The notes under the pieces: model-generated
What the model was told of the DNA's origin: nothing
What the model saw: only the letters and a program-made list of their open reading frames with translations
The model's database searches: none
Made by a program: the position numbers and the translations under genes
Source of the DNA: Isosphaera pallida ATCC 43644
GTDB taxonomy: Bacteria > Planctomycetota > Planctomycetia > Isosphaerales > Isosphaeraceae
DNA: 64,000 nt
NCBI RefSeq assembly: GCF_000186345.1
Contig: NC_014962.1
Span: forward strand, 3,872,450-3,936,449
Reading direction: 5' to 3'
Part shown: piece after piece, positions 1-64,000 of the stretch
Layout: the number at the start of each line of letters is the position of its first letter
Numbering within the stretch: the first letter of the stretch is position 1

Positions 1-393
1 GGGGGGACACTCCGCACCACCACCCCGTTGAATCCAGAATCTTGTCCGACTCCGCCGTTCAAGCCACAATCCATCGGTCCACACGCCTCAATGTTTCGGG
101 CGGTGCGGATCGTTGCGGCCATAATTGGAAGCGGCTCGATTGTAGTGGATCGGCCCCCTTGGTCAAGCCGACTCGTTCCGGGAACGTAAAATCGAGTTCC
201 GGAACCGCAAATCCATCTCCCATCCCTGTTTCGTAAGTCGAAGTGACGTTTCATGAACGGTCCTCCCTGAATGAGGAATGGTTGCGCTGATTCCGAGTTG
301 AACGACCGAGTCGAACAATTCAGAACGTCCCTGATCTGAGGTGATCTTATTCCGCCACCTGGGTGTCACCGAAACAATTGGAGCGACAATTCG
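1..393. other. Upstream non-coding region
   Basis: I see no convincing gene here. Short open frames on both strands have arbitrary composition and no ribosome binding site. The region should hold the promoter of the haem protein that begins at 394. GGAG at 380-383 may serve as its ribosome binding site, about 10 bases before the ATG. No clear -35/-10 pair stands out. Confidence 0.4.
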
Positions 394-1857
394 ATGTCAC
401 GTTCTCGCGCTTTTCTGATCGTGATTGCAGTGGGGTCCGTCGCGCTCGTTTGGGCGGCGTTTCCAAGTGGGGGTGGCGCGATCATCGCGGTCCCGCAATC
501 GGATTCGAGGACGACCGCCCCATTGCCGCGAGATGCTCGGATCACCGCTGTTTGGTTGGAGGGGCCGATGGAGGTTCGGCTCCGGGTCGATCAAGCTCCT
601 GACGCCGAAACCGTTGCGCAGTGGAGGCGGTCGGTGATCTGGTATCGGGAACGGGCCGAGGGTGGAACCGAGTTTGCGTTTCCGGTCGCGGCCGTGGAAC
701 CTTGCGAGGGAACCAAGGAACGGGTCTGGCGTCTGGCAGTCAATCCGTTGCCGGGACGGGGCTGGTACCGTTGGATGGTGGAATCGGACCCGCCCGCGCC
801 GGCGGACGCGACAACGTTCGTTGCCCAGGGTTGGACCGCCTCTTGGTTCGGCCCCGAGGAGCTCGATCTACCGATGTGGTCCACCTGGCTGCCCGACTTC
901 AATCCCCACGTGTTTGATCCTCATCTAGAAGCGCTCGGTTTGACTCAAGCTTGGCGCGATCGGTTCCGCCAACCGGGCCGCCTTGAACTCCACGCTGTGA
1001 CCTTCGCCCCTCTGGCGGGTCTGGCCGTCCAAGCCGACCGCCCCTTCTCCCTGACGGTCGGCTTCGCCACCGATCCGATCCTCTCGCAACCAGACCCGGA
1101 CAACACCTCCCAAGAACAGCAAGGACCGATTCATCGGGTTCAAATTGCCCTCGACGAACCGCATGATCCAGCCAACGGGCCTCGAGATGTGACGCTCGCC
1201 TTCCAGACCGGGGCCGAACCAGGATCAGGTTCCAACGCCCCGCCGCGACTCCTGGTCTTGGAGCCGCGTTGGAAGAACAAGGATGATGGGCCCGACCCGA
1301 CCAAGACCCCTCTTTGGCTGCCTCCGTGGGTGGCCGACGCCTCTCCCAGCACGATCCGCGCCGAGGAGGACCCCGAAGCGGTGGCCGCCCAGACCATCCC
1401 ATTCGACCTCAACGGCGGCGATCCCCAACGCGGTCGCTTGGTCTTTTGGGACGAGGAGGCCAAGTGCGCGGTTTGTCACCAAGTGGGAGGCGAGGGTGGA
1501 GCAATCGGACCAGCGTTGGATCGCCCCGAACTCGCGCGATTCGACCAGGCTTGGTGGTATCGCCAGATTGCCGAACCCTCGGCGGTGATCGCACCCAACG
1601 TCCGTACTCATGTCGCTCAACTCGCAGATGGACGGGTCCTTTCAGGAGTGGTTCGGGTGGTCGATTTCCAAACCCTGACCCTCGCGGGCCACGACGGAAC
1701 CATCGAGACCCTCAACCGCGACGATCTGACCGCCCTCAACGCCTCCAGTTCCTCCACCATGCCCTCGGGACTCACCGGCGCGCTTGGCCAGCAACGACTC
1801 CGTGACCTCCTGGCCTTCCTTATGGACGCGGCCCGACGATCCCAAAGCCTACCCTGA
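394..1857 (+). CDS. Secreted haem-binding (cytochrome c-like) protein, PVC type
   Basis: The 487-residue protein starts with basic residues and a hydrophobic stretch (about residues 6-22) that looks like a Sec signal peptide, so it should act outside the cytoplasm. Residues 25-330 are an uncharacterised region rich in Pro, Trp and acidic residues. The C-terminal 150 residues resemble the planctomycete/verrucomicrobial haem-binding domain (TIGR02603 type). A single covalent haem site CAVCH lies at residues 358-362, preceded by GDPQRGRLVF and followed by a Gly-rich segment and a DGRVLSGVV strand. Family members are often fused to dehydrogenase-like beta-propellers. This one has none, so it may pass electrons to a separate partner. 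The haem site is clear; the electron partner is unknown. It appears to be transcribed alone. Confidence 0.8.
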   Translation: MSRSRAFLIVIAVGSVALVWAAFPSGGGAIIAVPQSDSRTTAPLPRDARITAVWLEGPMEVRLRVDQAPDAETVAQWRRSVIWYRERAEGGTEFAFPVAAVEPCEGTKERVWRLAVNPLPGRGWYRWMVESDPPAPADATTFVAQGWTASWFGPEELDLPMWSTWLPDFNPHVFDPHLEALGLTQAWRDRFRQPGRLELHAVTFAPLAGLAVQADRPFSLTVGFATDPILSQPDPDNTSQEQQGPIHRVQIALDEPHDPANGPRDVTLAFQTGAEPGSGSNAPPRLLVLEPRWKNKDDGPDPTKTPLWLPPWVADASPSTIRAEEDPEAVAAQTIPFDLNGGDPQRGRLVFWDEEAKCAVCHQVGGEGGAIGPALDRPELARFDQAWWYRQIAEPSAVIAPNVRTHVAQLADGRVLSGVVRVVDFQTLTLAGHDGTIETLNRDDLTALNASSSSTMPSGLTGALGQQRLRDLLAFLMDAARRSQSLP

Positions 1858-2210
1858 AACCAACTCGGCAACTCAACACACCCCCCCCCACTCCCCGCGC
1901 GTCACGCGACGGTCCGAGCAAATCGCGACCACCTGATCCCGTCCGCCTCGAAGACCTCGATCATCCCCCGCGCTGACCCACCCAAATCCAGTATTTTCCC
2001 CCAAACTCTCACCATCGGCGCACTTGGACGCTAAACTAGGAAAGGAGGGTGAGGATTGCGGGCATTTTCGGGACAATGACGCCAGTTTTTGATCGAACAA
2101 AAACAATTCCTACTGTCATTGTTGCTTGAATCGAAAAATGGCCGTGATGTCACCGCGACGGAAAGCGAAGTCGATGGTCGGATTGGCCAGCATGTGGAGC
2201 CAAAGAGGCC
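1858..2210. promoter_or_regulatory. Intergenic region before the DNA methyltransferase
   Basis: This 353-base gap has no supported gene. An AT-rich island at about 2085-2140 contrasts with the GC-rich surroundings and is the most likely promoter region for the methyltransferase. A loose TTGATC/TACTGT pair with a 16-base spacer lies inside it, which is weak evidence. A minus-strand open frame at 2116-2322 overlaps the next gene and is not supported. Confidence 0.3.
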
Positions 2211-2936
2211 GTGAGTGGGTTTGACCTTCCCCCCGCATCGTCGTCGTGGAATTGCGAGGCCGTCTCGTCCAATCAGGCTGGGCCCCGCGAATGCGTGGAG
2301 GAGGACCCCAGATATTTGTCAAGTCAATTGATTACGTACTTAGGAAACAAGCGAAGTCTTTTGGGGGGGATTGGTCAAGCGTTGACGCAGGTGAAGCGGC
2401 GGTTGGGCAAGCCGCGTTTGTCGGTCTTCGACGCTTTCAGTGGTTCGGGGGTGGTTTCGCGTTTCTTCAAAGCGCACGCCGAACGGTTAGTGAGCAACGA
2501 CTTGGAGCGTTACGCGGCAGTGGTGGGCCGCTGCTTTCTGAGCAATCGGGATCAGGTGGATGAAGGGGAGGTTCGTCGTTGGGTAGAGGACCTTAACGCT
2601 CGGGTGGACCGAGAGCCGTTTGCTCCTGGCTTTATCGAGGAGTTATACGCGCCACGCGATGAGGACCACATCACAGCTGAGGATCGGGTGTTTTACACCC
2701 GCGCCAACGCCCGACGCCTTGACAACTACCGGCGGTTGATCGCCACGGCTCCCGAGTCGCTTCAACCGCTGCTGCTGGGGCCGCTGTTGAGCGAAGCCTC
2801 GATCCACACCAACACCGCCGGGGTGTTCAAGGGCTTCTACAAGGATCGGACCACTGGCGTGGGCCGGTTCGGGGGCCGGGGGGGGACGCCCTTGGACGGA
2901 TTCGGGGACGCATCACGCTCCAGCCGCCGGTGTTGA
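2211..2936 (+). CDS. DNA adenine methyltransferase (D12 class), N-terminal part, frameshifted
   Basis: This is the first half of an N6-adenine DNA methyltransferase. It has the start motif YLGNK and the SAM-binding motif FDAFSGSGVVSRFF, both typical of the Dam/M.MboII D12 class. The frame leaves homology at a run of eight G (2878-2885) and ends 50 bases later. A shift of -1 there continues into the next frame with residues DALGRIRG and then the catalytic half. The true start may be TTG at 2316, which follows GGAGGAGG (2297-2304) by 11 bases and sits just before the conserved YLGNK; GTG at 2211 is the longer choice. No restriction endonuclease is adjacent, so the enzyme looks solitary. Alternatives are a sequencing error, a real pseudogene, phase variation or programmed frameshifting. 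Confidence 0.7.
   Translation: MSGFDLPPASSSWNCEAVSSNQAGPRECVEEDPRYLSSQLITYLGNKRSLLGGIGQALTQVKRRLGKPRLSVFDAFSGSGVVSRFFKAHAERLVSNDLERYAAVVGRCFLSNRDQVDEGEVRRWVEDLNARVDREPFAPGFIEELYAPRDEDHITAEDRVFYTRANARRLDNYRRLIATAPESLQPLLLGPLLSEASIHTNTAGVFKGFYKDRTTGVGRFGGRGGTPLDGFGDASRSSRRC
2878..2885 (+). repeat. G8 homopolymer at the methyltransferase frameshift
   Basis: Eight consecutive G residues sit at the point where the reading frame must change by -1 to join the two halves of the methyltransferase. Nine G would restore one continuous frame. Such tracts are prone to slippage in replication, transcription, translation and sequencing. Confidence 0.85.
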
Positions 2937-3622
2937 GTCGTTTCTCCCAGCCGGTCGAGGTTTGGTGTCGGGACGCCAACACCTTGGCCCGTCAACTCAA
3001 AGGATTGGATTTGGCCTATCTCGACCCACCCTATAATCAGCATCCTTATGGATCGAACTATTTTATGTTGAATTTGTTAGTGACCTACCAGCGTCCCGTG
3101 CGGGTCAGCAAGGTCTCCGGAATCCCATCTGACTGGAATCGCTCGGGTTATAACGTGCGCGCGCGGGCTGCGGGGTTGCTGTTGGATTTGATCGACGTCT
3201 TGGATGCGCCGTTTTTATTGATCTCCTCCAACAACGAGGGCTTCCACCCGCCAGAGACGCTGAGGAGTTTGTTGGCGCGTTTGGGACGGGTGACCGAGTT
3301 TGCGACCACTTACAACGCCTTTCGAGGCAGTCGGAGTTTCGCCAACCGTCCCATTCACGTCCGGGAACATCTCTTCCTGTTGGAACGGGCCGGTCTTGGG
3401 CTGGTCCCGGTCGTTTCGGGGTGGACCGGGACGAAGGGGCCCGGGTCTGAGGCGGCCGTCGCATCCGATCCGACGCCATGGGCAACAAGTCGGGATCACG
3501 CCGTGGCATCCTGGAGGGGCGGCGCGATGGAACCGCAGGCGGTGGTCGCCGCGCCGTTGTCACCCCAAGCCGAGCCGAGCCTGGCTTCTTTTGACCATTC
3601 CCCGTCCACCCGTTTTTCTTGA
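2930..3622 (+). CDS. DNA adenine methyltransferase (D12 class), C-terminal part, frameshifted
   Basis: The catalytic motif IV appears as LAYLDPPYNQHPYGSNYF, where DPPY is the target-adenine site of N6-adenine methyltransferases. Homologous sequence begins upstream of the nominal start, at about 2885, so this is the second half of the protein that starts near 2211-2316 and not an independent gene. The rejoined product would be about 430 residues, long for this class (260-350), mainly because of a low-complexity Pro/Ala-rich tail after the segment FANRPIHVREHLFLL. The gene runs directly into the coiled-coil gene downstream, whose ATG lies 11 bases after this stop. Confidence 0.7.
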   Translation: MLSRFSQPVEVWCRDANTLARQLKGLDLAYLDPPYNQHPYGSNYFMLNLLVTYQRPVRVSKVSGIPSDWNRSGYNVRARAAGLLLDLIDVLDAPFLLISSNNEGFHPPETLRSLLARLGRVTEFATTYNAFRGSRSFANRPIHVREHLFLLERAGLGLVPVVSGWTGTKGPGSEAAVASDPTPWATSRDHAVASWRGGAMEPQAVVAAPLSPQAEPSLASFDHSPSTRFS

Positions 3623-3633
3623 GTCCTCCAATC

Positions 3634-4482
3634 ATGGTGATGGACCCCGCCGAAATCCGCTCCCGAGCCGTCGGTTTGGTCGAACCAGAGGAACGCGCCA
3701 CGCCCGTGGGTGACTGCGACCCGGATCGCCCCGTTTCCGCTGCCGCCCATGCTCACGGAAACGTCAACCCACCCCCGGACGAGCCTTGGTGTTTCGCCGT
3801 CTCCACCGAGGCAAAGGCAACCGGAACCGACGACCCGGCCGCTCCGTCGTCTCGCACGGCGGCGCATTCCTCCTCATCCCACGCCTTTCTGGAGGCGGAG
3901 GTGGTTCGTCTGCGTCGGGAGAACCAACGATTAGCCGAGGCGCTGCGCGATCTGGTGCCCCGGATCGTGGCGGCGATGGCGGTGGAGATCGAAACCTTAA
4001 GGGACCGCTCGGAAACCTTGGCGAATCGGGTGACCGAGACCCAAGCGCGGATGGATCGTCAGCGTCAAGAAACCGCAGAAGTCGCCGCGCTGAGCCGCCG
4101 GTTGCTCGACTCCATCAATCGACAGCGTGAAGAATTCCAGCGCGATCGCCAGGAGTTGGCCGATCAACTGGCGATTCGTGAGCGGGAGGTGGCGGGATTG
4201 CGTAAGCTGGTGGCGGAGCGCGACGCGGAACTTGCGGCTCTGAGTGGTCTGGTCGAGGCGTTCCGCAGCGAGCGGGAGAGCTTGACCCACCGTCTCAACC
4301 AGCTACGACGCGACCCAGCGGGGGTCGCTCCGCCGCCGCGTCCCACGCGAGCGGTTCGAGCAACTCCCCCCAGCCCGGCCCGACCCGACCCGCAGGGACG
4401 CCTCCGACCCCAAAGTCACGCGACGCCCAGGACGCCGCGTCCCTCGCCTTCTCCGATTCCCTCGCCCCATCCGGCCCCATGA
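3634..4482 (+). CDS. Coiled-coil protein of unknown function
   Basis: About 282 residues from ATG 3634; an in-frame TTG at 3619 would add five. I do not recognise a family. Residues 1-75 are Pro/Ala-rich and probably disordered. Residues about 78-210 form a long heptad-rich coiled coil with alternating Leu and Glu/Arg (for example VVRLRRENQRLAEALRDL). The last 60 residues are Pro/Arg/Ser-rich and likely disordered. There is no signal peptide or membrane segment, so it should be cytoplasmic. The stop overlaps the start of the EEP hydrolase by four bases (ATGA at 4479-4482), which suggests co-translation. It also closely follows the methyltransferase, so all three may form one operon. Confidence 0.6.
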   Translation: MVMDPAEIRSRAVGLVEPEERATPVGDCDPDRPVSAAAHAHGNVNPPPDEPWCFAVSTEAKATGTDDPAAPSSRTAAHSSSSHAFLEAEVVRLRRENQRLAEALRDLVPRIVAAMAVEIETLRDRSETLANRVTETQARMDRQRQETAEVAALSRRLLDSINRQREEFQRDRQELADQLAIREREVAGLRKLVAERDAELAALSGLVEAFRSERESLTHRLNQLRRDPAGVAPPPRPTRAVRATPPSPARPDPQGRLRPQSHATPRTPRPSPSPIPSPHPAP

Positions 4483-5294
4483 GCGATCGTTCCCCCGTCC
4501 GTCTCAAAGTCCTCACCTTCAACTTGCGCTACGCCGACGCGGCCGACGGCCCCAACGCCTGGCCCAATCGCCGCGAGGCGGTCAAACAGGTCTTGATCGA
4601 CCACGATCCTGACCTTGTCCTGCTGCAGGAGGCACTCGCTGTTCAAGTCGAGACTGTCTGCGAAGCGCTGCCGGGTCACCTCGCCGTGGGTTCAGGTCGA
4701 AACGATGGTCGGGATGACGGGGAGTTCGTCCCCATCCTGATTCGCGCGCGCCGCTTCCGTCTCGAAACCGCGCGAACCTTTTGGTTGTCCGACACCCCCG
4801 ACCAACCTGGCTCGATCAGTCGCTCCTGGGGCAACCACCTACCCCGAATTGGCGTGGAGGTTCGGCTGGTCGATCGTCTGGGAGGCCGTCGTTGGGTGGT
4901 CGGCAACCTCCACCTCGATCACGACTCCGCCGAAGCCCGTCGCCGTGGTTTGGATCTGGCGGTAGACCGTCTGACCGCCGCAGCTGTGGCTTCGGGCGAT
5001 CCACGCGTCTTGCTGCTGATGGGCGGCGACTTCAATGCGCCTACCGAAGACAACACGCTGAGGCGTCATCTAGGCGAGGGATTCATCGACCTTGTGACCG
5101 CTGCCGACCCTTCACTGGCCGCGGTGGGAACCCGTCACGACTTTCTCGGTCAGGGTGGTCCCCGCATCGACCATCTTTGGCTCCGGGGTGGCGAGTTCAC
5201 GCCAATCGCCGCGGGAATCGACACCCGCCCGATGCTGGAACGGATGCCCTCCGACCACCACCCGGTCTGGGCCGTCGTCGAAACCACCCGGTGA
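4479..5294 (+). CDS. Endonuclease/exonuclease/phosphatase (EEP) family hydrolase
   Basis: The 271-residue protein shows the complete metal-dependent EEP fold: LTFNLRY near the N-terminus, the metal-binding Glu in VLLQEA, NLHLDH with the catalytic His, GGDFNAPTED, then IDHLW and the terminal SDHHPV. These residues serve both nucleases and phosphodiesterases such as sphingomyelinase and inositol phosphatases, so the substrate cannot be named. No signal peptide is seen. The length is typical of the small bacterial EEP members. Its ATG overlaps the upstream stop, with no ribosome binding site of its own, so translation is probably coupled to the coiled-coil protein. Confidence 0.85.
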   Translation: MSDRSPVRLKVLTFNLRYADAADGPNAWPNRREAVKQVLIDHDPDLVLLQEALAVQVETVCEALPGHLAVGSGRNDGRDDGEFVPILIRARRFRLETARTFWLSDTPDQPGSISRSWGNHLPRIGVEVRLVDRLGGRRWVVGNLHLDHDSAEARRRGLDLAVDRLTAAAVASGDPRVLLLMGGDFNAPTEDNTLRRHLGEGFIDLVTAADPSLAAVGTRHDFLGQGGPRIDHLWLRGGEFTPIAAGIDTRPMLERMPSDHHPVWAVVETTR

Positions 5295-5618
5295 TTCCCA
5301 GGAATGCGACGGAAATGGAGTGACCGGGTCTATCATGGTTTGAATGAAAATCAAGGAAGGATGTCTCAAGGAAAAATATTCCACGGAATCCTCCAACTCG
5401 ACTGTATTTTGCTCATTAACTCTAAAATCGTTGGAATCGTTCAACGCGTCGAAATGGGATCTAGATTGAAGGAGGAGGCGTGGAACGTTGCCTTCTCCAA
5501 ACGAAGCTCGATGCCAGGCACGCGCATCGAGTTTGCCAACACCTGTTCGCTCCACCGCTCAGGTTGAAGCCGCCGATCTCCTTCAACGCCGGTTTGCGCG
5601 GGACTCGGAGGTCGTCGG
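5295..5618. promoter_or_regulatory. Intergenic region before the CAP-domain gene
   Basis: No gene is supported in this 324-base gap. The first 170 bases are relatively AT-rich (around 5335-5460) and probably hold the promoter of the downstream surface-protein gene. GGAGG at about 5606 lies seven bases before the ATG at 5619. Confidence 0.35.
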
Positions 5619-7541
5619 ATGGTGAGTCCAACCCATCGCGAGACCGCATCCATGATTTGGTTGACCCTCCAGCGCGCCTGCAAAACCACGTTGAGCGGGT
5701 CGCGTCGCGTCCGTTCGTTCCGTTTAGTGGCCGAGGCATTGGAACCCCGCTGGAACCCCGCCCTGCCGACGCCGATGGAGCAGGAGACGCTCGAACTAAT
5801 CAACCGTTTTCGAAGCGATCCCACCGGCGAGTTCGAGCGGTTGATCTCTGGCGTCAACCCCTACACCTCGCCGATCCCCGGCGTGGCCGAGGCGTTGACC
5901 TTTTTCAACACCAATCCCACCGTGTTGCGCAACCAGCTGGCTTCCTTAACCCCCGCCCCGCCCCTGGCCTGGTCGGACTCTCTAAGTCAGGCAGCCACGA
6001 ATCACAATCAACTGATGATTCAGTTCGATCAGCAGTCGCACCAGCTTCCCGGCGAACCCAGTTTGGGAACCCGCGTGACCAACGCCGGTTACACCAATTG
6101 GAGCAACGTGGCGGAGAATCTGTTCGCCTTCGCAGAATCGGCCGCGCACGCCCACGCCGGATTCGTGCTGGACTGGGGATCGGGGCCCGACGGCATTCAG
6201 TCGCCGCCGGGCCACCGGATCAACCTGATCAATCCGGTCTACCGCGAAATCGGCGTGGCCTTCGTGGCCGAAACCAATCCTAACACCCAGGTGGGACCGT
6301 TCGTCACGACTCAAGTGTTAGGGGCGCGGTTCAACTCGCCTGACTTCCTGGTGGGTGTGGTCTACGACGACACCAACACCAACGCCTTCTATGACGCGGG
6401 CGAGGGGCTCGGTGGCGTCAACGTGACTGCCACGGGAGCCGCCGGGTTATTTAGGACGACCACCTGGGCCACGGGCGGTTATCAACTGGAACTTCCCACC
6501 GGCACCTACCAAGTGGAGTTCTCGGGCGCGGCCTTGAGTCAGCCGGTCACCAAGTCGGTCACGGTGGTTAAGGGCCGCAACGCCAAAGTCGATTTGGATC
6601 GCTCGCGCGACATCACCGATCCCCCGCCTCAACCCGGCCGGTTCCGATTCGAGACCACGACGGTTCAGGTGGTCGAAGGCGCGGCGGTGCAAGTAACGAT
6701 TCAACGAATCGGCGGGACCGACGGCACGGTGACGGTATCTTTGGCCCGAGCGGGTGGAACGGCCACTCCCGGTGTCGATTTCAACGCCGCCACGCTCGAT
6801 CAGGTGATCACGTTTGGTCCAGGTGTGAACAGCTTCAGCGTGTTGGTTTCGACGCTCGACGACACGTTGGTGGAATCGACCGAAACGATCGTGCTGGAGT
6901 TGCGTGATCCAACCAACGGAGCGAGTCTGGCCGCGCCGATTCAGACGACCATTTCGATCGTGGACAACGACGAAACGCCGCCTCCGCCTCCGCCTCCGCC
7001 CCCGCCCCCGCCTCCGCCTCTCACGGGGCTTTTCGGATTCACCGTGGTTAACTCGCGGGTGCGGGAAAATCTCCGCGAGGTGCGTTTGATGGTGCGGCGG
7101 ACGGGTCCGTTGAGCCAACCGGCCACGGTGATGTTCAACACCAACGACCTGACCGCGCGGGCGGGTCGGGATTACGTGGCTCGCGCGGGCGTCCTGCAGT
7201 TTGCCGCGGGTCAGCGTCAAACGACGTTGACCGTGCGGATTCGGGATGATCGGGTGGCGGAACCGACCGAGCAATTCCGAGTGGCTCTGGCGCAACCCTC
7301 GACGGGTCTAGGTCTGACCCCAGGCCGCGAAGCGGTGACGGTCTCAATTCTGGACAACGACCGTCCCCGCGGCCGCACGCTCAGGGCGTCCGGGACGACG
7401 AGGCGTCCGTCCGCATCTCGTCCATCGCTTCCCGGCGGACTCACGCCGTTGACCAGCACACGCTGGACCGTTCCAGCTCTGCGTCGAGTGTCCCCCGAGG
7501 GTGGACTGAGGGTGTCGGCAGGCCGAAATCGGCTGATGTGA
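5619..7541 (+). CDS. Exported CAP-domain protein with Calx-beta repeats
   Basis: The 640-residue protein begins with the planctomycete-type surface-protein signature RLVAEALEPRWNPA (about residues 35-48). Residues 53-235 are a CAP/SCP-like domain: NHNQLM, an ENLFAF segment carrying the conserved Glu, and PGHRINLINPVYREIGV. Residues 240-330 resemble an SdrD B-like Ig fold (VVYDDTNTNAFYDAGEGLGG). Residues 341-452 and about 470-575 are two Calx-beta domains, each ending in a DND calcium motif, separated by a run of 14 prolines (454-467). The Arg/Ser/Pro-rich tail is probably disordered. Calx-beta and CAP domains usually work outside the cell. GGAGG before ATG 5619 supports this start. Target and activity are unknown. 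Confidence 0.85.
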   Translation: MVSPTHRETASMIWLTLQRACKTTLSGSRRVRSFRLVAEALEPRWNPALPTPMEQETLELINRFRSDPTGEFERLISGVNPYTSPIPGVAEALTFFNTNPTVLRNQLASLTPAPPLAWSDSLSQAATNHNQLMIQFDQQSHQLPGEPSLGTRVTNAGYTNWSNVAENLFAFAESAAHAHAGFVLDWGSGPDGIQSPPGHRINLINPVYREIGVAFVAETNPNTQVGPFVTTQVLGARFNSPDFLVGVVYDDTNTNAFYDAGEGLGGVNVTATGAAGLFRTTTWATGGYQLELPTGTYQVEFSGAALSQPVTKSVTVVKGRNAKVDLDRSRDITDPPPQPGRFRFETTTVQVVEGAAVQVTIQRIGGTDGTVTVSLARAGGTATPGVDFNAATLDQVITFGPGVNSFSVLVSTLDDTLVESTETIVLELRDPTNGASLAAPIQTTISIVDNDETPPPPPPPPPPPPPPLTGLFGFTVVNSRVRENLREVRLMVRRTGPLSQPATVMFNTNDLTARAGRDYVARAGVLQFAAGQRQTTLTVRIRDDRVAEPTEQFRVALAQPSTGLGLTPGREAVTVSILDNDRPRGRTLRASGTTRRPSASRPSLPGGLTPLTSTRWTVPALRRVSPEGGLRVSAGRNRLM

Positions 7542-7559
7542 ATTGATGTGAAATGAGAC

Positions 7560-7604
7560 CGACCCGCGTTCCTCTCCGATACGTTTCGGAGAGGGCGCGG
7601 GTCG
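7560..7604. terminator. Bidirectional hairpin terminator
   Basis: CGACCCGCG (7560-7568) pairs perfectly with 7596-7604, and CCTCTCCGA (7571-7579) pairs with 7586-7594, leaving a six-base loop and a small internal bulge. The hairpin lies between two convergent genes whose stops are at 7541 and 7686, so it can end transcription from both sides. There is no long T run after it. Confidence 0.75.
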
Positions 7605-7685
7605 ATGGGATTTGCAAGTCGGGGCGGGTTTCACATCGCCGGTTGGGGGGCGTTCCGTTGGGATTGGTTGAGTTTCTGGGTTGGA

Positions 7686-9377
<1,692 letters not shown>

Positions 9378-9845
9378 GGTCGAAACACCTTGAACGGATG
9401 GAATCGTGGAAAACCTCAGAATGTCGTGACAAGCAACCCGGCGACGGTTGACGGTTGGCTCAACGCACACCTCTCTTACCCGTCGAGGAGCAGGATGCTG
9501 ACGGGGAAAGCGTGTGCCACCATCGCACATCGACACCATGAAGGCAGGGGCATGGTGTCGAGGATCGTTATCGTCTCCACTTTACCAGACGGCGGAGCTT
9601 CGACGTTTATTCGTCGCCCATCCTGGTTTTCCAGCGCGGTTCGTTTCCGCTAGGAAGGGGTCGATCCCTGCAATCGTCCTGAGCGTCGGAACCGTTGAAA
9701 CCACATGGACCCCACTTATCCCGCGAGCCGAATCCGCAAAAGGGCAGAACGGGAAGCAGAACGGAGTCAACTCAACTCAAAACGAAGTGGCCAATCCCAA
9801 TCGAGGGAGCTCGAGAGAGAAGCCCACGATGACGCAACGCGGTTG
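9378..9845. promoter_or_regulatory. Upstream region of the Met/Gly-repeat gene, with a hairpin
   Basis: This 468-base region separates two minus-strand genes and should hold the promoter of the Met/Gly-repeat gene. A perfect 10-bp inverted repeat, CGACACCATG (9531-9540) with 9551-9560 and a 10-base loop, lies about 155 bases upstream of that gene's start. It has no T run and could be an operator, a leader structure or a processing site. No gene is supported; long open frames through here have unlikely composition. Confidence 0.4.
9531..9560. promoter_or_regulatory. Perfect 10-bp inverted repeat
   Basis: CGACACCATG at 9531-9540 is exactly complementary to CATGGTGTCG at 9551-9560. The spacing and perfection fit a protein-binding site or a 5' leader hairpin of the Met/Gly-repeat gene (ATG at 9377, minus strand). 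Function is inferred from position only. Confidence 0.4.
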
Positions 9846-10451
9846 TCACGGATGACTCTTGACTTTGCTTGTGGCTCGAAGCGAATCAATCCATTTCAGG
9901 ACCACCGCGCGGTCGCGGTTGCGGATAAACTCCTCATACTTGGCCTTGGTCTCCGCCTTGGCTTCGTCGCGGGCCCGCGCGACAGCGTCCTCGATTTTTT
10001 TCGGAGTTTGGTCGAGTTGTTGGCGGAGTTGGTCCCGATCAGAGCGAATTTGTTCAAGTTCGCGTTCGGTGTCGCGGAGCTTGGTTTGCATTTCGGCCAA
10101 TTGCGTTTTGAGCGTAGCGACTTCGGCAGGGGATGGCCCCGAGGGTTCCAGAGGGGGGTTGGCGAAGGTTGGGGGAGGAGCGGAGGAATCGGGACCATTC
10201 TGCGAGGGAGGATTGGTTTCGGAAGGCGGGTCCGACTTGGGATTCGTGGCGGTGTCTGCATTCGTGGCAGCTTGGCTCGCGACGGCGGCTTGAGCGCGGG
10301 CGTTCCTCAGTTCGCTCCACAAGCCCAGGATCGGGATGGCCAGGATCAACGAGTAAAGACCAAACAGGGCGATTCCCATCTGGATCCAACGCGATTTGGC
10401 CGAGGCGTTCGAGCGTGCTAGGGAAGAGGTTGATTTTGGGATTGCCGACAT
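9846..10451 (-). CDS. Membrane-anchored coiled-coil protein
   Basis: About 201 residues from ATG 10451; an upstream ATG at 10478 would add nine. A basic N-terminus is followed by one membrane segment (IQMGIALFGLYSLILAIPIL, about residues 24-43). Then comes a Pro/Ser/Thr-rich disordered part. Residues about 110-170 form a strongly charged coiled coil (AEMQTKLRDTERELEQIRSD and onward). I do not recognise a family. The layout suggests a single-pass inner-membrane protein that self-associates. It is probably transcribed alone, or together with the Met/Gly-repeat gene 470 bases downstream. Confidence 0.6.
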   Translation of the reverse strand: MSAIPKSTSSLARSNASAKSRWIQMGIALFGLYSLILAIPILGLWSELRNARAQAAVASQAATNADTATNPKSDPPSETNPPSQNGPDSSAPPPTFANPPLEPSGPSPAEVATLKTQLAEMQTKLRDTERELEQIRSDRDQLRQQLDQTPKKIEDAVARARDEAKAETKAKYEEFIRNRDRAVVLKWIDSLRATSKVKSHP

Positions 10452-10744
10452 GACTCGTAAGGTCTCTCGATTGAGCAACCGATGCGTGGGTTGGGAACGG
10501 GGTAGTCAACCCGACTGGTCCAACGATGCTTCGAGGAACGGGGTGCGGATGGATCCGAAGCCGCGGTCGCCAACTTCGACCCCTTGCGAGTCTAGGACGT
10601 GACAGTCGCGGTTGGCAAACCTCGTGGAGGCGGTTAGACTAGGTCATCTTTTCGAGGGAGCGCGGAGCCGCCGGCCCTCCGCCCGGTCCGATTCCCCTCT
10701 GTTCGGCCCGGTTGTTCCGTTGCATCGAAGGGCGCGATCCGCTC

Positions 10745-11923
10745 ATGGCGTCCGAGACACCTCCTGGCAGCGGCCTGGCCCGCACGCCTCTGCATGCCTG
10801 GCATCAGTCCCACCAAGGCCGTTTGGTCGAGTTCGGCGGCTGGTCGATGCCGGTCCAGTACGGCTCAATCGTTGAGGAGCATCACGCCGTTCGCAAGGCC
10901 GTCGGGCTGTTCGACATCGCCCACATGGGGCGGCTCGACTTCGATGGTCCCGACGCCGATGTGACCACCCTGCTCGACCACGTCACCACCAACGCCGTGA
11001 CTCGGCTCAAGCCGGGACGAGCCCAATATAGTTTGATTCTCAATGACCAGGCGGGCGTCATCGACGACGTGTTGGTTTACCGTCTCCCCGAAGATCGGCT
11101 CTTCATGGTGTGCAACGCCGCCAACCGCGCTGCGGTGATGGACCAAATTCAACGGGTCGCCGCCCGTGTCGCCCCTCAAGCTCGTCTGGTGGACCGCACC
11201 GCCGACACCGTCATGGTGGCTATTCAAGGACCACGCGCCCTCGAAATCGTCCGTGACCTCGCTAACGACCCCGCTCAGGCCGAGGCGCTGACCAACCTCA
11301 AATCTTATGGCTGTCTGCGGGCCACGCTCGCGGGAATTCCTCTACTGGCCAGTCGCACCGGCTACACTGGCGAGGACGGATTCGAGCTGATCGCCCCGGC
11401 AGAGGTCTCGGTGACACTTTGGGAGGCGATCCTCACCGCGGGCGCGACTCGGGGTGTGATGCCCTGCGGTTTGGGCGCGCGCGACACCCTTCGATTCGAG
11501 GCCGCCATGCCGTTGCACGGCCACGAACTTGGGACTGACATCACCCCCTACGAGTCCGGCGTCGCCTGGGCGGTCAAGCTTGACAAGCCCGCCGAGTTTG
11601 TCGGCAAGGCGGCCTGTCGTGCCGCCGCTGAGTCTCCCCGGTTCGTGCGGGTGGGTTTGGAACTTGGCGGCAAGCGAATTGCCCGCCAAGATTATCCGGT
11701 CCATGCCGCCAACGCTCCCGACGGACCGGCGATCGGCAAAGTGACTTCGGGAACCTTCGCCCCCACCCTGGAGCGTAGTCTGGCAATGGCGTTCGTGCCG
11801 CTCGACCACGCGGCGGTCGGTACCGAGGTCGTGGTCGATCTCCGGGGCAAGCCCGAACCGGCCCGCGTCGTCCCCCTACCCTTCTACAAACGTCCAACCG
11901 CCACCGCGTCGCCAACCTCCTGA
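10745..11923 (+). CDS. gcvT: Glycine cleavage T protein (aminomethyltransferase)
   Basis: The 392-residue protein moves the methylene group from the aminomethyl-lipoyl arm of GcvH to tetrahydrofolate, releasing ammonia. It has the usual N-terminal TPLHAWHQSHQGRLVEFGGW with MPVQY, the HMGRLDF region, and the segments RTGYTGEDGFEL and PCGLGARDTLRFEAAMPLHG that line the folate and lipoyl site. Length is normal. ATG 10745 is the homology-supported start; an open frame reaches 10712. It is followed by gcvH and gcvPA in the same direction with gaps of 156 and 229 bases. No glycine riboswitch is recognisable upstream. Confidence 0.95.
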   Translation: MASETPPGSGLARTPLHAWHQSHQGRLVEFGGWSMPVQYGSIVEEHHAVRKAVGLFDIAHMGRLDFDGPDADVTTLLDHVTTNAVTRLKPGRAQYSLILNDQAGVIDDVLVYRLPEDRLFMVCNAANRAAVMDQIQRVAARVAPQARLVDRTADTVMVAIQGPRALEIVRDLANDPAQAEALTNLKSYGCLRATLAGIPLLASRTGYTGEDGFELIAPAEVSVTLWEAILTAGATRGVMPCGLGARDTLRFEAAMPLHGHELGTDITPYESGVAWAVKLDKPAEFVGKAACRAAAESPRFVRVGLELGGKRIARQDYPVHAANAPDGPAIGKVTSGTFAPTLERSLAMAFVPLDHAAVGTEVVVDLRGKPEPARVVPLPFYKRPTATASPTS

Positions 11924-12079
11924 AGTGTCGTGGTGTTGGCGTCGCATCGCCGCTGGGCATTCGACGAACTCCTCGCGCGTCTGGAGCAGGCGGCGGGCCG
12001 CCGTCAGCTCGGCGTTTGACTCCCTCTGCGTTGTCCCGTCCCCGTTCCCAGCATTCCCCTGCTCCGAGGTTGTAGCCTG

Positions 12080-12466
12080 ATGGACCCCGAAACCCTCCGC
12101 TTCACCGAAACCGACGAATGGGTGGGCCGCGACGGCGAGATCGCCGTGGTGGGGATCACCCAATACGCCGTCGAACAACTCTCGGACCTGCTTCAGATCG
12201 AACTGCCCAAAGTTGGGACCAAACTCAAAGCCGGTCAACCCTTTGGCGAGATCGAAAGCGTCAAGAGCGTCAACGACCTAAACGCGCCGGTCTCCGGAGA
12301 AGTCGTCGAGGTCAACCCCGCCGTGGTTGCCGACGCCAGCGCCATTACGTCAGGACCGTACACCACGGGTTGGCTGCTCAAGGTTCGGCTCGACGACCCC
12401 TCCGAGATCGACCGGTTGCTCGACCACGCCGGTTACCAGGCCAAAATCGCCGCCGCCGACCATTGA
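12080..12466 (+). CDS. gcvH: Glycine cleavage H protein (lipoyl carrier)
   Basis: The 128-residue protein is the mobile lipoyl carrier that shuttles between the P, T and L proteins. FGEIESVKSVNDLNAP contains the lipoylated Lys62 in the expected position. FTETDEWVGRDGEIAVVGIT at the start and ITSGPYTTGWLLKV near the end are typical. GAGGT lies about 10 bases before the ATG. It sits between gcvT and gcvPA, as in many bacteria with the split P protein. Confidence 0.97.
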   Translation: MDPETLRFTETDEWVGRDGEIAVVGITQYAVEQLSDLLQIELPKVGTKLKAGQPFGEIESVKSVNDLNAPVSGEVVEVNPAVVADASAITSGPYTTGWLLKVRLDDPSEIDRLLDHAGYQAKIAAADH

Positions 12467-12695
12467 CGTTGGCTTCAGCCCGCTCAAGATCGAGAAAGGC
12501 AAGAGCCATTCGCCACGGTTGGATTGGGTTGAACGCTCCAGTCGAGCGGCCCCATCCCGTTAACGCCGCGGTTTTCCCTTCCCGCATTCCCAAGAGTCCG
12601 CCGCCCCCACCGCACGGTTCCGCCCCGGGCATCACGCGACCGGTTTTCCGCTCCTGGCCGCGACGCTGGGTCCGTTTTGCGAAAGACGCACACTT

Positions 12696-14063
12696 ATGCC
12701 GTTCCTACCCCAGACCGACGACGACCGCGAGGTGATGCTCAAGACCATCGGCGTCGCCTCCGCGGACGAACTTTTCGACGTGATCCCCGACTCGGTGCGG
12801 TTGCGACGCCCTCTGAACCTGCCGCCGGCCCTAGGCGAAGTGGAGTTGACCCAGCTCCTCAACGAACTCGCCGCGCTCAACCAAGGCGTCGATCATCGTC
12901 CCTGCTTTCTGGGCGGCGGAGCCTACGACCATTTCGTCCCCGCCGCCGTGGATACGCTGGCCTCCCGGGGCGAATTCTTCACCGCCTACACCCCCTATCA
13001 GGCCGAGGCCAGCCAGGGCACCCTTCAGGCGATCTTCGAATATCAAACCCTCATGGCTGAACTGACCGGCATGGAGATTTCCAACGCGAGTCTCTACGAC
13101 GGTCCCAGCGCCGCCGCCGAAGCGGCCCTCATGGCGTTGGCGGTCACCGGCCGCGAGGGCAAGATCATCGCGGTAGGCACCGTTCACCCCGAGATTCGCC
13201 AAACCCTCGAAACCTTCCTCATCAACCTGCCGGCCCGCCTCGAGGTCGTTCCCTTCGACCCCTCTACCGGGCGAATCCACCCTGAAACGCTCGAGCAGGC
13301 GATCGACGAGACGACCGCGGCAGTCGTGTTCCAACAGCCCAACATCTTCGGCGGTCTGGAGCCAATCGCCGACCTCATAGCGATCGCTCGCGCCAAGGGG
13401 GCTTTGGCAATCGTCTCGGTCGATCCGATCAGCCTGGGGTTGCTCAAGAAGCCGGGCGACTACGGAGCCGACATTGTAGTGGGCGAGGGTCAGGGACTGG
13501 GCAACCACCTCAACTTCGGCGGTCCGCTGTTGGGCATTCTGACCTGCCGCGAGGCGTTCGTCCGCAAGATGCCCGGCCGGATCGTCGGTCAGACCACCGA
13601 CCACCACGGCAAGCGTTGCTGGGTGTTGACCCTCCAGACCCGTGAACAACACATTCGCCGTGAAAAAGCGACCTCGAACATTTGCACCAATCAAGGTTTA
13701 TTGGCACTTCGCTCCAGCATATATCTGGCGTTGTTAGGTCCACGCGGTCTGCGCCAGGTGGCCGAGGTTTCGACCCGCCGGGCCCATCTGGCCGCCGAGA
13801 AGCTGACGGCGATTCCCGGCCTGAGTTTAGCGTTCCCCGACCTGCCATTCTTCAAGGAATTCGTTCTCAAGGTCGATCCGGCCACCGGTAAGACCGCTCG
13901 CCAGGTGCTGGATCTGGTCAACGCCCAGGGCTTCCACGGCGGCCTGGCGCTCGATCGCTGGTTCCCCGAGATGACCGACGCCCTCATGGTGGCCGTCACC
14001 GAAAAGCGCACCTCTGCTGAAATCGACCGCCTGGCCCGAGCCTACGCTTCAGCCCTGGCCTGA
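12696..14063 (+). CDS. gcvPA: Glycine dehydrogenase (decarboxylating) subunit 1
   Basis: The 455-residue protein is the N-terminal half of the split glycine decarboxylase. It begins MPFLPQTDDDREVMLKTIGV and contains the conserved FLGGGAYDHFVPA, the ASLYDGPSAAAEA turn and GLGNHLNFGGPLLG. In the split type the catalytic PLP lysine is on subunit 2 (GcvPB). No gcvPB is present: the next gene in this direction is a membrane permease, so subunit 2 must be elsewhere. Length is normal for GcvPA. It probably forms one transcript with gcvT and gcvH. No strong ribosome binding site is visible before the ATG. Confidence 0.95.
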   Translation: MPFLPQTDDDREVMLKTIGVASADELFDVIPDSVRLRRPLNLPPALGEVELTQLLNELAALNQGVDHRPCFLGGGAYDHFVPAAVDTLASRGEFFTAYTPYQAEASQGTLQAIFEYQTLMAELTGMEISNASLYDGPSAAAEAALMALAVTGREGKIIAVGTVHPEIRQTLETFLINLPARLEVVPFDPSTGRIHPETLEQAIDETTAAVVFQQPNIFGGLEPIADLIAIARAKGALAIVSVDPISLGLLKKPGDYGADIVVGEGQGLGNHLNFGGPLLGILTCREAFVRKMPGRIVGQTTDHHGKRCWVLTLQTREQHIRREKATSNICTNQGLLALRSSIYLALLGPRGLRQVAEVSTRRAHLAAEKLTAIPGLSLAFPDLPFFKEFVLKVDPATGKTARQVLDLVNAQGFHGGLALDRWFPEMTDALMVAVTEKRTSAEIDRLARAYASALA

Positions 14064-14206
14064 GCCCGATCGGGGAAGGAGGGGAGAGTGCCAGCCACTC
14101 CGAGGCATCCCCTCCCTCACCGGCCATGAGATGACCTCTGGTGATTCCATTTCGACAATTCAACTGATCTTCATCTCCGCCTTGGTGCGTGTGGGAGTCC
14201 CAAGCG

Positions 14207-16288
14207 ATGCCGCGTTTCGGCGAAGGGTTCGGTTGGGAAGACTGGCCCCTCCTCCGCCGCGACGTCATCGCATCGACTCGCCAGCCGGTTTTTTTTCTCT
14301 GGCGGTTGCTGTTCCTTGGGTTGATCGGCGGGATGGTGTGGACGCACACCCTGAGCGTCGCGGGAAGTTTGTGGGCCAGTCGTTCGCTCTCGCGTTCGTG
14401 GACGGTCCGTTCTCTTGATCTGGAAGTTCACACGGAATTCCTCTTCTCCTGGTTCGAGGCCGGCGCTTGTGGGTTGGCCTGCGTCCTAGGTCCAATTCTG
14501 GGTTGCACGGCGTTCGCCCGCGAACGACGGCCCGGCGAGTTCACGCTCTTGCTGACCACGCCGCTTTCGGGATTGCGTATTGTAGCTGAAGTCGTGCTGG
14601 CACGTGGGATCATTGCCGCAATCCTGACGTTGGGTCTGGTGCCGATCGTCCTAATAACCCCCCCGGTCGGCGGTGAACCAAGCGACTTGGGGATGGTGCT
14701 TCCCCGGGTCTGGGCGCTCCTCTGGTTGGGAGCGGTCCTGGCGGTGGTGGTGTCGATTCGGGTGCGCCGGGTGCGTGACATTCTCATCGTCAGCTATGCG
14801 ATATTGCTTTTCTGGCAACTCGTGGCGCTGTTGGTCGCGGAATCGGGACGGTTGCGAACCGGCATGACCACGCCGTTCCTCCTGATGACCCCCGAGCCGC
14901 TCGACTGGTTCAACGCAACCGCCTTGGTGCCGTTCGACCGCGTCTACTCCGACTGGTTGTACAAAAGCTATGGCGCGACGCCACCTTCGCTCGTTGTCCA
15001 GTCGGTGATCTTCCTGGTGTTAGCCTGTGGGGTGGTGGGCGCAGTCACACTCTGGTCCGGCTTGAACCTGCGCTCGTGGAACCGAAGATCAGAAGAGGGA
15101 GCGGGTCCGGCGAAACAGCGAAGTCGATCATGGTTAGAACGTCTGGGAATACGTTGGGGTTTGATTGTGGATCTCGATCTAGATGAACACCCGATTGCCT
15201 GGGCGGAGGCTCGACGTGTTCAACTGAGCGGCCTGGTCGGTTGGATGTTGCGCTGGGGAGCGAATCTCGCAGCGCTGTCGGGTTTGGCGTTGCTGGCCGG
15301 TTACGGATTCGTTCTGGTTTGTCTTTTTATTGATCCCCACGCCCGCTTTCTTTCGAGATCCGGGCTGTTCATGGTCATGGCGATGCTGTGGGGGTTGTGG
15401 TTGATCTGCGTTCAAGTCGGGATCGCCGGGGTGGGGTTGGCGGCGTTGACCGTCTCCAGCCTGGCCGGTCAGGAGGTGCGGGGCGACGACGCCTTGTTGG
15501 CCACCCCGTTGAGTCTGGAGGAAATCCTTGACGGCAAGCGCCGCGCTGCGTTGCGTTACGCCGAGGCTCTGGCTTGGGGGATCGGCCTGGAGTTGGCAGC
15601 ATGGCTTGCGGTCTCCGTGATGGCCAACATGTGGTGGGTTGGTTTGATTGACGAGTTGAGCGGGGAATCGTCGCACAAGCGACTGATCCTCGCTATTGCG
15701 GTGGGCGCGGCAGGACTGATGTTAGCGCGTCGATTCGTGGTGCTTTTGGCGGAGTTCGTGGTCGCGCTGGCCGCGCGGGTGGCGTCGCGGTTTCGTTCGG
15801 GGATGGCCAGCCTCTTGCTAGGGGTCGTCCTGCCATTCGCCCTGCTTTACGGTATGGCAGTTCGCTGGATCGTGTTGGTCTGCGCTCCGGTCAGTGTGGT
15901 TGGCATCCTCTTCGCTCAGAGCGTCAATTGGGACAATCCAATCGGAACCTTGGTGGGGATGGTTTTGCTGATCGTGGCGGACGTGGTGATCGCGTGGGTT
16001 GGATTTCGGTCGTGGCGTTCGCTTGATCCCACGCGACGACGTTGGGGGTGGCGGCTCTGGTTGGGCAACCGCGTGTTGATCTGGGCCTTGGCGTTGCCGA
16101 CCTTCTTCCTGATGGAGTCGGATTGGATTCGATCCTTCGCCCTCGATTCCGAATTGCTATTGTTGCTGATTTTGGCGATCTTCTTCACCGGGGTCTGGAG
16201 CGATCTTCACTTTTCGGTCATTGGTCTCAAAGCGATCACGCCCGGCGAATTCCAGCGCACGCTCAGCCGAATGCCCGATGAAACCTAG
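14207..16288 (+). CDS. ABC-2-type permease-like membrane protein
   Basis: The protein of about 693 residues has many hydrophobic segments (roughly twelve). The N-terminal half resembles ABC-2 permeases: ACVLGPILGCTAFARERRPG followed by EFTLLLTTPLSGLRIVAEVV, the usual link between membrane helices in this family. The second half repeats a similar pattern (LTVSSLAGQEVRGDDALLATPLS), so it may be an internal duplication fused into one chain. No ATP-binding subunit lies next to it. GGGAG nine bases before ATG 14207 favours this start over 14189. The substrate is unknown. It converges on the FkbM gene with only 26 bases between stops. Confidence 0.7.
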   Translation: MPRFGEGFGWEDWPLLRRDVIASTRQPVFFLWRLLFLGLIGGMVWTHTLSVAGSLWASRSLSRSWTVRSLDLEVHTEFLFSWFEAGACGLACVLGPILGCTAFARERRPGEFTLLLTTPLSGLRIVAEVVLARGIIAAILTLGLVPIVLITPPVGGEPSDLGMVLPRVWALLWLGAVLAVVVSIRVRRVRDILIVSYAILLFWQLVALLVAESGRLRTGMTTPFLLMTPEPLDWFNATALVPFDRVYSDWLYKSYGATPPSLVVQSVIFLVLACGVVGAVTLWSGLNLRSWNRRSEEGAGPAKQRSRSWLERLGIRWGLIVDLDLDEHPIAWAEARRVQLSGLVGWMLRWGANLAALSGLALLAGYGFVLVCLFIDPHARFLSRSGLFMVMAMLWGLWLICVQVGIAGVGLAALTVSSLAGQEVRGDDALLATPLSLEEILDGKRRAALRYAEALAWGIGLELAAWLAVSVMANMWWVGLIDELSGESSHKRLILAIAVGAAGLMLARRFVVLLAEFVVALAARVASRFRSGMASLLLGVVLPFALLYGMAVRWIVLVCAPVSVVGILFAQSVNWDNPIGTLVGMVLLIVADVVIAWVGFRSWRSLDPTRRRWGWRLWLGNRVLIWALALPTFFLMESDWIRSFALDSELLLLLILAIFFTGVWSDLHFSVIGLKAITPGEFQRTLSRMPDET

Positions 16289-16314
16289 CCCAATGGTGTC
16301 ACGATCCCTGGACA

Positions 16315-17040
16315 TTAGAGGATCAACTCGGCAAGACTTGGATGAACCGCCTGGGTATCCCGTCCCACGTCAAGGGTGAGATAGCCGAGATCGAACAATC
16401 GACGTCTGAGAGAAATACGCTCGGCAATAGGAACATGAAAGAATTCATAGACTAGTAAAAGCGGTCGAATTGCAGAATCAAGAAAAGCGTGGACGATTTT
16501 AGCGTCGAACCCTTCTGTATCGATCACAAGGCAGTCAATTGAATTAAGCTCGTGACGAGTGATGAGGGTGGTTGGGCTCGTCATGGGCACTTCGATGGGT
16601 TCGATTTGGTCGCGCCAATTGGGGATTGGGAATTTAGCGAAATGGTTCCGATCAAAGCTGGCGAGTTCTCGAGTCCATGACGGCAAGTTGGAGTCAGGTT
16701 TGACTCGCCAAAGGATCAACGTTCCATCGGTCGGGCCAACCGCGTACTGAGCGAGCCGAACATGATCCACTCCAGCGTAGTTTTGGTTCAGGCGTTCAAA
16801 AATGTCAGGAAGAGGTTCGATCAAGAGTGAGGTAATTTGATGTTTGAGAATAGCGTGTCTAAGGGGGTCGGTTGGTCCGCCGTCGTTCGCACCGATTTGG
16901 ACAAGTTGCAGATTTGGCTGCCGCGTGGCCCACTCGCCGATGAGCAGGGGTAAGGGATTCCATGAAACAGAAGGGAATGCTTGATATCGAACAAGGTCAT
17001 AACCAAGACGACGTAGGATCAACTTAATGATGGCTTTCAT
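16315..17040 (-). CDS. FkbM-family methyltransferase
   Basis: The 241-residue protein has the FkbM layout: the SAM-binding segment LQLVQIGANDGG, the acidic turn of SLLIEPLP, a YAVGPTDGTLIL strand, and the second acidic motif IDCLVIDTEGFDAKIV. FkbM enzymes O-methylate sugars, polyketides and other small molecules, and are often tied to surface glycans. The base composition is clearly more AT-rich than neighbouring genes, which suggests recent transfer. Its ATG at 17040 overlaps the stop of the cyanophycinase-like gene (ATGA), so the two are translationally coupled. The substrate is unknown. Confidence 0.85.
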   Translation of the reverse strand: MKAIIKLILRRLGYDLVRYQAFPSVSWNPLPLLIGEWATRQPNLQLVQIGANDGGPTDPLRHAILKHQITSLLIEPLPDIFERLNQNYAGVDHVRLAQYAVGPTDGTLILWRVKPDSNLPSWTRELASFDRNHFAKFPIPNWRDQIEPIEVPMTSPTTLITRHELNSIDCLVIDTEGFDAKIVHAFLDSAIRPLLLVYEFFHVPIAERISLRRRLFDLGYLTLDVGRDTQAVHPSLAELIL

Positions 17041-18743
17041 GGAAGATCAACCGAATTGACGTGAACGTGAGGTTGGGTGAGGTCGAACGATTCGTTGGCG
17101 GGCACGGAGCGGTCGGGTTCTAGGGCGGGGTTGTCGGGGCGGAAGTCGAGGTGAACCGAACCTTCACCCAACACGCGGGCGGTGGATCCTTCCACGAGAA
17201 TGGCGGTGGATTCGTCGATGCCAATCCCGAGCAGTCCGGGGTGGCGGCGGACAACGGCGCGAAGGTCGGCGAACCGATTCCGTTGAGCAAAGTGCTGATC
17301 AATAGCGACGCCGGGTAGGAAGCCAAAACCGCGTTGGTAGCCTTCGGCCATCATTTCCTCGTTGCCCAATGGGTGGCCCCGCACCAGGAACTCTGCCTGG
17401 ATCGACGCGCCCGCCGAGGAGCCGCCAATGATGCCACCACGCTTGAGAACATCGTGAAACCAACCAACGACGGGGGTTCCTTCGTAGGCGTCCACGAACC
17501 GCCATTGCCGTCCACCGCCGAACCAGACGCCGCCAGCCTGAGACAAGGCGTCACGAACTTCGGTCGTGTTCAACTCCTCGGGCGTGCGTTGGTTGAGCGT
17601 CACCACCCGACGCGCCCCGGCGCGACGGAAAAACGCCTCGTCTGGTGAGCGGTTGGGCAAGGGGTCGGGCAAGGCGGTTTGCAGACAAATGATCAAGGCG
17701 TCAGGTCCACCGGCTTTCTCGACGAACACGCGCGCCATGTCGGGAGTGACGCGCCCTCCGCCTACGATCAAGAGCGAACCCGATTCCAGGCGAGGGGTTC
17801 CAAAGACGACTGGGGGACGCGCCCGATCCCGCGCCGCGCGGCGCAACGCCGTCAGATCGGCCGACTCGCCGGGTTGCAGGGTGAAGACGCGCACCACGCG
17901 ATCAAACGGCGGAGTGGGAGGTTCCAGCTCAACCGTGTCGTGGCGTGCCATTTGGTCTTTTCGGGTGGTGGTCTCGGCACCTGCGCCTAGGACAATCGTG
18001 ACACTGGAACGACCCACCACGTTGAGAGACCGCCCTCGGACCACCAACGCGGTGGCTTCGTCGATGCCGACGCCGAAGCGTCCGGGATGGTCGGCGACGG
18101 CCCGCTCCAAGCGGGATTGGCGATGGCGTTTGAGGAAGTGTTGATCAGTGATCGCGTCTGGCAGCAGGTCGAATCCGCGGACGATTTCAGGGATCGGGTT
18201 GCCGCCGCCGATCATCACCCGGGTTTGGATTGCTGCGCCGGCGGAGGTGCCACCCACCACGCCGCCCCGTTTGAGAACGGCGTGAATCTCGCGTTCCACG
18301 GCGGTGTCTAGATACGCCTGCGCGATCCGGTTTTGGTCTCCTCCAGAGAACCAGACGGCGGTAGCCTGCCTGAGCGGTTCGACGAACGCGGGGTCGTCGG
18401 CCCGTTGGCGGTCGCGGGTGTGCAGCACTCTCACCGACTCGGGAGCGGGATCGAGCTTGGTCCAACCTTCGGTCCAGGAGGCTTCGGGGTCGGTTTCGGC
18501 CGCTTGCGAGGCGGTGGGGATAACCACGATCCGCGCCTTCGCGCCGCCGGCCAGATCGACGAACGTTCGGCGTATCTCCGGAGGCATTTCTCCCCCGCCC
18601 ACGATGACCAACGCGCCGGAAATCCCCTTGGGGTCGATCCAATCGGCAGAGGTGAACGCGATCTCCTCTTGGGGATCGTCCACCGACGCGCTTGCAAATC
18701 CAAATCCCGGTACGATGATGAGTGCTAATGCAAATGCGAGCAT
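17037..18743 (-). CDS. Exported tandem cyanophycinase-like (peptidase S51) protein
   Basis: After a signal peptide (residues 1-20), the 568-residue chain holds two complete S51-type modules. Module 1 covers about residues 42-255, with catalytic-type Ser167 in GGTSAGAAIQ, WFSGGDQNRI and DQHFLKRHRQSRL. Module 2 covers about residues 321-550, with Ser443 in GGSSAGASIQ, WFGGGRQWRF and DQHFAQRNRFADL. Known cyanophycinases have one such module (about 270-300 residues) and hydrolyse beta-Asp-Arg bonds. Both Ser nucleophile motifs are intact here. No cyanophycin synthetase is in the window, so the substrate may be a different peptide. The stop overlaps the FkbM start. Confidence 0.85.
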   Translation of the reverse strand: MLAFALALIIVPGFGFASASVDDPQEEIAFTSADWIDPKGISGALVIVGGGEMPPEIRRTFVDLAGGAKARIVVIPTASQAAETDPEASWTEGWTKLDPAPESVRVLHTRDRQRADDPAFVEPLRQATAVWFSGGDQNRIAQAYLDTAVEREIHAVLKRGGVVGGTSAGAAIQTRVMIGGGNPIPEIVRGFDLLPDAITDQHFLKRHRQSRLERAVADHPGRFGVGIDEATALVVRGRSLNVVGRSSVTIVLGAGAETTTRKDQMARHDTVELEPPTPPFDRVVRVFTLQPGESADLTALRRAARDRARPPVVFGTPRLESGSLLIVGGGRVTPDMARVFVEKAGGPDALIICLQTALPDPLPNRSPDEAFFRRAGARRVVTLNQRTPEELNTTEVRDALSQAGGVWFGGGRQWRFVDAYEGTPVVGWFHDVLKRGGIIGGSSAGASIQAEFLVRGHPLGNEEMMAEGYQRGFGFLPGVAIDQHFAQRNRFADLRAVVRRHPGLLGIGIDESTAILVEGSTARVLGEGSVHLDFRPDNPALEPDRSVPANESFDLTQPHVHVNSVDLP

Positions 18744-18819
18744 CGAACGTGGTCGCTTTCCTTAAGGACTCGGGAGTCAACGGCGTGGCCACTGACGCGG
18801 TTGTGGTGTTGCGAGCGGG

Positions 18820-20118
18820 TCACGCCGGTGGTCCAATCACGTCTTTGCCTACGTAAGGGCGAAGCGGTTCAGGAATCACAATTGCGCCGTGGGCGGTCTG
18901 GTGGTTCTCCATCAGGGCGATCAAGGCGCGGCTGATAGCGATGGCAGTGCCGTTGAGGGTGTGGACGAACCGGGGTTTCTGGTTTTTGTCGATGGGTCGG
19001 TAGCGGACATTCAAACGGCGCGACTGGTAGTCCCAGCAGTCGGAGGTGCTGGTGATTTCGCCGTACTCGCCCCCCTCGCCGCGCCCGGGCATCCAGGCTT
19101 CAAGGTCAAACTTGCGGGCTGCTGGGCCGCCCAGGTCGCCGGTGCAGATGTCCAAAACCCGATAGGGGATACCCAACGCCTGGAAGATCTCCTCCTCGAT
19201 GGCGAGCAGTTCCTTGTGCAGCGCGTCAGAGGTTTCAGGGGTCGAGAAGACGAACATTTCAACTTTCGTAAACTGGTGGACGCGATAAAGTCCTTTGGAC
19301 GCGCGTCCCGCCGCGCCGGCTTCGGTGCGAAAGCAATGGGAGAGGCCCACGTAGCGGATTGGCAGGTCGGCTTCGTCGAGCAAGTCGTCGGCGTGGAGTC
19401 CGCCCAGGGTGATTTCGGCGGTGCCGACCAGCGAGAGGTCGGTGTCCTCGATCGAGTAAACCTGGGTCTCGGGCCCGCGGGGAGCAAAGCCGATCCCCTC
19501 AAGGATGGCGTTGCGGGCCAGGTCGGGGGTAACGACGGGAGTGTAGCCTTTGCGGATCAGCAGATCGATCGCAAACCGTTGGAGCGCCAGGTCGAGTAGA
19601 ACCGCGTCGTTTTTGAGGAAGTAGAAGCCGTGGCCGGAGACCTTCGCGGCTGATTCGAAGTCGATCAGATCGAGCGCTTTGCCGAGTTCGACGTGATCCT
19701 TAGGCGGGAAGGTGAAGGTGGGAATCGAGCCGACCCGGCGCAATTCTCGGCTGTCCTCTTCAGTGCGGCCAATAGGGGCGTCAGGGTGGGTGCGGTTAGG
19801 AATGCGGGCGAGGCGGCGTTTGAGATCGTCCTCCAGGGCTTTGAGCGAGGCTTCGCGGTCGGCGATCGAATCCTTGAGCGCGCGTCCCTCGGCGACGAGT
19901 CGGGCGCGGGCGTCGGGATTCTTCTCTTTGGATGTGGCCTGGGCGATCTCGTTTTGGCGACGACGGACTTCCTCCACCGCCTGAGTGAGTTCGCGGCGCT
20001 CGGCGTCGAGGCGGACGATCTGGTCCACCTCGTCGATGATGTCCTGGGCGACGCAGCGGTTGCGGCAGTTGGCTTTGACTTCGTCAGCGTGAGCAATGAC
20101 ATATTTGAGGTCAAGCAT
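18820..20118 (-). CDS. serS: Seryl-tRNA synthetase
   Basis: The 432-residue class II synthetase charges tRNA-Ser. Residues about 1-110 form the N-terminal domain with its long antiparallel coiled coil (AVEEVRRRQNEIAQATSKEK). Motif 2 is seen at SHCFRTEAGAAGRASKGLYR with VHQFTKVEMF, and motif 3 at NGTAIAISRALIALMENHQ. SSTSDCWDYQSRRLNVRYR matches the conserved C-terminal active-site strand. Length is normal. No T-box leader is evident upstream. Confidence 0.97.
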   Translation of the reverse strand: MLDLKYVIAHADEVKANCRNRCVAQDIIDEVDQIVRLDAERRELTQAVEEVRRRQNEIAQATSKEKNPDARARLVAEGRALKDSIADREASLKALEDDLKRRLARIPNRTHPDAPIGRTEEDSRELRRVGSIPTFTFPPKDHVELGKALDLIDFESAAKVSGHGFYFLKNDAVLLDLALQRFAIDLLIRKGYTPVVTPDLARNAILEGIGFAPRGPETQVYSIEDTDLSLVGTAEITLGGLHADDLLDEADLPIRYVGLSHCFRTEAGAAGRASKGLYRVHQFTKVEMFVFSTPETSDALHKELLAIEEEIFQALGIPYRVLDICTGDLGGPAARKFDLEAWMPGRGEGGEYGEITSTSDCWDYQSRRLNVRYRPIDKNQKPRFVHTLNGTAIAISRALIALMENHQTAHGAIVIPEPLRPYVGKDVIGPPA

Positions 20119-20321
20119 CCCTCAGAATCCATTGAGAGGCGAAATGGTTGGTTGGAATGGGTCGCGTGCCACGCGGTCGCGCGGCGCGTGAAGCAACCAG
20201 GGGATGGGTCGATGGTGAGCTGCCGATCCGCTGAAATCAAGGAGAGCCAGGGGGAGGTGGTGGTTGGAACACCCGACCGACCCATCCGACACGCAAGAAT
20301 GAGGTGTTCTGTTAGACGGCG

Positions 20322-21719
20322 TCAAGAAGTGGCAAGTTCGGCCAGGAGGCAGGCCGAGGCGCGGATACCGCGCTCGAAGTCGGCCAGGGCGAACTTTTCG
20401 TTGGGGGAGTGGAGGTTGTCGTCGTTTTGGCCCCAACCCATCAAGAGGGTGTCCACCTTGAGGTGATCCTTGATGAGACCGACCACGGGGATCGACCCCC
20501 CCTCGCGGATCAGGACTGGCTTGATGCCGAAGGCCCGTTCAATGGCGCGCGAGGCGGCTTGAAAGCCAGGGGTTCGGGGATCCACCCGACAGGCTTTGCC
20601 GCCGGAGTGGACGAGGAGTTCCCAGACGACGCCCGGCGGGGCGAGTTCGGCCAGACGGGCGCGGAGCCGGGGGGTGATCGCCTCGGGGTCTTGATCGGGG
20701 ACCAGGCGGAAGCTGAATTTGGCCCCGGCCTCGGCGGGGATGATCGTTTTGGGGCCGGGCAGTTGATAGCCGCCGAACAAGCCGTTGATGTCGAAGGTAG
20801 GCCGGGCCCAGCGACGCTCGGTGGTGGTGTATCCGGCTTCGCCGGCCAAGCTGGGTACGCCGATCGCATCGCGGAAGGCGTTCTCGTCGAATGGCAGCTG
20901 GGCGTATTCAGCGCGTTCCCAATCCTCCAGGGGCCGCACGTCGTCGTAAAACCCGGGGATAGTGATGCGTCCCTGATCGTCGCGTAACCCGGCGAGCATT
21001 TGGACCAGGGCGTTGGCCGGGTTGGTGATTGCGCCCCCGTAGATGCCCGAGTGCAGGTCTTGACGAGGCCCGCGCACCCTCAATTCAAAGTAGGCAAGGC
21101 CCCGCAGGCCATAAGTCAACGCGGGCAGGCCGGGGGCGTATTGGCTAGTGTCGGAAATCACCGCATAGTCGCAGGCGAGCTTGGCGGTGTTCTCAGCCAC
21201 ATAACGTTCCAGGTTGGCTCCGCCCACCTCTTCCTCGCCTTCGATCAAAAACTTGACGTTGATCGGCAGCTTGCCCACCGACTTCATCCAGGCGTCCACC
21301 GCTTTGAGATGGGTGAACATTTGGCCCTTATCGTCAGTGGCTCCTCGACAATAGATATTGCCGTCGCGCAGTGTGGGCTCGAAGGGAGGGGAGAGCCACT
21401 GGTCGAGTGGGTCGGGTGGTTGAACGTCGTAATGGCCGTAGATGAGCAGCGTGGGTTGACCGGGGGCTCCGAGCCACTCGCCGTAGACCAACGGGTGTCC
21501 GGCGGTTTCGACGAGCTGAACCGCGACACCGGTTGCTTCGAGGTTGGCTCGGACGAATTCGGCGGCCCGCCTGATGTCGGGCGCATGGTTGGGCTGAGCC
21601 GACACGCTGGGAATCCGCAGGAGTTCGAACAACTCGTCCCGGTAGGTGTCCCGGTGGGCGTCGATATGGTCGAGGACCATCTCGAGCGGGTGTCCAGTCA
21701 TGGTGGCGGTGGTTTGCAT
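20322..21719 (-). CDS. M20-family zinc dipeptidase
   Basis: The 465-residue metallopeptidase of the M20 (ArgE/DapE/CNDP) family has LLIYGHYDVQPPDPLDQW with the first metal-binding His and Asp, YCRGATDDKGQM with the bridging Asp, and FLIEGEEEVGGANLE with the Glu-Glu pair. REGGSIPVVG is typical of the CNDP-like dipeptidase branch. The dimerisation domain lies between about residues 200 and 340. No signal peptide is seen, so it is cytoplasmic and probably recycles dipeptides. ATG 21719 is taken; ATG seven codons later is an alternative. Confidence 0.92.
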   Translation of the reverse strand: MQTTATMTGHPLEMVLDHIDAHRDTYRDELFELLRIPSVSAQPNHAPDIRRAAEFVRANLEATGVAVQLVETAGHPLVYGEWLGAPGQPTLLIYGHYDVQPPDPLDQWLSPPFEPTLRDGNIYCRGATDDKGQMFTHLKAVDAWMKSVGKLPINVKFLIEGEEEVGGANLERYVAENTAKLACDYAVISDTSQYAPGLPALTYGLRGLAYFELRVRGPRQDLHSGIYGGAITNPANALVQMLAGLRDDQGRITIPGFYDDVRPLEDWERAEYAQLPFDENAFRDAIGVPSLAGEAGYTTTERRWARPTFDINGLFGGYQLPGPKTIIPAEAGAKFSFRLVPDQDPEAITPRLRARLAELAPPGVVWELLVHSGGKACRVDPRTPGFQAASRAIERAFGIKPVLIREGGSIPVVGLIKDHLKVDTLLMGWGQNDDNLHSPNEKFALADFERGIRASACLLAELATS

Positions 21720-21951
21720 GAGGGGTTCAATCCCTGGTGGGGTCAGGAGGATTGGAGCGGATCAGGTGGGGGCCGACCGGGGGTGGGCCAAGTTCTCAAG
21801 CCAAGTCTAGTCGAGGGGTGGGTTAGCTTGCTAGACTCACTTCCACGGGAGCGACGGCTCCGGGTGCGTGGTTCTTTGGAAGAGGGTCGCCGGGATTTGA
21901 TCTCCTCCGTTGGGGGAACCGAGCCGAAATAGACCGAGCGAGCAAGCGACG

Positions 21952-23055
21952 ATGGCTGGCGGGTATGGCTTGATGGAGCCTCGAATTTGGGTCTTTGGTC
22001 CGGCCTACTTGGATCGGGCCGCGTTCGTGGATCGTCCCTTGTTGGAGTCCGGTCTTCTGGATCGCTCGGCCAACGGCGCGTGGACCAACGAGGTCGAGCC
22101 GGAACGCTTGATCCTGGAACCCAGCGACGGCGCGTTGGTGATTGAGTTGCCTGCCGACTGGCCCGGCCCCTTCGGCACGGTTCGTCTGGACGACGCGCTG
22201 GGGTTGAACGGCAAAACCCGCGTGGTCAAGGCCCAATCGTGGCGAGACGACCTGGGTGGCATGGGGGCCGGACTCGCCCGCGCGTTGGGCGGGCGTCTGG
22301 TCTGCGCTTTGGGGAGTGAACGCGATCCGGTCAGTCGTCGGGTGTTGGAACTGTTGACAACCCATCACATCGAGGCTGACCCTATCCGGGTCGAGGACCG
22401 TACCGCCGATTGGTCGCTGGTCATTTCCAGCGGTCGGCACGGCGACAAGCTGGCGGTGGGGTTCCGGGGGTGCCACACCGCGGTTGAAACCTGGGGCGAG
22501 CGGGCCAACGTCGAGGCCGACGTGGTGGTGGCCGCCTCGCTGACCAACGGGTTGGCTTCCGAAGCGCTCAATGTCGCTAACGCCGGTCTGCGGGTCTTTG
22601 CCCCAGCCCGTCGCAACGTGTTGGATCGCGACCCGACGATTCCCGAGTTCGCCCGTTCGATCGACGTGTTATGCTGCAACATCGGTGAATGGAGTCTGAT
22701 CCCCGAATCCGACCGGCGGATCCTGCTCAAACTGGTGCCTTTGGTGTCGGTGACCTCCGGCCCCCAGGGGGCGCATCTCTACCCGGCGGGTCAAGAGCCG
22801 TTATTCGTACCGCTGTTCCCGCGGAGCCACGAGCCTCTGGACACCAACCACGCCGGGGAAACCTACGCGGCAACCCTCGTGTTGGGGTTGCTCAAGGAAG
22901 GTTGGCATCCTCGACAAGGCCCAACCGACCGCGCCATGTTGGAGCGGGTCGCCCGTCGCGCCTCGGCGGCCGCCGCCCTGGTGCTGGATTTGACGATGTT
23001 CGCCTTCCCAACCAGCGAGATGATCGACGAGGCGTTGGCGCGAGGGATCGTCTAA
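21952..23055 (+). CDS. PfkB-like sugar/nucleoside kinase with variant active site
   Basis: The protein of about 367 residues has the ribokinase/PfkB layout: WVFGPAYLDRAAFVD at the start, GGMGAGLARALGGRLVCALGSERD, and a C-terminal DTNHAGETYAATLVLGLL. That last motif corresponds to the usual D-T-x-G-A-G-D site. Here one Gly of the anion hole is His, and the catalytic-base Asp is Glu. The fold is clear, but activity and substrate are uncertain. The first 60 residues include an unusual insertion (FVDRPLLESGLLDRSANG and onward). ATG 21952 or 21973 may be the start. The next gene begins four bases after the stop, so the two are co-transcribed. Confidence 0.75.
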   Translation: MAGGYGLMEPRIWVFGPAYLDRAAFVDRPLLESGLLDRSANGAWTNEVEPERLILEPSDGALVIELPADWPGPFGTVRLDDALGLNGKTRVVKAQSWRDDLGGMGAGLARALGGRLVCALGSERDPVSRRVLELLTTHHIEADPIRVEDRTADWSLVISSGRHGDKLAVGFRGCHTAVETWGERANVEADVVVAASLTNGLASEALNVANAGLRVFAPARRNVLDRDPTIPEFARSIDVLCCNIGEWSLIPESDRRILLKLVPLVSVTSGPQGAHLYPAGQEPLFVPLFPRSHEPLDTNHAGETYAATLVLGLLKEGWHPRQGPTDRAMLERVARRASAAAALVLDLTMFAFPTSEMIDEALARGIV

Positions 23056-23059
23056 AGCC

Positions 23060-24337
23060 ATGCCCACCTGGATCGACTGGTTGCGCGATCCCCGCACGGG
23101 CGTGTTAATCGTCCTTGGAGTCATCGCCGTCGTCGGCACCGCCCGCAAGCTGCTTCAGGGCCGCCGCGCCCGGGCGATGGCGAACCGTCTGGCGGCGGAT
23201 CAGGCCGAACCCGCGGACATCGCCGAATCCTGGCGTCACGGCCGCGAGGTGTTGATCGAACTGTTCCGCCTCCTCACCGAGGCCCAAGGCGAACGGTTCG
23301 AGGCCGCCGGTCGCGCCCTCGCGCGACTCTGGGCAGGCGACCAACTGGTGGCCCAGGAAGAGCAGGCGGTGGTCCGTCGAGGTTGGCGAGTGGCGTGGGA
23401 AGCCCGACGGGTTTATCCCCGCGATCTGACCGGTCCCTTGATGGTGACCATTCGACATGGTTTATCCTTCCTGGGTCCCGCCGGCCAAACGGGACCCCGC
23501 CACCGTCCCCAGTCTTCGGAACCGCCAATTGTCCGTCAGGATCAACTCGAGTGGTCCTTTCAAGTGGCGGGATCGCGTCGGGCCGGTTTGGAAGTTTGGT
23601 CGCCCTGGAAACCAGGTCCACCCGAGCCGATCGTGGTACCGATCGACCCGGCCGACTTCCCCGAACGGGGTCCCCATCGCTTGATCCTCAAAGTCCGCGT
23701 TCGCGCCCTGGCCACGCGGGCACCCAGAGAGACTGCGACTCTCAACCCCCGCGACGATGAGACCGGCGTCGTCTGGTCGATCGAATTGCCTCACCTGGCT
23801 CATCCTTTGGAGTTCGATCCCAGCTTGCGGGTCGAATCGATTCTGGCTCCCGCCGACGCCGACCGCGCCGAGGCGATCGCCCGGGTCTTGCGGTTTGACG
23901 CCGCGGAACCTCGTCGCTGGACCGAATCAGACGTCGCCGACGAACCACGGTTCTGGCCGATCTCCACGGCGTGGGCGTTGCGCGATCCGCCCCGCTTGCG
24001 GGTCGTGGGGCCGGTTCCGCGCGACCTAGCCCACCGGGTCGCGTTAGAGTTCGACCTCCCCGACGCCCCGGCGATTCCGCTGGGTCGTTTGATCGCGCTC
24101 AACGACGCCGATCCCCCCCCTACCCCCGAGTCGCCTACACCGATGGAACACGAGGAACATTTCGAGAGCGAACCGCCAACCGATCGCGTCTTGCCAATCG
24201 AGCGCGCCGGGCCGTTGCGAGTCCGCGCCGTGCTGACACCCGACCCACAACGCGCTTGGTCGGTGCCCGGCGTTCGCTCGCTGTGGCCCGAGACGATCCG
24301 CACTCCGTGGGTCGAGGTCGAGGTGGTGCGGCGTTGA
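23060..24337 (+). CDS. Membrane-anchored protein of unknown function
   Basis: The 425-residue protein has one N-terminal membrane segment (TGVLIVLGVIAVVGTARKLL, about residues 13-32). The rest is a soluble part rich in Arg, Pro and charged residues. I do not recognise a family. Residues about 35-110 look helical, 120-310 look beta-rich, and 340-375 are Pro/Glu-rich and probably disordered. It starts four bases after the PfkB-like kinase, so a shared transcript is likely. It converges on priA. Confidence 0.6.
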   Translation: MPTWIDWLRDPRTGVLIVLGVIAVVGTARKLLQGRRARAMANRLAADQAEPADIAESWRHGREVLIELFRLLTEAQGERFEAAGRALARLWAGDQLVAQEEQAVVRRGWRVAWEARRVYPRDLTGPLMVTIRHGLSFLGPAGQTGPRHRPQSSEPPIVRQDQLEWSFQVAGSRRAGLEVWSPWKPGPPEPIVVPIDPADFPERGPHRLILKVRVRALATRAPRETATLNPRDDETGVVWSIELPHLAHPLEFDPSLRVESILAPADADRAEAIARVLRFDAAEPRRWTESDVADEPRFWPISTAWALRDPPRLRVVGPVPRDLAHRVALEFDLPDAPAIPLGRLIALNDADPPPTPESPTPMEHEEHFESEPPTDRVLPIERAGPLRVRAVLTPDPQRAWSVPGVRSLWPETIRTPWVEVEVVRR

Positions 24338-24440
24338 TGACTTGAAAGTGGTCCTTGCCAACGGAGCTTGGAGTTGTCGTTTAGGCCCAAAAAAGGGCGA
24401 GGAGTACAGACCCAACCCCGACCGACTCGCCGTGAACCAA

Positions 24441-24458
24441 GCCCAAATCGTCTTGGGC
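24441..24458. terminator. Short hairpin between convergent genes
   Basis: GCCCAA (24441-24446) pairs with TTGGGC (24453-24458) around a six-base loop, between the stops of the unknown membrane protein gene (24337) and priA (24517). It is short and lacks a T run, so it is only a candidate terminator. Confidence 0.35.
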
Positions 24459-24516
24459 ATGGTCAAACCAGCTCATCGCTCGCTCCCCAGCCCGCACCCA
24501 TTTACAGCTTACAACA

Positions 24517-27084
24517 TTATAACATGGAGACCGGATCGACATCAATCGCCAGTTCGACACCGGAAGGGGGGGTAATTTCACCAACGACCCAACGCAGCGC
24601 CTCATGCAGAGGCTTGGCGGTGTCGGCGCGGAGTTGCGCATGATAACGGTACAGATCCCGAATTTTAGCCACCGGTGCGGGGGCCGGTCCCATCGAAGCG
24701 ACCCCCGGCACCGCGCGGCGGCGAATCGCCTCTAACACCTGTTCCAAAAACCCCCTCACCACCTGTTCCTCAGGACCCCTGGCCACCAAGCGGACAATCC
24801 GCCCGTAGGGCGGATAGCCTCGGATCGACCGTTCGGGCAACTCCTGCTCGACAAAGTGAACATAATCATGCATCGACGCATGAACGATCGCCGGATCATC
24901 GGGCGAGTAGGTTTGCACTAACACCCGGCCCTCGCGTTGGCCCCGGCCGGTGCGACCAGCCACTTGCGCCACCAATTGGAAGGTTCGTTCGCGAGCGCGG
25001 AAGTCGGGCAGGTGCAACGCGGTGTCGGCGTTGATGACCCCCACTAACGTCACGTTGGGGAAGTCCAAACCCTTGGCGATCATTTGAGTGCCTAGGAGGA
25101 TGTCGATTTTTCCTTCTTTGAACGAGTTCAACACCTGCTCATAGGAAGCGCTGGACCGCATGGTGTCAGAGTCCATCCGCCGCACGACGCGGTCGCCGAA
25201 CTCGGCTTTGACCTCGCGCTCGAGCCGTTCGGTACCGATACCCATGTAGCTGAGTCGTCCGCCTTGGCACTCGGGACAAATTGGCGGCGGATCGCGTTCA
25301 GCGTCGCAGGTGTGGCAAACCACCTTGCCGCGCGTCTTATGGTGAGTGAGCGCCACGTCGCATGAGTCGCACTTGAGAACGAACCCGCAACGCGGACAGT
25401 GGATATATGTATGAAAACCTCTCCGATTTAGAAGCAAGATGACCTGGCCGTCGTCGTTCAGGGCGCGGCGCATGGCGTCGCGGAGCGGTGCGCTTAGGCC
25501 GCCGGGGGCGCGGCCCGGCTCGGGCTTCTCGTGCCTCATGTCGATGATCGTCACTGGAGGCAGAGGGCGGGATTCGACGCGGTTGGACATTTCGAGATAG
25601 GTATACCGGCCGAGTTGGGCGTTGCGCCAGGATTCCAACGACGGAGTCGCCGAACCCAAAATGACCGGCACGCCTTCCAGCTGACCGCGTTTCACCGCCA
25701 CGTCGCGGGCGTGGTACCGCGGGACGGTTTCCTGCTTGAAGGTGGTTTCGTGTTCCTCGTCGATGACGATGAGTCCGAGTTTGCGGGTGGGGGCGAAGAT
25801 AGCCGACCGCGCGCCGACCACCACTTGAATCGCACCGGAGGCGATGTCGCGCCAGTGGCGGTGGCGTTCAGCATCGCCTAAGTGGGAGTGAAGCACCGCC
25901 ACTCTGTCGAAGCGACGACGGAACCGGCGGATGGTTTGGGGGGTGAGACTGATTTCGGGCACCAGCACGATCGCTTCGCGGCCCCGAGCCACGACTCGTT
26001 CGATGGCGCTGAGGTACACCTCGGTTTTACCGCTGCCGGTGACGCCGTGGAGCAAGAAGGTGGCGAAGCCGCCCGACTCCAGACGAGGAGCCATCGCTTC
26101 CAGGGTGGCGGTTTGTTCAGGGGTCAGGAGTGGTCGGGAGACCGGGTTGGCGGGGGGATCTGGGGAAGGTGGCGGAACGACCACCTTATCGCCCTCAGAG
26201 GATGGTCCAAGCGTGTCGCCGCGACGCATGACCACCGCGAGATATCCCGACTTCTTTAAAGCGGCGATCGCCGAGGCTCCGCACTCGGCCAAACGGCAGA
26301 GATCGACCAGCGACAGCGGCTCGTTGGATCCAGCCAGGGTCAGCAAGGCGGCCGCCTGCTTGGGCGTCACCTTGAGGAGCGGATCCTCCGAAGTGGTCTG
26401 ATGAGAAGAAGACGTGTCGATGATAGATGTAGAGGGTCCCGAGCCGCGACGACGGGGCCGGTGCGTCGGGGGCGGTTGGTCGTTGGCCAACGCCTCGCGG
26501 ACTTGAAGACGTTCTGCCAGGGCGCGTCCGGTTTCGGTCAACGTCAACAGCGAACGGAGGCGTGTGCCCGCCTGTTTCTTGACGCCCGCGGGCACCACCG
26601 CGTCAAGCGCCTGACCCCAGGAACACAGGTAATAGCCCGCCATCCAGCGGGTCAAATCCAACATGGTGGTGTCGATCAACGGCACATCATCGACAAGCTC
26701 GATGATTTCTTTGAGCCGGCGGGCGTCGAGATGGGTTTCCTCGGCGGTTGAGACCACATAGCCGATCGCGGCAGCATTGCCGCGGCCCAGGGGGGCCTTG
26801 ACTCGATGACCAGGCTGGAGCCGTCCCCTCAGCCGTGTCGGCACTCGGTAGGTAAACACGGTGTCAAGCGGCCGGTTGAAAACCACGCCCGCGAATGCCG
26901 GCCCTTCAACCTCGCTCGGCTCCTCGTGGTCCTCCTTGCGGCCTACCGTTGGATCCTTCACGTGGCGGGAGTCGGACACGGGGGTGGGTCGGCGGGGTGG
27001 ACAACCAGCGCGGCGGTGGGAAGATGTTCTTGACCCGCGCCATCCCGGGAACAAGCCGCCCAAGTCGCCGCCTTCTACCCCCAT
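24517..27084 (-). CDS. priA: Primosomal replication restart helicase PriA
   Basis: About 855 residues from ATG 27084, which follows GAAGGGAC; an open frame reaches 27144. PriA restarts stalled forks. Visible features are the N-terminal 3'-DNA-binding domain (AGVVFNRPLDTVFTYRVP), Walker A in LLHGVTGSGKTEVYL, the DEEH box in LIVIDEEHETTFKQ, and the zinc-binding insertion with paired cysteines (CPRCGFVLKCDSC, CHTCDAERD, CPECQGGRL). GTQMIAKGLDFPNVTLVG belongs to the helicase C-terminal motifs. The first 60 residues are not homologous-looking, so a GTG start nearer the conserved domain is possible. A Ser/Thr/Pro-rich insertion lies in the winged-helix region at about 215-265. Confidence 0.95.
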   Translation of the reverse strand: MGVEGGDLGGLFPGWRGSRTSSHRRAGCPPRRPTPVSDSRHVKDPTVGRKEDHEEPSEVEGPAFAGVVFNRPLDTVFTYRVPTRLRGRLQPGHRVKAPLGRGNAAAIGYVVSTAEETHLDARRLKEIIELVDDVPLIDTTMLDLTRWMAGYYLCSWGQALDAVVPAGVKKQAGTRLRSLLTLTETGRALAERLQVREALANDQPPPTHRPRRRGSGPSTSIIDTSSSHQTTSEDPLLKVTPKQAAALLTLAGSNEPLSLVDLCRLAECGASAIAALKKSGYLAVVMRRGDTLGPSSEGDKVVVPPPSPDPPANPVSRPLLTPEQTATLEAMAPRLESGGFATFLLHGVTGSGKTEVYLSAIERVVARGREAIVLVPEISLTPQTIRRFRRRFDRVAVLHSHLGDAERHRHWRDIASGAIQVVVGARSAIFAPTRKLGLIVIDEEHETTFKQETVPRYHARDVAVKRGQLEGVPVILGSATPSLESWRNAQLGRYTYLEMSNRVESRPLPPVTIIDMRHEKPEPGRAPGGLSAPLRDAMRRALNDDGQVILLLNRRGFHTYIHCPRCGFVLKCDSCDVALTHHKTRGKVVCHTCDAERDPPPICPECQGGRLSYMGIGTERLEREVKAEFGDRVVRRMDSDTMRSSASYEQVLNSFKEGKIDILLGTQMIAKGLDFPNVTLVGVINADTALHLPDFRARERTFQLVAQVAGRTGRGQREGRVLVQTYSPDDPAIVHASMHDYVHFVEQELPERSIRGYPPYGRIVRLVARGPEEQVVRGFLEQVLEAIRRRAVPGVASMGPAPAPVAKIRDLYRYHAQLRADTAKPLHEALRWVVGEITPPSGVELAIDVDPVSML

Positions 27085-27144
27085 GTTTGTCGTCCCTTCT
27101 CGGTCGCGTCGCGTGCGTTGCCTTGCCTGACCTCGATCGGCCAT

Positions 27145-27376
27145 CCGGGCGCGCTTTGGTCTCCTTCGGAATCATCCTCCCAACAGCATCGGCTCGGGTC
27201 TGACTCCGCGTTCAGTATTTGATCCAGTTCGTTGGCATTCGTCCACTGGGTGGGGGAATTTGGTACGATTTGATCATCCTACGGGGTGAGAAGGGTCAAA
27301 CCGAATCGGCGCGACTTCGGGCCGGACTCGCCGACGGGGTTGGCGGAACTGGTGGAAAGAAGGGAGGGAGCGGGTG
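27145..27376. promoter_or_regulatory. Divergent promoter region, priA and nadD
   Basis: These 232 bases separate divergent priA and nadD and must carry both promoters. The least GC-rich part is about 27205-27285. I cannot assign boxes with confidence. GGGAGGGAG at about 27362-27370 is the nadD ribosome binding site. Confidence 0.35.
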
Positions 27377-28036
27377 ATGAGACTGGGGGTCTTCGGCGGC
27401 ACCTTCGACCCGATTCACTTGGGCCATTTGATCCTGGCTGAAATGGCCCGAGTGGAATGCGCGCTGGATCGGGTCTGGTTCGTTCCGGCGGGTGAACCGC
27501 CTCACAAGCTTGGCGAAGCGACGGCGACAGGACGGGATCGGGCCGACATGGTTCGTCTGGCGATCGCCGGTCACGAGCAGTTTGAGTTATGCGACCTGGA
27601 CCTCAAACGACCCGGCCCCCACTTCACGGTCGATCTGCTTGACCTGATTCGGGAACGGCAACCACAAGCCGACCTGTTCTTTCTGGTCGGGGCCGATAGC
27701 CTTTTGGAACTGCCCACCTGGCGACAGCCAGAGAAGCTGGTGCGTCAGGCGCAGTTGATCGTGGTGAATCGTCCAGGGCTGGATCTCAACCCCTGGGAGT
27801 CGCCCGCGGTGCGGCAACTATTCGCCGACGCCGGAGTCGCTCAACCACTCTCGGTGACGATTCCACCGATTGGCCTGGCGTCGCGCGACTTGCGGGCCGA
27901 CTTGGCGCGGGGCAAAAGCATACGCTACCGCGTTCCCCGCGCCGTGGAGATGTTGATTCAAGAACGACGGCTTTATCAACCATCGGTTCCCGGCGCGGCT
28001 CCGCTTCCCGAGGCACCCGGCGACTTGGAGGATTGA
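27377..28036 (+). CDS. nadD: Nicotinate-nucleotide adenylyltransferase
   Basis: The 219-residue enzyme adenylates nicotinate mononucleotide to deamido-NAD in the cytoplasm. RLGVFGGTFDPIHLGHLILA is the nucleotidyltransferase HxGH motif. FLVGADSLLELPTWRQPEKL and the C-terminal IGLASRDLRADLARGKSIRY complete the NadD signature. ATG 27377 follows a good GGGAGGGAG ribosome binding site; GTG 27374 is an alternative. A Pro-rich tail follows the core. It complements nadA at 59-60 kb, but the two are not linked. Confidence 0.95.
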   Translation: MRLGVFGGTFDPIHLGHLILAEMARVECALDRVWFVPAGEPPHKLGEATATGRDRADMVRLAIAGHEQFELCDLDLKRPGPHFTVDLLDLIRERQPQADLFFLVGADSLLELPTWRQPEKLVRQAQLIVVNRPGLDLNPWESPAVRQLFADAGVAQPLSVTIPPIGLASRDLRADLARGKSIRYRVPRAVEMLIQERRLYQPSVPGAAPLPEAPGDLED

Positions 28037-28291
28037 CCCGGTGCGGGTGCCGGGCATGGCTCGGGTGTGACCTTGTATGAAGAAGTGTCGTTGTACTGGG
28101 AGGGTGAGGTTCGGTGGCGGCCCGGCGAGCGTGCCGGTTTGCGGGCTTGAGGTAGGTCCTTCGCGTTCCTTGGTCAACCAACCAGGAGTGGAAAAAAGCT
28201 CTCTTCCAATCGCAACCGCAACCGCTCATTCTTCCCACACGATTTGGGTTTTGGTTTGGAACCGCGATGGACGATCCCGTGCGCCAGGAGA

Positions 28292-28804
28292 TCACGACTC
28301 CCTGTTGGCGACTTGGTTGAGAAGGGTTCGTTCATGGTCGAGCAATCGGGCTTTGCGATCGAGTCCGCCCGAGTAACCCACCAAGGCTCCATTCGATCCG
28401 ACGACGCGATGACAGGGTAACACCAGAACGAGCGGGTTGCGGCGATTGGCCGCACCCACCGCGCGACAGGCCCCTGGCCGACCAATCCGCGCGGCGAGTT
28501 CAGCGTAAGAGAGGATCGAGCCATACGGGATTGTGACCAACGCCCTCCAGACCAGCCGTTGGAACTCGGTTCCGACCGGATGGAGAGGTAAGGTGAACTC
28601 ACGAAGTTCGCCAGCGAAGTAGGCCGTCAGCTGCGCTTCGGTCCGGTCCAATAAGCGACGGGCCGGTTGGGGCGGGTCGCTCGGTTCGGGACAGGGTTCC
28701 TCCCCGAAAGCGACCCGCACCAGGGCGGATCCGGCGGGATTCACGTGAAGGCGCAGGAGTCCCAACGGACTGGAGAAGTCTCGAATCCAACCCGCCCACG
28801 TCAT
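28292..28804 (-). CDS. ogt: Methylated-DNA--protein-cysteine methyltransferase
   Basis: From ATG 28804 the protein has 170 residues, the normal length for Ogt; an open frame extends to 28894. It repairs O6-alkylguanine by moving the alkyl group to its own cysteine. LVLVLPCHRVVGSNGALVGY has the PCHRV acceptor site, and PYGSILSYAELAARIGRPGA with CRAVGAANRRNP is the DNA-binding helix-turn-helix and Arg-finger region. The N-terminal 75 residues are the variable ribonuclease-like domain. It is a single gene diverging from sdaA. Confidence 0.93.
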   Translation of the reverse strand: MTWAGWIRDFSSPLGLLRLHVNPAGSALVRVAFGEEPCPEPSDPPQPARRLLDRTEAQLTAYFAGELREFTLPLHPVGTEFQRLVWRALVTIPYGSILSYAELAARIGRPGACRAVGAANRRNPLVLVLPCHRVVGSNGALVGYSGGLDRKARLLDHERTLLNQVANRES

Positions 28805-29302
28805 GGCTCGCCGAGTCCGCGTCAAGCAGGAACGGGCGGGGTGGTCGCCGGAGTCGTTGGCGACTAGAATATGATTGAGTCTATTCATTCTCATTAACTC
28901 GGATTAGTTGTGTGTGGGAGAGGGGTAAAAGAACTCCAAGTCCACTTCATGTTGGGTGGAAGGTTGGGGAAACCTGAACGAACCTGAAGTTGACGAATGG
29001 CGGCGTGTAAATGAAATCGCTGGTCGCAGGCAGTTGTTGATGGGAAACTCAAGCCGCGCGATGTAATCTTGGAGTTGCAACGTCGGGTTCCGACGCCAAC
29101 AGACGCGCTGTGAGCGTGGAATTGAGACCGGCCTCCCATGATGCCAAGGTGGTTTGTTGGCTTCGCCTGAGGTGGGCGGTTTGAACACCTCGGGCGGTCA
29201 CGGTCAAACCGAAGTGAACCGATCGGCAAAACAGGGTCGCGGGCGCAGGTCTGGCGCGACGAGACCGGAGGGAAGGGTTGAAACCAGAACGGGAGTGGTT
29301 CC
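28805..29302. promoter_or_regulatory. Divergent region ogt/sdaA with inverted repeat
   Basis: No gene is supported in this 498-base region. An 8-bp inverted repeat, CGGTTTGA (29177-29184) and TCAAACCG (29204-29211), lies about 92 bases upstream of sdaA and could be a leader hairpin or operator. A loose TTGATG/TGTAAT pair near 29037-29067 has a 19-base spacer. AT-rich sequence at 28865-28915 probably serves ogt. Confidence 0.35.
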
Positions 29303-30757
29303 ATGTCCTTGAGCGTGTTCGACCTGTTCAAAATCGGCATTGGTCCGTCTAGTTCTCATACGGTGGGACCAATGCGAGCAGCCGGCTTGTTCCTTGACCG
29401 CTTAGCCCAAGGCGGTTGGGTCGAGCGGGTCGCTCGGGTGGAAACGGTGTTGTATGGATCGCTCGCCCTCACCGGCAAGGGACACGCCACGGACAAGGCG
29501 GTGATCCTGGGTCTGCTGGGCGAGGAGCCGGATCGGGTCGATCCCGACGGAGCCGACGCCCTTGTGGAGCGGGTTCGTCTCGACAAATGCCTCCTCTTGG
29601 GGCGAGCCCGGGGGTGGGATCGCCCGCTGCCATTCCACGAGGAGGAGGATCTTCGCTTCGAGGGCCGCCAAAGTCTGCCGGGCCATCCCAACGCGTTGCG
29701 GCTGACTGCGCGGGACGCCTGCGGCGACCTTTTGGATCAGGCGGTGTTCTACTCGGTGGGCGGCGGGTTTGTGGTGGCCGACCCCGACAACCCGCCCATT
29801 GGTCGGGTCAACGGCTCGCAAGGGCACCTTCGGCTCTTTGAGGGCGAACGGAGCGATTCGGCGGCGGTTCCGATTCCCTTCGACTTCAGCTCGGCGCGTC
29901 GGTTGCTGGAAATAGGTCGGGAGCATCATCTCTCGATCGCGCAAATCATGTGGGCCAATGAAACCGCCCGCCGACCTGCCGAGGAGGTCCGAGCCGGTCT
30001 CGACCGGATTTGGGAGACCATGACGCGCTGCATTGAGCGGGGATGCCGCCAGGAGGGGATCTTGCCCGGCGGCCTGGGAGTGCGTCGACGAGCCGCGATC
30101 CTGCGTCGCCAACTGGAACAGCGGACCGCCGAAGCCGAACGCCTCAATCAGCCGCTGGATCCCCTGACCGTTCTGGACTGGGTCAACCTGTTCGCCCTGG
30201 CGGTCAACGAGGAGAACGCCGCCGGAGGCCGGGTCGTCACCGCGCCGACCAACGGAGCGGCGGGAGTCATTCCCGCGGTGATCGCCTACTACGAGCGTTT
30301 TATTCCCAACGCCAACCGCGCGGGCATTCATGACTTCTTGCTGACCGCCGCGGCAATCGGAGCGCTCTACAAGAAAAACGCCTCGCTCTCCGCGGCCGAG
30401 ATGGGGTGTCAGGGCGAGGTAGGGGTAGCCTGCTCGATGGCCGCAGCTGGTTTGGCCGCCGTGCTGGGCGGCGACAACAACCAGATCGAGAACGCCGCCG
30501 AGATCGGAATGGAACATCATCTCGGCATGACGTGTGACCCCATCGGCGGCCTCGTGCAAATCCCCTGCATCGAACGCAACACGATGGGCGCGGCCAAGGC
30601 GATCAACGCCGCCCGGCTGGCTCTCAGCGGCGACGGCGTTCATTACGTTCCCCTCGACAAGGTGATCGCCACCATGAAACAAACCGGCCTGGATATGCAA
30701 GCGAAATATAAAGAAACCTCGCTGGGCGGCCTAGCGGTCAATCTCGTCGAGTGCTGA
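29303..30757 (+). CDS. sdaA: L-serine ammonia-lyase (iron-sulfur type)
   Basis: The 484-residue single-chain L-serine dehydratase converts serine to pyruvate and ammonia. [20 protein letters not shown] is the signature N-terminus. The alpha domain carries the cysteines that bind the 4Fe-4S cluster: [53 protein letters not shown] is also conserved. GGGAG lies seven bases before the ATG. Length and domain order match the single-chain SdaA/SdaB enzymes. It may be linked metabolically to the glycine cleavage genes upstream, but is not in the same transcript. Confidence 0.96.
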
Positions 30758-31069
30758 CCGATGAGCCATGACGACCAATGGGGAGTCCGAACCCGCCAGA
30801 GGGATCGGAGGGAATCAGCCTCCTGCCCCGATCATGGGGTTGGAAGACCAGCTCGTTTTCCAACCAATTCACGCTGATTTGTGTGAGTGAGGGAGTCAGT
30901 GAGCGCTCACGCTCCAACGCCTCCTCAGGAATCACGGACGCGGTCGGTTGGAACGGGGTGATTTGATCGTCCCGCCGACCGCGCCCCGCGAATCCAACGC
31001 CACGGCCAGTCAAGGTTGCTGGCCGATCGAGTGACCGCGCACGTCGCCGCCATCCATCCATGCGCGAAT
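30758..31069. terminator. Convergent intergenic region with hairpin and palindrome
   Basis: Between the stops of sdaA and the CoA-disulfide reductase gene lie an 8-bp stem (GGTTGGAA at 30838-30845 with TTCCAACC at 30858-30865) and a perfect 12-bp palindrome, GTGAGCGCTCAC (30899-30910). The hairpin may act as a terminator for either gene. The palindrome has no assigned role. No gene is seen. Confidence 0.4.
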
Positions 31070-32758
31070 TTAGATTGGACGTTTGATCGCGTCGCGGACG
31101 GTGCGGCGTTGAGCGTAACTGGTGTAGCCTCCCGACAGGTTGACCGCTGTTCGACCGTGTTGGTTGAGGATGCGAGTGGCCAGCAGGCCGCGAATTCCCA
31201 CCTGGCAATACGCCACGATTGGATGATCGGCGGGCACCTCGGCCAGACGATCGCGCAACACGTCAATCGGGATGTTCACCGCGCCGGGGATCGATCCAAG
31301 AGAGAATTCGGCGGGAGTGCGCACATCCAGCAGGAATGGAGCCGTGTGGGTGGCGTTGAGTTCGGCCTCCAGCTGGTCAAGGGAGATTTGGGGGTGTTCG
31401 CCGCGGAGTCGTCCGGCGGCGACGAAGCCGACCATGTTGACCGGATCTTTGGCCGAGCCGAACTGAGGCGCGTAAGCGAGTTCCGCCTCCTCCAAGTCGA
31501 ACACGGTCATTCCGGCTTGGATCGCCATTGCCAGCACATCAATCCTTTTATCGACCCCCGCGCCACCGACTGCCTGAGCGCCCAGCAGCTTGCCAGTCTC
31601 TGGTTCGTAGGTGATTTTGAGGGTCATCGTCTCGGCCCCAGGGAAGTAGCCGGCGTGGTTGAGCGGGTGGACCACCGCGGTCAGGTAAGGGCGACCCAAC
31701 CGTTTGAGCAGTTTCTCCGAGGCTCCGGTACAGCCGGCGCACTTGTCGAAGACCCGCACGATCGAGGTCCCCTGGGTGCCCCGGTAGCGGGACATTCTGC
31801 CAAACACCACGTCGGCGGCGATTCGTCCCTGACGGTTGGCCGGCCCGGCCAGGGGAATCTGACTGGGTTGGCCGGTCACGAAGTCGATCACTTCCACGGC
31901 GTCCCCCACCGCAAGAATGTCGGGGTCCGACGTGACCATGTGCTGGTTGACGCGGATGCCGCCCCGTGGATTCAACTCCAGACCAGCCTCGGCCGCCAAG
32001 GCGGTGTCGGGACGCACCCCCACGCCGATTAAAACCAGGTCGGCGGCCACCATGAGGCCCGACTTGAGCTTGACGCCGACGCCGTTGGGGCCGGTTCCCT
32101 CGACCGTCTCGAAGCTCTCGGCGCTTTCGGAGAGATGGAGCGAGACGCCGTGACGGATCAGGGTCTCGACAATAGGAGCGGTCATTTCCGGGTCAAGCGG
32201 CGGCATGACTTGATCGGCCAATTCGACCAGACTGGTCTCGATGCCGCGTTTGACCAGGTTTTCGGTCACCTCCAAACCGATGTAGCCAGCGCCGATGACC
32301 ACCGCCCGATCGACATTGGCGCGCAAGCGGTCCATGATGCGGTCAAGGTCTTCGAGGTTGCGTAGGGTATATATCCCCGGCAGATCGGTGCCCGGCAGGT
32401 TGGGCCGGATCGGGGCGGCTCCGGGCGAAAGGATCAGCTTATCGTAGGCTTCGTCGTATTCGCGCCCGGTCTCCAGGTCGTGGACCCGAACTGTCTTGGC
32501 CTTGCGGTCGATTTTGATCACGTTGGAACGAGTTCGCACGTCGATACGAAACCGCTCACGCAACCGTTCGGGCGTGGTGACCAGCAGTTTGGAGCGGTCG
32601 GTGATTTCGCCGCCGATGTGGTAGGGCAAGCCGCAGTTGGCAAAGGAGATGTCGGGACCGCGTTCTAGCAGCACAATCTGAGCTGTTTCGTCGAGCCGAC
32701 GCGCGCGGGCCGCTGCCGACGCGCCGCCAGCCACCCCACCGACAATGACCAGTTTCAT
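31070..32758 (-). CDS. CoA-disulfide reductase-like flavoprotein fused to rhodanese
   Basis: The 562-residue protein has an FAD-binding KLVIVGGVAGGASAAARARR, the redox Cys42 in SFANCGLPYHIGG, and an NAD(P)H site in AVVIGAGYIGLEVTENLVKR. Residues about 460-562 are a rhodanese domain with active-site Cys518 in VAYCQVGIRG. This fusion matches CoA-disulfide/CoA-persulfide reductases of the Npsr type, which reduce CoA disulfides or persulfides at the expense of NAD(P)H and handle sulfane sulfur. Plain NADH oxidases lack the rhodanese domain. GGAG lies eight bases before ATG 32758; a longer frame reaches 32800. It is a single gene. Confidence 0.88.
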   Translation of the reverse strand: MKLVIVGGVAGGASAAARARRLDETAQIVLLERGPDISFANCGLPYHIGGEITDRSKLLVTTPERLRERFRIDVRTRSNVIKIDRKAKTVRVHDLETGREYDEAYDKLILSPGAAPIRPNLPGTDLPGIYTLRNLEDLDRIMDRLRANVDRAVVIGAGYIGLEVTENLVKRGIETSLVELADQVMPPLDPEMTAPIVETLIRHGVSLHLSESAESFETVEGTGPNGVGVKLKSGLMVAADLVLIGVGVRPDTALAAEAGLELNPRGGIRVNQHMVTSDPDILAVGDAVEVIDFVTGQPSQIPLAGPANRQGRIAADVVFGRMSRYRGTQGTSIVRVFDKCAGCTGASEKLLKRLGRPYLTAVVHPLNHAGYFPGAETMTLKITYEPETGKLLGAQAVGGAGVDKRIDVLAMAIQAGMTVFDLEEAELAYAPQFGSAKDPVNMVGFVAAGRLRGEHPQISLDQLEAELNATHTAPFLLDVRTPAEFSLGSIPGAVNIPIDVLRDRLAEVPADHPIVAYCQVGIRGLLATRILNQHGRTAVNLSGGYTSYAQRRTVRDAIKRPI

Positions 32759-33090
32759 AACGGAAACTCCAAACGGGAGGGCAGAGGTCAGCACTTCCAC
32801 CGACGGATGCGATCAAGGGTTGTGTCACCGCGCTGGAAACCAAGGAGCGAGCCTCGATGAGCCGTCCGCGATCGGGTGGAACTCGCCTACGGGAATCCTT
32901 CCAAACTCGTTGACCTTCGAAATCCAGATCGAAACTCGACGGGGAAGCTGTTCTGAAAACGATCGAAAGAGTTGAACGCGATGGAGCCGTCGCCATCCAA
33001 ACGGTTTGTTCGTGGCAAGCCAAATGCGGGAAGGAGTGAACGAACCGGGGGGGGCGGGGCGTTGCGAGTTTCGATTCGATGGAGGGGGGG
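32759..33090. promoter_or_regulatory. Upstream region of the CoA-disulfide reductase gene
   Basis: This 332-base gap lies between two minus-strand genes. It should contain the promoter of the CoA-disulfide reductase gene and the 3' end of the exchanger transcript. Long G runs occur at 33048-33100. I see no gene and no clear terminator. Confidence 0.3.
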
Positions 33091-34215
33091 TCAGAGAGTC
33101 GGCTTGCCATTTTCGGTCAACTCCTCCTCGGCCCGAGCGAGCTTGAGGTCGCGACGGTGGAGGATCACTTCTTTGACGAGAACGATCAGGGTCAACGGGG
33201 TTAGAACGTAAGGGATCGCGGCCAACGTGATGGATTCCACTTCGGGAAAGCGGGCTTTCCCCACCAACAAGCTGACGAAGGCGACATACCAGAGGAACAA
33301 GGTCAACCCTTCCAGGCGACTGAGTTGGTTGCGGAAAAACAGGAAGGGGATGCTGAGCAGGGTGGATCCGATTAGGAAGGGCATATCGACCTCAAAGGAG
33401 ACCGACGGAATCGGAATCTCGACCGGCGAAACGACCGCCGCGATCCCAAGAACGCCAAGCAGGTTGAAAATGTTACTGCCCACCACGTTGCCCACTGAGA
33501 TTTCCCGCTGTTTCTTGAGCGCCGCGGTGATCGAGGTGGCAAGTTCGGGCAGCGAGGTGCCGACCGCTACGATCGTCAAGCCGATGACCACTTGGTTGAC
33601 CCCGATCTCCTTGGCGATTTGCACGGCCGCGTCCACCATCAGATCGGCCCCGATCACCAAACAAACCAATCCCCCGGCGATCATGGCCAGATGGATCGGG
33701 GGTCCAAACCGGGTCGCCACCACCTCGTCCCCCTCGGCCAGCGACGCCTTGCGGGCTGAGCGGGCCAACATCAAGCTCAGAACGATGTAGGCCACCAGGC
33801 CGCCGCAGAGCAAGCCTCCTTCCAGCTGGGTGATCGCGCCGTCCCAGACCATCGCCAAAAACGCTAGGGTGGCCACGACCATGATCGGGAGCTGCCGCAT
33901 CTGGGTCTCGCGGTCGATCAACAACGGCGCGGCCATCCCCGAGAGCCCCAAGATTAGCAAAATATTGCAAATATTGCTGCCCACCACATTGCCCACGGCG
34001 ATTTCGGTGGACCCTTTGCGGCAGGCTTCAACCGTCACGAACAGTTCCGGCGCGCTGGTGCCGAAGGCGACCACCGTCAAACCGACGATCAAGGGAGGAA
34101 TGCGCAACCTCAGCGCCAACGCGGCCGCTCCCCGGACCAACAACTCGCCCCCCCCCACCAACACCACCAGTCCCGTCAGCAGCCACAGACTCTGTCCCGC
34201 TAGGTTTGCCAACAC
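33091..34215 (-). CDS. Sodium/calcium exchanger (CaCA family)
   Basis: The 374-residue inner-membrane protein has two inverted repeats of about five helices, each with an ion-binding alpha motif: VVAFGTSAPELFVTV with VGNVVGSNICNILLILG, and IVAVGTSLPELATSI with VGNVVGSNIFNLLGVLG. These Glu/Asn positions bind Na and Ca in the family. The start is chosen at GTG 34215 because GAGGAG lies about seven bases upstream and the protein then begins right before the first helix. ATG at 34287 or 34338 would add 24 or 41 residues of low-complexity sequence. A cytoplasmic tail of charged residues follows the last helix. Confidence 0.9.
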   Translation of the reverse strand: MLANLAGQSLWLLTGLVVLVGGGELLVRGAAALALRLRIPPLIVGLTVVAFGTSAPELFVTVEACRKGSTEIAVGNVVGSNICNILLILGLSGMAAPLLIDRETQMRQLPIMVVATLAFLAMVWDGAITQLEGGLLCGGLVAYIVLSLMLARSARKASLAEGDEVVATRFGPPIHLAMIAGGLVCLVIGADLMVDAAVQIAKEIGVNQVVIGLTIVAVGTSLPELATSITAALKKQREISVGNVVGSNIFNLLGVLGIAAVVSPVEIPIPSVSFEVDMPFLIGSTLLSIPFLFFRNQLSRLEGLTLFLWYVAFVSLLVGKARFPEVESITLAAIPYVLTPLTLIVLVKEVILHRRDLKLARAEEELTENGKPTL

Positions 34216-34949
34216 CGTCGCGCTCCTCGCCGGGCCGGGAATCCTCGCCGCCCCGCCTTGATTGGTCTCGATGGAACTCGGTGGCATCCTCCCCGTCCGA
34301 ACCGTTTCGACGCGATTCGAACGCGGGAGCGTTCGCACTCACCCGGCGCGACGGACGACGCTCCGCGAACTCTGGCGGAGACTCCGTGTTCGACCGCCCC
34401 GCGGCGGTTATCCTATCACACCGCCGAGGGGTTGTCCCCGGAGTCGATCGAGCGGATTGAAGACGGACGGATCAAGATAACAGACGACCTCGGCAACGCA
34501 TTGCCTGATCAGAATGACCCACTCCATTCCGAGGATTGAAGTCGCTTCCTCAAAGGGTTGAGAAAAGGTTCTTCGGATTTTAAAAGGTTGAGTCTGCCGA
34601 TTTCAAACAGGGAATTCTTGGAAGGATGCTCAACTTCGGAGACGTGGTCTTCTCGGGCACAGGCGAAGGAGCATTGGTGGTACCGAGGATTGCCTCGCCG
34701 ATTCAATTCAAAGACGCCGTTCTCAACGCCAAGGAGGGTTGACACGACGCGGACGAGCCCGACGAACCGAAACGGGTTTTCGGGGCGGGGCGTTGTGCGG
34801 GAGCGGGTGGGTCGCTAGCTTGAGGGAACGGAGGCACGCGGCGCGGTTCGCGTGATCCCCTGGAGCGAACGCCAATAGGTTGCTCCACCCCCTCCCCGAC
34901 TCGCCCCGCCTCGACCGCCCCGGAATGTCCCGCCAGGAGTTGCGCCGGC
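34216..34949. promoter_or_regulatory. Divergent region, exchanger and spermidine-synthase fusion
   Basis: No gene is convincing in this long gap; a 78-codon minus-strand frame at 34509-34745 lacks a ribosome binding site. The stretch 34500-34700 is AT-richer than its surroundings. TTGAGA (34558-34563) and TAAAAG (34581-34586), 17 bases apart, form a weak plus-strand promoter candidate. AGGAG at about 34935 is the ribosome binding site of the downstream gene. Confidence 0.3.
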
Positions 34950-37900
34950 ATGAAACGCGCGTTGCCGTATGGTTTGACCTTCTTCGCCAGCGTCTGCATT
35001 ATGATTTTGGAGTTGGTGGCCAGCCGCCTGGTCGCCAAGCATGTCGGCTCGTCGTTGAGCGTGTGGACCAGCGTCATCGGCATCATCCTGGGCGGCATCT
35101 GCCTGGGCAACGTGCTGGGCGGTAAATTGGCCGACGCCAAGGCTCCCCGCAAGGTGGTCGGTCCTCTGTTTGGTTTGGGGGCGCTGTTGACCATCTCGGT
35201 GTTGTGGGTCAACGGTCTGGTCGGCCAAGCCCCCTGGCTGGACGACATGGCCTGGCAACTACGGACCGTGGTGGTGGTCACCGTGGTGTTTCTGGTTCCG
35301 GCCACCCTGTTGGGGATGATCGGCCCGGTCAACGCCAAGATCGCCGTGCAGGAAGCCCGACGCGCCGGCACCGCGATGGGCGACATCTACTCGCTGGGGG
35401 CGCTGGGCTCGATCCTGGGCACCTTCCTGGCCGGGTTCTATTTGATGTACTACGCCGGGATCTCCACCATCGTCAACCTGATTGCCGCAGCGCTGATGAT
35501 TCCCGCCGCCTTTTTGATTGGCAGCGGACTAGTCACAGTGATGGGGTTGACTTCGGTCGTGTTGCTCGGGGTGGGGGCCGGGGTCTCGTTGGCTCACCTC
35601 AATGGGTTTGCCCTGCCGCTGGAAGTGCCCTATCTGGTGGTCGATGGAGCCGAATTGAATTTGGCGACGCTGGGTGGTCACGCCGTGGCGTTGATCGTTG
35701 GCCTGATTTCGCTCATCCAAATCATTGCGGCCCCCACCCCCGCCGCCTACGCCGCCCAACTCCGCGCCCAAGCCATCGAGGCCGGAGTCGAGCCCGAACC
35801 GATCGACTCGACCCTCGCCGACGAAGAGCTGCTCAACCAGCCCGAGCTGCGTGGCCAGGTGGTGGGCGGCTCAATGGAACTCTCCGGCGATCTCGGCATG
35901 AAATCCGGGCCCCCGCCGGTCAAGCTGGGCGATCTGGCAGCGCTTTCGTTCGTGGCGAGCTTCGCCTTCATGGCCTTCGAGATGGTCGCCGGCCGGATGA
36001 CCCAGCGCCATTTAGGTTCGAGCATCTACACCTGGACTAGCATTATCGGCGTGTTGCTCGCCGGTTTGTCGCTGGGCAATTGGTTGGGCGGCAAACTCGC
36101 CGACCGAATCAGCCGCGAATCCATCGCCGGTTGGCTGCTGGCGTTGGGCTCGGCATTGGTCTTGACGGTGGTGTTACTCGACTCGCCACCCCTCTGGTTA
36201 TATGAAAAGATCAGGAAAACTTTTCCTCAAGTCGGTTGGTCCGACACCCCCTCCTCGCTGATGCGGCTGCCAATCCAGCTGACCACCGTGCCCGGCACCG
36301 AGATTCCCCTGGCCTGGCAGTACCGAATTCTGGGCGTGGTCACTCTGGTGTTCTTTCTGCCTTCGGTGATGCTGGGTACCATTAGCCCAGTGTGCGCCAA
36401 GCTGGCGGTGGATCGGGCCAAAGGCAGCGGACGCACCGGACGCTCAATTGGCGCGGTCTACGCCTGGGGGATGGTCGGGTCAATCGTGGGCACCTTCTTG
36501 ACCGGCTTTTTTCTGATCGACTGGATGGGTACGCGGGGGGTCATGTTGTTGCTCGCCGCCCTCATGGCGCTTTGGGGCACCATCATGGGAGGGCTGACCC
36601 AAGCGGTCTGGTCAGGCGTGCCGATTGGTCTGTTCCTGATCGCCATCCTCCCATACGAGCCAATCACCAAGCAAGCAGTCTCGTGGGGTCTGCGCGAACC
36701 CCGCGGCTTTATCCAACTTGGACTCGACGACGACCAACTCGAACAACTCCGCGCCAACTTCCGCCAACAGGTGGAGGAGTACGATCCCGCTGATCCCAAA
36801 TCGGTCCGCCCAGTGGCCGACCCTGAACTTATCAATGATCGATTCTATGTGGATCAAAAAACCGGGAAACCCGTATTGACTCAGGGAAGCAACGACTCCA
36901 AGGCGTATGTGGACGAGAGCGCCTATTATTACATCAAGGTCGATTCCGAAGTTCAGCAAGACGGCGCGGTCTTTCGCACCCTGGTGCTAGACAATCTGAT
37001 TCATGGCTACTACAAACTCGACCATCCCGAGCATTTGGAATACGACTACGAATTCCTTTACGCTCAGATCGCCCACCGCGCCCTTGAAGCCAAAGCCAAG
37101 GCTGCGCGAATCGATCCTTCCAATTCGGCGGCCTTCAAGGACCTGGAAAGCCGCGCCTTGTATCTGGGGGGGGGAGCCTACACCTTCCCCCGCTACATGA
37201 GGCACCACTACCCGCGGATTGAAGCTGATATCGCCGAAATCGACCCCGCGGTCACCAAAGCCAACCGCCTGGCGCTGGGGCTGTCCCAAGCCGACGAGGA
37301 CCATATCAAGACCATCTTCGGCGATGCCCGGCAATATGTGGAAAAGAACAAAGGTCGAAATGATCTCAAATATGACCTGATCTTCGGCGACGCCTTCAAC
37401 GACTTCTCCGTCCCCTGGCACCTGACCACCCGCGAATTCAACGAAAAGCTCGCCCAAATGATGAGCGATGATGGAATCTACATGATTAATATCATCGACA
37501 TCTTTCACTCTGACCAACTGGCGGTCCTGGACGCCCTGACCCAGCGTCTTCGAGAGATAGCCCAAAAAGCGGTGGCCAAGATCTCCTCTCCCGAACAGGC
37601 CCAGGACCCACTGGTCCTCAACCGGGACAAAAACGATCGCCGGTGGGCGCGATTGGTGGCCGACGACCTGTTGTCCGAATGTCGTCAACTCGCGTCCGAC
37701 GCCGCGGTCGGCCAAGCATTGAATCTCATCCCCGATGGTCAAAGCTTAAGCGAGGAGCGTCGTCAACGGATTCGTCGGGACGCCGCCGATGACCTTGATC
37801 AGGTGTTCGCCCAGCTGCGCTTCCTGGCTCAATCCAAGGCCCAACTCGACACCTTCGACCCGCTGGAATTTCCATCGAATCCCCAGTCCGAGGAGGTCCA

Positions 37901-38423
37901 GCCCTTGCTCGAAGTCGTTCGCGCTAGTCTGGATCGCCGAACCGACTCGATGTTCGACCAGGGGGTCCCTACCGAGGATTGGCGGTCGCGCCGCCTTTTG
38001 ATGGTCGAGGTTTTCAAGGCGTTGTTGGCGTCGGTGCCGTCTCTGGAGGCCGAACTGCCCCGTCTCAAGGCCAAGGCGTTGCGCGAAGCGGCGACTAAGG
38101 GCGGTTTTCTGTCCTCCTGGGTCCGAACAGCGCGTCTGACCTTTCCCCACCTTGCGGTGTTTGGCACCCATTCTCGTCCTGGCGTCGGCTTGCGGGAAAC
38201 CTTCGTGGTGGTTGCCTCCAAGCGTCCGCTGGACCTGGAGGACTTGGGACGACGAACCAACGACCCCAAGTTCAATCAGGGCGGCGAACCCTTCGAGCCT
38301 CAACCTTACGACCAAGCCACCCTCGACGCCCTGGACCGACGCGCTGCGGGAATCATCCTCACCGATGATTACGCCCCGGTTGAGAATCTGTTGGCTCCCA
38401 CCGCTGCCTCCCGAGGCGATTAG
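34950..38423 (+). CDS. Membrane protein fused to a spermidine synthase-like domain
   Basis: The 1157-residue protein carries two copies of a membrane module. Copy 1 (about residues 1-240) has MILELVASRLVAKHVGSS and ICLGNVLGGKLAD. Copy 2 (about 325-570) has MAFEMVAGRMTQRHLGSS and LSLGNWLGGKLAD. A soluble spermidine synthase-like domain follows from about residue 670: LYLGGGAYTFPRYMR, IEADIAEIDPAVTKANRL, IFGDARQY and YDLIFGDAFNDFSVPWHL. About 175 residues rich in charged helices (about 868-1045) are inserted before the final strands, which end in TDDYAPVENLL. The GGGGAY, EID and GDA positions of the SAM-type fold are present, but activity on polyamines is not assured. Many such fusions are uncharacterised. 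AGGAG lies 10 bases before the ATG. Confidence 0.85.
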   Translation: MKRALPYGLTFFASVCIMILELVASRLVAKHVGSSLSVWTSVIGIILGGICLGNVLGGKLADAKAPRKVVGPLFGLGALLTISVLWVNGLVGQAPWLDDMAWQLRTVVVVTVVFLVPATLLGMIGPVNAKIAVQEARRAGTAMGDIYSLGALGSILGTFLAGFYLMYYAGISTIVNLIAAALMIPAAFLIGSGLVTVMGLTSVVLLGVGAGVSLAHLNGFALPLEVPYLVVDGAELNLATLGGHAVALIVGLISLIQIIAAPTPAAYAAQLRAQAIEAGVEPEPIDSTLADEELLNQPELRGQVVGGSMELSGDLGMKSGPPPVKLGDLAALSFVASFAFMAFEMVAGRMTQRHLGSSIYTWTSIIGVLLAGLSLGNWLGGKLADRISRESIAGWLLALGSALVLTVVLLDSPPLWLYEKIRKTFPQVGWSDTPSSLMRLPIQLTTVPGTEIPLAWQYRILGVVTLVFFLPSVMLGTISPVCAKLAVDRAKGSGRTGRSIGAVYAWGMVGSIVGTFLTGFFLIDWMGTRGVMLLLAALMALWGTIMGGLTQAVWSGVPIGLFLIAILPYEPITKQAVSWGLREPRGFIQLGLDDDQLEQLRANFRQQVEEYDPADPKSVRPVADPELINDRFYVDQKTGKPVLTQGSNDSKAYVDESAYYYIKVDSEVQQDGAVFRTLVLDNLIHGYYKLDHPEHLEYDYEFLYAQIAHRALEAKAKAARIDPSNSAAFKDLESRALYLGGGAYTFPRYMRHHYPRIEADIAEIDPAVTKANRLALGLSQADEDHIKTIFGDARQYVEKNKGRNDLKYDLIFGDAFNDFSVPWHLTTREFNEKLAQMMSDDGIYMINIIDIFHSDQLAVLDALTQRLREIAQKAVAKISSPEQAQDPLVLNRDKNDRRWARLVADDLLSECRQLASDAAVGQALNLIPDGQSLSEERRQRIRRDAADDLDQVFAQLRFLAQSKAQLDTFDPLEFPSNPQSEEVQPLLEVVRASLDRRTDSMFDQGVPTEDWRSRRLLMVEVFKALLASVPSLEAELPRLKAKALREAATKGGFLSSWVRTARLTFPHLAVFGTHSRPGVGLRETFVVVASKRPLDLEDLGRRTNDPKFNQGGEPFEPQPYDQATLDALDRRAAGIILTDDYAPVENLLAPTAASRGD

Positions 38424-38811
38424 GCACTCGGACAATCATGCCGAAGGATCGGTTCCAAGACCATCACCCAAGTCGTTGCCACCCAAGACCGTTTTTTGAC
38501 AAAGTCCAGAAGCGACTCCATCACCTGACCTCGCCACCTGACTCCCGACTCCCCGACCTCGACCGCTCCGGGGTTGGGGAATCGGTCCCATCAAACGGGA
38601 TGGTGGGAGGCAAGCTCGTATGGCCGATGCCTAGGGTTGTACTCCAGGCGATCGCAACACTCCCCGATGGGGTTGGGCAAGCATGGGCAGAGGACCTGGA
38701 ATGAGAGTAGGAGAAGTCGCGCGTTGCTCGATCGTCTCCCATCCCAGGATATTGCCCTGGGACACGGCTTGAGCGCTGTTTCGTTTTCGTTGGTCGTAGG
38801 AGCAAGGTTGT
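38424..38811. other. Convergent intergenic region
   Basis: These 388 bases lie between the convergent stops of the spermidine-synthase fusion and the TolB-like gene. I see no gene. An imperfect hairpin around 38588-38610 (CCATC paired with GATGG) might help termination but is weak. Confidence 0.3.
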
Positions 38812-39795
38812 TCAATTGGTCGGCACGGCGAGGGTCACAAGCTCCCAACGCCCCTGGCGCTGCGTGCAAAAGGTCACACCGCGACCGTCGGGAGTCCATC
38901 TTGGGTGCATGTCGTGCCCTTCGGGGTTGCGTGAAAGGTTCCTCGGGTTCGACCCGTCGATGCCCATGACGAAGACCTCAGCCATTCCCTCGCGGAAGGT
39001 TGTGAAGGCGATCCATCGACCGTCAGGCGACACGTCGGGCGAGTCGTCAATGCCGGGTTGCCGGGTGAGCCGTTCGACGCGATGGCCCTCAAGATCGGTG
39101 ATCGCTAACTCCAACCCTCCCCAACGATCGGTTACGAAAACGATCCGTTGGCCGTCAGGAGTCCAGCAGGGTTGGGTGTCGATGCCAGGGTGTCGGGTTA
39201 CCCTGTGCGGTTGGGAATCCGGAGCGTCGGGGTCGTCGCTCCAGGCGATCCAGTGGATTTCCTGATTGCCCTCATGAGTCGATGCGAATACCAATTTCGA
39301 TCCATCGGCCGACCAGTTGGGCCACTCCTGGTGCGACAAGCGGCCCTCCACATTCCCCATAATCCCGCGGGATCGAGGCGGATTGGACGTCAGGTCAAAC
39401 GCCACCAAGTCGAGGTCGCCCTGGGTTCCCGAACGGGTGACCCGGGTCACCGCCAACCACGGGCTCTGACTCTGGGGCGAGGGAACCGCTTGAAACTCGG
39501 GGTCGTCGCGGTCTGGGAAAAGGCGTTTCGGCTGCCTGCGCGTCGCGTCGAAGGGATGATCGACCTGGAGTTGGCAGAGATGAATCGAACCGCCGTCGGG
39601 CTCCATTGAGGCGTAAATCAACCGCCGACCGTCGGCGGACCACACCGGACGGAACTTCTCGAGGCCGTCGAAGGTGTGTCGCACTCCCGGCCCCTCCCAA
39701 CGATCCTCCGCCCGACCCGACGGCGTTCCTCCAGTCCAAACCATCAAACTCAGCGCCAGGCCTACCAGAAGCTGTTTGATTTTAGAATAATTCAT
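38812..39795 (-). CDS. Exported TolB-like beta-propeller protein
   Basis: The 327-residue protein has a signal peptide (QLLVGLALSLMVWTGGTPSG, cleaved near residue 29) and five PD40/WD40-like repeats, including RPVWSADGRRLIYAS, WPNWSADGSKLVFAS, QPCWTPDGQRIVFVTD, SPDVSPDGRWIAFTT and HPRWTPDGRGVTFC. This matches the TolB C-terminal propeller without the TolB N-terminal domain. It probably binds other proteins in the periplasm. The gene starts 14 bases inside the 3' end of the DUF1501 gene, so both are on one transcript. Confidence 0.85.
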   Translation of the reverse strand: MNYSKIKQLLVGLALSLMVWTGGTPSGRAEDRWEGPGVRHTFDGLEKFRPVWSADGRRLIYASMEPDGGSIHLCQLQVDHPFDATRRQPKRLFPDRDDPEFQAVPSPQSQSPWLAVTRVTRSGTQGDLDLVAFDLTSNPPRSRGIMGNVEGRLSHQEWPNWSADGSKLVFASTHEGNQEIHWIAWSDDPDAPDSQPHRVTRHPGIDTQPCWTPDGQRIVFVTDRWGGLELAITDLEGHRVERLTRQPGIDDSPDVSPDGRWIAFTTFREGMAEVFVMGIDGSNPRNLSRNPEGHDMHPRWTPDGRGVTFCTQRQGRWELVTLAVPTN

Positions 39796-41179
39796 GAATG
39801 GGATGCCCCATCGGAGTCAAACCGATCCGGGTCAGATCGGTGGTGGTCACACCTAAGCGATCGAGGATGGTGGACCCGAGATCGGCGGGACTGACGGGCC
39901 GATCAATTGGTCGTTCGCCACGACGATCGGAGGCGCCCACGACCCGCCCGCCAGCGATGCCGCCACCGGCCAGTAGCGCGGAGTAGCAGGGATTCCAGTG
40001 ATCCCGACCCGCCTTCTCGTTGATCTTGGGAGTCCGACCGAACTCACCAACCGCGACAACGAGAGTGGATTCGAGCATTCCAAGACGCTTGAGGTCGTTG
40101 AGAAGCGCGGAGAGTCCCTGGTCCAACATCCAGCCGTGACGTTCGCGCATCACGGCGAAATACCGGTCGTGCATGTCCCAACCGCCGTCGCCAGCGTCTT
40201 CAGGACCTTCGACATGTGTACTCCAGTTGACCTGAATAAACGGTTGTCCCGCCTGGGCCAGCCTTCGGGCGATGAGGCAACAGCGTCCAAAGCGGTGATG
40301 GCCGTATTCTCTGCGGATGGCCTCCGGCTCGCGCTCGAGGTCCAACGCCTCCAGATTCGACCGCGAGGCGATTAGGTCGCGGGCCAATTCGTAGTGGCGG
40401 TCGATGCGATCGTCCCAAGCGCCCAGGGACTCCCGCAGTCGGCTTCTCAGATCCCATCGGGCTTGAAACCGTTCATAGGTGAGTCCTTCGGGCAGTTCCA
40501 CATCGGGCACCACCACCCCCTTGCCGGGTTGGTCGTCGAGCCGGAACGGTTCGCACCGCGTTCCCAGCCCTCCGGCTCCCTCGCCCACGACCCGCTTGTG
40601 ACCCTGCTTGAGGGGACGGCCCAAAATCACGTAAGGCGGCAGAGGGGGAGCGGCCCTCGTTCCCGAAGCCTCCTCTTGCTGTGCGTTGGGTTCCATCCCT
40701 CCCCGCAACCGCGCCACAATGGAGCCTACGCTAGGCTTAATCGCACCGCCACGACTCACCCCATCCAACCCAACCGCCCCGTCGATGGATCCGGTCAACG
40801 CGATCGTCCCGGCGACTCCGTGATCGTTGGATTCATGGTTGAGCGAACGGACCAGCGAAAACGAGTCGGCCAGTCGCGCCAGCCGGGGAAGCAACTCGCA
40901 AATCTGGATGCCCGGCACGGTCGTGGCGATCGGCTCGAAGGGGCCGCGATATTCAAGGGGAGCCTCCGGCTTCATGTCGAAGGTGTCCAAATGACTCGGT
41001 CCGCCCCAGAGCCAAAGTAGAATCACCCTCTTGGCGGGCGGGTCGTTGGATCGGGCGGCGGTCGGTCCGCTGGACGAAGCCCACGCGCGAAGCCAGGTCC
41101 AGTCGCCCAACGACATCCCCAACGCCGTCAGGCCGCCAATCCGCAGCACTTCGCGGCGCGAGACTCCCAGGCGCATCAT
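39782..41179 (-). CDS. DUF1501 protein with Tat-type signal
   Basis: The 465-residue protein starts with SRREVLRIGGLTALGMSLG, a Tat-like leader. It continues with the DUF1501 core: VILLWLWGGPSHLDTFDMKP, PEAPLEYRGPFEPI, LVRSLNHESNDHGV, a QPFIQVNWSTH segment and VVAVGEFGRTPKINEKAGRDHW. The His/Asp pattern resembles the alkaline phosphatase/sulfatase fold. DUF1501 is greatly expanded in planctomycetes, usually next to DUF1549/DUF1553 cytochrome proteins. Here the partner is a TolB-like propeller. GGGAGGTGAG lies just before ATG 41179. Function is unknown. Confidence 0.9.
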   Translation of the reverse strand: MMRLGVSRREVLRIGGLTALGMSLGDWTWLRAWASSSGPTAARSNDPPAKRVILLWLWGGPSHLDTFDMKPEAPLEYRGPFEPIATTVPGIQICELLPRLARLADSFSLVRSLNHESNDHGVAGTIALTGSIDGAVGLDGVSRGGAIKPSVGSIVARLRGGMEPNAQQEEASGTRAAPPLPPYVILGRPLKQGHKRVVGEGAGGLGTRCEPFRLDDQPGKGVVVPDVELPEGLTYERFQARWDLRSRLRESLGAWDDRIDRHYELARDLIASRSNLEALDLEREPEAIRREYGHHRFGRCCLIARRLAQAGQPFIQVNWSTHVEGPEDAGDGGWDMHDRYFAVMRERHGWMLDQGLSALLNDLKRLGMLESTLVVAVGEFGRTPKINEKAGRDHWNPCYSALLAGGGIAGGRVVGASDRRGERPIDRPVSPADLGSTILDRLGVTTTDLTRIGLTPMGHPIHELF

Positions 41180-41465
41180 GACTCACCTCCCAACCAAACC
41201 GGATTTGTTGCTCGGTTGTGTTTGGTCTCGGCTTACCTTGGATTTCTTGATAACGACCCACTGTGGTTCACTTTAGCGGCGGATTCAACTCTCGTCAAAC
41301 ATCCTCCCAGCGGATTCAACCTGCCTCTGAGGAGGGGGATTCGCTAGAATGGAATGGAAAGGGGGTTGTCTGGGCGTGCGGGATCGTTCCTAATCAGCCC
41401 CTACTGAATCGGATATTCGACTCGATTGGCCGGCGCTTCGGTTCCCAAGTGGAAAGACGTTCGAC
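41180..41465. promoter_or_regulatory. Divergent region DUF1501/metG with an 11-bp direct repeat
   Basis: This gap carries promoters for both genes. GCGGATTCAAC occurs at 41279-41289 and again at 41310-41320, starts 31 bases apart (about three helical turns), which would suit a regulator dimer. TTGATA at about 41248 is a possible -35 box, but no good -10 follows at standard spacing. Confidence 0.35.
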
Positions 41466-43058
41466 ATGCGCGAGGAATCTTGGTTTTACATCACGACGGC
41501 GATCGACTATCCCAATAGCCGTCCGCACATCGGCACCGCCTTCGAGAAAATCGGAGCCGACATCCAAGCGCGTTATCAACGATTGCGCGGCAAGAGGGTC
41601 CGATTCCAGATGGGCAACGACGAAAACACGATCAAGGTGTCGCAACGCGCCGCCCAACTTGGCCTGGAACCCAAGCCGTATGTCGATGACATGGCGCGGC
41701 AGTTCCAGGAGGTCTGGCGGGCTTTGGATCTTTCCTACGACGATTTCATCCAAACCTCCGAGCCACGCCACGCAGCCGGCTGCCGCCGCTTCATCCAGCA
41801 GGTCTTCGATAATGGAGATATTTATAAAAAATCGTATGTCGGACTCTATTGTGATGGTTGCGAGGCGTTCAAGACCGACAAGGAGGTGGCTGAGGGCAAC
41901 GGTCGCTGTCCCCTTCACCCCAACCAGGAACTGCGCAGGGTCGAGGAGGAGAATTATTTCTTCAAATTGTCCAAATACGCGGATGCCTTGTTGGATTTTT
42001 ACCGGAGTCATCCCGACTTTATCCAACCCGAGAGCCGGCGCAACGAGATTGTCAATTTCGTCGAGGCGGGGTTGCAGGACCTGTCGATCAGCCGCAAAGG
42101 GTTCACCTGGGGGATCAAGGTTCCTTTTGACGAGGAGCAAACGATTTACGTCTGGTTCGACGCGCTGCTCAACTATTTGACGGCGATCGGCTACGGTGAT
42201 GCCGACGACCCGGATCGTTGGCGTGCATGGTGGCCCGCTGACGTTCACGTCATCGGCAAGGACATCACTCGGTTTCACTGCGTCATCTGGCCCGCCATGC
42301 TGATGTCGGCGGGGATCGAACCGCCTCGACGGGTCTTTGGCCACGGCTTCGTTTATGTCAAGGGGGCCAAAGCCAGCAAGTCGCAAGGCAACGTGGTGGA
42401 CCCCCACGAGTTGACCCAGCGCTTCGGTTCGGACGCGGTGCGCTACTACTTCGCTCGCGAGTGTCCCTTCGGCGGCGATGGCAATTACGCCGAGGAACGC
42501 TTCATCGACCTGTACAATGCCGACCTCGCCAACAACCTGGGGAATCTCTACAGTCGTTCGCTTTCGATGTGCGTCAAGTATTTCGACGGCGTGTTGGAGG
42601 AGATTGGCGACGTTGATCCCACCGCCTGGCGGGCCGGGGTGGATTGGCCACGTTTTGTCGCTGAGATCGGCGAATTGATCGAGTCGTTCCAAACCAACGT
42701 CGCCCTGCAACGGATTTGGTTGGAAGGGTTGGACCTGGTTAATCAATACATTCAAGCCACTCAACCATTTCGTCTGGTCAAAACCGATCCCCAGGCCACC
42801 AAGGTGGTCATGGTCAACCTCGCCGAGGCGCTGCGGGCGCTGGCCGTGTTGATCGCCCCGGTGCTGCCCCGCACCGCTCGGACCTTTTACGAGTCGTTCG
42901 ACTTCGGAGCGCAACGCCCCTGGGAAACGATTCGCTGGGAGGACGCGGCAGTGGCTCAAATCGTCCCGAGGCGTCGGGTCACCGCGACGTTAGTCAATGG
43001 AAAACCGGCTCCGCTCTTTCCCAAAATCGAGGTCGAAGCCCAACCGGTCGTCGGCTGA
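41466..43058 (+). CDS. metG: Methionyl-tRNA synthetase
   Basis: The 530-residue class I synthetase charges tRNA-Met. The HIGH box is HIGT (21-24) in PNSRPHIGTAFEKIGAD, and the KMSKS box is KASKS (302-306). A zinc knuckle has Cys129, Cys132, Cys148 and His151. WPADVHVIGKDITRFHCVIW is the conserved methionine-pocket region. The C-terminal helical anticodon domain is present, but the EMAP-II-like tRNA-binding domain found on many longer MetG proteins is absent. The KASKS variant differs from the common KMSKS but keeps both lysines. A long antisense frame across this gene is a codon-bias shadow. Confidence 0.95.
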   Translation: MREESWFYITTAIDYPNSRPHIGTAFEKIGADIQARYQRLRGKRVRFQMGNDENTIKVSQRAAQLGLEPKPYVDDMARQFQEVWRALDLSYDDFIQTSEPRHAAGCRRFIQQVFDNGDIYKKSYVGLYCDGCEAFKTDKEVAEGNGRCPLHPNQELRRVEEENYFFKLSKYADALLDFYRSHPDFIQPESRRNEIVNFVEAGLQDLSISRKGFTWGIKVPFDEEQTIYVWFDALLNYLTAIGYGDADDPDRWRAWWPADVHVIGKDITRFHCVIWPAMLMSAGIEPPRRVFGHGFVYVKGAKASKSQGNVVDPHELTQRFGSDAVRYYFARECPFGGDGNYAEERFIDLYNADLANNLGNLYSRSLSMCVKYFDGVLEEIGDVDPTAWRAGVDWPRFVAEIGELIESFQTNVALQRIWLEGLDLVNQYIQATQPFRLVKTDPQATKVVMVNLAEALRALAVLIAPVLPRTARTFYESFDFGAQRPWETIRWEDAAVAQIVPRRRVTATLVNGKPAPLFPKIEVEAQPVVG

Positions 43059-43080
43059 GCATCCAGGAGGTGAATCGCCT

Positions 43081-43908
43081 ATGCCTGACTCGATGGAATC
43101 CTCGGCCGCGGCGACGCTCAACGGCGTCGCCCCACATCCCTTCCCTGGGGCGGCGACGTCTCGACCGGCGCGGCGACGACTCCGCAAGGCTCTCGGGCTG
43201 CTGGCGATCCTCGCGGGGTTGGTGTTGGGACCGCCGCTGGCGATCTGGTCGCAATCCTGGATCGACACCAACTTCGGCGTGGTTCAACCAGGGGTGGCCT
43301 ACCGCTGCGCGCAACCTCAAGGCGACGACCTGGAACGGTTCATCGACGCCCACGGGATCGCCACGGTCCTCAACCTCCGAGGCGGCAAGCCGGAGGACCA
43401 GTGGTACGCCAAGGAGGTGGAAACCGTTCAGAAGCGCGGCGTGACTTACTACGATTTGCCCATGAGCGCGACCAAGCGTCCCGAACGTCGTCAGATGCTG
43501 TGGATTTTGGACGTGTTGCGCGACGCGCCCCGCCCCATTCTGATTCACTGCAAGGCCGGAGCCGACCGCACCGGCTTGGCCTCGGCCTTGCAAAAGCTGG
43601 TCATTCAGGGCGAACCTCCCCGTCAAGCCCTCTCAGCCTTCACCCTGCGGCACGGCCATTTCGCCTGGGGACCAACCGGCGTGCTCCATGAACCCATTCT
43701 GGAATATGAGAAATGGTTGAACGAGCGGGGCCTCAACCACCAACCCTCCCGCTTCGTGGAATGGTTGGAACGCCACTACGACGCCCCTGACGGCCCGTTC
43801 GACCCCCAAACCCGCATTCCCCCTCCCGTGGGACCCCGTTCCTCCCGGCCTTCCAACGACGCCGACGAGACCTCAATCCATCTCAATTCCACCCCGTCCA
43901 GGAGGTAG
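43081..43908 (+). CDS. Membrane-anchored dual-specificity/tyrosine phosphatase
   Basis: The 275-residue protein begins at ATG 43081, preceded by AGGAGGTG, 22 bases after metG ends. A basic stretch and one hydrophobic helix (ALGLLAILAGLVLGPPLAIW, about residues 37-56) anchor it. The catalytic P-loop is ILIHCKAGADRTGLAS, with nucleophile Cys157 and the invariant Arg; the upstream TVLNLRGGK is also typical of the bacterial DSP branch with VQPGVAYRCAQP. It may remove phosphate from proteins or phosphoinositides outside the membrane. The last 70 residues are Pro-rich. Co-transcription with metG is likely. Confidence 0.85.
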   Translation: MPDSMESSAAATLNGVAPHPFPGAATSRPARRRLRKALGLLAILAGLVLGPPLAIWSQSWIDTNFGVVQPGVAYRCAQPQGDDLERFIDAHGIATVLNLRGGKPEDQWYAKEVETVQKRGVTYYDLPMSATKRPERRQMLWILDVLRDAPRPILIHCKAGADRTGLASALQKLVIQGEPPRQALSAFTLRHGHFAWGPTGVLHEPILEYEKWLNERGLNHQPSRFVEWLERHYDAPDGPFDPQTRIPPPVGPRSSRPSNDADETSIHLNSTPSRR

Positions 43909-43955
43909 GTCGTCTCAATCACGCCCCAAAGGCAACCTCCGCTCGCAAGGTCGAG

Positions 43956-44003
43956 GCAGGGTGAAGAGAAACTGTTCGCGCAGGGTGAAGAGAAACTGTT
44001 CGC
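43956..44003 (+). repeat. Exact 24-bp tandem duplication
   Basis: Positions 43956-43979 are repeated without a mismatch or gap at 43980-44003, starting GCAGGGTGAAG and ending CTGTTCGC. It lies in the leader between the phosphatase gene and the next gene, about 108 bases before its ATG. It may be a recent slippage product or a doubled regulatory site. Confidence 0.9.
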
Positions 44004-44110
44004 AAGTCCATCCCCACGGCGATTCATCGGGTAAACTGGAACAGCCGCGACGCGCGGGCCGGTTCGCACCGCCGCGGCGCAACCGTCGCCAACCACCCGG
44101 AGCCTCGCCG

Positions 44111-44665
44111 ATGGCCGTCTCGCCCAGTTCCTCGCGCTCAACGCCCACCCCCGCCGAGATTGTCGCCGGTCTGAGCGCCTTTTGTGATCACGCCGGACCC
44201 AAAATCAGCACCGAAACCATCGTCCGCTGGATCGAAAAACGGGGGGGATATCCCAGCCAGGCTGAACTCGCCAAGCTCGCCAAGAAAATGCTGGCGCGGC
44301 GCTACGCCCGCATGGTCATGTACACCGACCCCGAAACCGGTTTGAAGGTCAAGAGGCTTTGGAGCTTCCGCGACCGCCTCACCGGCGAGCGGTATTATCA
44401 AGACCTGCTTAAACTTCCCGAAGAGCGCCGACGGCTTTTCGTTCAGCGCTACCTGCGGTTCCTCGATCAAATGAAATCGGTTCGTCAGGCGTTGGCCGAC
44501 TATTTCGCAGGTCAGGAATTCTTCGAGTTTTTCGTCGAGGGCGACGAATCCAACGGCGACGCGCGCCTCGATTCCGCCAGTCTGACGGTGGGTCGTCTAG
44601 GTCAGGCGGAGAACCTCGCACTCGAAGAACGCTTCGTGCTGACGTCGGGTTCCTCCGGGTCGTAA
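44111..44665 (+). CDS. Conserved-looking cytoplasmic protein of unknown function
   Basis: The 184-residue protein starts at ATG 44111, preceded by CGGAG. Upstream in-frame sequence crosses the 24-bp tandem repeat and is probably non-coding. I do not recognise a family. It is hydrophilic and mostly helical, with basic segments (ELAKLAKKMLARRYARMVMY, FRDRLTGERYYQDLL) and an acidic part (EFFEFFVEGDESNGD). There is no signal peptide or membrane helix. It is flanked by the phosphatase on the same strand and converges on the epimerase gene. Confidence 0.6.
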   Translation: MAVSPSSSRSTPTPAEIVAGLSAFCDHAGPKISTETIVRWIEKRGGYPSQAELAKLAKKMLARRYARMVMYTDPETGLKVKRLWSFRDRLTGERYYQDLLKLPEERRRLFVQRYLRFLDQMKSVRQALADYFAGQEFFEFFVEGDESNGDARLDSASLTVGRLGQAENLALEERFVLTSGSSGS

Positions 44666-45019
44666 ACTCGCACGCCAAGCGGGGCGCGTGATTCGTCGAG
44701 GGTGCGGGGGCTGGCGCAGTGGTTCCGTTCCGGTCCGTTTGGCCCATCGCCGTCTTTTCCACCCAGCCGGAGGCACCTATTAATCCGGTTAATCCGGTTA
44801 ATTGGTCCCTTTGACGACTCCGAACCGATTGATTCCGAAACGTGGCGTTGATCTCGAGCGCTGGGATGCGGTTTGCGGTCCGGCAGTCGATCAGTCCTGA
44901 GTCTCGCGGGAACTTGCCGTGCGCGATCCGGATAGAGACGCCTGGACCGCGATTGAGGCTCCCAAGACGTGACATCTCAAGGATCGCCTCGACTTGAGAC
45001 GTGGTGGCGACGACCTTCC
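44666..45019. other. Convergent intergenic region with 9-bp tandem repeat
   Basis: No gene is seen in this 354-base gap. A 9-bp unit, TTAATCCGG, is repeated 2.6 times at 44781-44803, in a locally AT-rich patch. No clear terminator hairpin stands out. Confidence 0.4.
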
Positions 45020-46132
45020 TCATGCGTCCAACGACTTGAGCCACTCGACGAAATGAGTCACCCCTTCCTCGAAGGACGTGACGGGTGACCAGCCCAACAA
45101 CGAACGGGCGCGACGAATGTCGGCCCGAGTTCGCCCCACGTCGCCCGGCTGTTCGGGAAGACGTTCAATCCGGGCCGGACGACCCAACGCCGCCGCCAGG
45201 GTGTCAATCATCGTGGACAACCGAACTGGCTCAGAATGGCCTAGGTTGAAGACCTCCACCTCTTGGGACGATTGGGGAGACGGCTCGAACACCAACGCCC
45301 GGACCACGCCATCCACCAGATCATCGACATAGGTGTAGTCGCGTTCTGTGGAACCGTCGCCAAACATAGGGACGGGGCGGCCTTCCCGAATCAGCCGGGC
45401 GAACTTCGCCAGCGCCAGATCGGGACGATTACGCGGCCCGAAGGCGGTGAAGAAACGCAAAATGATCGTGGGGATCGGTGGGGCGTCCGGGTTGATCTGG
45501 CGGAGTCGGAGCGTGCGGGCGTGGTGAAAAGCCCGAACCGCGAGTTCGGCGGATGCCTTGGAGGCGGCGTAGGGAGAGACCGGGCGATCGATGGGGTCGG
45601 TCTCTACGAAGCCTTGGTGGGGATCGTCATGGCGACGGTCACCGTACACGCTGGAACTCGAGGCGAACACCAGGCGGGGACCACGCCCCGACTCCTCTAA
45701 GGTGTCGAGATGCTTCAAGGCGTCAAGCAGACGGATGGTTCCGACCACGTTGGTATCGAAATAGTCGGCGGGGGATTCGAGGCTCGGTCGAACCCCGGCT
45801 TTGGCCGCGAGGTGGGCGACTAGGTCGGGCCGAAACTCCCGAAGATGCCGCTCCAAGGCCGCTCCATCGCGCAAGTCGGCCTCGATCAAACGGAACCGCG
45901 TGACATGACGGCTCCGCGCCAATTGGAGATTTGCCTGCTTGACCGTGCGGGGATAAAACGGGTCGAAGTTATCCAGCGCCAGAACGTCGGCTCCTAGCTC
46001 AAGCAGCCGGTCGACCAATCTCGACCCGATGAATCCCGCTCCCCCGGTCACGACGACCCGCGCGCTGCTCAGGCGGCCGAGATCGGGTTCGTCGGTGGGC
46101 GACGGCGACGTAAGCAGGGTGTTGCGACTCAT
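45020..46132 (-). CDS. NAD-dependent nucleotide-sugar epimerase/dehydratase
   Basis: The 370-residue short-chain dehydrogenase/reductase has VVVTGGAGFIGSRLVDRLLE for NAD binding, a DNFDPFYP turn, HLAAKAGVRPSLESP and the catalytic YAASKAS (YxxxK) with VFASSSSVYGD. The DNFDPFYPRTVK and GVRPSLE patterns fit UDP-glucuronate 4-epimerase-like enzymes. ATG 46132 is chosen over 46150 because it overlaps the upstream stop as ATGA. It is the third gene of a coupled run with the secreted 994-residue protein and PIMT, suggesting a link to surface or exported glycan. Confidence 0.88.
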   Translation of the reverse strand: MSRNTLLTSPSPTDEPDLGRLSSARVVVTGGAGFIGSRLVDRLLELGADVLALDNFDPFYPRTVKQANLQLARSRHVTRFRLIEADLRDGAALERHLREFRPDLVAHLAAKAGVRPSLESPADYFDTNVVGTIRLLDALKHLDTLEESGRGPRLVFASSSSVYGDRRHDDPHQGFVETDPIDRPVSPYAASKASAELAVRAFHHARTLRLRQINPDAPPIPTIILRFFTAFGPRNRPDLALAKFARLIREGRPVPMFGDGSTERDYTYVDDLVDGVVRALVFEPSPQSSQEVEVFNLGHSEPVRLSTMIDTLAAALGRPARIERLPEQPGDVGRTRADIRRARSLLGWSPVTSFEEGVTHFVEWLKSLDA

Positions 46133-49113
46133 TCCACCACGACCTCCCAATGAAGGGTGGCGATCGCTTGATCGTTGGTCAAAGTCCAGGCCACCTCGCC
46201 TCGATTGGGGTCGGTGACGACTTGGGGCGGCTTCGAGCTAGCGCGGGGGCGTCCGGCTTCGTCGAGTGGCAACACTCGGACTTGGCCCTGCGTCGCGGTG
46301 GGGGATCTCCAAATCAGGCCAATCGTCAAAGGCTCGATTCGCAGCGGTGGTCGTCCGGGGTCGGCCACCTCGGTTTTCCAGCAGTCGGCCCAACGAAACC
46401 CGGTGGGTCGGACCCGTCCGACCGCCGTGATTAGCAGACGGCGCGACTCGGAAAGGCCGCGGCCATCCCACGCGGTCACGGCGATGGTTTGGGCTGGGCT
46501 GCGGGGATCGAGTCGAACGGAGAACGGGCCGACTGTCGCCAACCGGCCCGGCACCTGGGACGCGACGCCCACGGTGGTCGGCCCCTCGAAGACGAACCAA
46601 CCGGGTTCGCGTCCCAGGGTATGGGTCACGCTGCCCTCGCGGTGGCGGAACAACGCCGAGGCGTGCGGCAACAACCCGAACAGACCGGGATGGGCGTTGA
46701 CCACCCCCGAGAGGCGCACAAGGTCGGAACCGCCGCCCGTCCCCGGCGCGGAGGCTCCCCACGGGTCGGGGTGCCGGAACAGGCCGCGACGAATCACCGC
46801 CGACCATCCCTCCGACGCCCCCACGGCCGTCACCGCCATCAGATCAAGGCTGTCGGCGTCGTTGGCCCAGGCTCCCCAACCACCCCGCGCCCAATGCCCC
46901 AGCACATAGGCACGGCCACGCTCCTCGGCTTTGAGCCGTTTGGAACGGGTTGGCGCAATCAGACGCGATTCGCCGTCCCACGCCAAACCACGACGCTCCG
47001 GAGCACTGAAGCGGGGGTCGCCCAACAAGAGACGATCATCTACCACCTCAAGACCATCAATGGTCTGAGCGTCGAGGAATTCCGTTGAACGCTGTGGATG
47101 CGAAGCCCCGGCTAGGGGGGAGCGTAGACCAACTTGTGATCGGAGAACCCTCACCCATTCCGACCAGGCAGCCGATTCCCACCGCTTCCAGAACGCTGAA
47201 CCCCGCGCAGCGCGATTCCGAAACCGGGGATCGTCGCGGTATCGCTCGAGATCGAAGGCGGAGTGGTCGCCCGCCAGGGCGACCCAGGCCAAACCGGGAT
47301 CGTTCGCCAGCGTAACCGAATTGGCCGACCGGCTTAGACGGAACAGACCGGCAGCGAACTCGCGGGCCAGTTCCCCCACGATGGGATCGAACCCCACAGC
47401 GGGTCCACCGCCCGGAGGCAGGTCGCGTAGCGCGACCGCATCCTCACCCCGACCTTGTGCATCGCCCACGCGGAAACGACGACGGGATTGGAGGTCAATG
47501 GTCCATCGGAGGCCGCGCGACGCCAGAGCGTCGAGAAACCGGGTGAACCGGTCCGACGATTCAAGGTCCAAGACGCGGGTGTCGTCCCGAAACGGGTCGA
47601 TCAAACTCGATCCTGGACCAAACGCCCCGTCGGGATCGCTCACGCGGACCAGATCGACGCCGGAGGCGGCCAAGCGATCGGCCCAGCGTTCGGCCTGCTC
47701 GGCGTCCTCCGGCAGCATCGTGGGACCGATCAAGCTCAAACCAAACAACGGCCGCGGCAACGTGGATTCGTCTGCTTCCCCCCCCTCAACCAAACGACCC
47801 GCGACGACCTTGAGGGGGCGAAGGGTCGCCGAGGCGGCTGGGACCGCCTCAGCCGGGTCGGAGTCCGGTCGATTAAGGGGCCAGCGGGACGCATCAAGCG
47901 GCGAACCGGGTACGATGCGATCGACCGGTTGGTAAACCGGCCAGGTGTCGGCGGTCAAAGCGTCGGCGTCCACGCTGGGCGTCTCGACTGACCAGGTGCC
48001 CGCTGAAGGGTCGGGCTGGGTGAGAATTTGGAAGTCGTCGAGTCGAATCGAACCGAAAGAGTCGAGTTTGTCGATTTGAAGGACGGCGCGATGGGTGCCG
48101 GCGGGGAGGCTGACGAGTTTCACCACGGGTTTCCAGTCGAATGAGCCGGTCAACTGGGCGAGCAGGGATTCGCCCACGATCCCGCCCGCGCGATCGAGTG
48201 AAAACAAGCGAATCACCACGCCACCCCGCGCGCGAAGTCCTGTGGCTTTGGCCATGAAACGGATCTCGACCGACCTGACCTGGTCCAAGGTGATCGCCAA
48301 ACCACAAGACGCCCGCGATCGAGAGGAGGACAGTTCGAGAGCCGAATCGGAACGCCAGCCAGGATGGACCCGTCGCGCCCCTTGCTCCAAGCTCCAACCG
48401 TGGACCCATGAACCACAACCCCACTCGAATCCGGGATTGCGAACCAAGTTGGATGAGGAAATCAACGGTTGTCTTGGTTGAAAGACGATGGTCAGACCGT
48501 CGAAGTCAATCTGTCCGGTCGCGCCATGAAGCCCCAGCGCGAGGATCGCCTCGTTGGTGCCGACGGGGATTGGGAAGACCTGAGCCAATTTGACCCATTC
48601 GCCGTCCGAGTTATTGCGGGAGGTCGCTTCGGAGTCGGGATCACCGTCGGCCTCAAGGACTAACACGCCGGTGGCCACGAGATCGTCGCCCAGCAGGTCG
48701 ATGACTAAACCGGGCCGTTGTCCTTCGCGTTCTCCGGGGCCGATGGTCTGGGTTCGGACCCATACGGCAACCTCGATCGCGCCGACGTGCCGCCAGGGAA
48801 TTTCCAGGCCGCGGTGCGCGCGGCTGGGGCGTCCCGGCTGGTCGGCCTCGAACCTCAAAACGCCCGGACCCGATCCCGGAGCGCCGGGGTCGTCGCGTCG
48901 CAGTTGCCAGTCACGGATGTTGAACCATCCGTCGGGAATACCGTCGCCGTCGGCGTCGGTTTGAAAGTCGTCCCGCAACGGGGGGGGAGTGGGTTGCGCG
49001 TGCGACCGGTGGCAGCACCACGGCGCAGGCGCGAGACCGAGCCCCAGAACCAGAGCCAACCATCCTCCGCCGATCAACTGGCGTGTCGTTGGACTCCACC
49101 CACGCCGCGTCAT
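46129..49113 (-). CDS. Large secreted protein with glycosidase-like architecture
   Basis: The 994-residue protein has a membrane or signal segment (LIGGGWLALVLGLGLAP). A calcium-type motif DADGDGIPDGW follows. Two jelly-roll-like domains are at about residues 45-215 and 225-365 (VRNPGFEWGCGSWVHGWSLE is carbohydrate-module-like). Residues about 440-780 look like an alpha/beta barrel (LAASGVDLVRVSDPDGAF, LASRGLRWTIDLQS), followed by beta-rich C-terminal domains. This order fits a glycoside hydrolase with carbohydrate-binding modules, but I cannot place it in a family or identify the two acidic catalytic residues. It overlaps PIMT upstream and the epimerase downstream by ATGA. Confidence 0.65.
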   Translation of the reverse strand: MTRRGWSPTTRQLIGGGWLALVLGLGLAPAPWCCHRSHAQPTPPPLRDDFQTDADGDGIPDGWFNIRDWQLRRDDPGAPGSGPGVLRFEADQPGRPSRAHRGLEIPWRHVGAIEVAVWVRTQTIGPGEREGQRPGLVIDLLGDDLVATGVLVLEADGDPDSEATSRNNSDGEWVKLAQVFPIPVGTNEAILALGLHGATGQIDFDGLTIVFQPRQPLISSSNLVRNPGFEWGCGSWVHGWSLEQGARRVHPGWRSDSALELSSSRSRASCGLAITLDQVRSVEIRFMAKATGLRARGGVVIRLFSLDRAGGIVGESLLAQLTGSFDWKPVVKLVSLPAGTHRAVLQIDKLDSFGSIRLDDFQILTQPDPSAGTWSVETPSVDADALTADTWPVYQPVDRIVPGSPLDASRWPLNRPDSDPAEAVPAASATLRPLKVVAGRLVEGGEADESTLPRPLFGLSLIGPTMLPEDAEQAERWADRLAASGVDLVRVSDPDGAFGPGSSLIDPFRDDTRVLDLESSDRFTRFLDALASRGLRWTIDLQSRRRFRVGDAQGRGEDAVALRDLPPGGGPAVGFDPIVGELAREFAAGLFRLSRSANSVTLANDPGLAWVALAGDHSAFDLERYRDDPRFRNRAARGSAFWKRWESAAWSEWVRVLRSQVGLRSPLAGASHPQRSTEFLDAQTIDGLEVVDDRLLLGDPRFSAPERRGLAWDGESRLIAPTRSKRLKAEERGRAYVLGHWARGGWGAWANDADSLDLMAVTAVGASEGWSAVIRRGLFRHPDPWGASAPGTGGGSDLVRLSGVVNAHPGLFGLLPHASALFRHREGSVTHTLGREPGWFVFEGPTTVGVASQVPGRLATVGPFSVRLDPRSPAQTIAVTAWDGRGLSESRRLLITAVGRVRPTGFRWADCWKTEVADPGRPPLRIEPLTIGLIWRSPTATQGQVRVLPLDEAGRPRASSKPPQVVTDPNRGEVAWTLTNDQAIATLHWEVVVE

Positions 49114-50057
49114 CCACGACCTCCCTTGTCAGAGCCTTTTTTCTGGTCGGGAGCGGCCGGCGGATTTTCGCCTTCGCCCTTGGGGCGGCTGGGCGTGAGG
49201 ACTTTGCGCGACTTGGCTTCTTCGGCGGCGCGGCCGGTCATCGGCACGAACAGAGTGGGCAAGGTCGGACCGCCCACGAGTTTGCCGTCGCGCTTGGTGT
49301 AGATATGAACGTTTTGATTGTAACGATCACCCAGAGGGATGACCATCCGACCGCCCTCTTTGAGTTGTTCGATCAAAGGAGGCGGAATATTCTCAGGCGA
49401 ACAGGTGACGATCACTGCGTCGAACGGCGCAGCTTCGGGCCAACCGGCGTAGCCGTCTCCCACGCGGGTGAACACATTGTCGTAGCCGAGTTCCTTGAGT
49501 GTTCGGGCCGCCGTTTCTCCCAGGGATCGGTGGATTTCGACCGAATAGACCGCCTTGACCAGTCGGGAGAGGATCGCCGCTTGGTAACCTGACCCGGTGC
49601 CGACCTCGTAAACCACATCCTCGGGATCGGGTTCCAGCGCTTGGGTCATATAGGCGACAATCGAGGGGGAGGAGATTGTTTGACCTTCGCCGATGGGCAA
49701 CGCGGTGTCCTCGTAAGCCAGCGGCCAGGATTTGCGGGGGAGGAAGCGGTGACGGGGCACGGTGCGGAACGCCTCCAACACCCGTTCGTCGCGGATGCCG
49801 CGCTCTTTGAGGTGGCGTTCGACCATCCTCAACCGGGCGGCTTTGTAAGGGTCTTGGGGTGGAGAGGGTTGGGAGGTGGGCTTCATAGGAGCCTCCGGGT
49901 TGGCAGGAGGTTGCGCCCAGGCGTCGCGCGGACCCATTCCGGCGAGGACCAGGACCAACGCCCCGACCCCCACCGGGATGGGTCGTCGGATTGGCTCGAG
50001 GATCGACCACGACGTGGGAATTGTTGATTCCCCGCGGTTTGGGATGTTCAAGGTCAT
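49110..50057 (-). CDS. pcm: Exported protein-L-isoaspartate O-methyltransferase
   Basis: The 315-residue protein starts at ATG 50057, right after AAGGAGG, and has an N-terminal hydrophobic segment (PIPVGVGALVLVLAGMGPRD, about residues 26-45) ending in AWAQ, a likely signal peptide. The core is PIMT: VPRHRFLPRKSWPLAYEDTA, GEGQTISSPSIVAYM, and the SAM site VVYEVGTGSGYQAAIL. PIMT repairs isoaspartyl residues and is normally cytoplasmic. Export would need extracytoplasmic SAM, which is not usually available, so either the enzyme is only membrane-anchored facing in, or the substrate is unusual. The tail is charged and Pro-rich. It overlaps the 994-residue gene by ATGA. Confidence 0.88.
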   Translation of the reverse strand: MTLNIPNRGESTIPTSWSILEPIRRPIPVGVGALVLVLAGMGPRDAWAQPPANPEAPMKPTSQPSPPQDPYKAARLRMVERHLKERGIRDERVLEAFRTVPRHRFLPRKSWPLAYEDTALPIGEGQTISSPSIVAYMTQALEPDPEDVVYEVGTGSGYQAAILSRLVKAVYSVEIHRSLGETAARTLKELGYDNVFTRVGDGYAGWPEAAPFDAVIVTCSPENIPPPLIEQLKEGGRMVIPLGDRYNQNVHIYTKRDGKLVGGPTLPTLFVPMTGRAAEEAKSRKVLTPSRPKGEGENPPAAPDQKKGSDKGGRG

Positions 50058-50362
50058 CCCATGCCTCCTTTCCCCAACGAGGTGGTTGGAACCGACCCCC
50101 TTACGCTGCCCGAAGCCAACCCGAATCTTCGAACAACCGCAACGCTTTTTGGTACGGGTCGTTCGACCTTCTTGGTTCGGCCCGGCAATCTTAGCTGTCG
50201 GATCAAGCCACGACCACCACAATCGATGATCCTTGGAGCGGGATCGCCGCGCAATCGTTCGTTCCTGAGCAACCAACCCCAGGGTTCGCAAACCTCTGCC
50301 GCAGGCGGTGGAACGCGCGGGGACGATTCCCTTCCCGGGCCGCGGTTGGCCAGCCAGCGCCG

Positions 50363-53300
50363 TCAGGGTTGGCGACGTGCCCGCAGGGCTTGGAGCATCT
50401 TGGTCAGATTCGCCCGCGCCACGTCTCGGGGAAATTGCGTTGGCCTCGCATTCGGCGAATCGCCCGCTCGATCAAACGCTTGAATCGCGCGCTCGATTGC
50501 GACAATCGCTTGATCGACTTGTCCTTCCTCCGCTAGCGCGGCTCCCAAGTTGGCGTGGAACCGAAAATCGTCCGGGGCTTGCTCGCTGAGTTGATGCCAA
50601 ATGGCCATCGCCTCTGAACGCCGCCCCAGCATGACCAGGGTGATCGCCAGATCCGATCGGGTTTCAAGATCGTCCGGATCAAGCGCCAACGCCTTCTCAA
50701 ACATTTCCAACGCTTGAGCATGCTTCCGTGCCTGCGTAGAGAATGAGGCCAACATCAAGTAAGGTCGGCGTTGACGCGGGGCCAATTGAGTCGCCCGAAG
50801 CAAAACCGCTTCGATCTCTGCCCCGAAGACCTTCATCCCCGGGTCAAGTTTCTTCAACATCGCCGCGAGATCGGCCAGGTTCTCCCAAGAGTCCGGTTCC
50901 AATGCGACCATGATCCGCTGGTGTTCAACCGCCTCCTCGACGCGATGGATCGACTCAAGAATCGCTCTTGAATCGAGATGAAGACGTGGCGAGATCGGTT
51001 CCGTCGCCAAGGCGCATTGAAGATGATGAACAGCGCGATCCAGCTCTTGACGCTTGGCGAAGATGCGAGCGAGTTCCAACTGAACATCAGTCTCCAGAGG
51101 TGCGAGCCGCGCGGCTCGCTCTGTGACGGTCAACGCCTCGTCGTCTTGGCCCATTTCTCTGAGGAGGTGGCTCTGAAGCAGCAGTGGTCGCCAAGAGGAG
51201 GGTTGGAGTTCGGCTTCCCGTCGTGCAATCTCAAGCACTTCGGCGGATCGCTTTTGACGAAAGAGGACTCTCGATAGGCTATACAAAAGCAGCGTGTTGT
51301 CGGGTTCCAGACTCAGAGCCGAGCGCAGCAGATTTTCAGCCTCGGCGTGATGCCCTAGTTCGGAGAGGCAAGTGGCCAGGTTGAGACGTCCCAGGGCCAG
51401 ATCGGGGCTGATCTGGAGCGCCTTGCGATGGAGGATCAACGCCTCGTCGAACCGCTTCAATTTCCGCAACGCCAGGGCCAGGTTGTTGATGGCGGCGAAG
51501 TTGTCCGGGCGAATCGCCCGCGCGGTGCCGAAAGCCCGGACGGCTCGCTCCAGGCTGTCGGTGTGGGACTGTTCCCGGGACAAAATATTGCCAAGGTGAA
51601 GATGAAGCCAGAATTCTTCGGGATGACGAAGAATCGCCTGTTCTAAAACCCTGGTCGCGTCGCCTCCCGCCCGATCTAAGGCGTAGGCGATCAGTTGGAT
51701 CAACCCGAGCTTGTCCGGGGGGATCTCTTCAAGAATCCGATAAAGCGCTTGCAGGCTGATCTTGGAGGACCAATCAAGTTCCGCGAGTCTAAAATAGGCT
51801 GATTCGCCCGTCGCCAAATGCTGGATGCGGAGTAGGCGCGTGCGAACTTCGTCGCGGGAGGCCTCGACGATCCAGTCGTCCAAGGCGTCGCTCAAGCGGG
51901 GGAACGACGGCGCGGTTCGCAGGATTTGGGCGAGGACGGTGTCGTCGGGGTTGACCAGGTCAAAGCCGATGCGTCGGAGACGCTCGGCATAGCGATCCTC
52001 AACCTTAGGAAACCCCTCCGGCCCCCATTGAGCGCGGTCCAGGCGGATCTCTTCCAGGTCGCGTTCCAGCGTCAACTGCTCGGCGAGGTGTTGGACCTGG
52101 TCGATGACGGAGTGATCTTCCAGAGACAAGGCGAGCAACTGCGCTTCGGCAAGTTCGTTGAGACCGAGGTTCCAAAGCCGGCGTTGCCGAGCCTCTTCAG
52201 CCTGGATCAGGCGGTTTTGAAGCGTGGTCCAGGTGGTCTCGCGCTGGGCTTGGCGTTGCCTAAGCCACTCCAGGCCAACAAACCCGCCCACTAGGATTGC
52301 AAGAGCCAAGAGGAAGCCGATGCGGCGGCGTTTGCGCTCCTCGGCGAGTTGGGTCATTTGCACGGCGGCGTCGAGTTCAGCGCGACGGGCACGGGCTTCA
52401 GTCTCGTCCAGCAGCGAGGAGACCAGTTGCGCGACTTCCACGGCGTTGGCAGGCCGCTTGAGCGGTTGAGGGTCGAGACAACGTCGGCAAAGGTCTTTCC
52501 ACTGGGGTTCGACGGGAGCTTGTTCCAGCAAGGCGAAAGCGTCGTCCAGGTCGGCCATCGCCGCCTTGCGCAGGAGTTCGGCCCGCGAGGCGGCGACGTA
52601 GGGGGGGCGACCAGTGAGGATGACGCAAAGCAACCCCCCCAAGCCAAACACGTCGGCCGCGGGAGTCAGGTGATGAGGGTCGCCGTCGGCCTGCTCGGGT
52701 GCCATGTAGGCCGGCGTTCCCATCCCCTCCCAGCTCTCGGGTGAGGAATCGACCATCATCGCCACGTCGAGAAGGGTTGATTTCGTCAACTCCCGCGCGC
52801 GAGGGACCCGGCGTCGAGACCACTCGTTGAGATCTTTGGCCAGTCCCCAGTCCATGACCTGAACTTCGCCAAAATCCCCCACCATGATGTTAGACGGTTT
52901 CAGGTCGCGGTGTAAAATCCCACGCCGATGCGCGTGCGCCAAACCTTCACAAATTTTTAAGTAAATACTTAGAAACTTTGGTAACTCGTCCGACGAACCC
53001 ACACGGGATGTCAGAAGCTCGCTCAGGGTGCGGCCCTGAATCAGCTTCATGGCCAGAAACGGGCGACCATCCCCCCAGACACTCAATTCGTACACTGGAG
53101 GAATCGAAGGATGTTCTAATCTTCCGGTGATTTTAGCTTCATTGACGAAACGTTGTCGCAGATCCGGGTTGGACGCCAGCGAGTCGTTGAGGACCTTGAG
53201 GGCGACGCGGCGTTCCATCTCCAGGTCGAACGCTTTGAGGACAAACCCCATGCCGCCGCGCGCCAACGGTTCTTCGATCAAGTAGCGTCCCACTCGCATC

Positions 53301-53455
53301 CCCGGAGCGATTGTCTGGCGGAAGGACCGCTCGCAACTTGAAGAAGGTTTCAAACTGGGGGCGGTTGGCTGCGAGTCTAGCAAGGGGGGTTCGCTATTCC
53401 GCGGCGGATACTGCCAAGGCCATCTCGAACCTGTTGGATTGAATTGTTGGGACAT
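50363..53455 (-). CDS. Receptor-like Ser/Thr protein kinase with TPR domain
   Basis: The 1030-residue protein has a kinase domain (about residues 55-350): glycine loop LARGGMGFVLKAF, catalytic Lys87, HRDLKPSNIM with Asp184, MDWGLAKD (DWG in place of DFG, as often in planctomycetes) and MAPEQA. A membrane helix at about 379-397 (IGFLLALAILVGGFVGLEWL) follows. The rest is helical, with tetratricopeptide repeats from about residue 600 on (for example NNLALALRKLKRFDEALILHRKALQ). It probably senses or scaffolds proteins on the far side of the membrane. The TPR gene upstream is on the same strand, 318 bases away. Confidence 0.92.
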   Translation of the reverse strand: MSQQFNPTGSRWPWQYPPRNSEPPLLDSQPTAPSLKPSSSCERSFRQTIAPGMRVGRYLIEEPLARGGMGFVLKAFDLEMERRVALKVLNDSLASNPDLRQRFVNEAKITGRLEHPSIPPVYELSVWGDGRPFLAMKLIQGRTLSELLTSRVGSSDELPKFLSIYLKICEGLAHAHRRGILHRDLKPSNIMVGDFGEVQVMDWGLAKDLNEWSRRRVPRARELTKSTLLDVAMMVDSSPESWEGMGTPAYMAPEQADGDPHHLTPAADVFGLGGLLCVILTGRPPYVAASRAELLRKAAMADLDDAFALLEQAPVEPQWKDLCRRCLDPQPLKRPANAVEVAQLVSSLLDETEARARRAELDAAVQMTQLAEERKRRRIGFLLALAILVGGFVGLEWLRQRQAQRETTWTTLQNRLIQAEEARQRRLWNLGLNELAEAQLLALSLEDHSVIDQVQHLAEQLTLERDLEEIRLDRAQWGPEGFPKVEDRYAERLRRIGFDLVNPDDTVLAQILRTAPSFPRLSDALDDWIVEASRDEVRTRLLRIQHLATGESAYFRLAELDWSSKISLQALYRILEEIPPDKLGLIQLIAYALDRAGGDATRVLEQAILRHPEEFWLHLHLGNILSREQSHTDSLERAVRAFGTARAIRPDNFAAINNLALALRKLKRFDEALILHRKALQISPDLALGRLNLATCLSELGHHAEAENLLRSALSLEPDNTLLLYSLSRVLFRQKRSAEVLEIARREAELQPSSWRPLLLQSHLLREMGQDDEALTVTERAARLAPLETDVQLELARIFAKRQELDRAVHHLQCALATEPISPRLHLDSRAILESIHRVEEAVEHQRIMVALEPDSWENLADLAAMLKKLDPGMKVFGAEIEAVLLRATQLAPRQRRPYLMLASFSTQARKHAQALEMFEKALALDPDDLETRSDLAITLVMLGRRSEAMAIWHQLSEQAPDDFRFHANLGAALAEEGQVDQAIVAIERAIQAFDRAGDSPNARPTQFPRDVARANLTKMLQALRARRQP

Positions 53456-53773
53456 CGTTAATCTCGTTTGAGAGTGAGAAAGTTCACCCATCACGGAAAC
53501 TCAAGAGTGCAATGGTCACACCGTATCGATTTTTGGGTTCACGACTGCTGATCGTCAAGAGTCGCGCCGCCAAGCTGACGCGCCCCCGCGCATGGTGGCG
53601 ATCCCGGACAAAATGGAAATGAGAAATGGAGGGAAGCCGATTCCCAAGATATATTTAGAAATGAAAGATTGATCGGATTGAGGGATGAACCTTGATCCGA
53701 CCGCCAACCGGTGGGGTTTGGCGATGGAGAAGGCAGCGAGGAGGGTGCGGCGGATCGCCCTGGTTGGGGCAAG
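53456..53773. promoter_or_regulatory. Upstream region of the kinase-TPR gene
   Basis: This 318-base gap lies between two minus-strand genes. An AT-rich island at about 53640-53690 (AAGATATATTTAGAAATG on the plus strand) is the best promoter candidate for the kinase. No gene is seen. Confidence 0.35.
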
Positions 53774-54868
53774 TCAATCGCCGCCGAGCTTGCGGGCGGT
53801 TGCGAAGTCGCGTTGCGCTGCTTCCTCGTCTCCTTTGGCCCGATAGGCCAGACCGCGCTGGCGGTACAGGGCGGGATTGGTGGGGTTGGCGCGAATGGCG
53901 GCCGAGAAATCCTCGATGGCCTGGTCATGCCGTTTGAGCAGTGAATTCACCGTCCCTCGCGCCTGGCGGGGGTAGGGGTCGTCGGGCTGGAGCCGCACGG
54001 CCTCGTCGAGGTCTTCCAGCGCCTTATCGACGCGCCCCAGTCGGTAAAACGCTTGGCCACGATTGTAATACCCCTTGAATCCGAGGGGTTGACGCCGGAT
54101 CGCCTGGGTGAAGTGTTCGATTGCCTCCTCGAACCGACCTTCGGAGTAGGCTTTGGCCCCTGCGGCGTTGGCCGCTTTGGCGTCTCGATCGCGTTGATAG
54201 CGTTCAAGGGGGTCGTTGGGGTCGTGGGGGGGCGTGTTGGAGACTGCACTTGAGACCTTGGACGTGGGTTCGTTGGGTGAATCCGTGGTTGGCTTGGCAA
54301 TGGAGAATGGGTCGGCTTGGCCATTGCTGGTTTCAGAGGGGTGGGCGATCACAGCTTGGGTGACAATCGCGGTGTCCGATGGGTCGGTTGGCCCAAGGGT
54401 CTGGGAAGGCGACGGCGACGACGAGGCTTCCAACGATTCCAGGATTTGGCGTGCCGACTGCTCGACCAGAGGATCAACAGGGGGAGCGTGAGGCGGAAGC
54501 GCCTGAAAAAGGGGCGGGGAGGATTGGTCGAGAGGGGACGGTTTCTCCGACGCGGAGAACCGGGTTTGAGGTTCCCCGAACCCCCACCCCAACATAGGAG
54601 CGGCCAACAGGATTCCCAGAATCACCGCCGCGACCAGCACGCCCAAGATTTGAGCGGCACGAATGGCGGTTCGGCTTTCAAACGGAGGGGCGGGGGTGGG
54701 AGGGTGTTCCCCAACCTTCTCGGTCTCCAATGCGGCCAGGTGGGGACGGTGAGTAAGATCGGGGGTCGTGGAGGCTCTGCCTTGTCTTGCCCGGAACGCC
54801 AAAATCAAGAAGGCTAACAGCGGGAGAAGCGCAGTGCCCCCCACCACCAGCACCACCGGGTCGTTCAT
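53774..54868 (-). CDS. Membrane-anchored TPR protein
   Basis: The 364-residue protein starts at ATG 54868, with GGAG eight bases upstream. Two hydrophobic helices (PVVLVVGGTALLPLLAFLIL and AAQILGVLVAAVILGILLAA) are followed by a long Ser/Pro/Thr-rich disordered part. Residues about 255-355 hold three TPRs (YSEGRFEEAIEHFTQAIRR, YNRGQAFYRLGRVDKALEDL, AIRANPTNPALYRQRGLAYR). It likely recruits partners at the membrane. The kinase-TPR gene lies downstream on the same strand, so a shared process is possible but not shown. Confidence 0.8.
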   Translation of the reverse strand: MNDPVVLVVGGTALLPLLAFLILAFRARQGRASTTPDLTHRPHLAALETEKVGEHPPTPAPPFESRTAIRAAQILGVLVAAVILGILLAAPMLGWGFGEPQTRFSASEKPSPLDQSSPPLFQALPPHAPPVDPLVEQSARQILESLEASSSPSPSQTLGPTDPSDTAIVTQAVIAHPSETSNGQADPFSIAKPTTDSPNEPTSKVSSAVSNTPPHDPNDPLERYQRDRDAKAANAAGAKAYSEGRFEEAIEHFTQAIRRQPLGFKGYYNRGQAFYRLGRVDKALEDLDEAVRLQPDDPYPRQARGTVNSLLKRHDQAIEDFSAAIRANPTNPALYRQRGLAYRAKGDEEAAQRDFATARKLGGD

Positions 54869-55187
54869 TAGCACCACTCCGGATCGGGTTCCATCCATCC
54901 AGCCAGGCGACCGATTGGGTCGGCCTCTTGCTCCTCAACCGCATCCCGACGCGAATCAGGGCATTCAGACGCGACACCCGCGAGACGGGATGAACCCGGC
55001 TTGGTCGCGTCGTCGGCCTTGTCAGGCCAGAGTCTTGCTTAAGATACCATTCCCAGCCCCATCGCCACTACACAACCTGAACGTGGCCAAGCGGGCGAGC
55101 CGGGGTCTTGAACCCACCGGAGTTGAACTTGGGTTAGGGATAACGCGACGACCAAAGCATGGACCAAAGCATGTCGGGAGGAACCGC
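54869..55187. promoter_or_regulatory. Divergent region, TPR protein and exonuclease-ligase pair
   Basis: This 319-base region separates divergent genes and should hold both promoters. A short direct repeat, CAAAGCATG, occurs at 55153-55161 and 55165-55173. GGGAGGA at about 55176-55182 is the ribosome binding site of the exonuclease. Nothing else is seen. Confidence 0.4.
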
Positions 55188-56393
55188 ATGGACGCGACGA
55201 TCCTAGAGGTGAGCGACCGCGGCCTTTACTGTCGGGCCGGGGATTTTTTCATTGATCCCTGGCGGCCTGTGGATCGGGCGGTGTTGACCCACGCCCACGC
55301 CGACCACGCTGCTGCCGGTTGCCAACGCTACCTGACCACTCCTCAGGGATGCTTTCCCCTGCGGGTCCGCCTGGGAGGACAGGCCGTTATTGACACGCTG
55401 CGTTTGGGGGAGTCGTTGAGCGTGGGCCGGGCCCGAGTCTCGCTCCACCCCGCAGGGCACATCCTGGGGTCCGCTCAGGTCAGGGTCGAGGTGGCGGGAC
55501 AAGTCGCGGTCGTCTCGGGCGACTACAAAACTGGCGACGACGACGCGACCTGCGCCCCCTTCGAACCCATCCGCTGCCATCTCTTCATCAGCGAATCCAC
55601 CTTCGCCCTGCCGATTTATCGTTGGCGTCCCCAGGCGGAGGTCTTCGACGCCATCAACGCCTGGTGGCGAGCCAATCGGGATCAGGGACGAGCTTGCCTG
55701 CTCTACGGATATGCCTTAGGCAAAGCGCAACGGTTGCTCTCGGGCTTGGATGCGTCGATTGGTCCGATCGTGCTGCACGGCTCGATTGCCACGTTGACCC
55801 AAGCCTACCGCGACGCCGGCGTGATCCTTCCCCCCACGACCCGGGTGAGCGACCATCCCCCGGGTTTCGACTACGGCAAAGCCGGCGCGATCGTGCTGGC
55901 TCCTCCCTCGGCACACGGAACTCCTTGGACTCGTCGGTTCGGCGAGACCCAATCGGCGTTCGCCTCAGGGTGGATGACAATCCGAGGCGCGCGGCGACGG
56001 CGTGGGGTCGATCGCGGCTTCGTCCTATCCGACCACGCCGATTGGCCAGGCTTATTGGAGGCGATCGACGCGACCGGAGCCGAAACCGTCGCACTCACCC
56101 ACGGTTACGCCGCCGTCCTGGCGCGACACCTTGCCCAACAGGGTCGCAACGCCGTGGTCCTAGCCACCGCCTACCGTGGCGAAGAGGGAGCCGTGGAACC
56201 CACGCATGACCAGGAACTGGACCCCGCGCCTCCCAATAACGGCGTTTCCGTTCCATCGTCGATCGAGATCGGTTCGGTCGTTGATCAAACGGGAACGGAA
56301 CCCGACGCGAGTCGAAATCCTTCTCCAGCCCGTTCGTGTCGTTCCGCTCGGGCCTCCATCGAGCGACCGGCGGGGGAGGGCAAAATCGCATGA
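55188..56393 (+). CDS. Ligase-associated DNA exonuclease (metallo-beta-lactamase fold)
   Basis: The 401-residue protein has the MBL metal motif HAHADH (35-40) in VLTHAHADHAAAGCQRY. LHPAGHILGSAQVRV, VVSGDYKTGDDDATCAPFEP and LSDHADWPGLLEAI are the other metal and beta-CASP-like motifs. This matches the exonuclease found next to ATP-dependent ligases (TIGR04122 type). It probably trims DNA ends before joining. GGGAGGA lies before ATG 55188. The last 50 residues are Ser/Pro/Arg-rich and extend beyond the family. Its stop overlaps the ligase start (ATGA), so the pair is co-translated. A longer frame to 54768 is not supported. Confidence 0.9.
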   Translation: MDATILEVSDRGLYCRAGDFFIDPWRPVDRAVLTHAHADHAAAGCQRYLTTPQGCFPLRVRLGGQAVIDTLRLGESLSVGRARVSLHPAGHILGSAQVRVEVAGQVAVVSGDYKTGDDDATCAPFEPIRCHLFISESTFALPIYRWRPQAEVFDAINAWWRANRDQGRACLLYGYALGKAQRLLSGLDASIGPIVLHGSIATLTQAYRDAGVILPPTTRVSDHPPGFDYGKAGAIVLAPPSAHGTPWTRRFGETQSAFASGWMTIRGARRRRGVDRGFVLSDHADWPGLLEAIDATGAETVALTHGYAAVLARHLAQQGRNAVVLATAYRGEEGAVEPTHDQELDPAPPNNGVSVPSSIEIGSVVDQTGTEPDASRNPSPARSCRSARASIERPAGEGKIA

Positions 56394-58219
56394 AGGAGTT
56401 CGCCGCACTCTATCTTGAGTTGGATGCCACCACCCGCACGCTCGACAAGATCGCCGCGTTGAAGCGTTACCTTCAGAAGTCCGAGCCGGCCGACGCGGCC
56501 TGGGCGGTTTTCTTCCTAACAGGACGCACATTGCCTAAGGTGGTTGGTTCGGGTCGCCTGCGCCAGTGGGCTGCCCAGGAAGCCGGCATCGAGCCTTGGT
56601 TGTTTCAGGAGTGTTATGACGCCGTAGGCGACCTCGCTGAAACCATCGCCTTGATCCTGCCGCCACCAACCCAGCGCCGTGAGGAACCTCTACGCTGGTG
56701 GGTGGAGACCATGCTGGAGCCGTTACGCGACCGCGACGAGGAGGAGAAGTGTCGGGCGGTGATCGAAGCCTGGAGAAGTCTGGACGCCTCCGAGCGATTC
56801 GTCTGGAACAAGTTGCTTACCGGAGCCTTCCGGGTCGGCGTCGCGCGGCGATTGGTGGTCCGGGCTTTGGCCGAAACCCTCGCCATCGCTCCCGACGTGA
56901 TGGAACATCGCTTGATGGGTCCGTGGCGTCCCGAGCCGGAGTTCTTCACTCGCCTCACCCAAACCGAGGGCGAGGAGGCCCAGACCGCGGCCCGAGTCCG
57001 ACCTTATCCATTCTGTTTGGCCCATGCGTTAGAAACGGCCTCGGCGTTGTTGGCTTCGCCTTTGGGACGGAACGACCCCGTTGGGCTCATCCAAGCGGCG
57101 CTTGGTCCAGTCGACCAATGGGTGGCGGAATGGAAGTGGGACGGGATTCGCGGCCAGTGGATCAAGCGGCAGGGAGTCCACGCGCTTTGGACACGCGGCG
57201 AGGAGTTGGTCACCGACCGCTATCCCGAACTCGCGGCGATTGCCGATCGCCTGCCCGACGGTTTGGTGCTGGACGGTGAACTGCTTCCCTGGCGGGACAA
57301 TCGACCCCTTGCCTTCGGCGTGCTTCAAACGCGAATCGGCCGTAAGCATGTCACCAAGTCGGTTCTGAAGACCGCGCCGGTGATCTTTCTGGCGTTCGAC
57401 CTGTTAGAGTGGGATGGCGAGGACTGGCGGGAACGTCCTTTGGAACAACGTCGCGCGCGGTTGGCTGAGGTGGTCGCGCGAGTTGATCGTGCCGAGCTGT
57501 TGAGGCTCTCGCCTCAAGTGGAGGCGTCCAGTTGGGAGGAGTTGGCCCTCCGACGGGCCGAGGCCCGCCAACATGGTGCCGAGGGGCTGATGCTCAAGCG
57601 TCGGGGTTCGCCTTATCGGGTAGGACGGGTCAAAGGGGATTGGTGGAAGTGGAAGGTGGATCCACTCACGATTGACGCGGTTTTGGTGGCGGCCCAACGC
57701 GGCAGCGGCAAGCGGGCCAGTCTCTACTCCGACCAAACCTTCGCTGTGTGGGACGACCAGGGCCGGCTGGTCCCAATCGCCAAAGCGTATTCCGGTCTCG
57801 ATGATCACGAACTTAAAGAGGTGGACGCTTGGATTCGCGCGCACGCGCGCGAGTCGTTCGGACCGGTGCGCTCGGTTGAACCAGTCTTGGTGTTCGAGTT
57901 GGGGTTTGAGGGGTTGCAGCGCTCCAGCCGGCACAAGTCGGGCGTAGCGACCCGATTCCCCCGCATCCTTCGCTGGCGTAGGGACAAACGGCCCGAACAG
58001 GCCGACAACCTGGCGACACTCCTTGCGCTGTTGCCACCAGAACCCGCGTCACCAACCAAAGCCGGGCCGGTTTCCCAAACCCGGGCCCGGGTCGAGAACC
58101 AGCCCCGTCCCGCTCTCGCACGGTCCCGGTCCCGAATCGCGCCTCCGGTGGTTCGTCCCCTGTTCAACCTTGACGACCCCGAGCAAGTCGAGGGAACGGA
58201 ACCACCCCGCTCGTCGTGA
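56390..58219 (+). CDS. lig: ATP-dependent DNA ligase
   Basis: The 609-residue ligase has an N-terminal DNA-binding domain (residues about 1-215), then the adenylation motif EWKWDGIRGQ with nucleophile Lys249. DGLVLDGELLPW (motif III), FLAFDLLEWDGEDWRERPLE, AEGLMLKRRGSPYRVGRV (motif IV) and DWWKWKVDPLTID (motif V) follow. The oligonucleotide-binding C-terminal domain comes after. A Pro/Arg/Ser-rich tail of about 50 residues is probably disordered. This type (LigB/LigC, cisplatin-type) normally sits with the MBL exonuclease and a Lhr-like DEXH helicase; the helicase is absent here. Main chromosomal joining is probably left to an NAD-dependent LigA elsewhere. Confidence 0.93.
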   Translation: MKEFAALYLELDATTRTLDKIAALKRYLQKSEPADAAWAVFFLTGRTLPKVVGSGRLRQWAAQEAGIEPWLFQECYDAVGDLAETIALILPPPTQRREEPLRWWVETMLEPLRDRDEEEKCRAVIEAWRSLDASERFVWNKLLTGAFRVGVARRLVVRALAETLAIAPDVMEHRLMGPWRPEPEFFTRLTQTEGEEAQTAARVRPYPFCLAHALETASALLASPLGRNDPVGLIQAALGPVDQWVAEWKWDGIRGQWIKRQGVHALWTRGEELVTDRYPELAAIADRLPDGLVLDGELLPWRDNRPLAFGVLQTRIGRKHVTKSVLKTAPVIFLAFDLLEWDGEDWRERPLEQRRARLAEVVARVDRAELLRLSPQVEASSWEELALRRAEARQHGAEGLMLKRRGSPYRVGRVKGDWWKWKVDPLTIDAVLVAAQRGSGKRASLYSDQTFAVWDDQGRLVPIAKAYSGLDDHELKEVDAWIRAHARESFGPVRSVEPVLVFELGFEGLQRSSRHKSGVATRFPRILRWRRDKRPEQADNLATLLALLPPEPASPTKAGPVSQTRARVENQPRPALARSRSRIAPPVVRPLFNLDDPEQVEGTEPPRSS

Positions 58220-58222
58220 TGT

Positions 58223-58339
58223 TCACATGGTATGGGCCCGGTTGTTCCAGAAGTAAATGACCACGCAGGCCCCGACGAACAACAACAAATAGTTGATGCC
58301 GTCGTTGAGAATCAGTGGGAGAACCTCTTCAATGGACAT
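58223..58339 (-). CDS. Small single-pass membrane protein (38 residues)
   Basis: The 38-residue product starts MSIEEVLPLILNDGINY and has one clear membrane helix (YLLLFVGACVVIYFW), then a short polar tail. AAGGAG lies eight bases before ATG 58339, which supports translation. A longer frame to 58477 lacks this. Small hydrophobic proteins of this kind often bind larger membrane complexes. I do not recognise a family. It converges on the ligase with three bases between stops. Confidence 0.6.
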   Translation of the reverse strand: MSIEEVLPLILNDGINYLLLFVGACVVIYFWNNRAHTM

Positions 58340-58562
58340 CGCAGTGTCTCCTTGATGGTCCCGGAACCTTCGGTTGGAGGCAGGCGGGAGCGTGTCCGCG
58401 TGACTCGACCCATGCCTGCCGAGCCAAACCAGAACGAGATAGTTGGAACCCAATGCTAGGAACGGACGCCGAACCATTCCAACCAGAGATGGAAATGGTG
58501 AGGAGGGAAGGGCCTTAGATCAAAACGAGTTTTTCTTCTCAAACGTGGCCGACCAGGCGCGA

Positions 58563-58946
58563 TCACGCAGACTCAGGATCGCGGTGTGCCAACTCCAGCT
58601 GGAAGGCAGGCATACAGATCGCCACGTATTCCGCTCCCTCGGGATGAGGGGTGGAATAGCGAACCCACTCGCCAGGTTCCACCACGATCGCCTGTCCAGC
58701 GGCCACCTCGACCACCTCAGTTTCGGTTTCAACTCGCAGCCCACCGCGCAGAACCAGGGTGATCTCTCGAAACTCGGGACGTTGGCCCGGTTCGATCCAC
58801 CCGTGAGGACTTTTCATGTGGGCGAGACTCAGGGTCTCATCACCCGAATTGACACGACCGATGTATTCTTCGATCCGCTTGGGCGGCATTCCAGCAGCTT
58901 CCACCCGAGAAGGTTGGCGAATAAGGCGAGGCATCGCAGCGTTCAT
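58563..58946 (-). CDS. Cupin-domain protein
   Basis: The 127-residue protein is a single cupin barrel: SLAHMKSPHGWIEPGQRPEFREITLVLRG holds the first metal-binding motif region (split: SLAHMKSPHGW, PEFREITLVL), and VEPGEWVRYSTPHPEGAEYV the second. The His-x-His pair of motif 1 is not intact, so a catalytic metal is uncertain. It may bind a small molecule and act as a sensor. The start may be ATG 58946 or 58934. It is downstream of nadA on the same strand, separated by 292 bases with repeated GTGGAAT elements. Confidence 0.75.
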   Translation of the reverse strand: MNAAMPRLIRQPSRVEAAGMPPKRIEEYIGRVNSGDETLSLAHMKSPHGWIEPGQRPEFREITLVLRGGLRVETETEVVEVAAGQAIVVEPGEWVRYSTPHPEGAEYVAICMPAFQLELAHRDPESA

Positions 58947-59128
58947 CCTTGTCGGTGCGGATGGTGGAGGCGAAACCCAGGCCGAATCAGCGACACCCGC
59001 GTGACGCTCCAACCTCAAATCCCAGAGGACGCGCTAGACGCAAGACGGATCGGGCGGGAGAACGGAGGGTTGATCCGCGTTCCCCTTCCACCGTCTCTTA
59101 TGGCGTCAATCGCCCTCCAAGTGAAATG

Positions 59129-59189
59129 GTGGAATCCCAAACCATCAAAATTTCGTGGAATCCCACCACATTCCCGTGGAATGGTCCCA
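59129..59189. repeat. Three GTGGAAT-type direct repeats upstream of the cupin gene
   Basis: GTGGAATCCCA at 59129-59139 and 59155-59165, and GTGGAATGGTCCCA at 59176-59189, are spaced 26 and 21 bases apart. They lie between nadA and the cupin gene. They could be operator iterons for the cupin gene or part of a leader. Function is inferred from position. Confidence 0.5.
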
Positions 59190-59238
59190 TCGTTGTGTCA
59201 AACGGGACAGCTTCGATGGAAAACGGCACCGTGGCGGT

Positions 59239-60219
59239 TCATCGCAACAAGCTGCGTTCGACGACTTCGCGGGCTTTCTCGAAGAGGGGATTCCAGGCGA
59301 TTTCCGGTTGGCCATCGCGGAGGCAGTCGCGCACTTTGGCCAGGGTATTTCGAGCCATGTGCGGGCAGAGGTTGCACGCGCAGGTGATCCCAGGGACCGG
59401 ATGGTAACGGTGGTGGGGGTGGGTTTGTTGCAGTTGCCAAAGCATGTTCGCCTCGGTCGCCACCATCACGTCGCGGGGTTCGGGGCCCAGCTCGCGGACG
59501 AAGCGCAACATCGCTTCAGTTCCACCGACGAAGTCGGCGTGTTCTCGAATGTTGGCGGGGCACTCCGGATGCGCGATCACGAGTCCCTGAGGCAGTTTCT
59601 TCTTGAGGCGGAGCAGGTCACGGACGCTGAAGACTTCATGGACCATGCACGACCCGTCCCAAAGGATCATGTCGCGTCCAGTGACTTCCTCGAGGTAGCT
59701 GCCCAGGTGACGATCGGGAACAAACAGGATTTCATGGTCAGGCGGGACGCGGCGAATGATCTCAACGGCGTTGCCCGAGGTGACGATCCAGTCGGACAGA
59801 GCTTTGACCGCGGCGCTGCTGTTGATGTAGGTGACGGTTTGGAACCGTACTCCGGAGGCTCTCAGCGATTCCTGATAGGCGGCCAACTTGTCGGCTGGGC
59901 AACTGTCGGCCAGACTGCAACCGGCCAGGAGGTCTGGCAGTAGCACCCGCTTGTCGGGGTTGAGCATCTTGGCTGTTTCGGCCATGAAGTGAACCCCGCA
60001 GAATACGATGGTGCCGGTCGAGACGCGGCTGGCCGCCCGCGCCAAACTCAAACTATCCCCGGTGAAGTCGGCCAGTTCCTGGATCGTGCCGTCCTGGTAG
60101 TAGTGAGCGAGAATTGTGGCATCCTCGCGAGCCTTGAGCGCAAGAATTTCCTCCTCGAGCGCTTCCTGGGCGTCGAGTGGAATCACATGCAAACGAGATG
60201 ACGTGACGGCCGACGACAT
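59239..60219 (-). CDS. nadA: Quinolinate synthase
   Basis: The 326-residue enzyme condenses iminoaspartate with dihydroxyacetone phosphate to quinolinate, an early NAD step. It uses a 4Fe-4S cluster held by three cysteines, seen in [18 protein letters not shown] and [30 protein letters not shown] is the N-terminal signature. [20 protein letters not shown] and [11 protein letters not shown] are also conserved. AAAGGAG lies before ATG 60219. No nadB or nadC is adjacent. nadD is 32 kb upstream on the other strand. Confidence 0.96.
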
Positions 60220-60589
60220 GGCCGATGCTCCTTTGTTTTTCGTGTGGCGTAAGGGCAACCCACATCCGGCGATTTTCGACGACGGCCTTGCGTCGTTGGT
60301 TCCCATGGGAGGATCGCGATCGCATCTGATCCGGGGGGGAGGGAACCGAAGCGAGGCGTGGCAAGCGACGAGACTTGAACCGAACCAGGACGACCCCGTG
60401 CGTGACGTTGGACGGGACGAGGTCGGTGGGAGTCGGCTTATTCTAGGTCAAGGAATCGTGAAGTCCAGAGGAGGGGCCGCCCATCACACGCCGACGATTC
60501 ACCAAGATCAACCCGGACTCCACCAAGCGCGCGGAGGCGGCCTTGAATCGAACCCACAGCCGGCCAACGCCAACCGGTTCCACGACGCC
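60220..60589. promoter_or_regulatory. Upstream region of nadA
   Basis: This 370-base gap lies between two minus-strand genes and should hold the nadA promoter and the end of the PIN/TRAM transcript. I see no gene, operator or terminator that I can support. Confidence 0.3.
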
Positions 60590-61636
60590 TCATTTCGACG
60601 CGGACGACTGGGGCGCGGAGGGCGTAGGGGCCGCTTCGATTCGACCAAAGATCATTCGTCCAGCGCTAGTTTGAAGCACGCTGGTCACCAGCAGCCGGAT
60701 GGTCTCGTTGAGCCGATTGGCCCCTTGTTCAACCACCACCATCGTGCCGTCGTCCAAGTAGCCGACCCCCTGCCCTGGTTCCTCGCCCCGCTTGATGATC
60801 TTGACCGAGAGATGTTCGCCCGGAAGCACCACGGGTTTGAGCGCGTTGGCCAAGTCGTTGAGGTTGATGACCTCGACGCCTTGAAGTTTAGCGATCTTGT
60901 TCAGGTTGTAGTCGTTGGTGACAACCTTGCCGCCCAAATGCTTGGCCAAAATCACTAAGCGTTGATCGACTTCGCGTACCCCGGACAACGCAGGCAATTC
61001 CCCCTCGTGAATCGTCACCTCCACCCAGGGCATCTTCTGAATCTTGCTGAGGATGTCCAGACCACGCCGGCCCCGGTTGCGCCTCAGCTTCTCTGAGGAA
61101 TCGGCGATGCCCTGCAACTCTTGAAGAACGAACCGCGGTATCACCAGGGGCTGGTCCAAAATCCGCGTCTCGGCCACGTCGGCGATCCGTCCATCGATAA
61201 TCACCGAAGTGTCCAGCACCAAAGGACGCGACCCCTTAACTTCGCGTGAGAATTCAACATATGGAATAATGAATCGAAAATCATCTTTGGTCTGGAGCAG
61301 GATGCTGACGCAGGAGTAGCAGACCAACGCGGTGAGCAAGGCGAGGATCGATTCTTTGATGGGCGGGTGGAGGTTGAAGGAGGTCAAGAGGGGGTCGATG
61401 GCCGATTCCAACAGGCTGCCGAGGGCCAGACCGACGAGGACGCCGAAGAAAATGGCCGAGACGGTCTGAACCCGTTTGCGAGGAATCAACCAATCGACCA
61501 ACACCACCGACACAGCCAAGACGAGAACCAAAACGAAAACCCACCACGGGGAGGTCACGTCGGCGTTTTGCGCCAGCCGCGCGCCCAAACCACCAACGAT
61601 CAGGATGAAAAGGGCGCGAATGACAACCAACAACAT
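60590..61636 (-). CDS. Membrane PIN/TRAM-domain protein (YacL-like)
   Basis: The 348-residue protein has four membrane helices in the first 135 residues (LLVVIRALFILIVGGLGARL, WWVFVLVLVLAVSVVLVDWL, VSAIFFGVLVGLALGSLL, ILALLTALVCYSCVSILL). A PIN nuclease domain begins LVLDTSVIIDGRIADVAE with the metal-binding Asp, and later GGKVVTNDYNLNKIAKLQG. A TRAM RNA-binding domain follows (GEHLSVKIIKRGEEPGQGVGYLDDGT). This matches the YacL family, thought to be a membrane-tethered RNase. ATG 61636 starts just before the first helix; a frame to 61792 is not supported. Confidence 0.9.
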   Translation of the reverse strand: MLLVVIRALFILIVGGLGARLAQNADVTSPWWVFVLVLVLAVSVVLVDWLIPRKRVQTVSAIFFGVLVGLALGSLLESAIDPLLTSFNLHPPIKESILALLTALVCYSCVSILLQTKDDFRFIIPYVEFSREVKGSRPLVLDTSVIIDGRIADVAETRILDQPLVIPRFVLQELQGIADSSEKLRRNRGRRGLDILSKIQKMPWVEVTIHEGELPALSGVREVDQRLVILAKHLGGKVVTNDYNLNKIAKLQGVEVINLNDLANALKPVVLPGEHLSVKIIKRGEEPGQGVGYLDDGTMVVVEQGANRLNETIRLLVTSVLQTSAGRMIFGRIEAAPTPSAPQSSASK

Positions 61637-61748
61637 TGTGGCGAAACTCGCTTGGATTGGTAGGAAAGAAAAGGAAGGGGAGAACGAACCGACCCAAAAC
61701 GTTAGGTCACATGGGTCGCAGTTCGGTGGAAGGCGTCCCTTCGACCCA

Positions 61749-62339
61749 TCATTTTTGGGGAGGGGAGGGCGGGGATTCGGGAGGAACGCCATCTTCGGCG
61801 GCCTGAACCGTTCGTCTCGGTCCGAGCGCCTCGATGAGGCGATCGTAGAACGACTCCAAACTTTCCACGATCACCTTGGCTCCGGCTAACACCGGCATGA
61901 AGTTGGTGTCGCCGTCCCAGCGGGGAACCACATGCCAGTGAAGGTGGCCGGGCAACCCCGCCCCTGCCGCCTTGCCGAGGTTGAGGCCAATGTTGAAGCC
62001 CTGGGGGCGGAGCATTTCCCGGAGGATCCCCACCATGATCTTCAAGGTTTCCAAAGGTTGATAGAGGTCCTCACCGTCCAGTTCCGTTAAATCGCCTTGA
62101 TGACGGATCGGCGCGATGAGCAGGTGACCATTGTTGTAAGGGTAGCGATTGAGCCACACCATCGAGTGTGACCGCCGCCAGACCAGACCATTGACGCGGT
62201 CGCGGCCGGGATCCTCGGCCAGTCCTCGGCAAAGGAAACAATCGGGGTGTGCAATAGAACGACGAGTGGGTTCGGGAGCCGGTGGACGATCCTCGCCCAG
62301 AATGTAGCTCACGCGCCAGGGGGCCCAAAGTTGATCCAT
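61749..62339 (-). CDS. HIT-family nucleotide hydrolase/transferase
   Basis: The 196-residue protein has the HIT catalytic motif HLHWHVVPRW. NNGHLLIAPIRHQGDLTELD, an upstream HPDCFLCRG zinc pair, and LWAPWRVSYI place it in the AP4A phosphorylase-like branch of HIT proteins. It probably cleaves dinucleoside polyphosphates in the cytoplasm. The tail is Pro-rich. It is upstream of the PIN/TRAM gene on the same strand, 112 bases away. No ribosome binding site stands out. Confidence 0.92.
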   Translation of the reverse strand: MDQLWAPWRVSYILGEDRPPAPEPTRRSIAHPDCFLCRGLAEDPGRDRVNGLVWRRSHSMVWLNRYPYNNGHLLIAPIRHQGDLTELDGEDLYQPLETLKIMVGILREMLRPQGFNIGLNLGKAAGAGLPGHLHWHVVPRWDGDTNFMPVLAGAKVIVESLESFYDRLIEALGPRRTVQAAEDGVPPESPPSPPQK

Positions 62340-62547
62340 GAATGAGTTCGAGTTCGGCGGAGAATCGTCGGTGGGGGTAGGGAACGGCTCGAGACAGCGT
62401 GTGAGATCGAGACGAACAAGGCGACATCCCCTTCTGGTTTGGTAAGCGAGGTTGGTTCGAATCGAATCACGCGGTCATGATCGCATTCTAACCGAATTTC
62501 GTCGGCAAGGGCAAAGGGAACCGACCGATGATCCAATTTCAGTGGGA

Positions 62548-63507
62548 TCAACCATCTCGACCACGCCAAAACGGTGACAGTCGCCCCCAGACTCGGCCTT
62601 GGATGTGGTGACGGTGGACCAACCAGAGTTGGGGAGCCCGCACGAGGCGGTGACCGCCCGCAACCTGGAACTTGGCCGCGGAAGCAACGGAAGTAGCCAG
62701 GTCGTCGTTCTCGTCACCGGTGGAAGCATTTCGTCGAAGACGCTCGGAAGTCGTTGGGAAACGCATCACCAGCACCGCCCAATGATCGGGGGGCACCACG
62801 AATTCCCAACGATCGGTCAAATCGTTGGGCAGCTTGAACCAACTCGACCGGCCGTCTACCCGAAGGGCGACGACGTCCCAGGTGACCCGCTGACCTGGTC
62901 CCGCAATCAAACGACCCACCTCGCCCTCGCTGGTTCCCAGTCCGCGAAACCGTCGAGCCTTCCAAACCCGCCCATCCCCAGTCGGCTCGAACCCTCCCAG
63001 CAAGGCCGCGATCCCTTGGACGGGCGGGACGCGGTCGGCCCGCCATAAGGGAGTTGCAACCCAAAGCCATTCACCGGACGCGAGCGCTTCGGGGTCGAAT
63101 CGCCTCGTGTCCACCGCGTAACGTCGTCCGTCGTCGGTTCGAACCGGATGAAAGACGGTCCAGGCGACACGCAAGGCCGGAATGTAGATCGCGCCGCCCA
63201 ACACCACGCCAGACCAAACGACCGCCACCCTCCAGTTCCAGTGTGGAAATCCGCGTCGTCGAGCCACCTTGGCCACCGAAACGACATGGAGGAGGTAGGC
63301 ATAAGCCACCATCATCCCACCCCAGACGGCCCCCCAGCCCAGGATCGCTCCCACCAACGCTGAGGTCCACGAGACGGCCACTCCAACCGCCTCACCGCGC
63401 TGTCCCCTGCGCCATGCGGCCCATCCCGGCACCGGGTAGGTCCACAGAGGCGATCCCGCTGCCGCCTGGTTCTCCTCCCCACGTGTCCCCCCCGATCGCT
63501 CCGCCAT
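62548..63507 (-). CDS. Membrane protein with a degenerate signal peptidase I-like domain
   Basis: The 319-residue protein has two or three N-terminal membrane helices (AVSWTSALVGAILGWGAVWG, VAVVWSGVVLGGAIYIPAL). The rest resembles the S26 signal peptidase fold: GRLIAGPGQRVTWDVVALRVDG matches the usual K-R-V-I-x-x-P-G-D region in position but has Gly where the catalytic Lys should be (seen in EVGRLIAGPGQRV). FVVPPDHWAVL matches VPxGHYFVLGD. No SGSM-type serine is visible. It may have lost protease activity. GGAGAGG before ATG 63507 supports this start over 63558. Confidence 0.55.
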   Translation of the reverse strand: MAERSGGTRGEENQAAAGSPLWTYPVPGWAAWRRGQRGEAVGVAVSWTSALVGAILGWGAVWGGMMVAYAYLLHVVSVAKVARRRGFPHWNWRVAVVWSGVVLGGAIYIPALRVAWTVFHPVRTDDGRRYAVDTRRFDPEALASGEWLWVATPLWRADRVPPVQGIAALLGGFEPTGDGRVWKARRFRGLGTSEGEVGRLIAGPGQRVTWDVVALRVDGRSSWFKLPNDLTDRWEFVVPPDHWAVLVMRFPTTSERLRRNASTGDENDDLATSVASAAKFQVAGGHRLVRAPQLWLVHRHHIQGRVWGRLSPFWRGRDG

Positions 63508-64000
63508 CACGTCGCCTCTCCAATGAGAGAGATCGCCATTCTCAAATCCAATCCCCATTGCAATCGAAACGGAACCCGCCCCTCAACTCAAATCGAATGG
63601 ACTACCTCCAAACACCTCGACTCGGACCGTCGCTCCATCAAGGTTCCGGCGGCCCCCCAACCACGTCCAACCATCGACTGGTCTTGCCGATTGACCCGCT
63701 CCGACTGTAATATGAGGACGTTCTATCCACGATCCCCCCGCCTTGACCGACCCAAGAATTGGGTAGTTTAACGCCTTTGCGAAACCTTCCCTCCATCTTC
63801 ACGCGGTCTGCACCGTCTTGGCGGACAATAGGGTGGGAAACGACACCGAAGGCCCTCCGATTCGATGTCGCCCGCTCCGTCCTGTGGATTTGATGGTTTT
63901 CGGTGGCCTTCGTTCGGCACGACGGCGCGAAAGCCTCAAGGACTTTCGCTTATCTTTCAACCGCGCCCCATGAAGGCGGAGGTTCCGAGTCGATGACGCC
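63508..64000. other. Intergenic region at the right end
   Basis: No gene is supported within the window. At the very end GGCGGAGG (63976-63983) precedes ATG at 63993, so a plus-strand gene may begin there and continue past the window. A short eight-codon frame (63970-63996) ends in a TGA overlapping that ATG, which is probably coincidence. A small CCCAA/TTGGG inverted repeat lies near 63748-63762. Confidence 0.3.

Follow-up and report, generated by a model that had tools for sequence, protein, structure and literature searches.

The window, by which we mean the whole stretch of 64,000 nucleotides of Isosphaera pallida DNA that was analysed, contains a run of three minus-strand genes with an ATGA overlap at both junctions (Table 1). 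In order of transcription, they encode a protein-L-isoaspartate O-methyltransferase (PIMT) of 315 aa, a large secreted-type protein of 994 aa that we call the partner, and a nucleotide-sugar epimerase of 370 aa. Reading of the minus-strand sequence confirmed both overlaps and their coordinates, which had been given in a first-pass annotation of this DNA. By itself, an ATGA overlap proves little, because such overlaps are not rare in a GC-rich genome; by reasoning, we put the odds that a TGA stop has an in-frame start overlapping it by four bases at ~1/4.

Table 1. Features of the three-gene run (window coordinates; residues are numbered within each protein)
Feature	Position	Strand	Evidence or remark
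AAGGAGG, ribosome-binding-site-like	50064..50070	-	six bases upstream of PIMT ATG (50057)
PIMT gene, 315 aa + stop	49110..50057	-	Pfam and NCBIfam matches
PIMT signal-peptide-like N terminus, residues 1-48	49914..50057	-	RR, hydrophobic core, AWA/Q site; passes strict rule
PIMT catalytic domain, residues 81-276	49230..49817	-	PF01135; GQTISSP, EVGTGSGYQ, GDGY, FVPMTG
ATGA overlap	49110..49113	-	PIMT TGA overlaps partner ATG
Partner gene, secreted-type multi-domain protein, 994 aa + stop	46129..49113	-	ORF; export-type N terminus
Partner signal-peptide-like N terminus, residues 1-39	48997..49113	-	SHA/Q; passes strict rule
Jelly roll 1, residues 46-214	48472..48978	-	hhalign to fused domain; model strands; carbohydrate-module-like fold
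Calcium-type loop DADGDGIPD, residues 53-61	48931..48957	-	opens jelly roll 1
Jelly roll 2, residues about 222-366	48016..48450	-	model strands 241-366
GH5-like (clan GH-A) barrel, residues about 424-830	46624..47844	-	VIA-align structural match
Acid/base position, residue 616	47266..47268	-	Asp here; Glu in 19/20 relatives
Nucleophile position, residue 740	46894..46896	-	His here; Gln in 20/20 relatives
C-terminal beta domain, residues about 839-994	46132..46599	-	model strands 839-993
ATGA overlap	46129..46132	-	partner TGA overlaps epimerase ATG
NAD-dependent nucleotide-sugar epimerase/dehydratase gene, 370 aa + stop	45020..46132	-	PF01370, 190.1 bits

The first protein matches the Pfam PCMT family (PF01135) with 203.8 bits and clears two PIMT equivalog cut-offs, PRK00312 (228.6 bits, cut-off 188) and TIGR00080 (205.4 bits, cut-off 159.05), whereas other PIMT models fall short of theirs, e.g. 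PRK13942 (200.9 versus 282). It is the sole full PCMT match in its own genome (205 bits, the next match scoring 39 bits), so the organism would have no PIMT besides the exported one. The catalytic motifs are invariant or nearly so in the PIMT alignment, EVGTGSG and the following Q being invariant and QT nearly invariant, and they are largely common to E. coli Pcm. We take GxGxG to be the SAM-binding motif and QTIS the substrate-loop motif. The planctomycete protein thus shares its catalytic domain, SAM and substrate motifs, and fold with E. coli Pcm/PCMT1 (3lbf; V. cholerae 4l7v), and is predicted to methylate L-isoaspartyl residues. It differs in having a predicted N-terminal export signal, followed by a Pro-rich linker, and a jelly-roll partner that is coupled or fused to it. 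E. coli pcm, which is 627 bases long and adjoins umpG and nlpD, has no comparable N-terminal extension.

The partner protein

At a threshold of E 0.1, the partner matches nothing in Pfam or NCBIfam, and a search with its sequence against solved structures was likewise empty. Its predicted structure (mean pLDDT 76.2) has two jelly rolls resembling carbohydrate modules, then a GH5-like barrel and finally a beta tail, a model that fits the carbohydrate-module-like domains suspected in the first-pass annotation. In the loop that opens jelly roll 1, D53, D57, D61 and the neighbouring W63 are invariant in the partner alignment and a similar loop occurs in fused PIMTs (see below); it may bind calcium. 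The top Foldseek match of the tandem jelly rolls is 4xup, a tandem CBM22, although with low TM-scores (0.12/0.33) and an rmsd of 20.9 Å over both domains. The jelly-roll fold and a DxDxDG-type loop are shared with CBM4, CBM16, CBM22 and the hyaluronan-binding module 4d0q, but identity in the fold matches is only about 12-18 percent and there is no Pfam match. Glycan binding by the jelly rolls is predicted from these models, in a fold that also occurs in proteins binding no sugar; the matches of the fused domain include meprin and Cry/Vip entries.

The barrel aligns well with GH5 mannanases/mannosidases (VIA-align Z 24.4, rmsd 3.2 and 335 aligned residues for 1rh9; Z 24.1 for 1uuq), the common fold extending over 335-350 residues. 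Enzymes of GH5 and clan GH-A use two catalytic glutamates, at the ends of beta-4 and beta-7. In the partner family, as judged from the alignment register rather than from superposition, the acid/base Glu is kept in 19 of 21 proteins, but the beta-7 nucleophile is replaced by Gln or His in 21/21. By comparison, both glutamates are kept in all 11 alignable distant barrels of the 16 tried, the other five (L092, L093, L094, L103 and L115) having been excluded for an unusable longest ORF or alignment. We reject an active glycosidase for the partner on account of this lost nucleophile, and its barrel is probably non-hydrolytic.

Conservation of the pair and its fused counterparts

The partner is present in 44 of the 45 genomes of the order Isosphaerales, the genome of I. 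pallida included, and PIMT is adjacent to it in 40/44. Of 20 loci from 19 other genera, 15 have the two genes overlapping by exactly 4 bases, in a tally that used the start closest to the PIMT stop, a choice favouring short overlaps. Together, overlap and adjacency indicate that the pairing is not due to chance. PIMT and the large protein form one conserved unit, both with export-type N termini, as the first-pass annotation had supposed.

The same cannot be said of the third gene. The epimerase carries the SDR motifs GGAGFIGS (GxxGxxG) and YAASK (YxxxK), and its nearest solved structures are 5u4q and 6zl6; none of the 25 NCBIfam models listed reaches its cut-off, e.g. galE (146.6 versus 262.3). 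A close ortholog adjoins the partner in 19/44 genomes, including one (G027) in which the partner is in three pieces with the last touching the epimerase; it lies elsewhere in the genome in 16/44 and was not found in 9/44. Because adjacency is limited to 19/44, we regard the epimerase as an optional neighbour and reject a three-gene system, although it perhaps serves the same envelope glycan. The expectation that gene order would be conserved in relatives therefore holds for PIMT and partner but only in part for the epimerase. The further suggestion of the first-pass annotation, that the run builds or repairs a glycosylated exported protein, is speculative. Among ORFs of ≥100 aa, no third gene family with an evident role lies beside the pair in all 20 mapped loci.

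Elsewhere in the class Planctomycetia, the two parts occur in one polypeptide. In a class search, every one of the 150 matches listed, each from a different genome, was one stop-free ORF combining PIMT with a partner-like domain, which puts the fusion in no fewer than 150 of the 352 class genomes sampled outside Isosphaerales. In a separate sample of the phylum, a fused ORF was found in 37 of the 38 genomes that belong to the class but not to the order. The fused, C-terminal domain is homologous to the N-terminal domain of the partner (hhalign probability 99.9, E 4.4e-32), and no Pfam match was found for it at E 1 in three fused proteins. The model of the fused protein (pLDDT 90.5) matches 3lbf in its PIMT half (Z 32.7, rmsd 1.5, 205 aligned residues) and carbohydrate-binding modules in its C-terminal half (Z 14-16). 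No match was found in 94 of the 397 genomes of the class sample, and 18 of the 20 listed among these belong to one family (f101); among outliers that we looked at again, G196, G704 and G705, for example, have a PIMT that lacks the jelly-roll domain. In the tree, for which loci L119-L148 were thinned to every third and rows with <150 core residues dropped, split and fused PIMTs form one 56-row clade (SH-aLRT 99). Adjacency across the order and fusions across the class rule out an oddity of a single genome, and the fusion shows a functional link between PIMT and the jelly-roll partner, which is not to say a complex. Among open-access titles and abstracts, to which our search was confined, we found neither an exported bacterial PIMT nor a planctomycete PIMT-jelly-roll fusion.

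PIMT relatives with added domains are otherwise known from RiPP biosynthesis, where they work on a precursor within the cell. Our enzyme might accordingly make aspartimide or isoAsp in a dedicated precursor, as for an imiditide or a graspetide-like product, since PIMT relatives do serve RiPPs (PMC13001092, PMC8939145). The lanthimiditide, lassimiditide and imiditide/pamtide enzymes are described as adding to the PIMT fold a further C-terminal domain, for which a role in substrate recognition has been proposed, and most of these domains carry a WXXXGXP motif (PMC13001092). In contrast, the added domain of the planctomycete proteins is a jelly roll, of a type that exported proteins often have, and the PIMT of the window contains no WXXXGXP. 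It also scores far below the cut-offs of the RiPP-specific NCBIfam models (FxLD, 141.9 versus 320; ATP-grasp-system methyltransferase, 124.3 versus 380) while PIMT models pass. We consider this origin exceedingly doubtful and have rejected it.

Export and possible functions

Export was assessed with a heuristic rule requiring a basic n-region, an uncharged hydrophobic core and an SPase I/II-type site. This strict rule replaced an earlier, lenient hydrophobicity test because the latter was passed by 239/905 internal controls. The strict rule was passed by 17/19 coupled PIMTs, by all fused PIMTs in two sets (30/30 and 13/13) and by 20/21 partners, leaving two coupled PIMTs and one partner as failures; among internal PIMT controls, 0/133, 3/210 and 4/91 passed (7/434 in total). 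From their N termini, both PIMT and partner are thus predicted to be exported by the Sec route.

In a sample collected by searching with an exported PIMT, export-type members of the family were also present in Acidobacteria, Verrucomicrobia, Bacteroidota, Desulfobacterota, Gemmatimonadetes and others, and those lacking a fused domain are common. Because of that query, and because the sample, which also served for the tree, comprises the best 80 of 589 relatives, the share of export-type PIMTs in it is biased upward, and the exported and cytoplasmic labels on the tree rest on the lenient test. Even so, the premise of the first-pass annotation that PIMT is normally cytoplasmic is too narrow. As to the genes around export-type PIMTs, we collected 37 downstream neighbours (of 43 found) and 30 upstream neighbours (of 30). 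Among the listed Pfam tallies of these neighbours, only Spermine_synth was present in more than one member (two). Through that match we came upon an ~810-aa membrane protein that recurs; in the order of the window, matches to it are confined to its spermidine-synthase-like domain.

Could the N terminus of PIMT instead be an anchor facing the cytoplasm, a reading already raised in the first-pass annotation, with the partner an unrelated exported protein that shares the operon by chance? SAM, on which PIMT depends, is found in the cytoplasm in known bacteria, and signal cleavage is only predicted. Nevertheless, most orthologs have a basic start, an uncharged hydrophobic core and an AxA-type site, and the pairing is seen in 40/44 genomes. 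Moreover, because PIMT is C-terminally fused in other genomes to a homologue of the exported partner's domain, PIMT and jelly roll are expected on the same side of the membrane. Sequence evidence of this kind disfavours an anchor, which we judge quite improbable.

In the reading that we prefer, though with confidence that is evenly balanced, the enzyme is an isoaspartyl methyltransferase that acts outside the cytoplasm, where a non-hydrolytic partner keeps it close to glycans, and represents the Isosphaerales form of an enzyme widespread in the class. PIMT and partner would leave the cytoplasm by the Sec route and might associate physically, the jelly rolls and the dead barrel holding the methyltransferase at envelope glycans or glycoproteins. 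There, PIMT would methylate isoaspartyl residues formed in long-lived exported proteins, leading to their return to aspartate. In Isosphaerales, the jelly roll is carried by a separate, translationally coupled protein of secreted type, elsewhere in Planctomycetia by the PIMT polypeptide itself.

A second reading assigns PIMT-fold carboxyl methylation to another target, either the partner itself or uronic acids and other carboxyls of envelope glycans, the partner being substrate or substrate presenter. Its attractions are the near-constant pairing with one glycan-protein-like partner, the jelly roll kept in fused PIMTs, which could deliver a glycan, and the epimerase adjacent in 19/44 genomes, which would fit if it makes UDP-galacturonate-type sugars. 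RiPP enzymes likewise illustrate that PIMT relatives may take other substrates (PMC13001092). We nonetheless find a changed target unlikely, given intact PIMT motifs, a protein that passes both equivalog cut-offs (PRK00312 and TIGR00080), and the frequency in our sample of export-type PIMTs that have no fused domain.

PIMT may not serve repair at all, because E. coli Pcm has been argued not to be primarily a repair enzyme but to serve aspartate salvage, scavenging extracellular aspartate (PMC10857468). By analogy with that proposal, the exported PIMT could process extracellular isoAsp peptides as nutrients, the glycan-binding part keeping it at the food source, and the partner is indeed built like a polysaccharide-degrading enzyme. 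Set against this are the loss of the barrel nucleophile and the want of a constant third gene family in the 20 mapped loci, some of which may nonetheless include a transporter or peptidase gene; by our reasoning, SAM would also be spent outside the cell for little gain. Salvage of this kind seems improbable to us. A parallel to the proposed exported methyltransferase is an Anaplasma O-methyltransferase acting on Msp4, for which periplasmic modification of an outer-membrane protein has been proposed; no signal peptide is predicted for that enzyme, and the string 'isoaspart' is absent from the main text of the report (PMC4636158).

More broadly, and tentatively, we suggest that export-type PIMTs constitute an old branch, spread over many phyla, of dedicated extracytoplasmic repair methyltransferases, which in Planctomycetia would be tied to glycans by a jelly-roll module, either fused or borne by a pseudo-glycosidase. 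Isoaspartyl damage builds up with protein age. Extracytoplasmic proteins are not known to have access to the SAM that its repair requires, and we know of no source of SAM outside the cytoplasm. An exported PIMT therefore raises the question of how SAM gets there: if the proposal is true, SAM or another methyl supply would be present in the periplasm or on the surface of the cell. With a conserved, intact PIMT that is predicted to be exported and has an anchoring module, extracytoplasmic repair would become directly testable in growable planctomycetes such as Isosphaera and Blastopirellula.

The coupled pair in Isosphaerales

The genes encoding the protein-L-isoaspartate O-methyltransferase (PIMT), its partner and a nucleotide-sugar epimerase are coupled in the window. 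In a family-model scan, the window PIMT exceeded two curated equivalog cut-offs and the epimerase was a clear SDR enzyme; no Pfam or NCBIfam model matched the partner. The window's genome (5,529,304 bases, two contigs) contains no second full PCMT match, the best scoring 205 bits and the runner-up 39 bits.

Features in the window and in PIMT loci of other phyla (window positions unless a locus is named)
Feature	Position	Strand	Remark
PIMT gene	49110-50057	minus	AAGGAGG precedes start
Partner gene, 994 residues	46129-49113	minus	ATGA overlap with PIMT gene
Nucleotide-sugar epimerase gene	45020-46132	minus	ATGA overlap with partner gene
Ser/Thr protein kinase-like ORF with TPR-like repeats, 1043 residues	50363-53494	minus	upstream neighbour of PIMT
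~810-aa membrane protein	L185:3133-5568; also L192, L201, L207, L211, L214, L216, L222, L226		downstream of PIMT

An order-wide search of 45 genomes, including the window's own, detected the partner in 44. The sole genome without it (G026, 77 percent complete) has just a 28 percent match across part of the barrel. As assessed by comparing coordinates, PIMT immediately precedes the partner in 40/44 genomes, with a spacing of 300 bases or less in every adjacent pair except that of G004 (1065 bases). Of the four genomes in which the two are not adjacent, three (G003, G009, and G015) carry the partner close to or at the edge of a contig, and the fourth (G018, 77 percent complete) has no PIMT match. 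Both genes were found in 20/20 loci drawn from 19 other genera, and they overlap by exactly 4 bases in 15 of these when the start closest to the PIMT stop is used. In neighbourhood maps, the only ORF clusters common to all 20 loci are PIMT, the partner, and c2, which includes an ORF antisense to the window's PIMT gene. Four upstream clusters (c4, c6, c8, and c10), some on the opposite strand, each occur in 8 to 11 loci. The epimerase is a loose neighbour of the pair: of the 44 genomes, 19 have its close ortholog (54-60 percent identity) next after the partner and 16 have it at another site; in the other 9 the search gave none. The kinase/TPR-like ORF stops ~300 bases ahead of the PIMT start, and none of the other 20 mapped loci has a member of its cluster next upstream.

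A PIMT-jelly roll fusion elsewhere in the class

A profile of the partner alignment hits homologues of the partner N-terminal domain in three further families of the same class, Planctomycetia (f2, f3, and f5), and in one genome of a fourth (f4). In 11/11 such loci examined, the homologue extends the PIMT reading frame with no stop between. Profile-profile comparison of the C-terminal 150 residues of these fused PIMTs with partner residues 48-214 (probability 99.9, E 4.4e-32, 27 percent identity) confirms, at the sequence level, that the two domains are homologous. A profile of the 11 fused PIMTs matches 303/397 genomes in a class search and, among the matches listed (150 from 150 genomes), all are stop-free single frames that extend at least to position 402 of the 407-position model. 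Because the 397 genomes searched include the window's own family with its 45 members, the fusion is present in at least 150 of the 352 class genomes outside that family. The match is absent in 94/397 genomes, family f101 accounting for 18 of the 20 such genomes listed. When 28 selected outlier genomes were looked at again for PIMT and the fused domain, PIMT without the domain was found in families f102, f103, f104, and f107, in four members of f101, and in genomes G196, G704, and G705; others showed the fusion, in some broken by contig ends. In a phylum sample, 37/38 same-class genomes outside the order carry the fusion, and the other-class matches listed stop by position ~263, nearly all at ~240-250, i.e. 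the domain is missing. Among the named carriers are Blastopirellula marina DSM 3645 and Rhodopirellula solitaria CA85.

A tree of 160 PIMT cores, which is unrooted and so does not give the order of the split and fused states, places the window PIMT within a 21-row Isosphaerales set (SH-aLRT 99). This set is nested in a 56-row set (SH-aLRT 99) holding 32 of the 33 fused-labelled rows. The lone fused-labelled row outside it (L256), with a long branch and a 31 percent match, is probably not a PIMT. With split PIMTs and 32/33 fused rows in one clade, the coupled genes and the fused gene represent orthologous arrangements.

Predicted folds and the barrel of the partner

The first half of a modelled fused relative (pLDDT 90.5, pTM 0.85) resembles E. 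coli PIMT (3lbf; Z 32.7, rmsd 1.5, 205 residues) and the second half resembles carbohydrate-binding modules (4d0q, Z 16.2; CBM16 2zew, Z 15.6; CBM4-2 4bj0, Z 14.4). Because proteins other than sugar-binding modules share this fold and appear in the same list of matches, the fold suggests, rather than establishes, sugar binding by the jelly roll. The best Foldseek match of the partner model (pLDDT 76.2) is a tandem CBM22 (4xup, E 7.5e-12), with a low TM-score across both domains, and partner residues 431-826 resemble the GH5 mannanase 1rh9 (Z 24.4). The barrel has lost its nucleophile, the beta-7 position being Gln in 20/20 relatives and His in the window partner. The beta-4 position is Glu in 19/20 relatives, with the remaining relative having Arg and the window partner Asp. 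Among 16 distant planctomycete barrels tried, 5 were not usable in this comparison and the 11 alignable ones retain NE at beta-4 and E at beta-7. With Gln or His at beta-7, where distant barrels keep Glu, the partner barrel is probably a binding or scaffold domain, not an enzyme.

Export-type N-termini and a candidate envelope role

By a rule combining a basic start, an uncharged hydrophobic core, and a signal-peptidase-type site, which replaced a more lenient test, export-type N-termini were found in the window PIMT, in 17/19 coupled PIMTs, in two sets of fused PIMTs (30/30 and 13/13), and in 20/21 partners, vs 0/133, 3/210, and 4/91 internal-stretch controls from the same three PIMT groups. 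This pattern is consistent with export, the reading we favor; less probably, the PIMT N-terminus is an anchor facing the cytoplasm. Additional PIMT copies in Isosphaerales pass in 9/20 cases vs 5/140 internal controls. The first-pass annotation had PIMT as normally cytoplasmic, a description that proved incomplete: 48/65 scorable fusion-free relatives, from Acidobacteria to Bacteroidota plus a few other-class planctomycetes, pass vs 9/455 internal controls, in a sample gathered with an exported query. In the tree, a single branch (SH-aLRT 97) has on one side, of 134 rows, all 120 exported-labelled and 7 cytoplasmic-labelled PIMTs, these labels coming from the lenient test and the share of export-type PIMTs not being representative, as the sample was gathered with an exported PIMT query.

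Export-type PIMTs occur in many phyla beyond planctomycetes (L162-L228), some with lipoprotein-like Cys sites, and a single branch separates most of them from cytoplasmic PIMTs. Additional kinds of PIMT were seen in some Isosphaerales (L259-L265 and L273-L275; L267-L272 and L277-L278). One of these is again of export type, and in several of its members a Cys sits close to where the hydrophobic core ends; the other looks cytoplasmic. Neither is present as a full match in the window's genome.

We propose that PIMT would be exported and act as an isoaspartyl methyltransferase, which the jelly roll may hold at envelope glycans. In Isosphaerales, the jelly roll would be carried by a larger, non-hydrolytic partner produced in step with PIMT and perhaps in complex with it. 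The PIMT motifs are intact. Alternatively, the exported enzyme might methylate a glycan or the partner, serve nutrient salvage, or take part in RiPP chemistry. The weakest link of the proposed isoaspartyl methyltransferase role is SAM outside the cytoplasm.

Although PIMT, carbohydrate-module-like jelly rolls, and pseudo-glycosidases are each already known, their combination and the putative export of PIMT appear to be new to us, and a search of the open-access literature found no description of an exported PIMT/jelly-roll combination.

Downstream of nine export-type or related PIMTs of Bacteroidota and Proteobacteria, there is a homologous ~810-aa membrane protein consisting of a TM bundle, a spermidine-synthase-like Rossmann domain (PF01564 in L211 and L222), and a second TM bundle. 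Members scanned have no whole-length Pfam or NCBIfam match. A link to SAM or methyl supply is possible; matches in the window's order are confined to the Rossmann part, and the two fused-PIMT genomes tried (L154 and L157) gave none. Another unusual setting is PDB 8qby, in which chain t, within a Paracoccus respiratory complex I structure, is listed as a PIMT.
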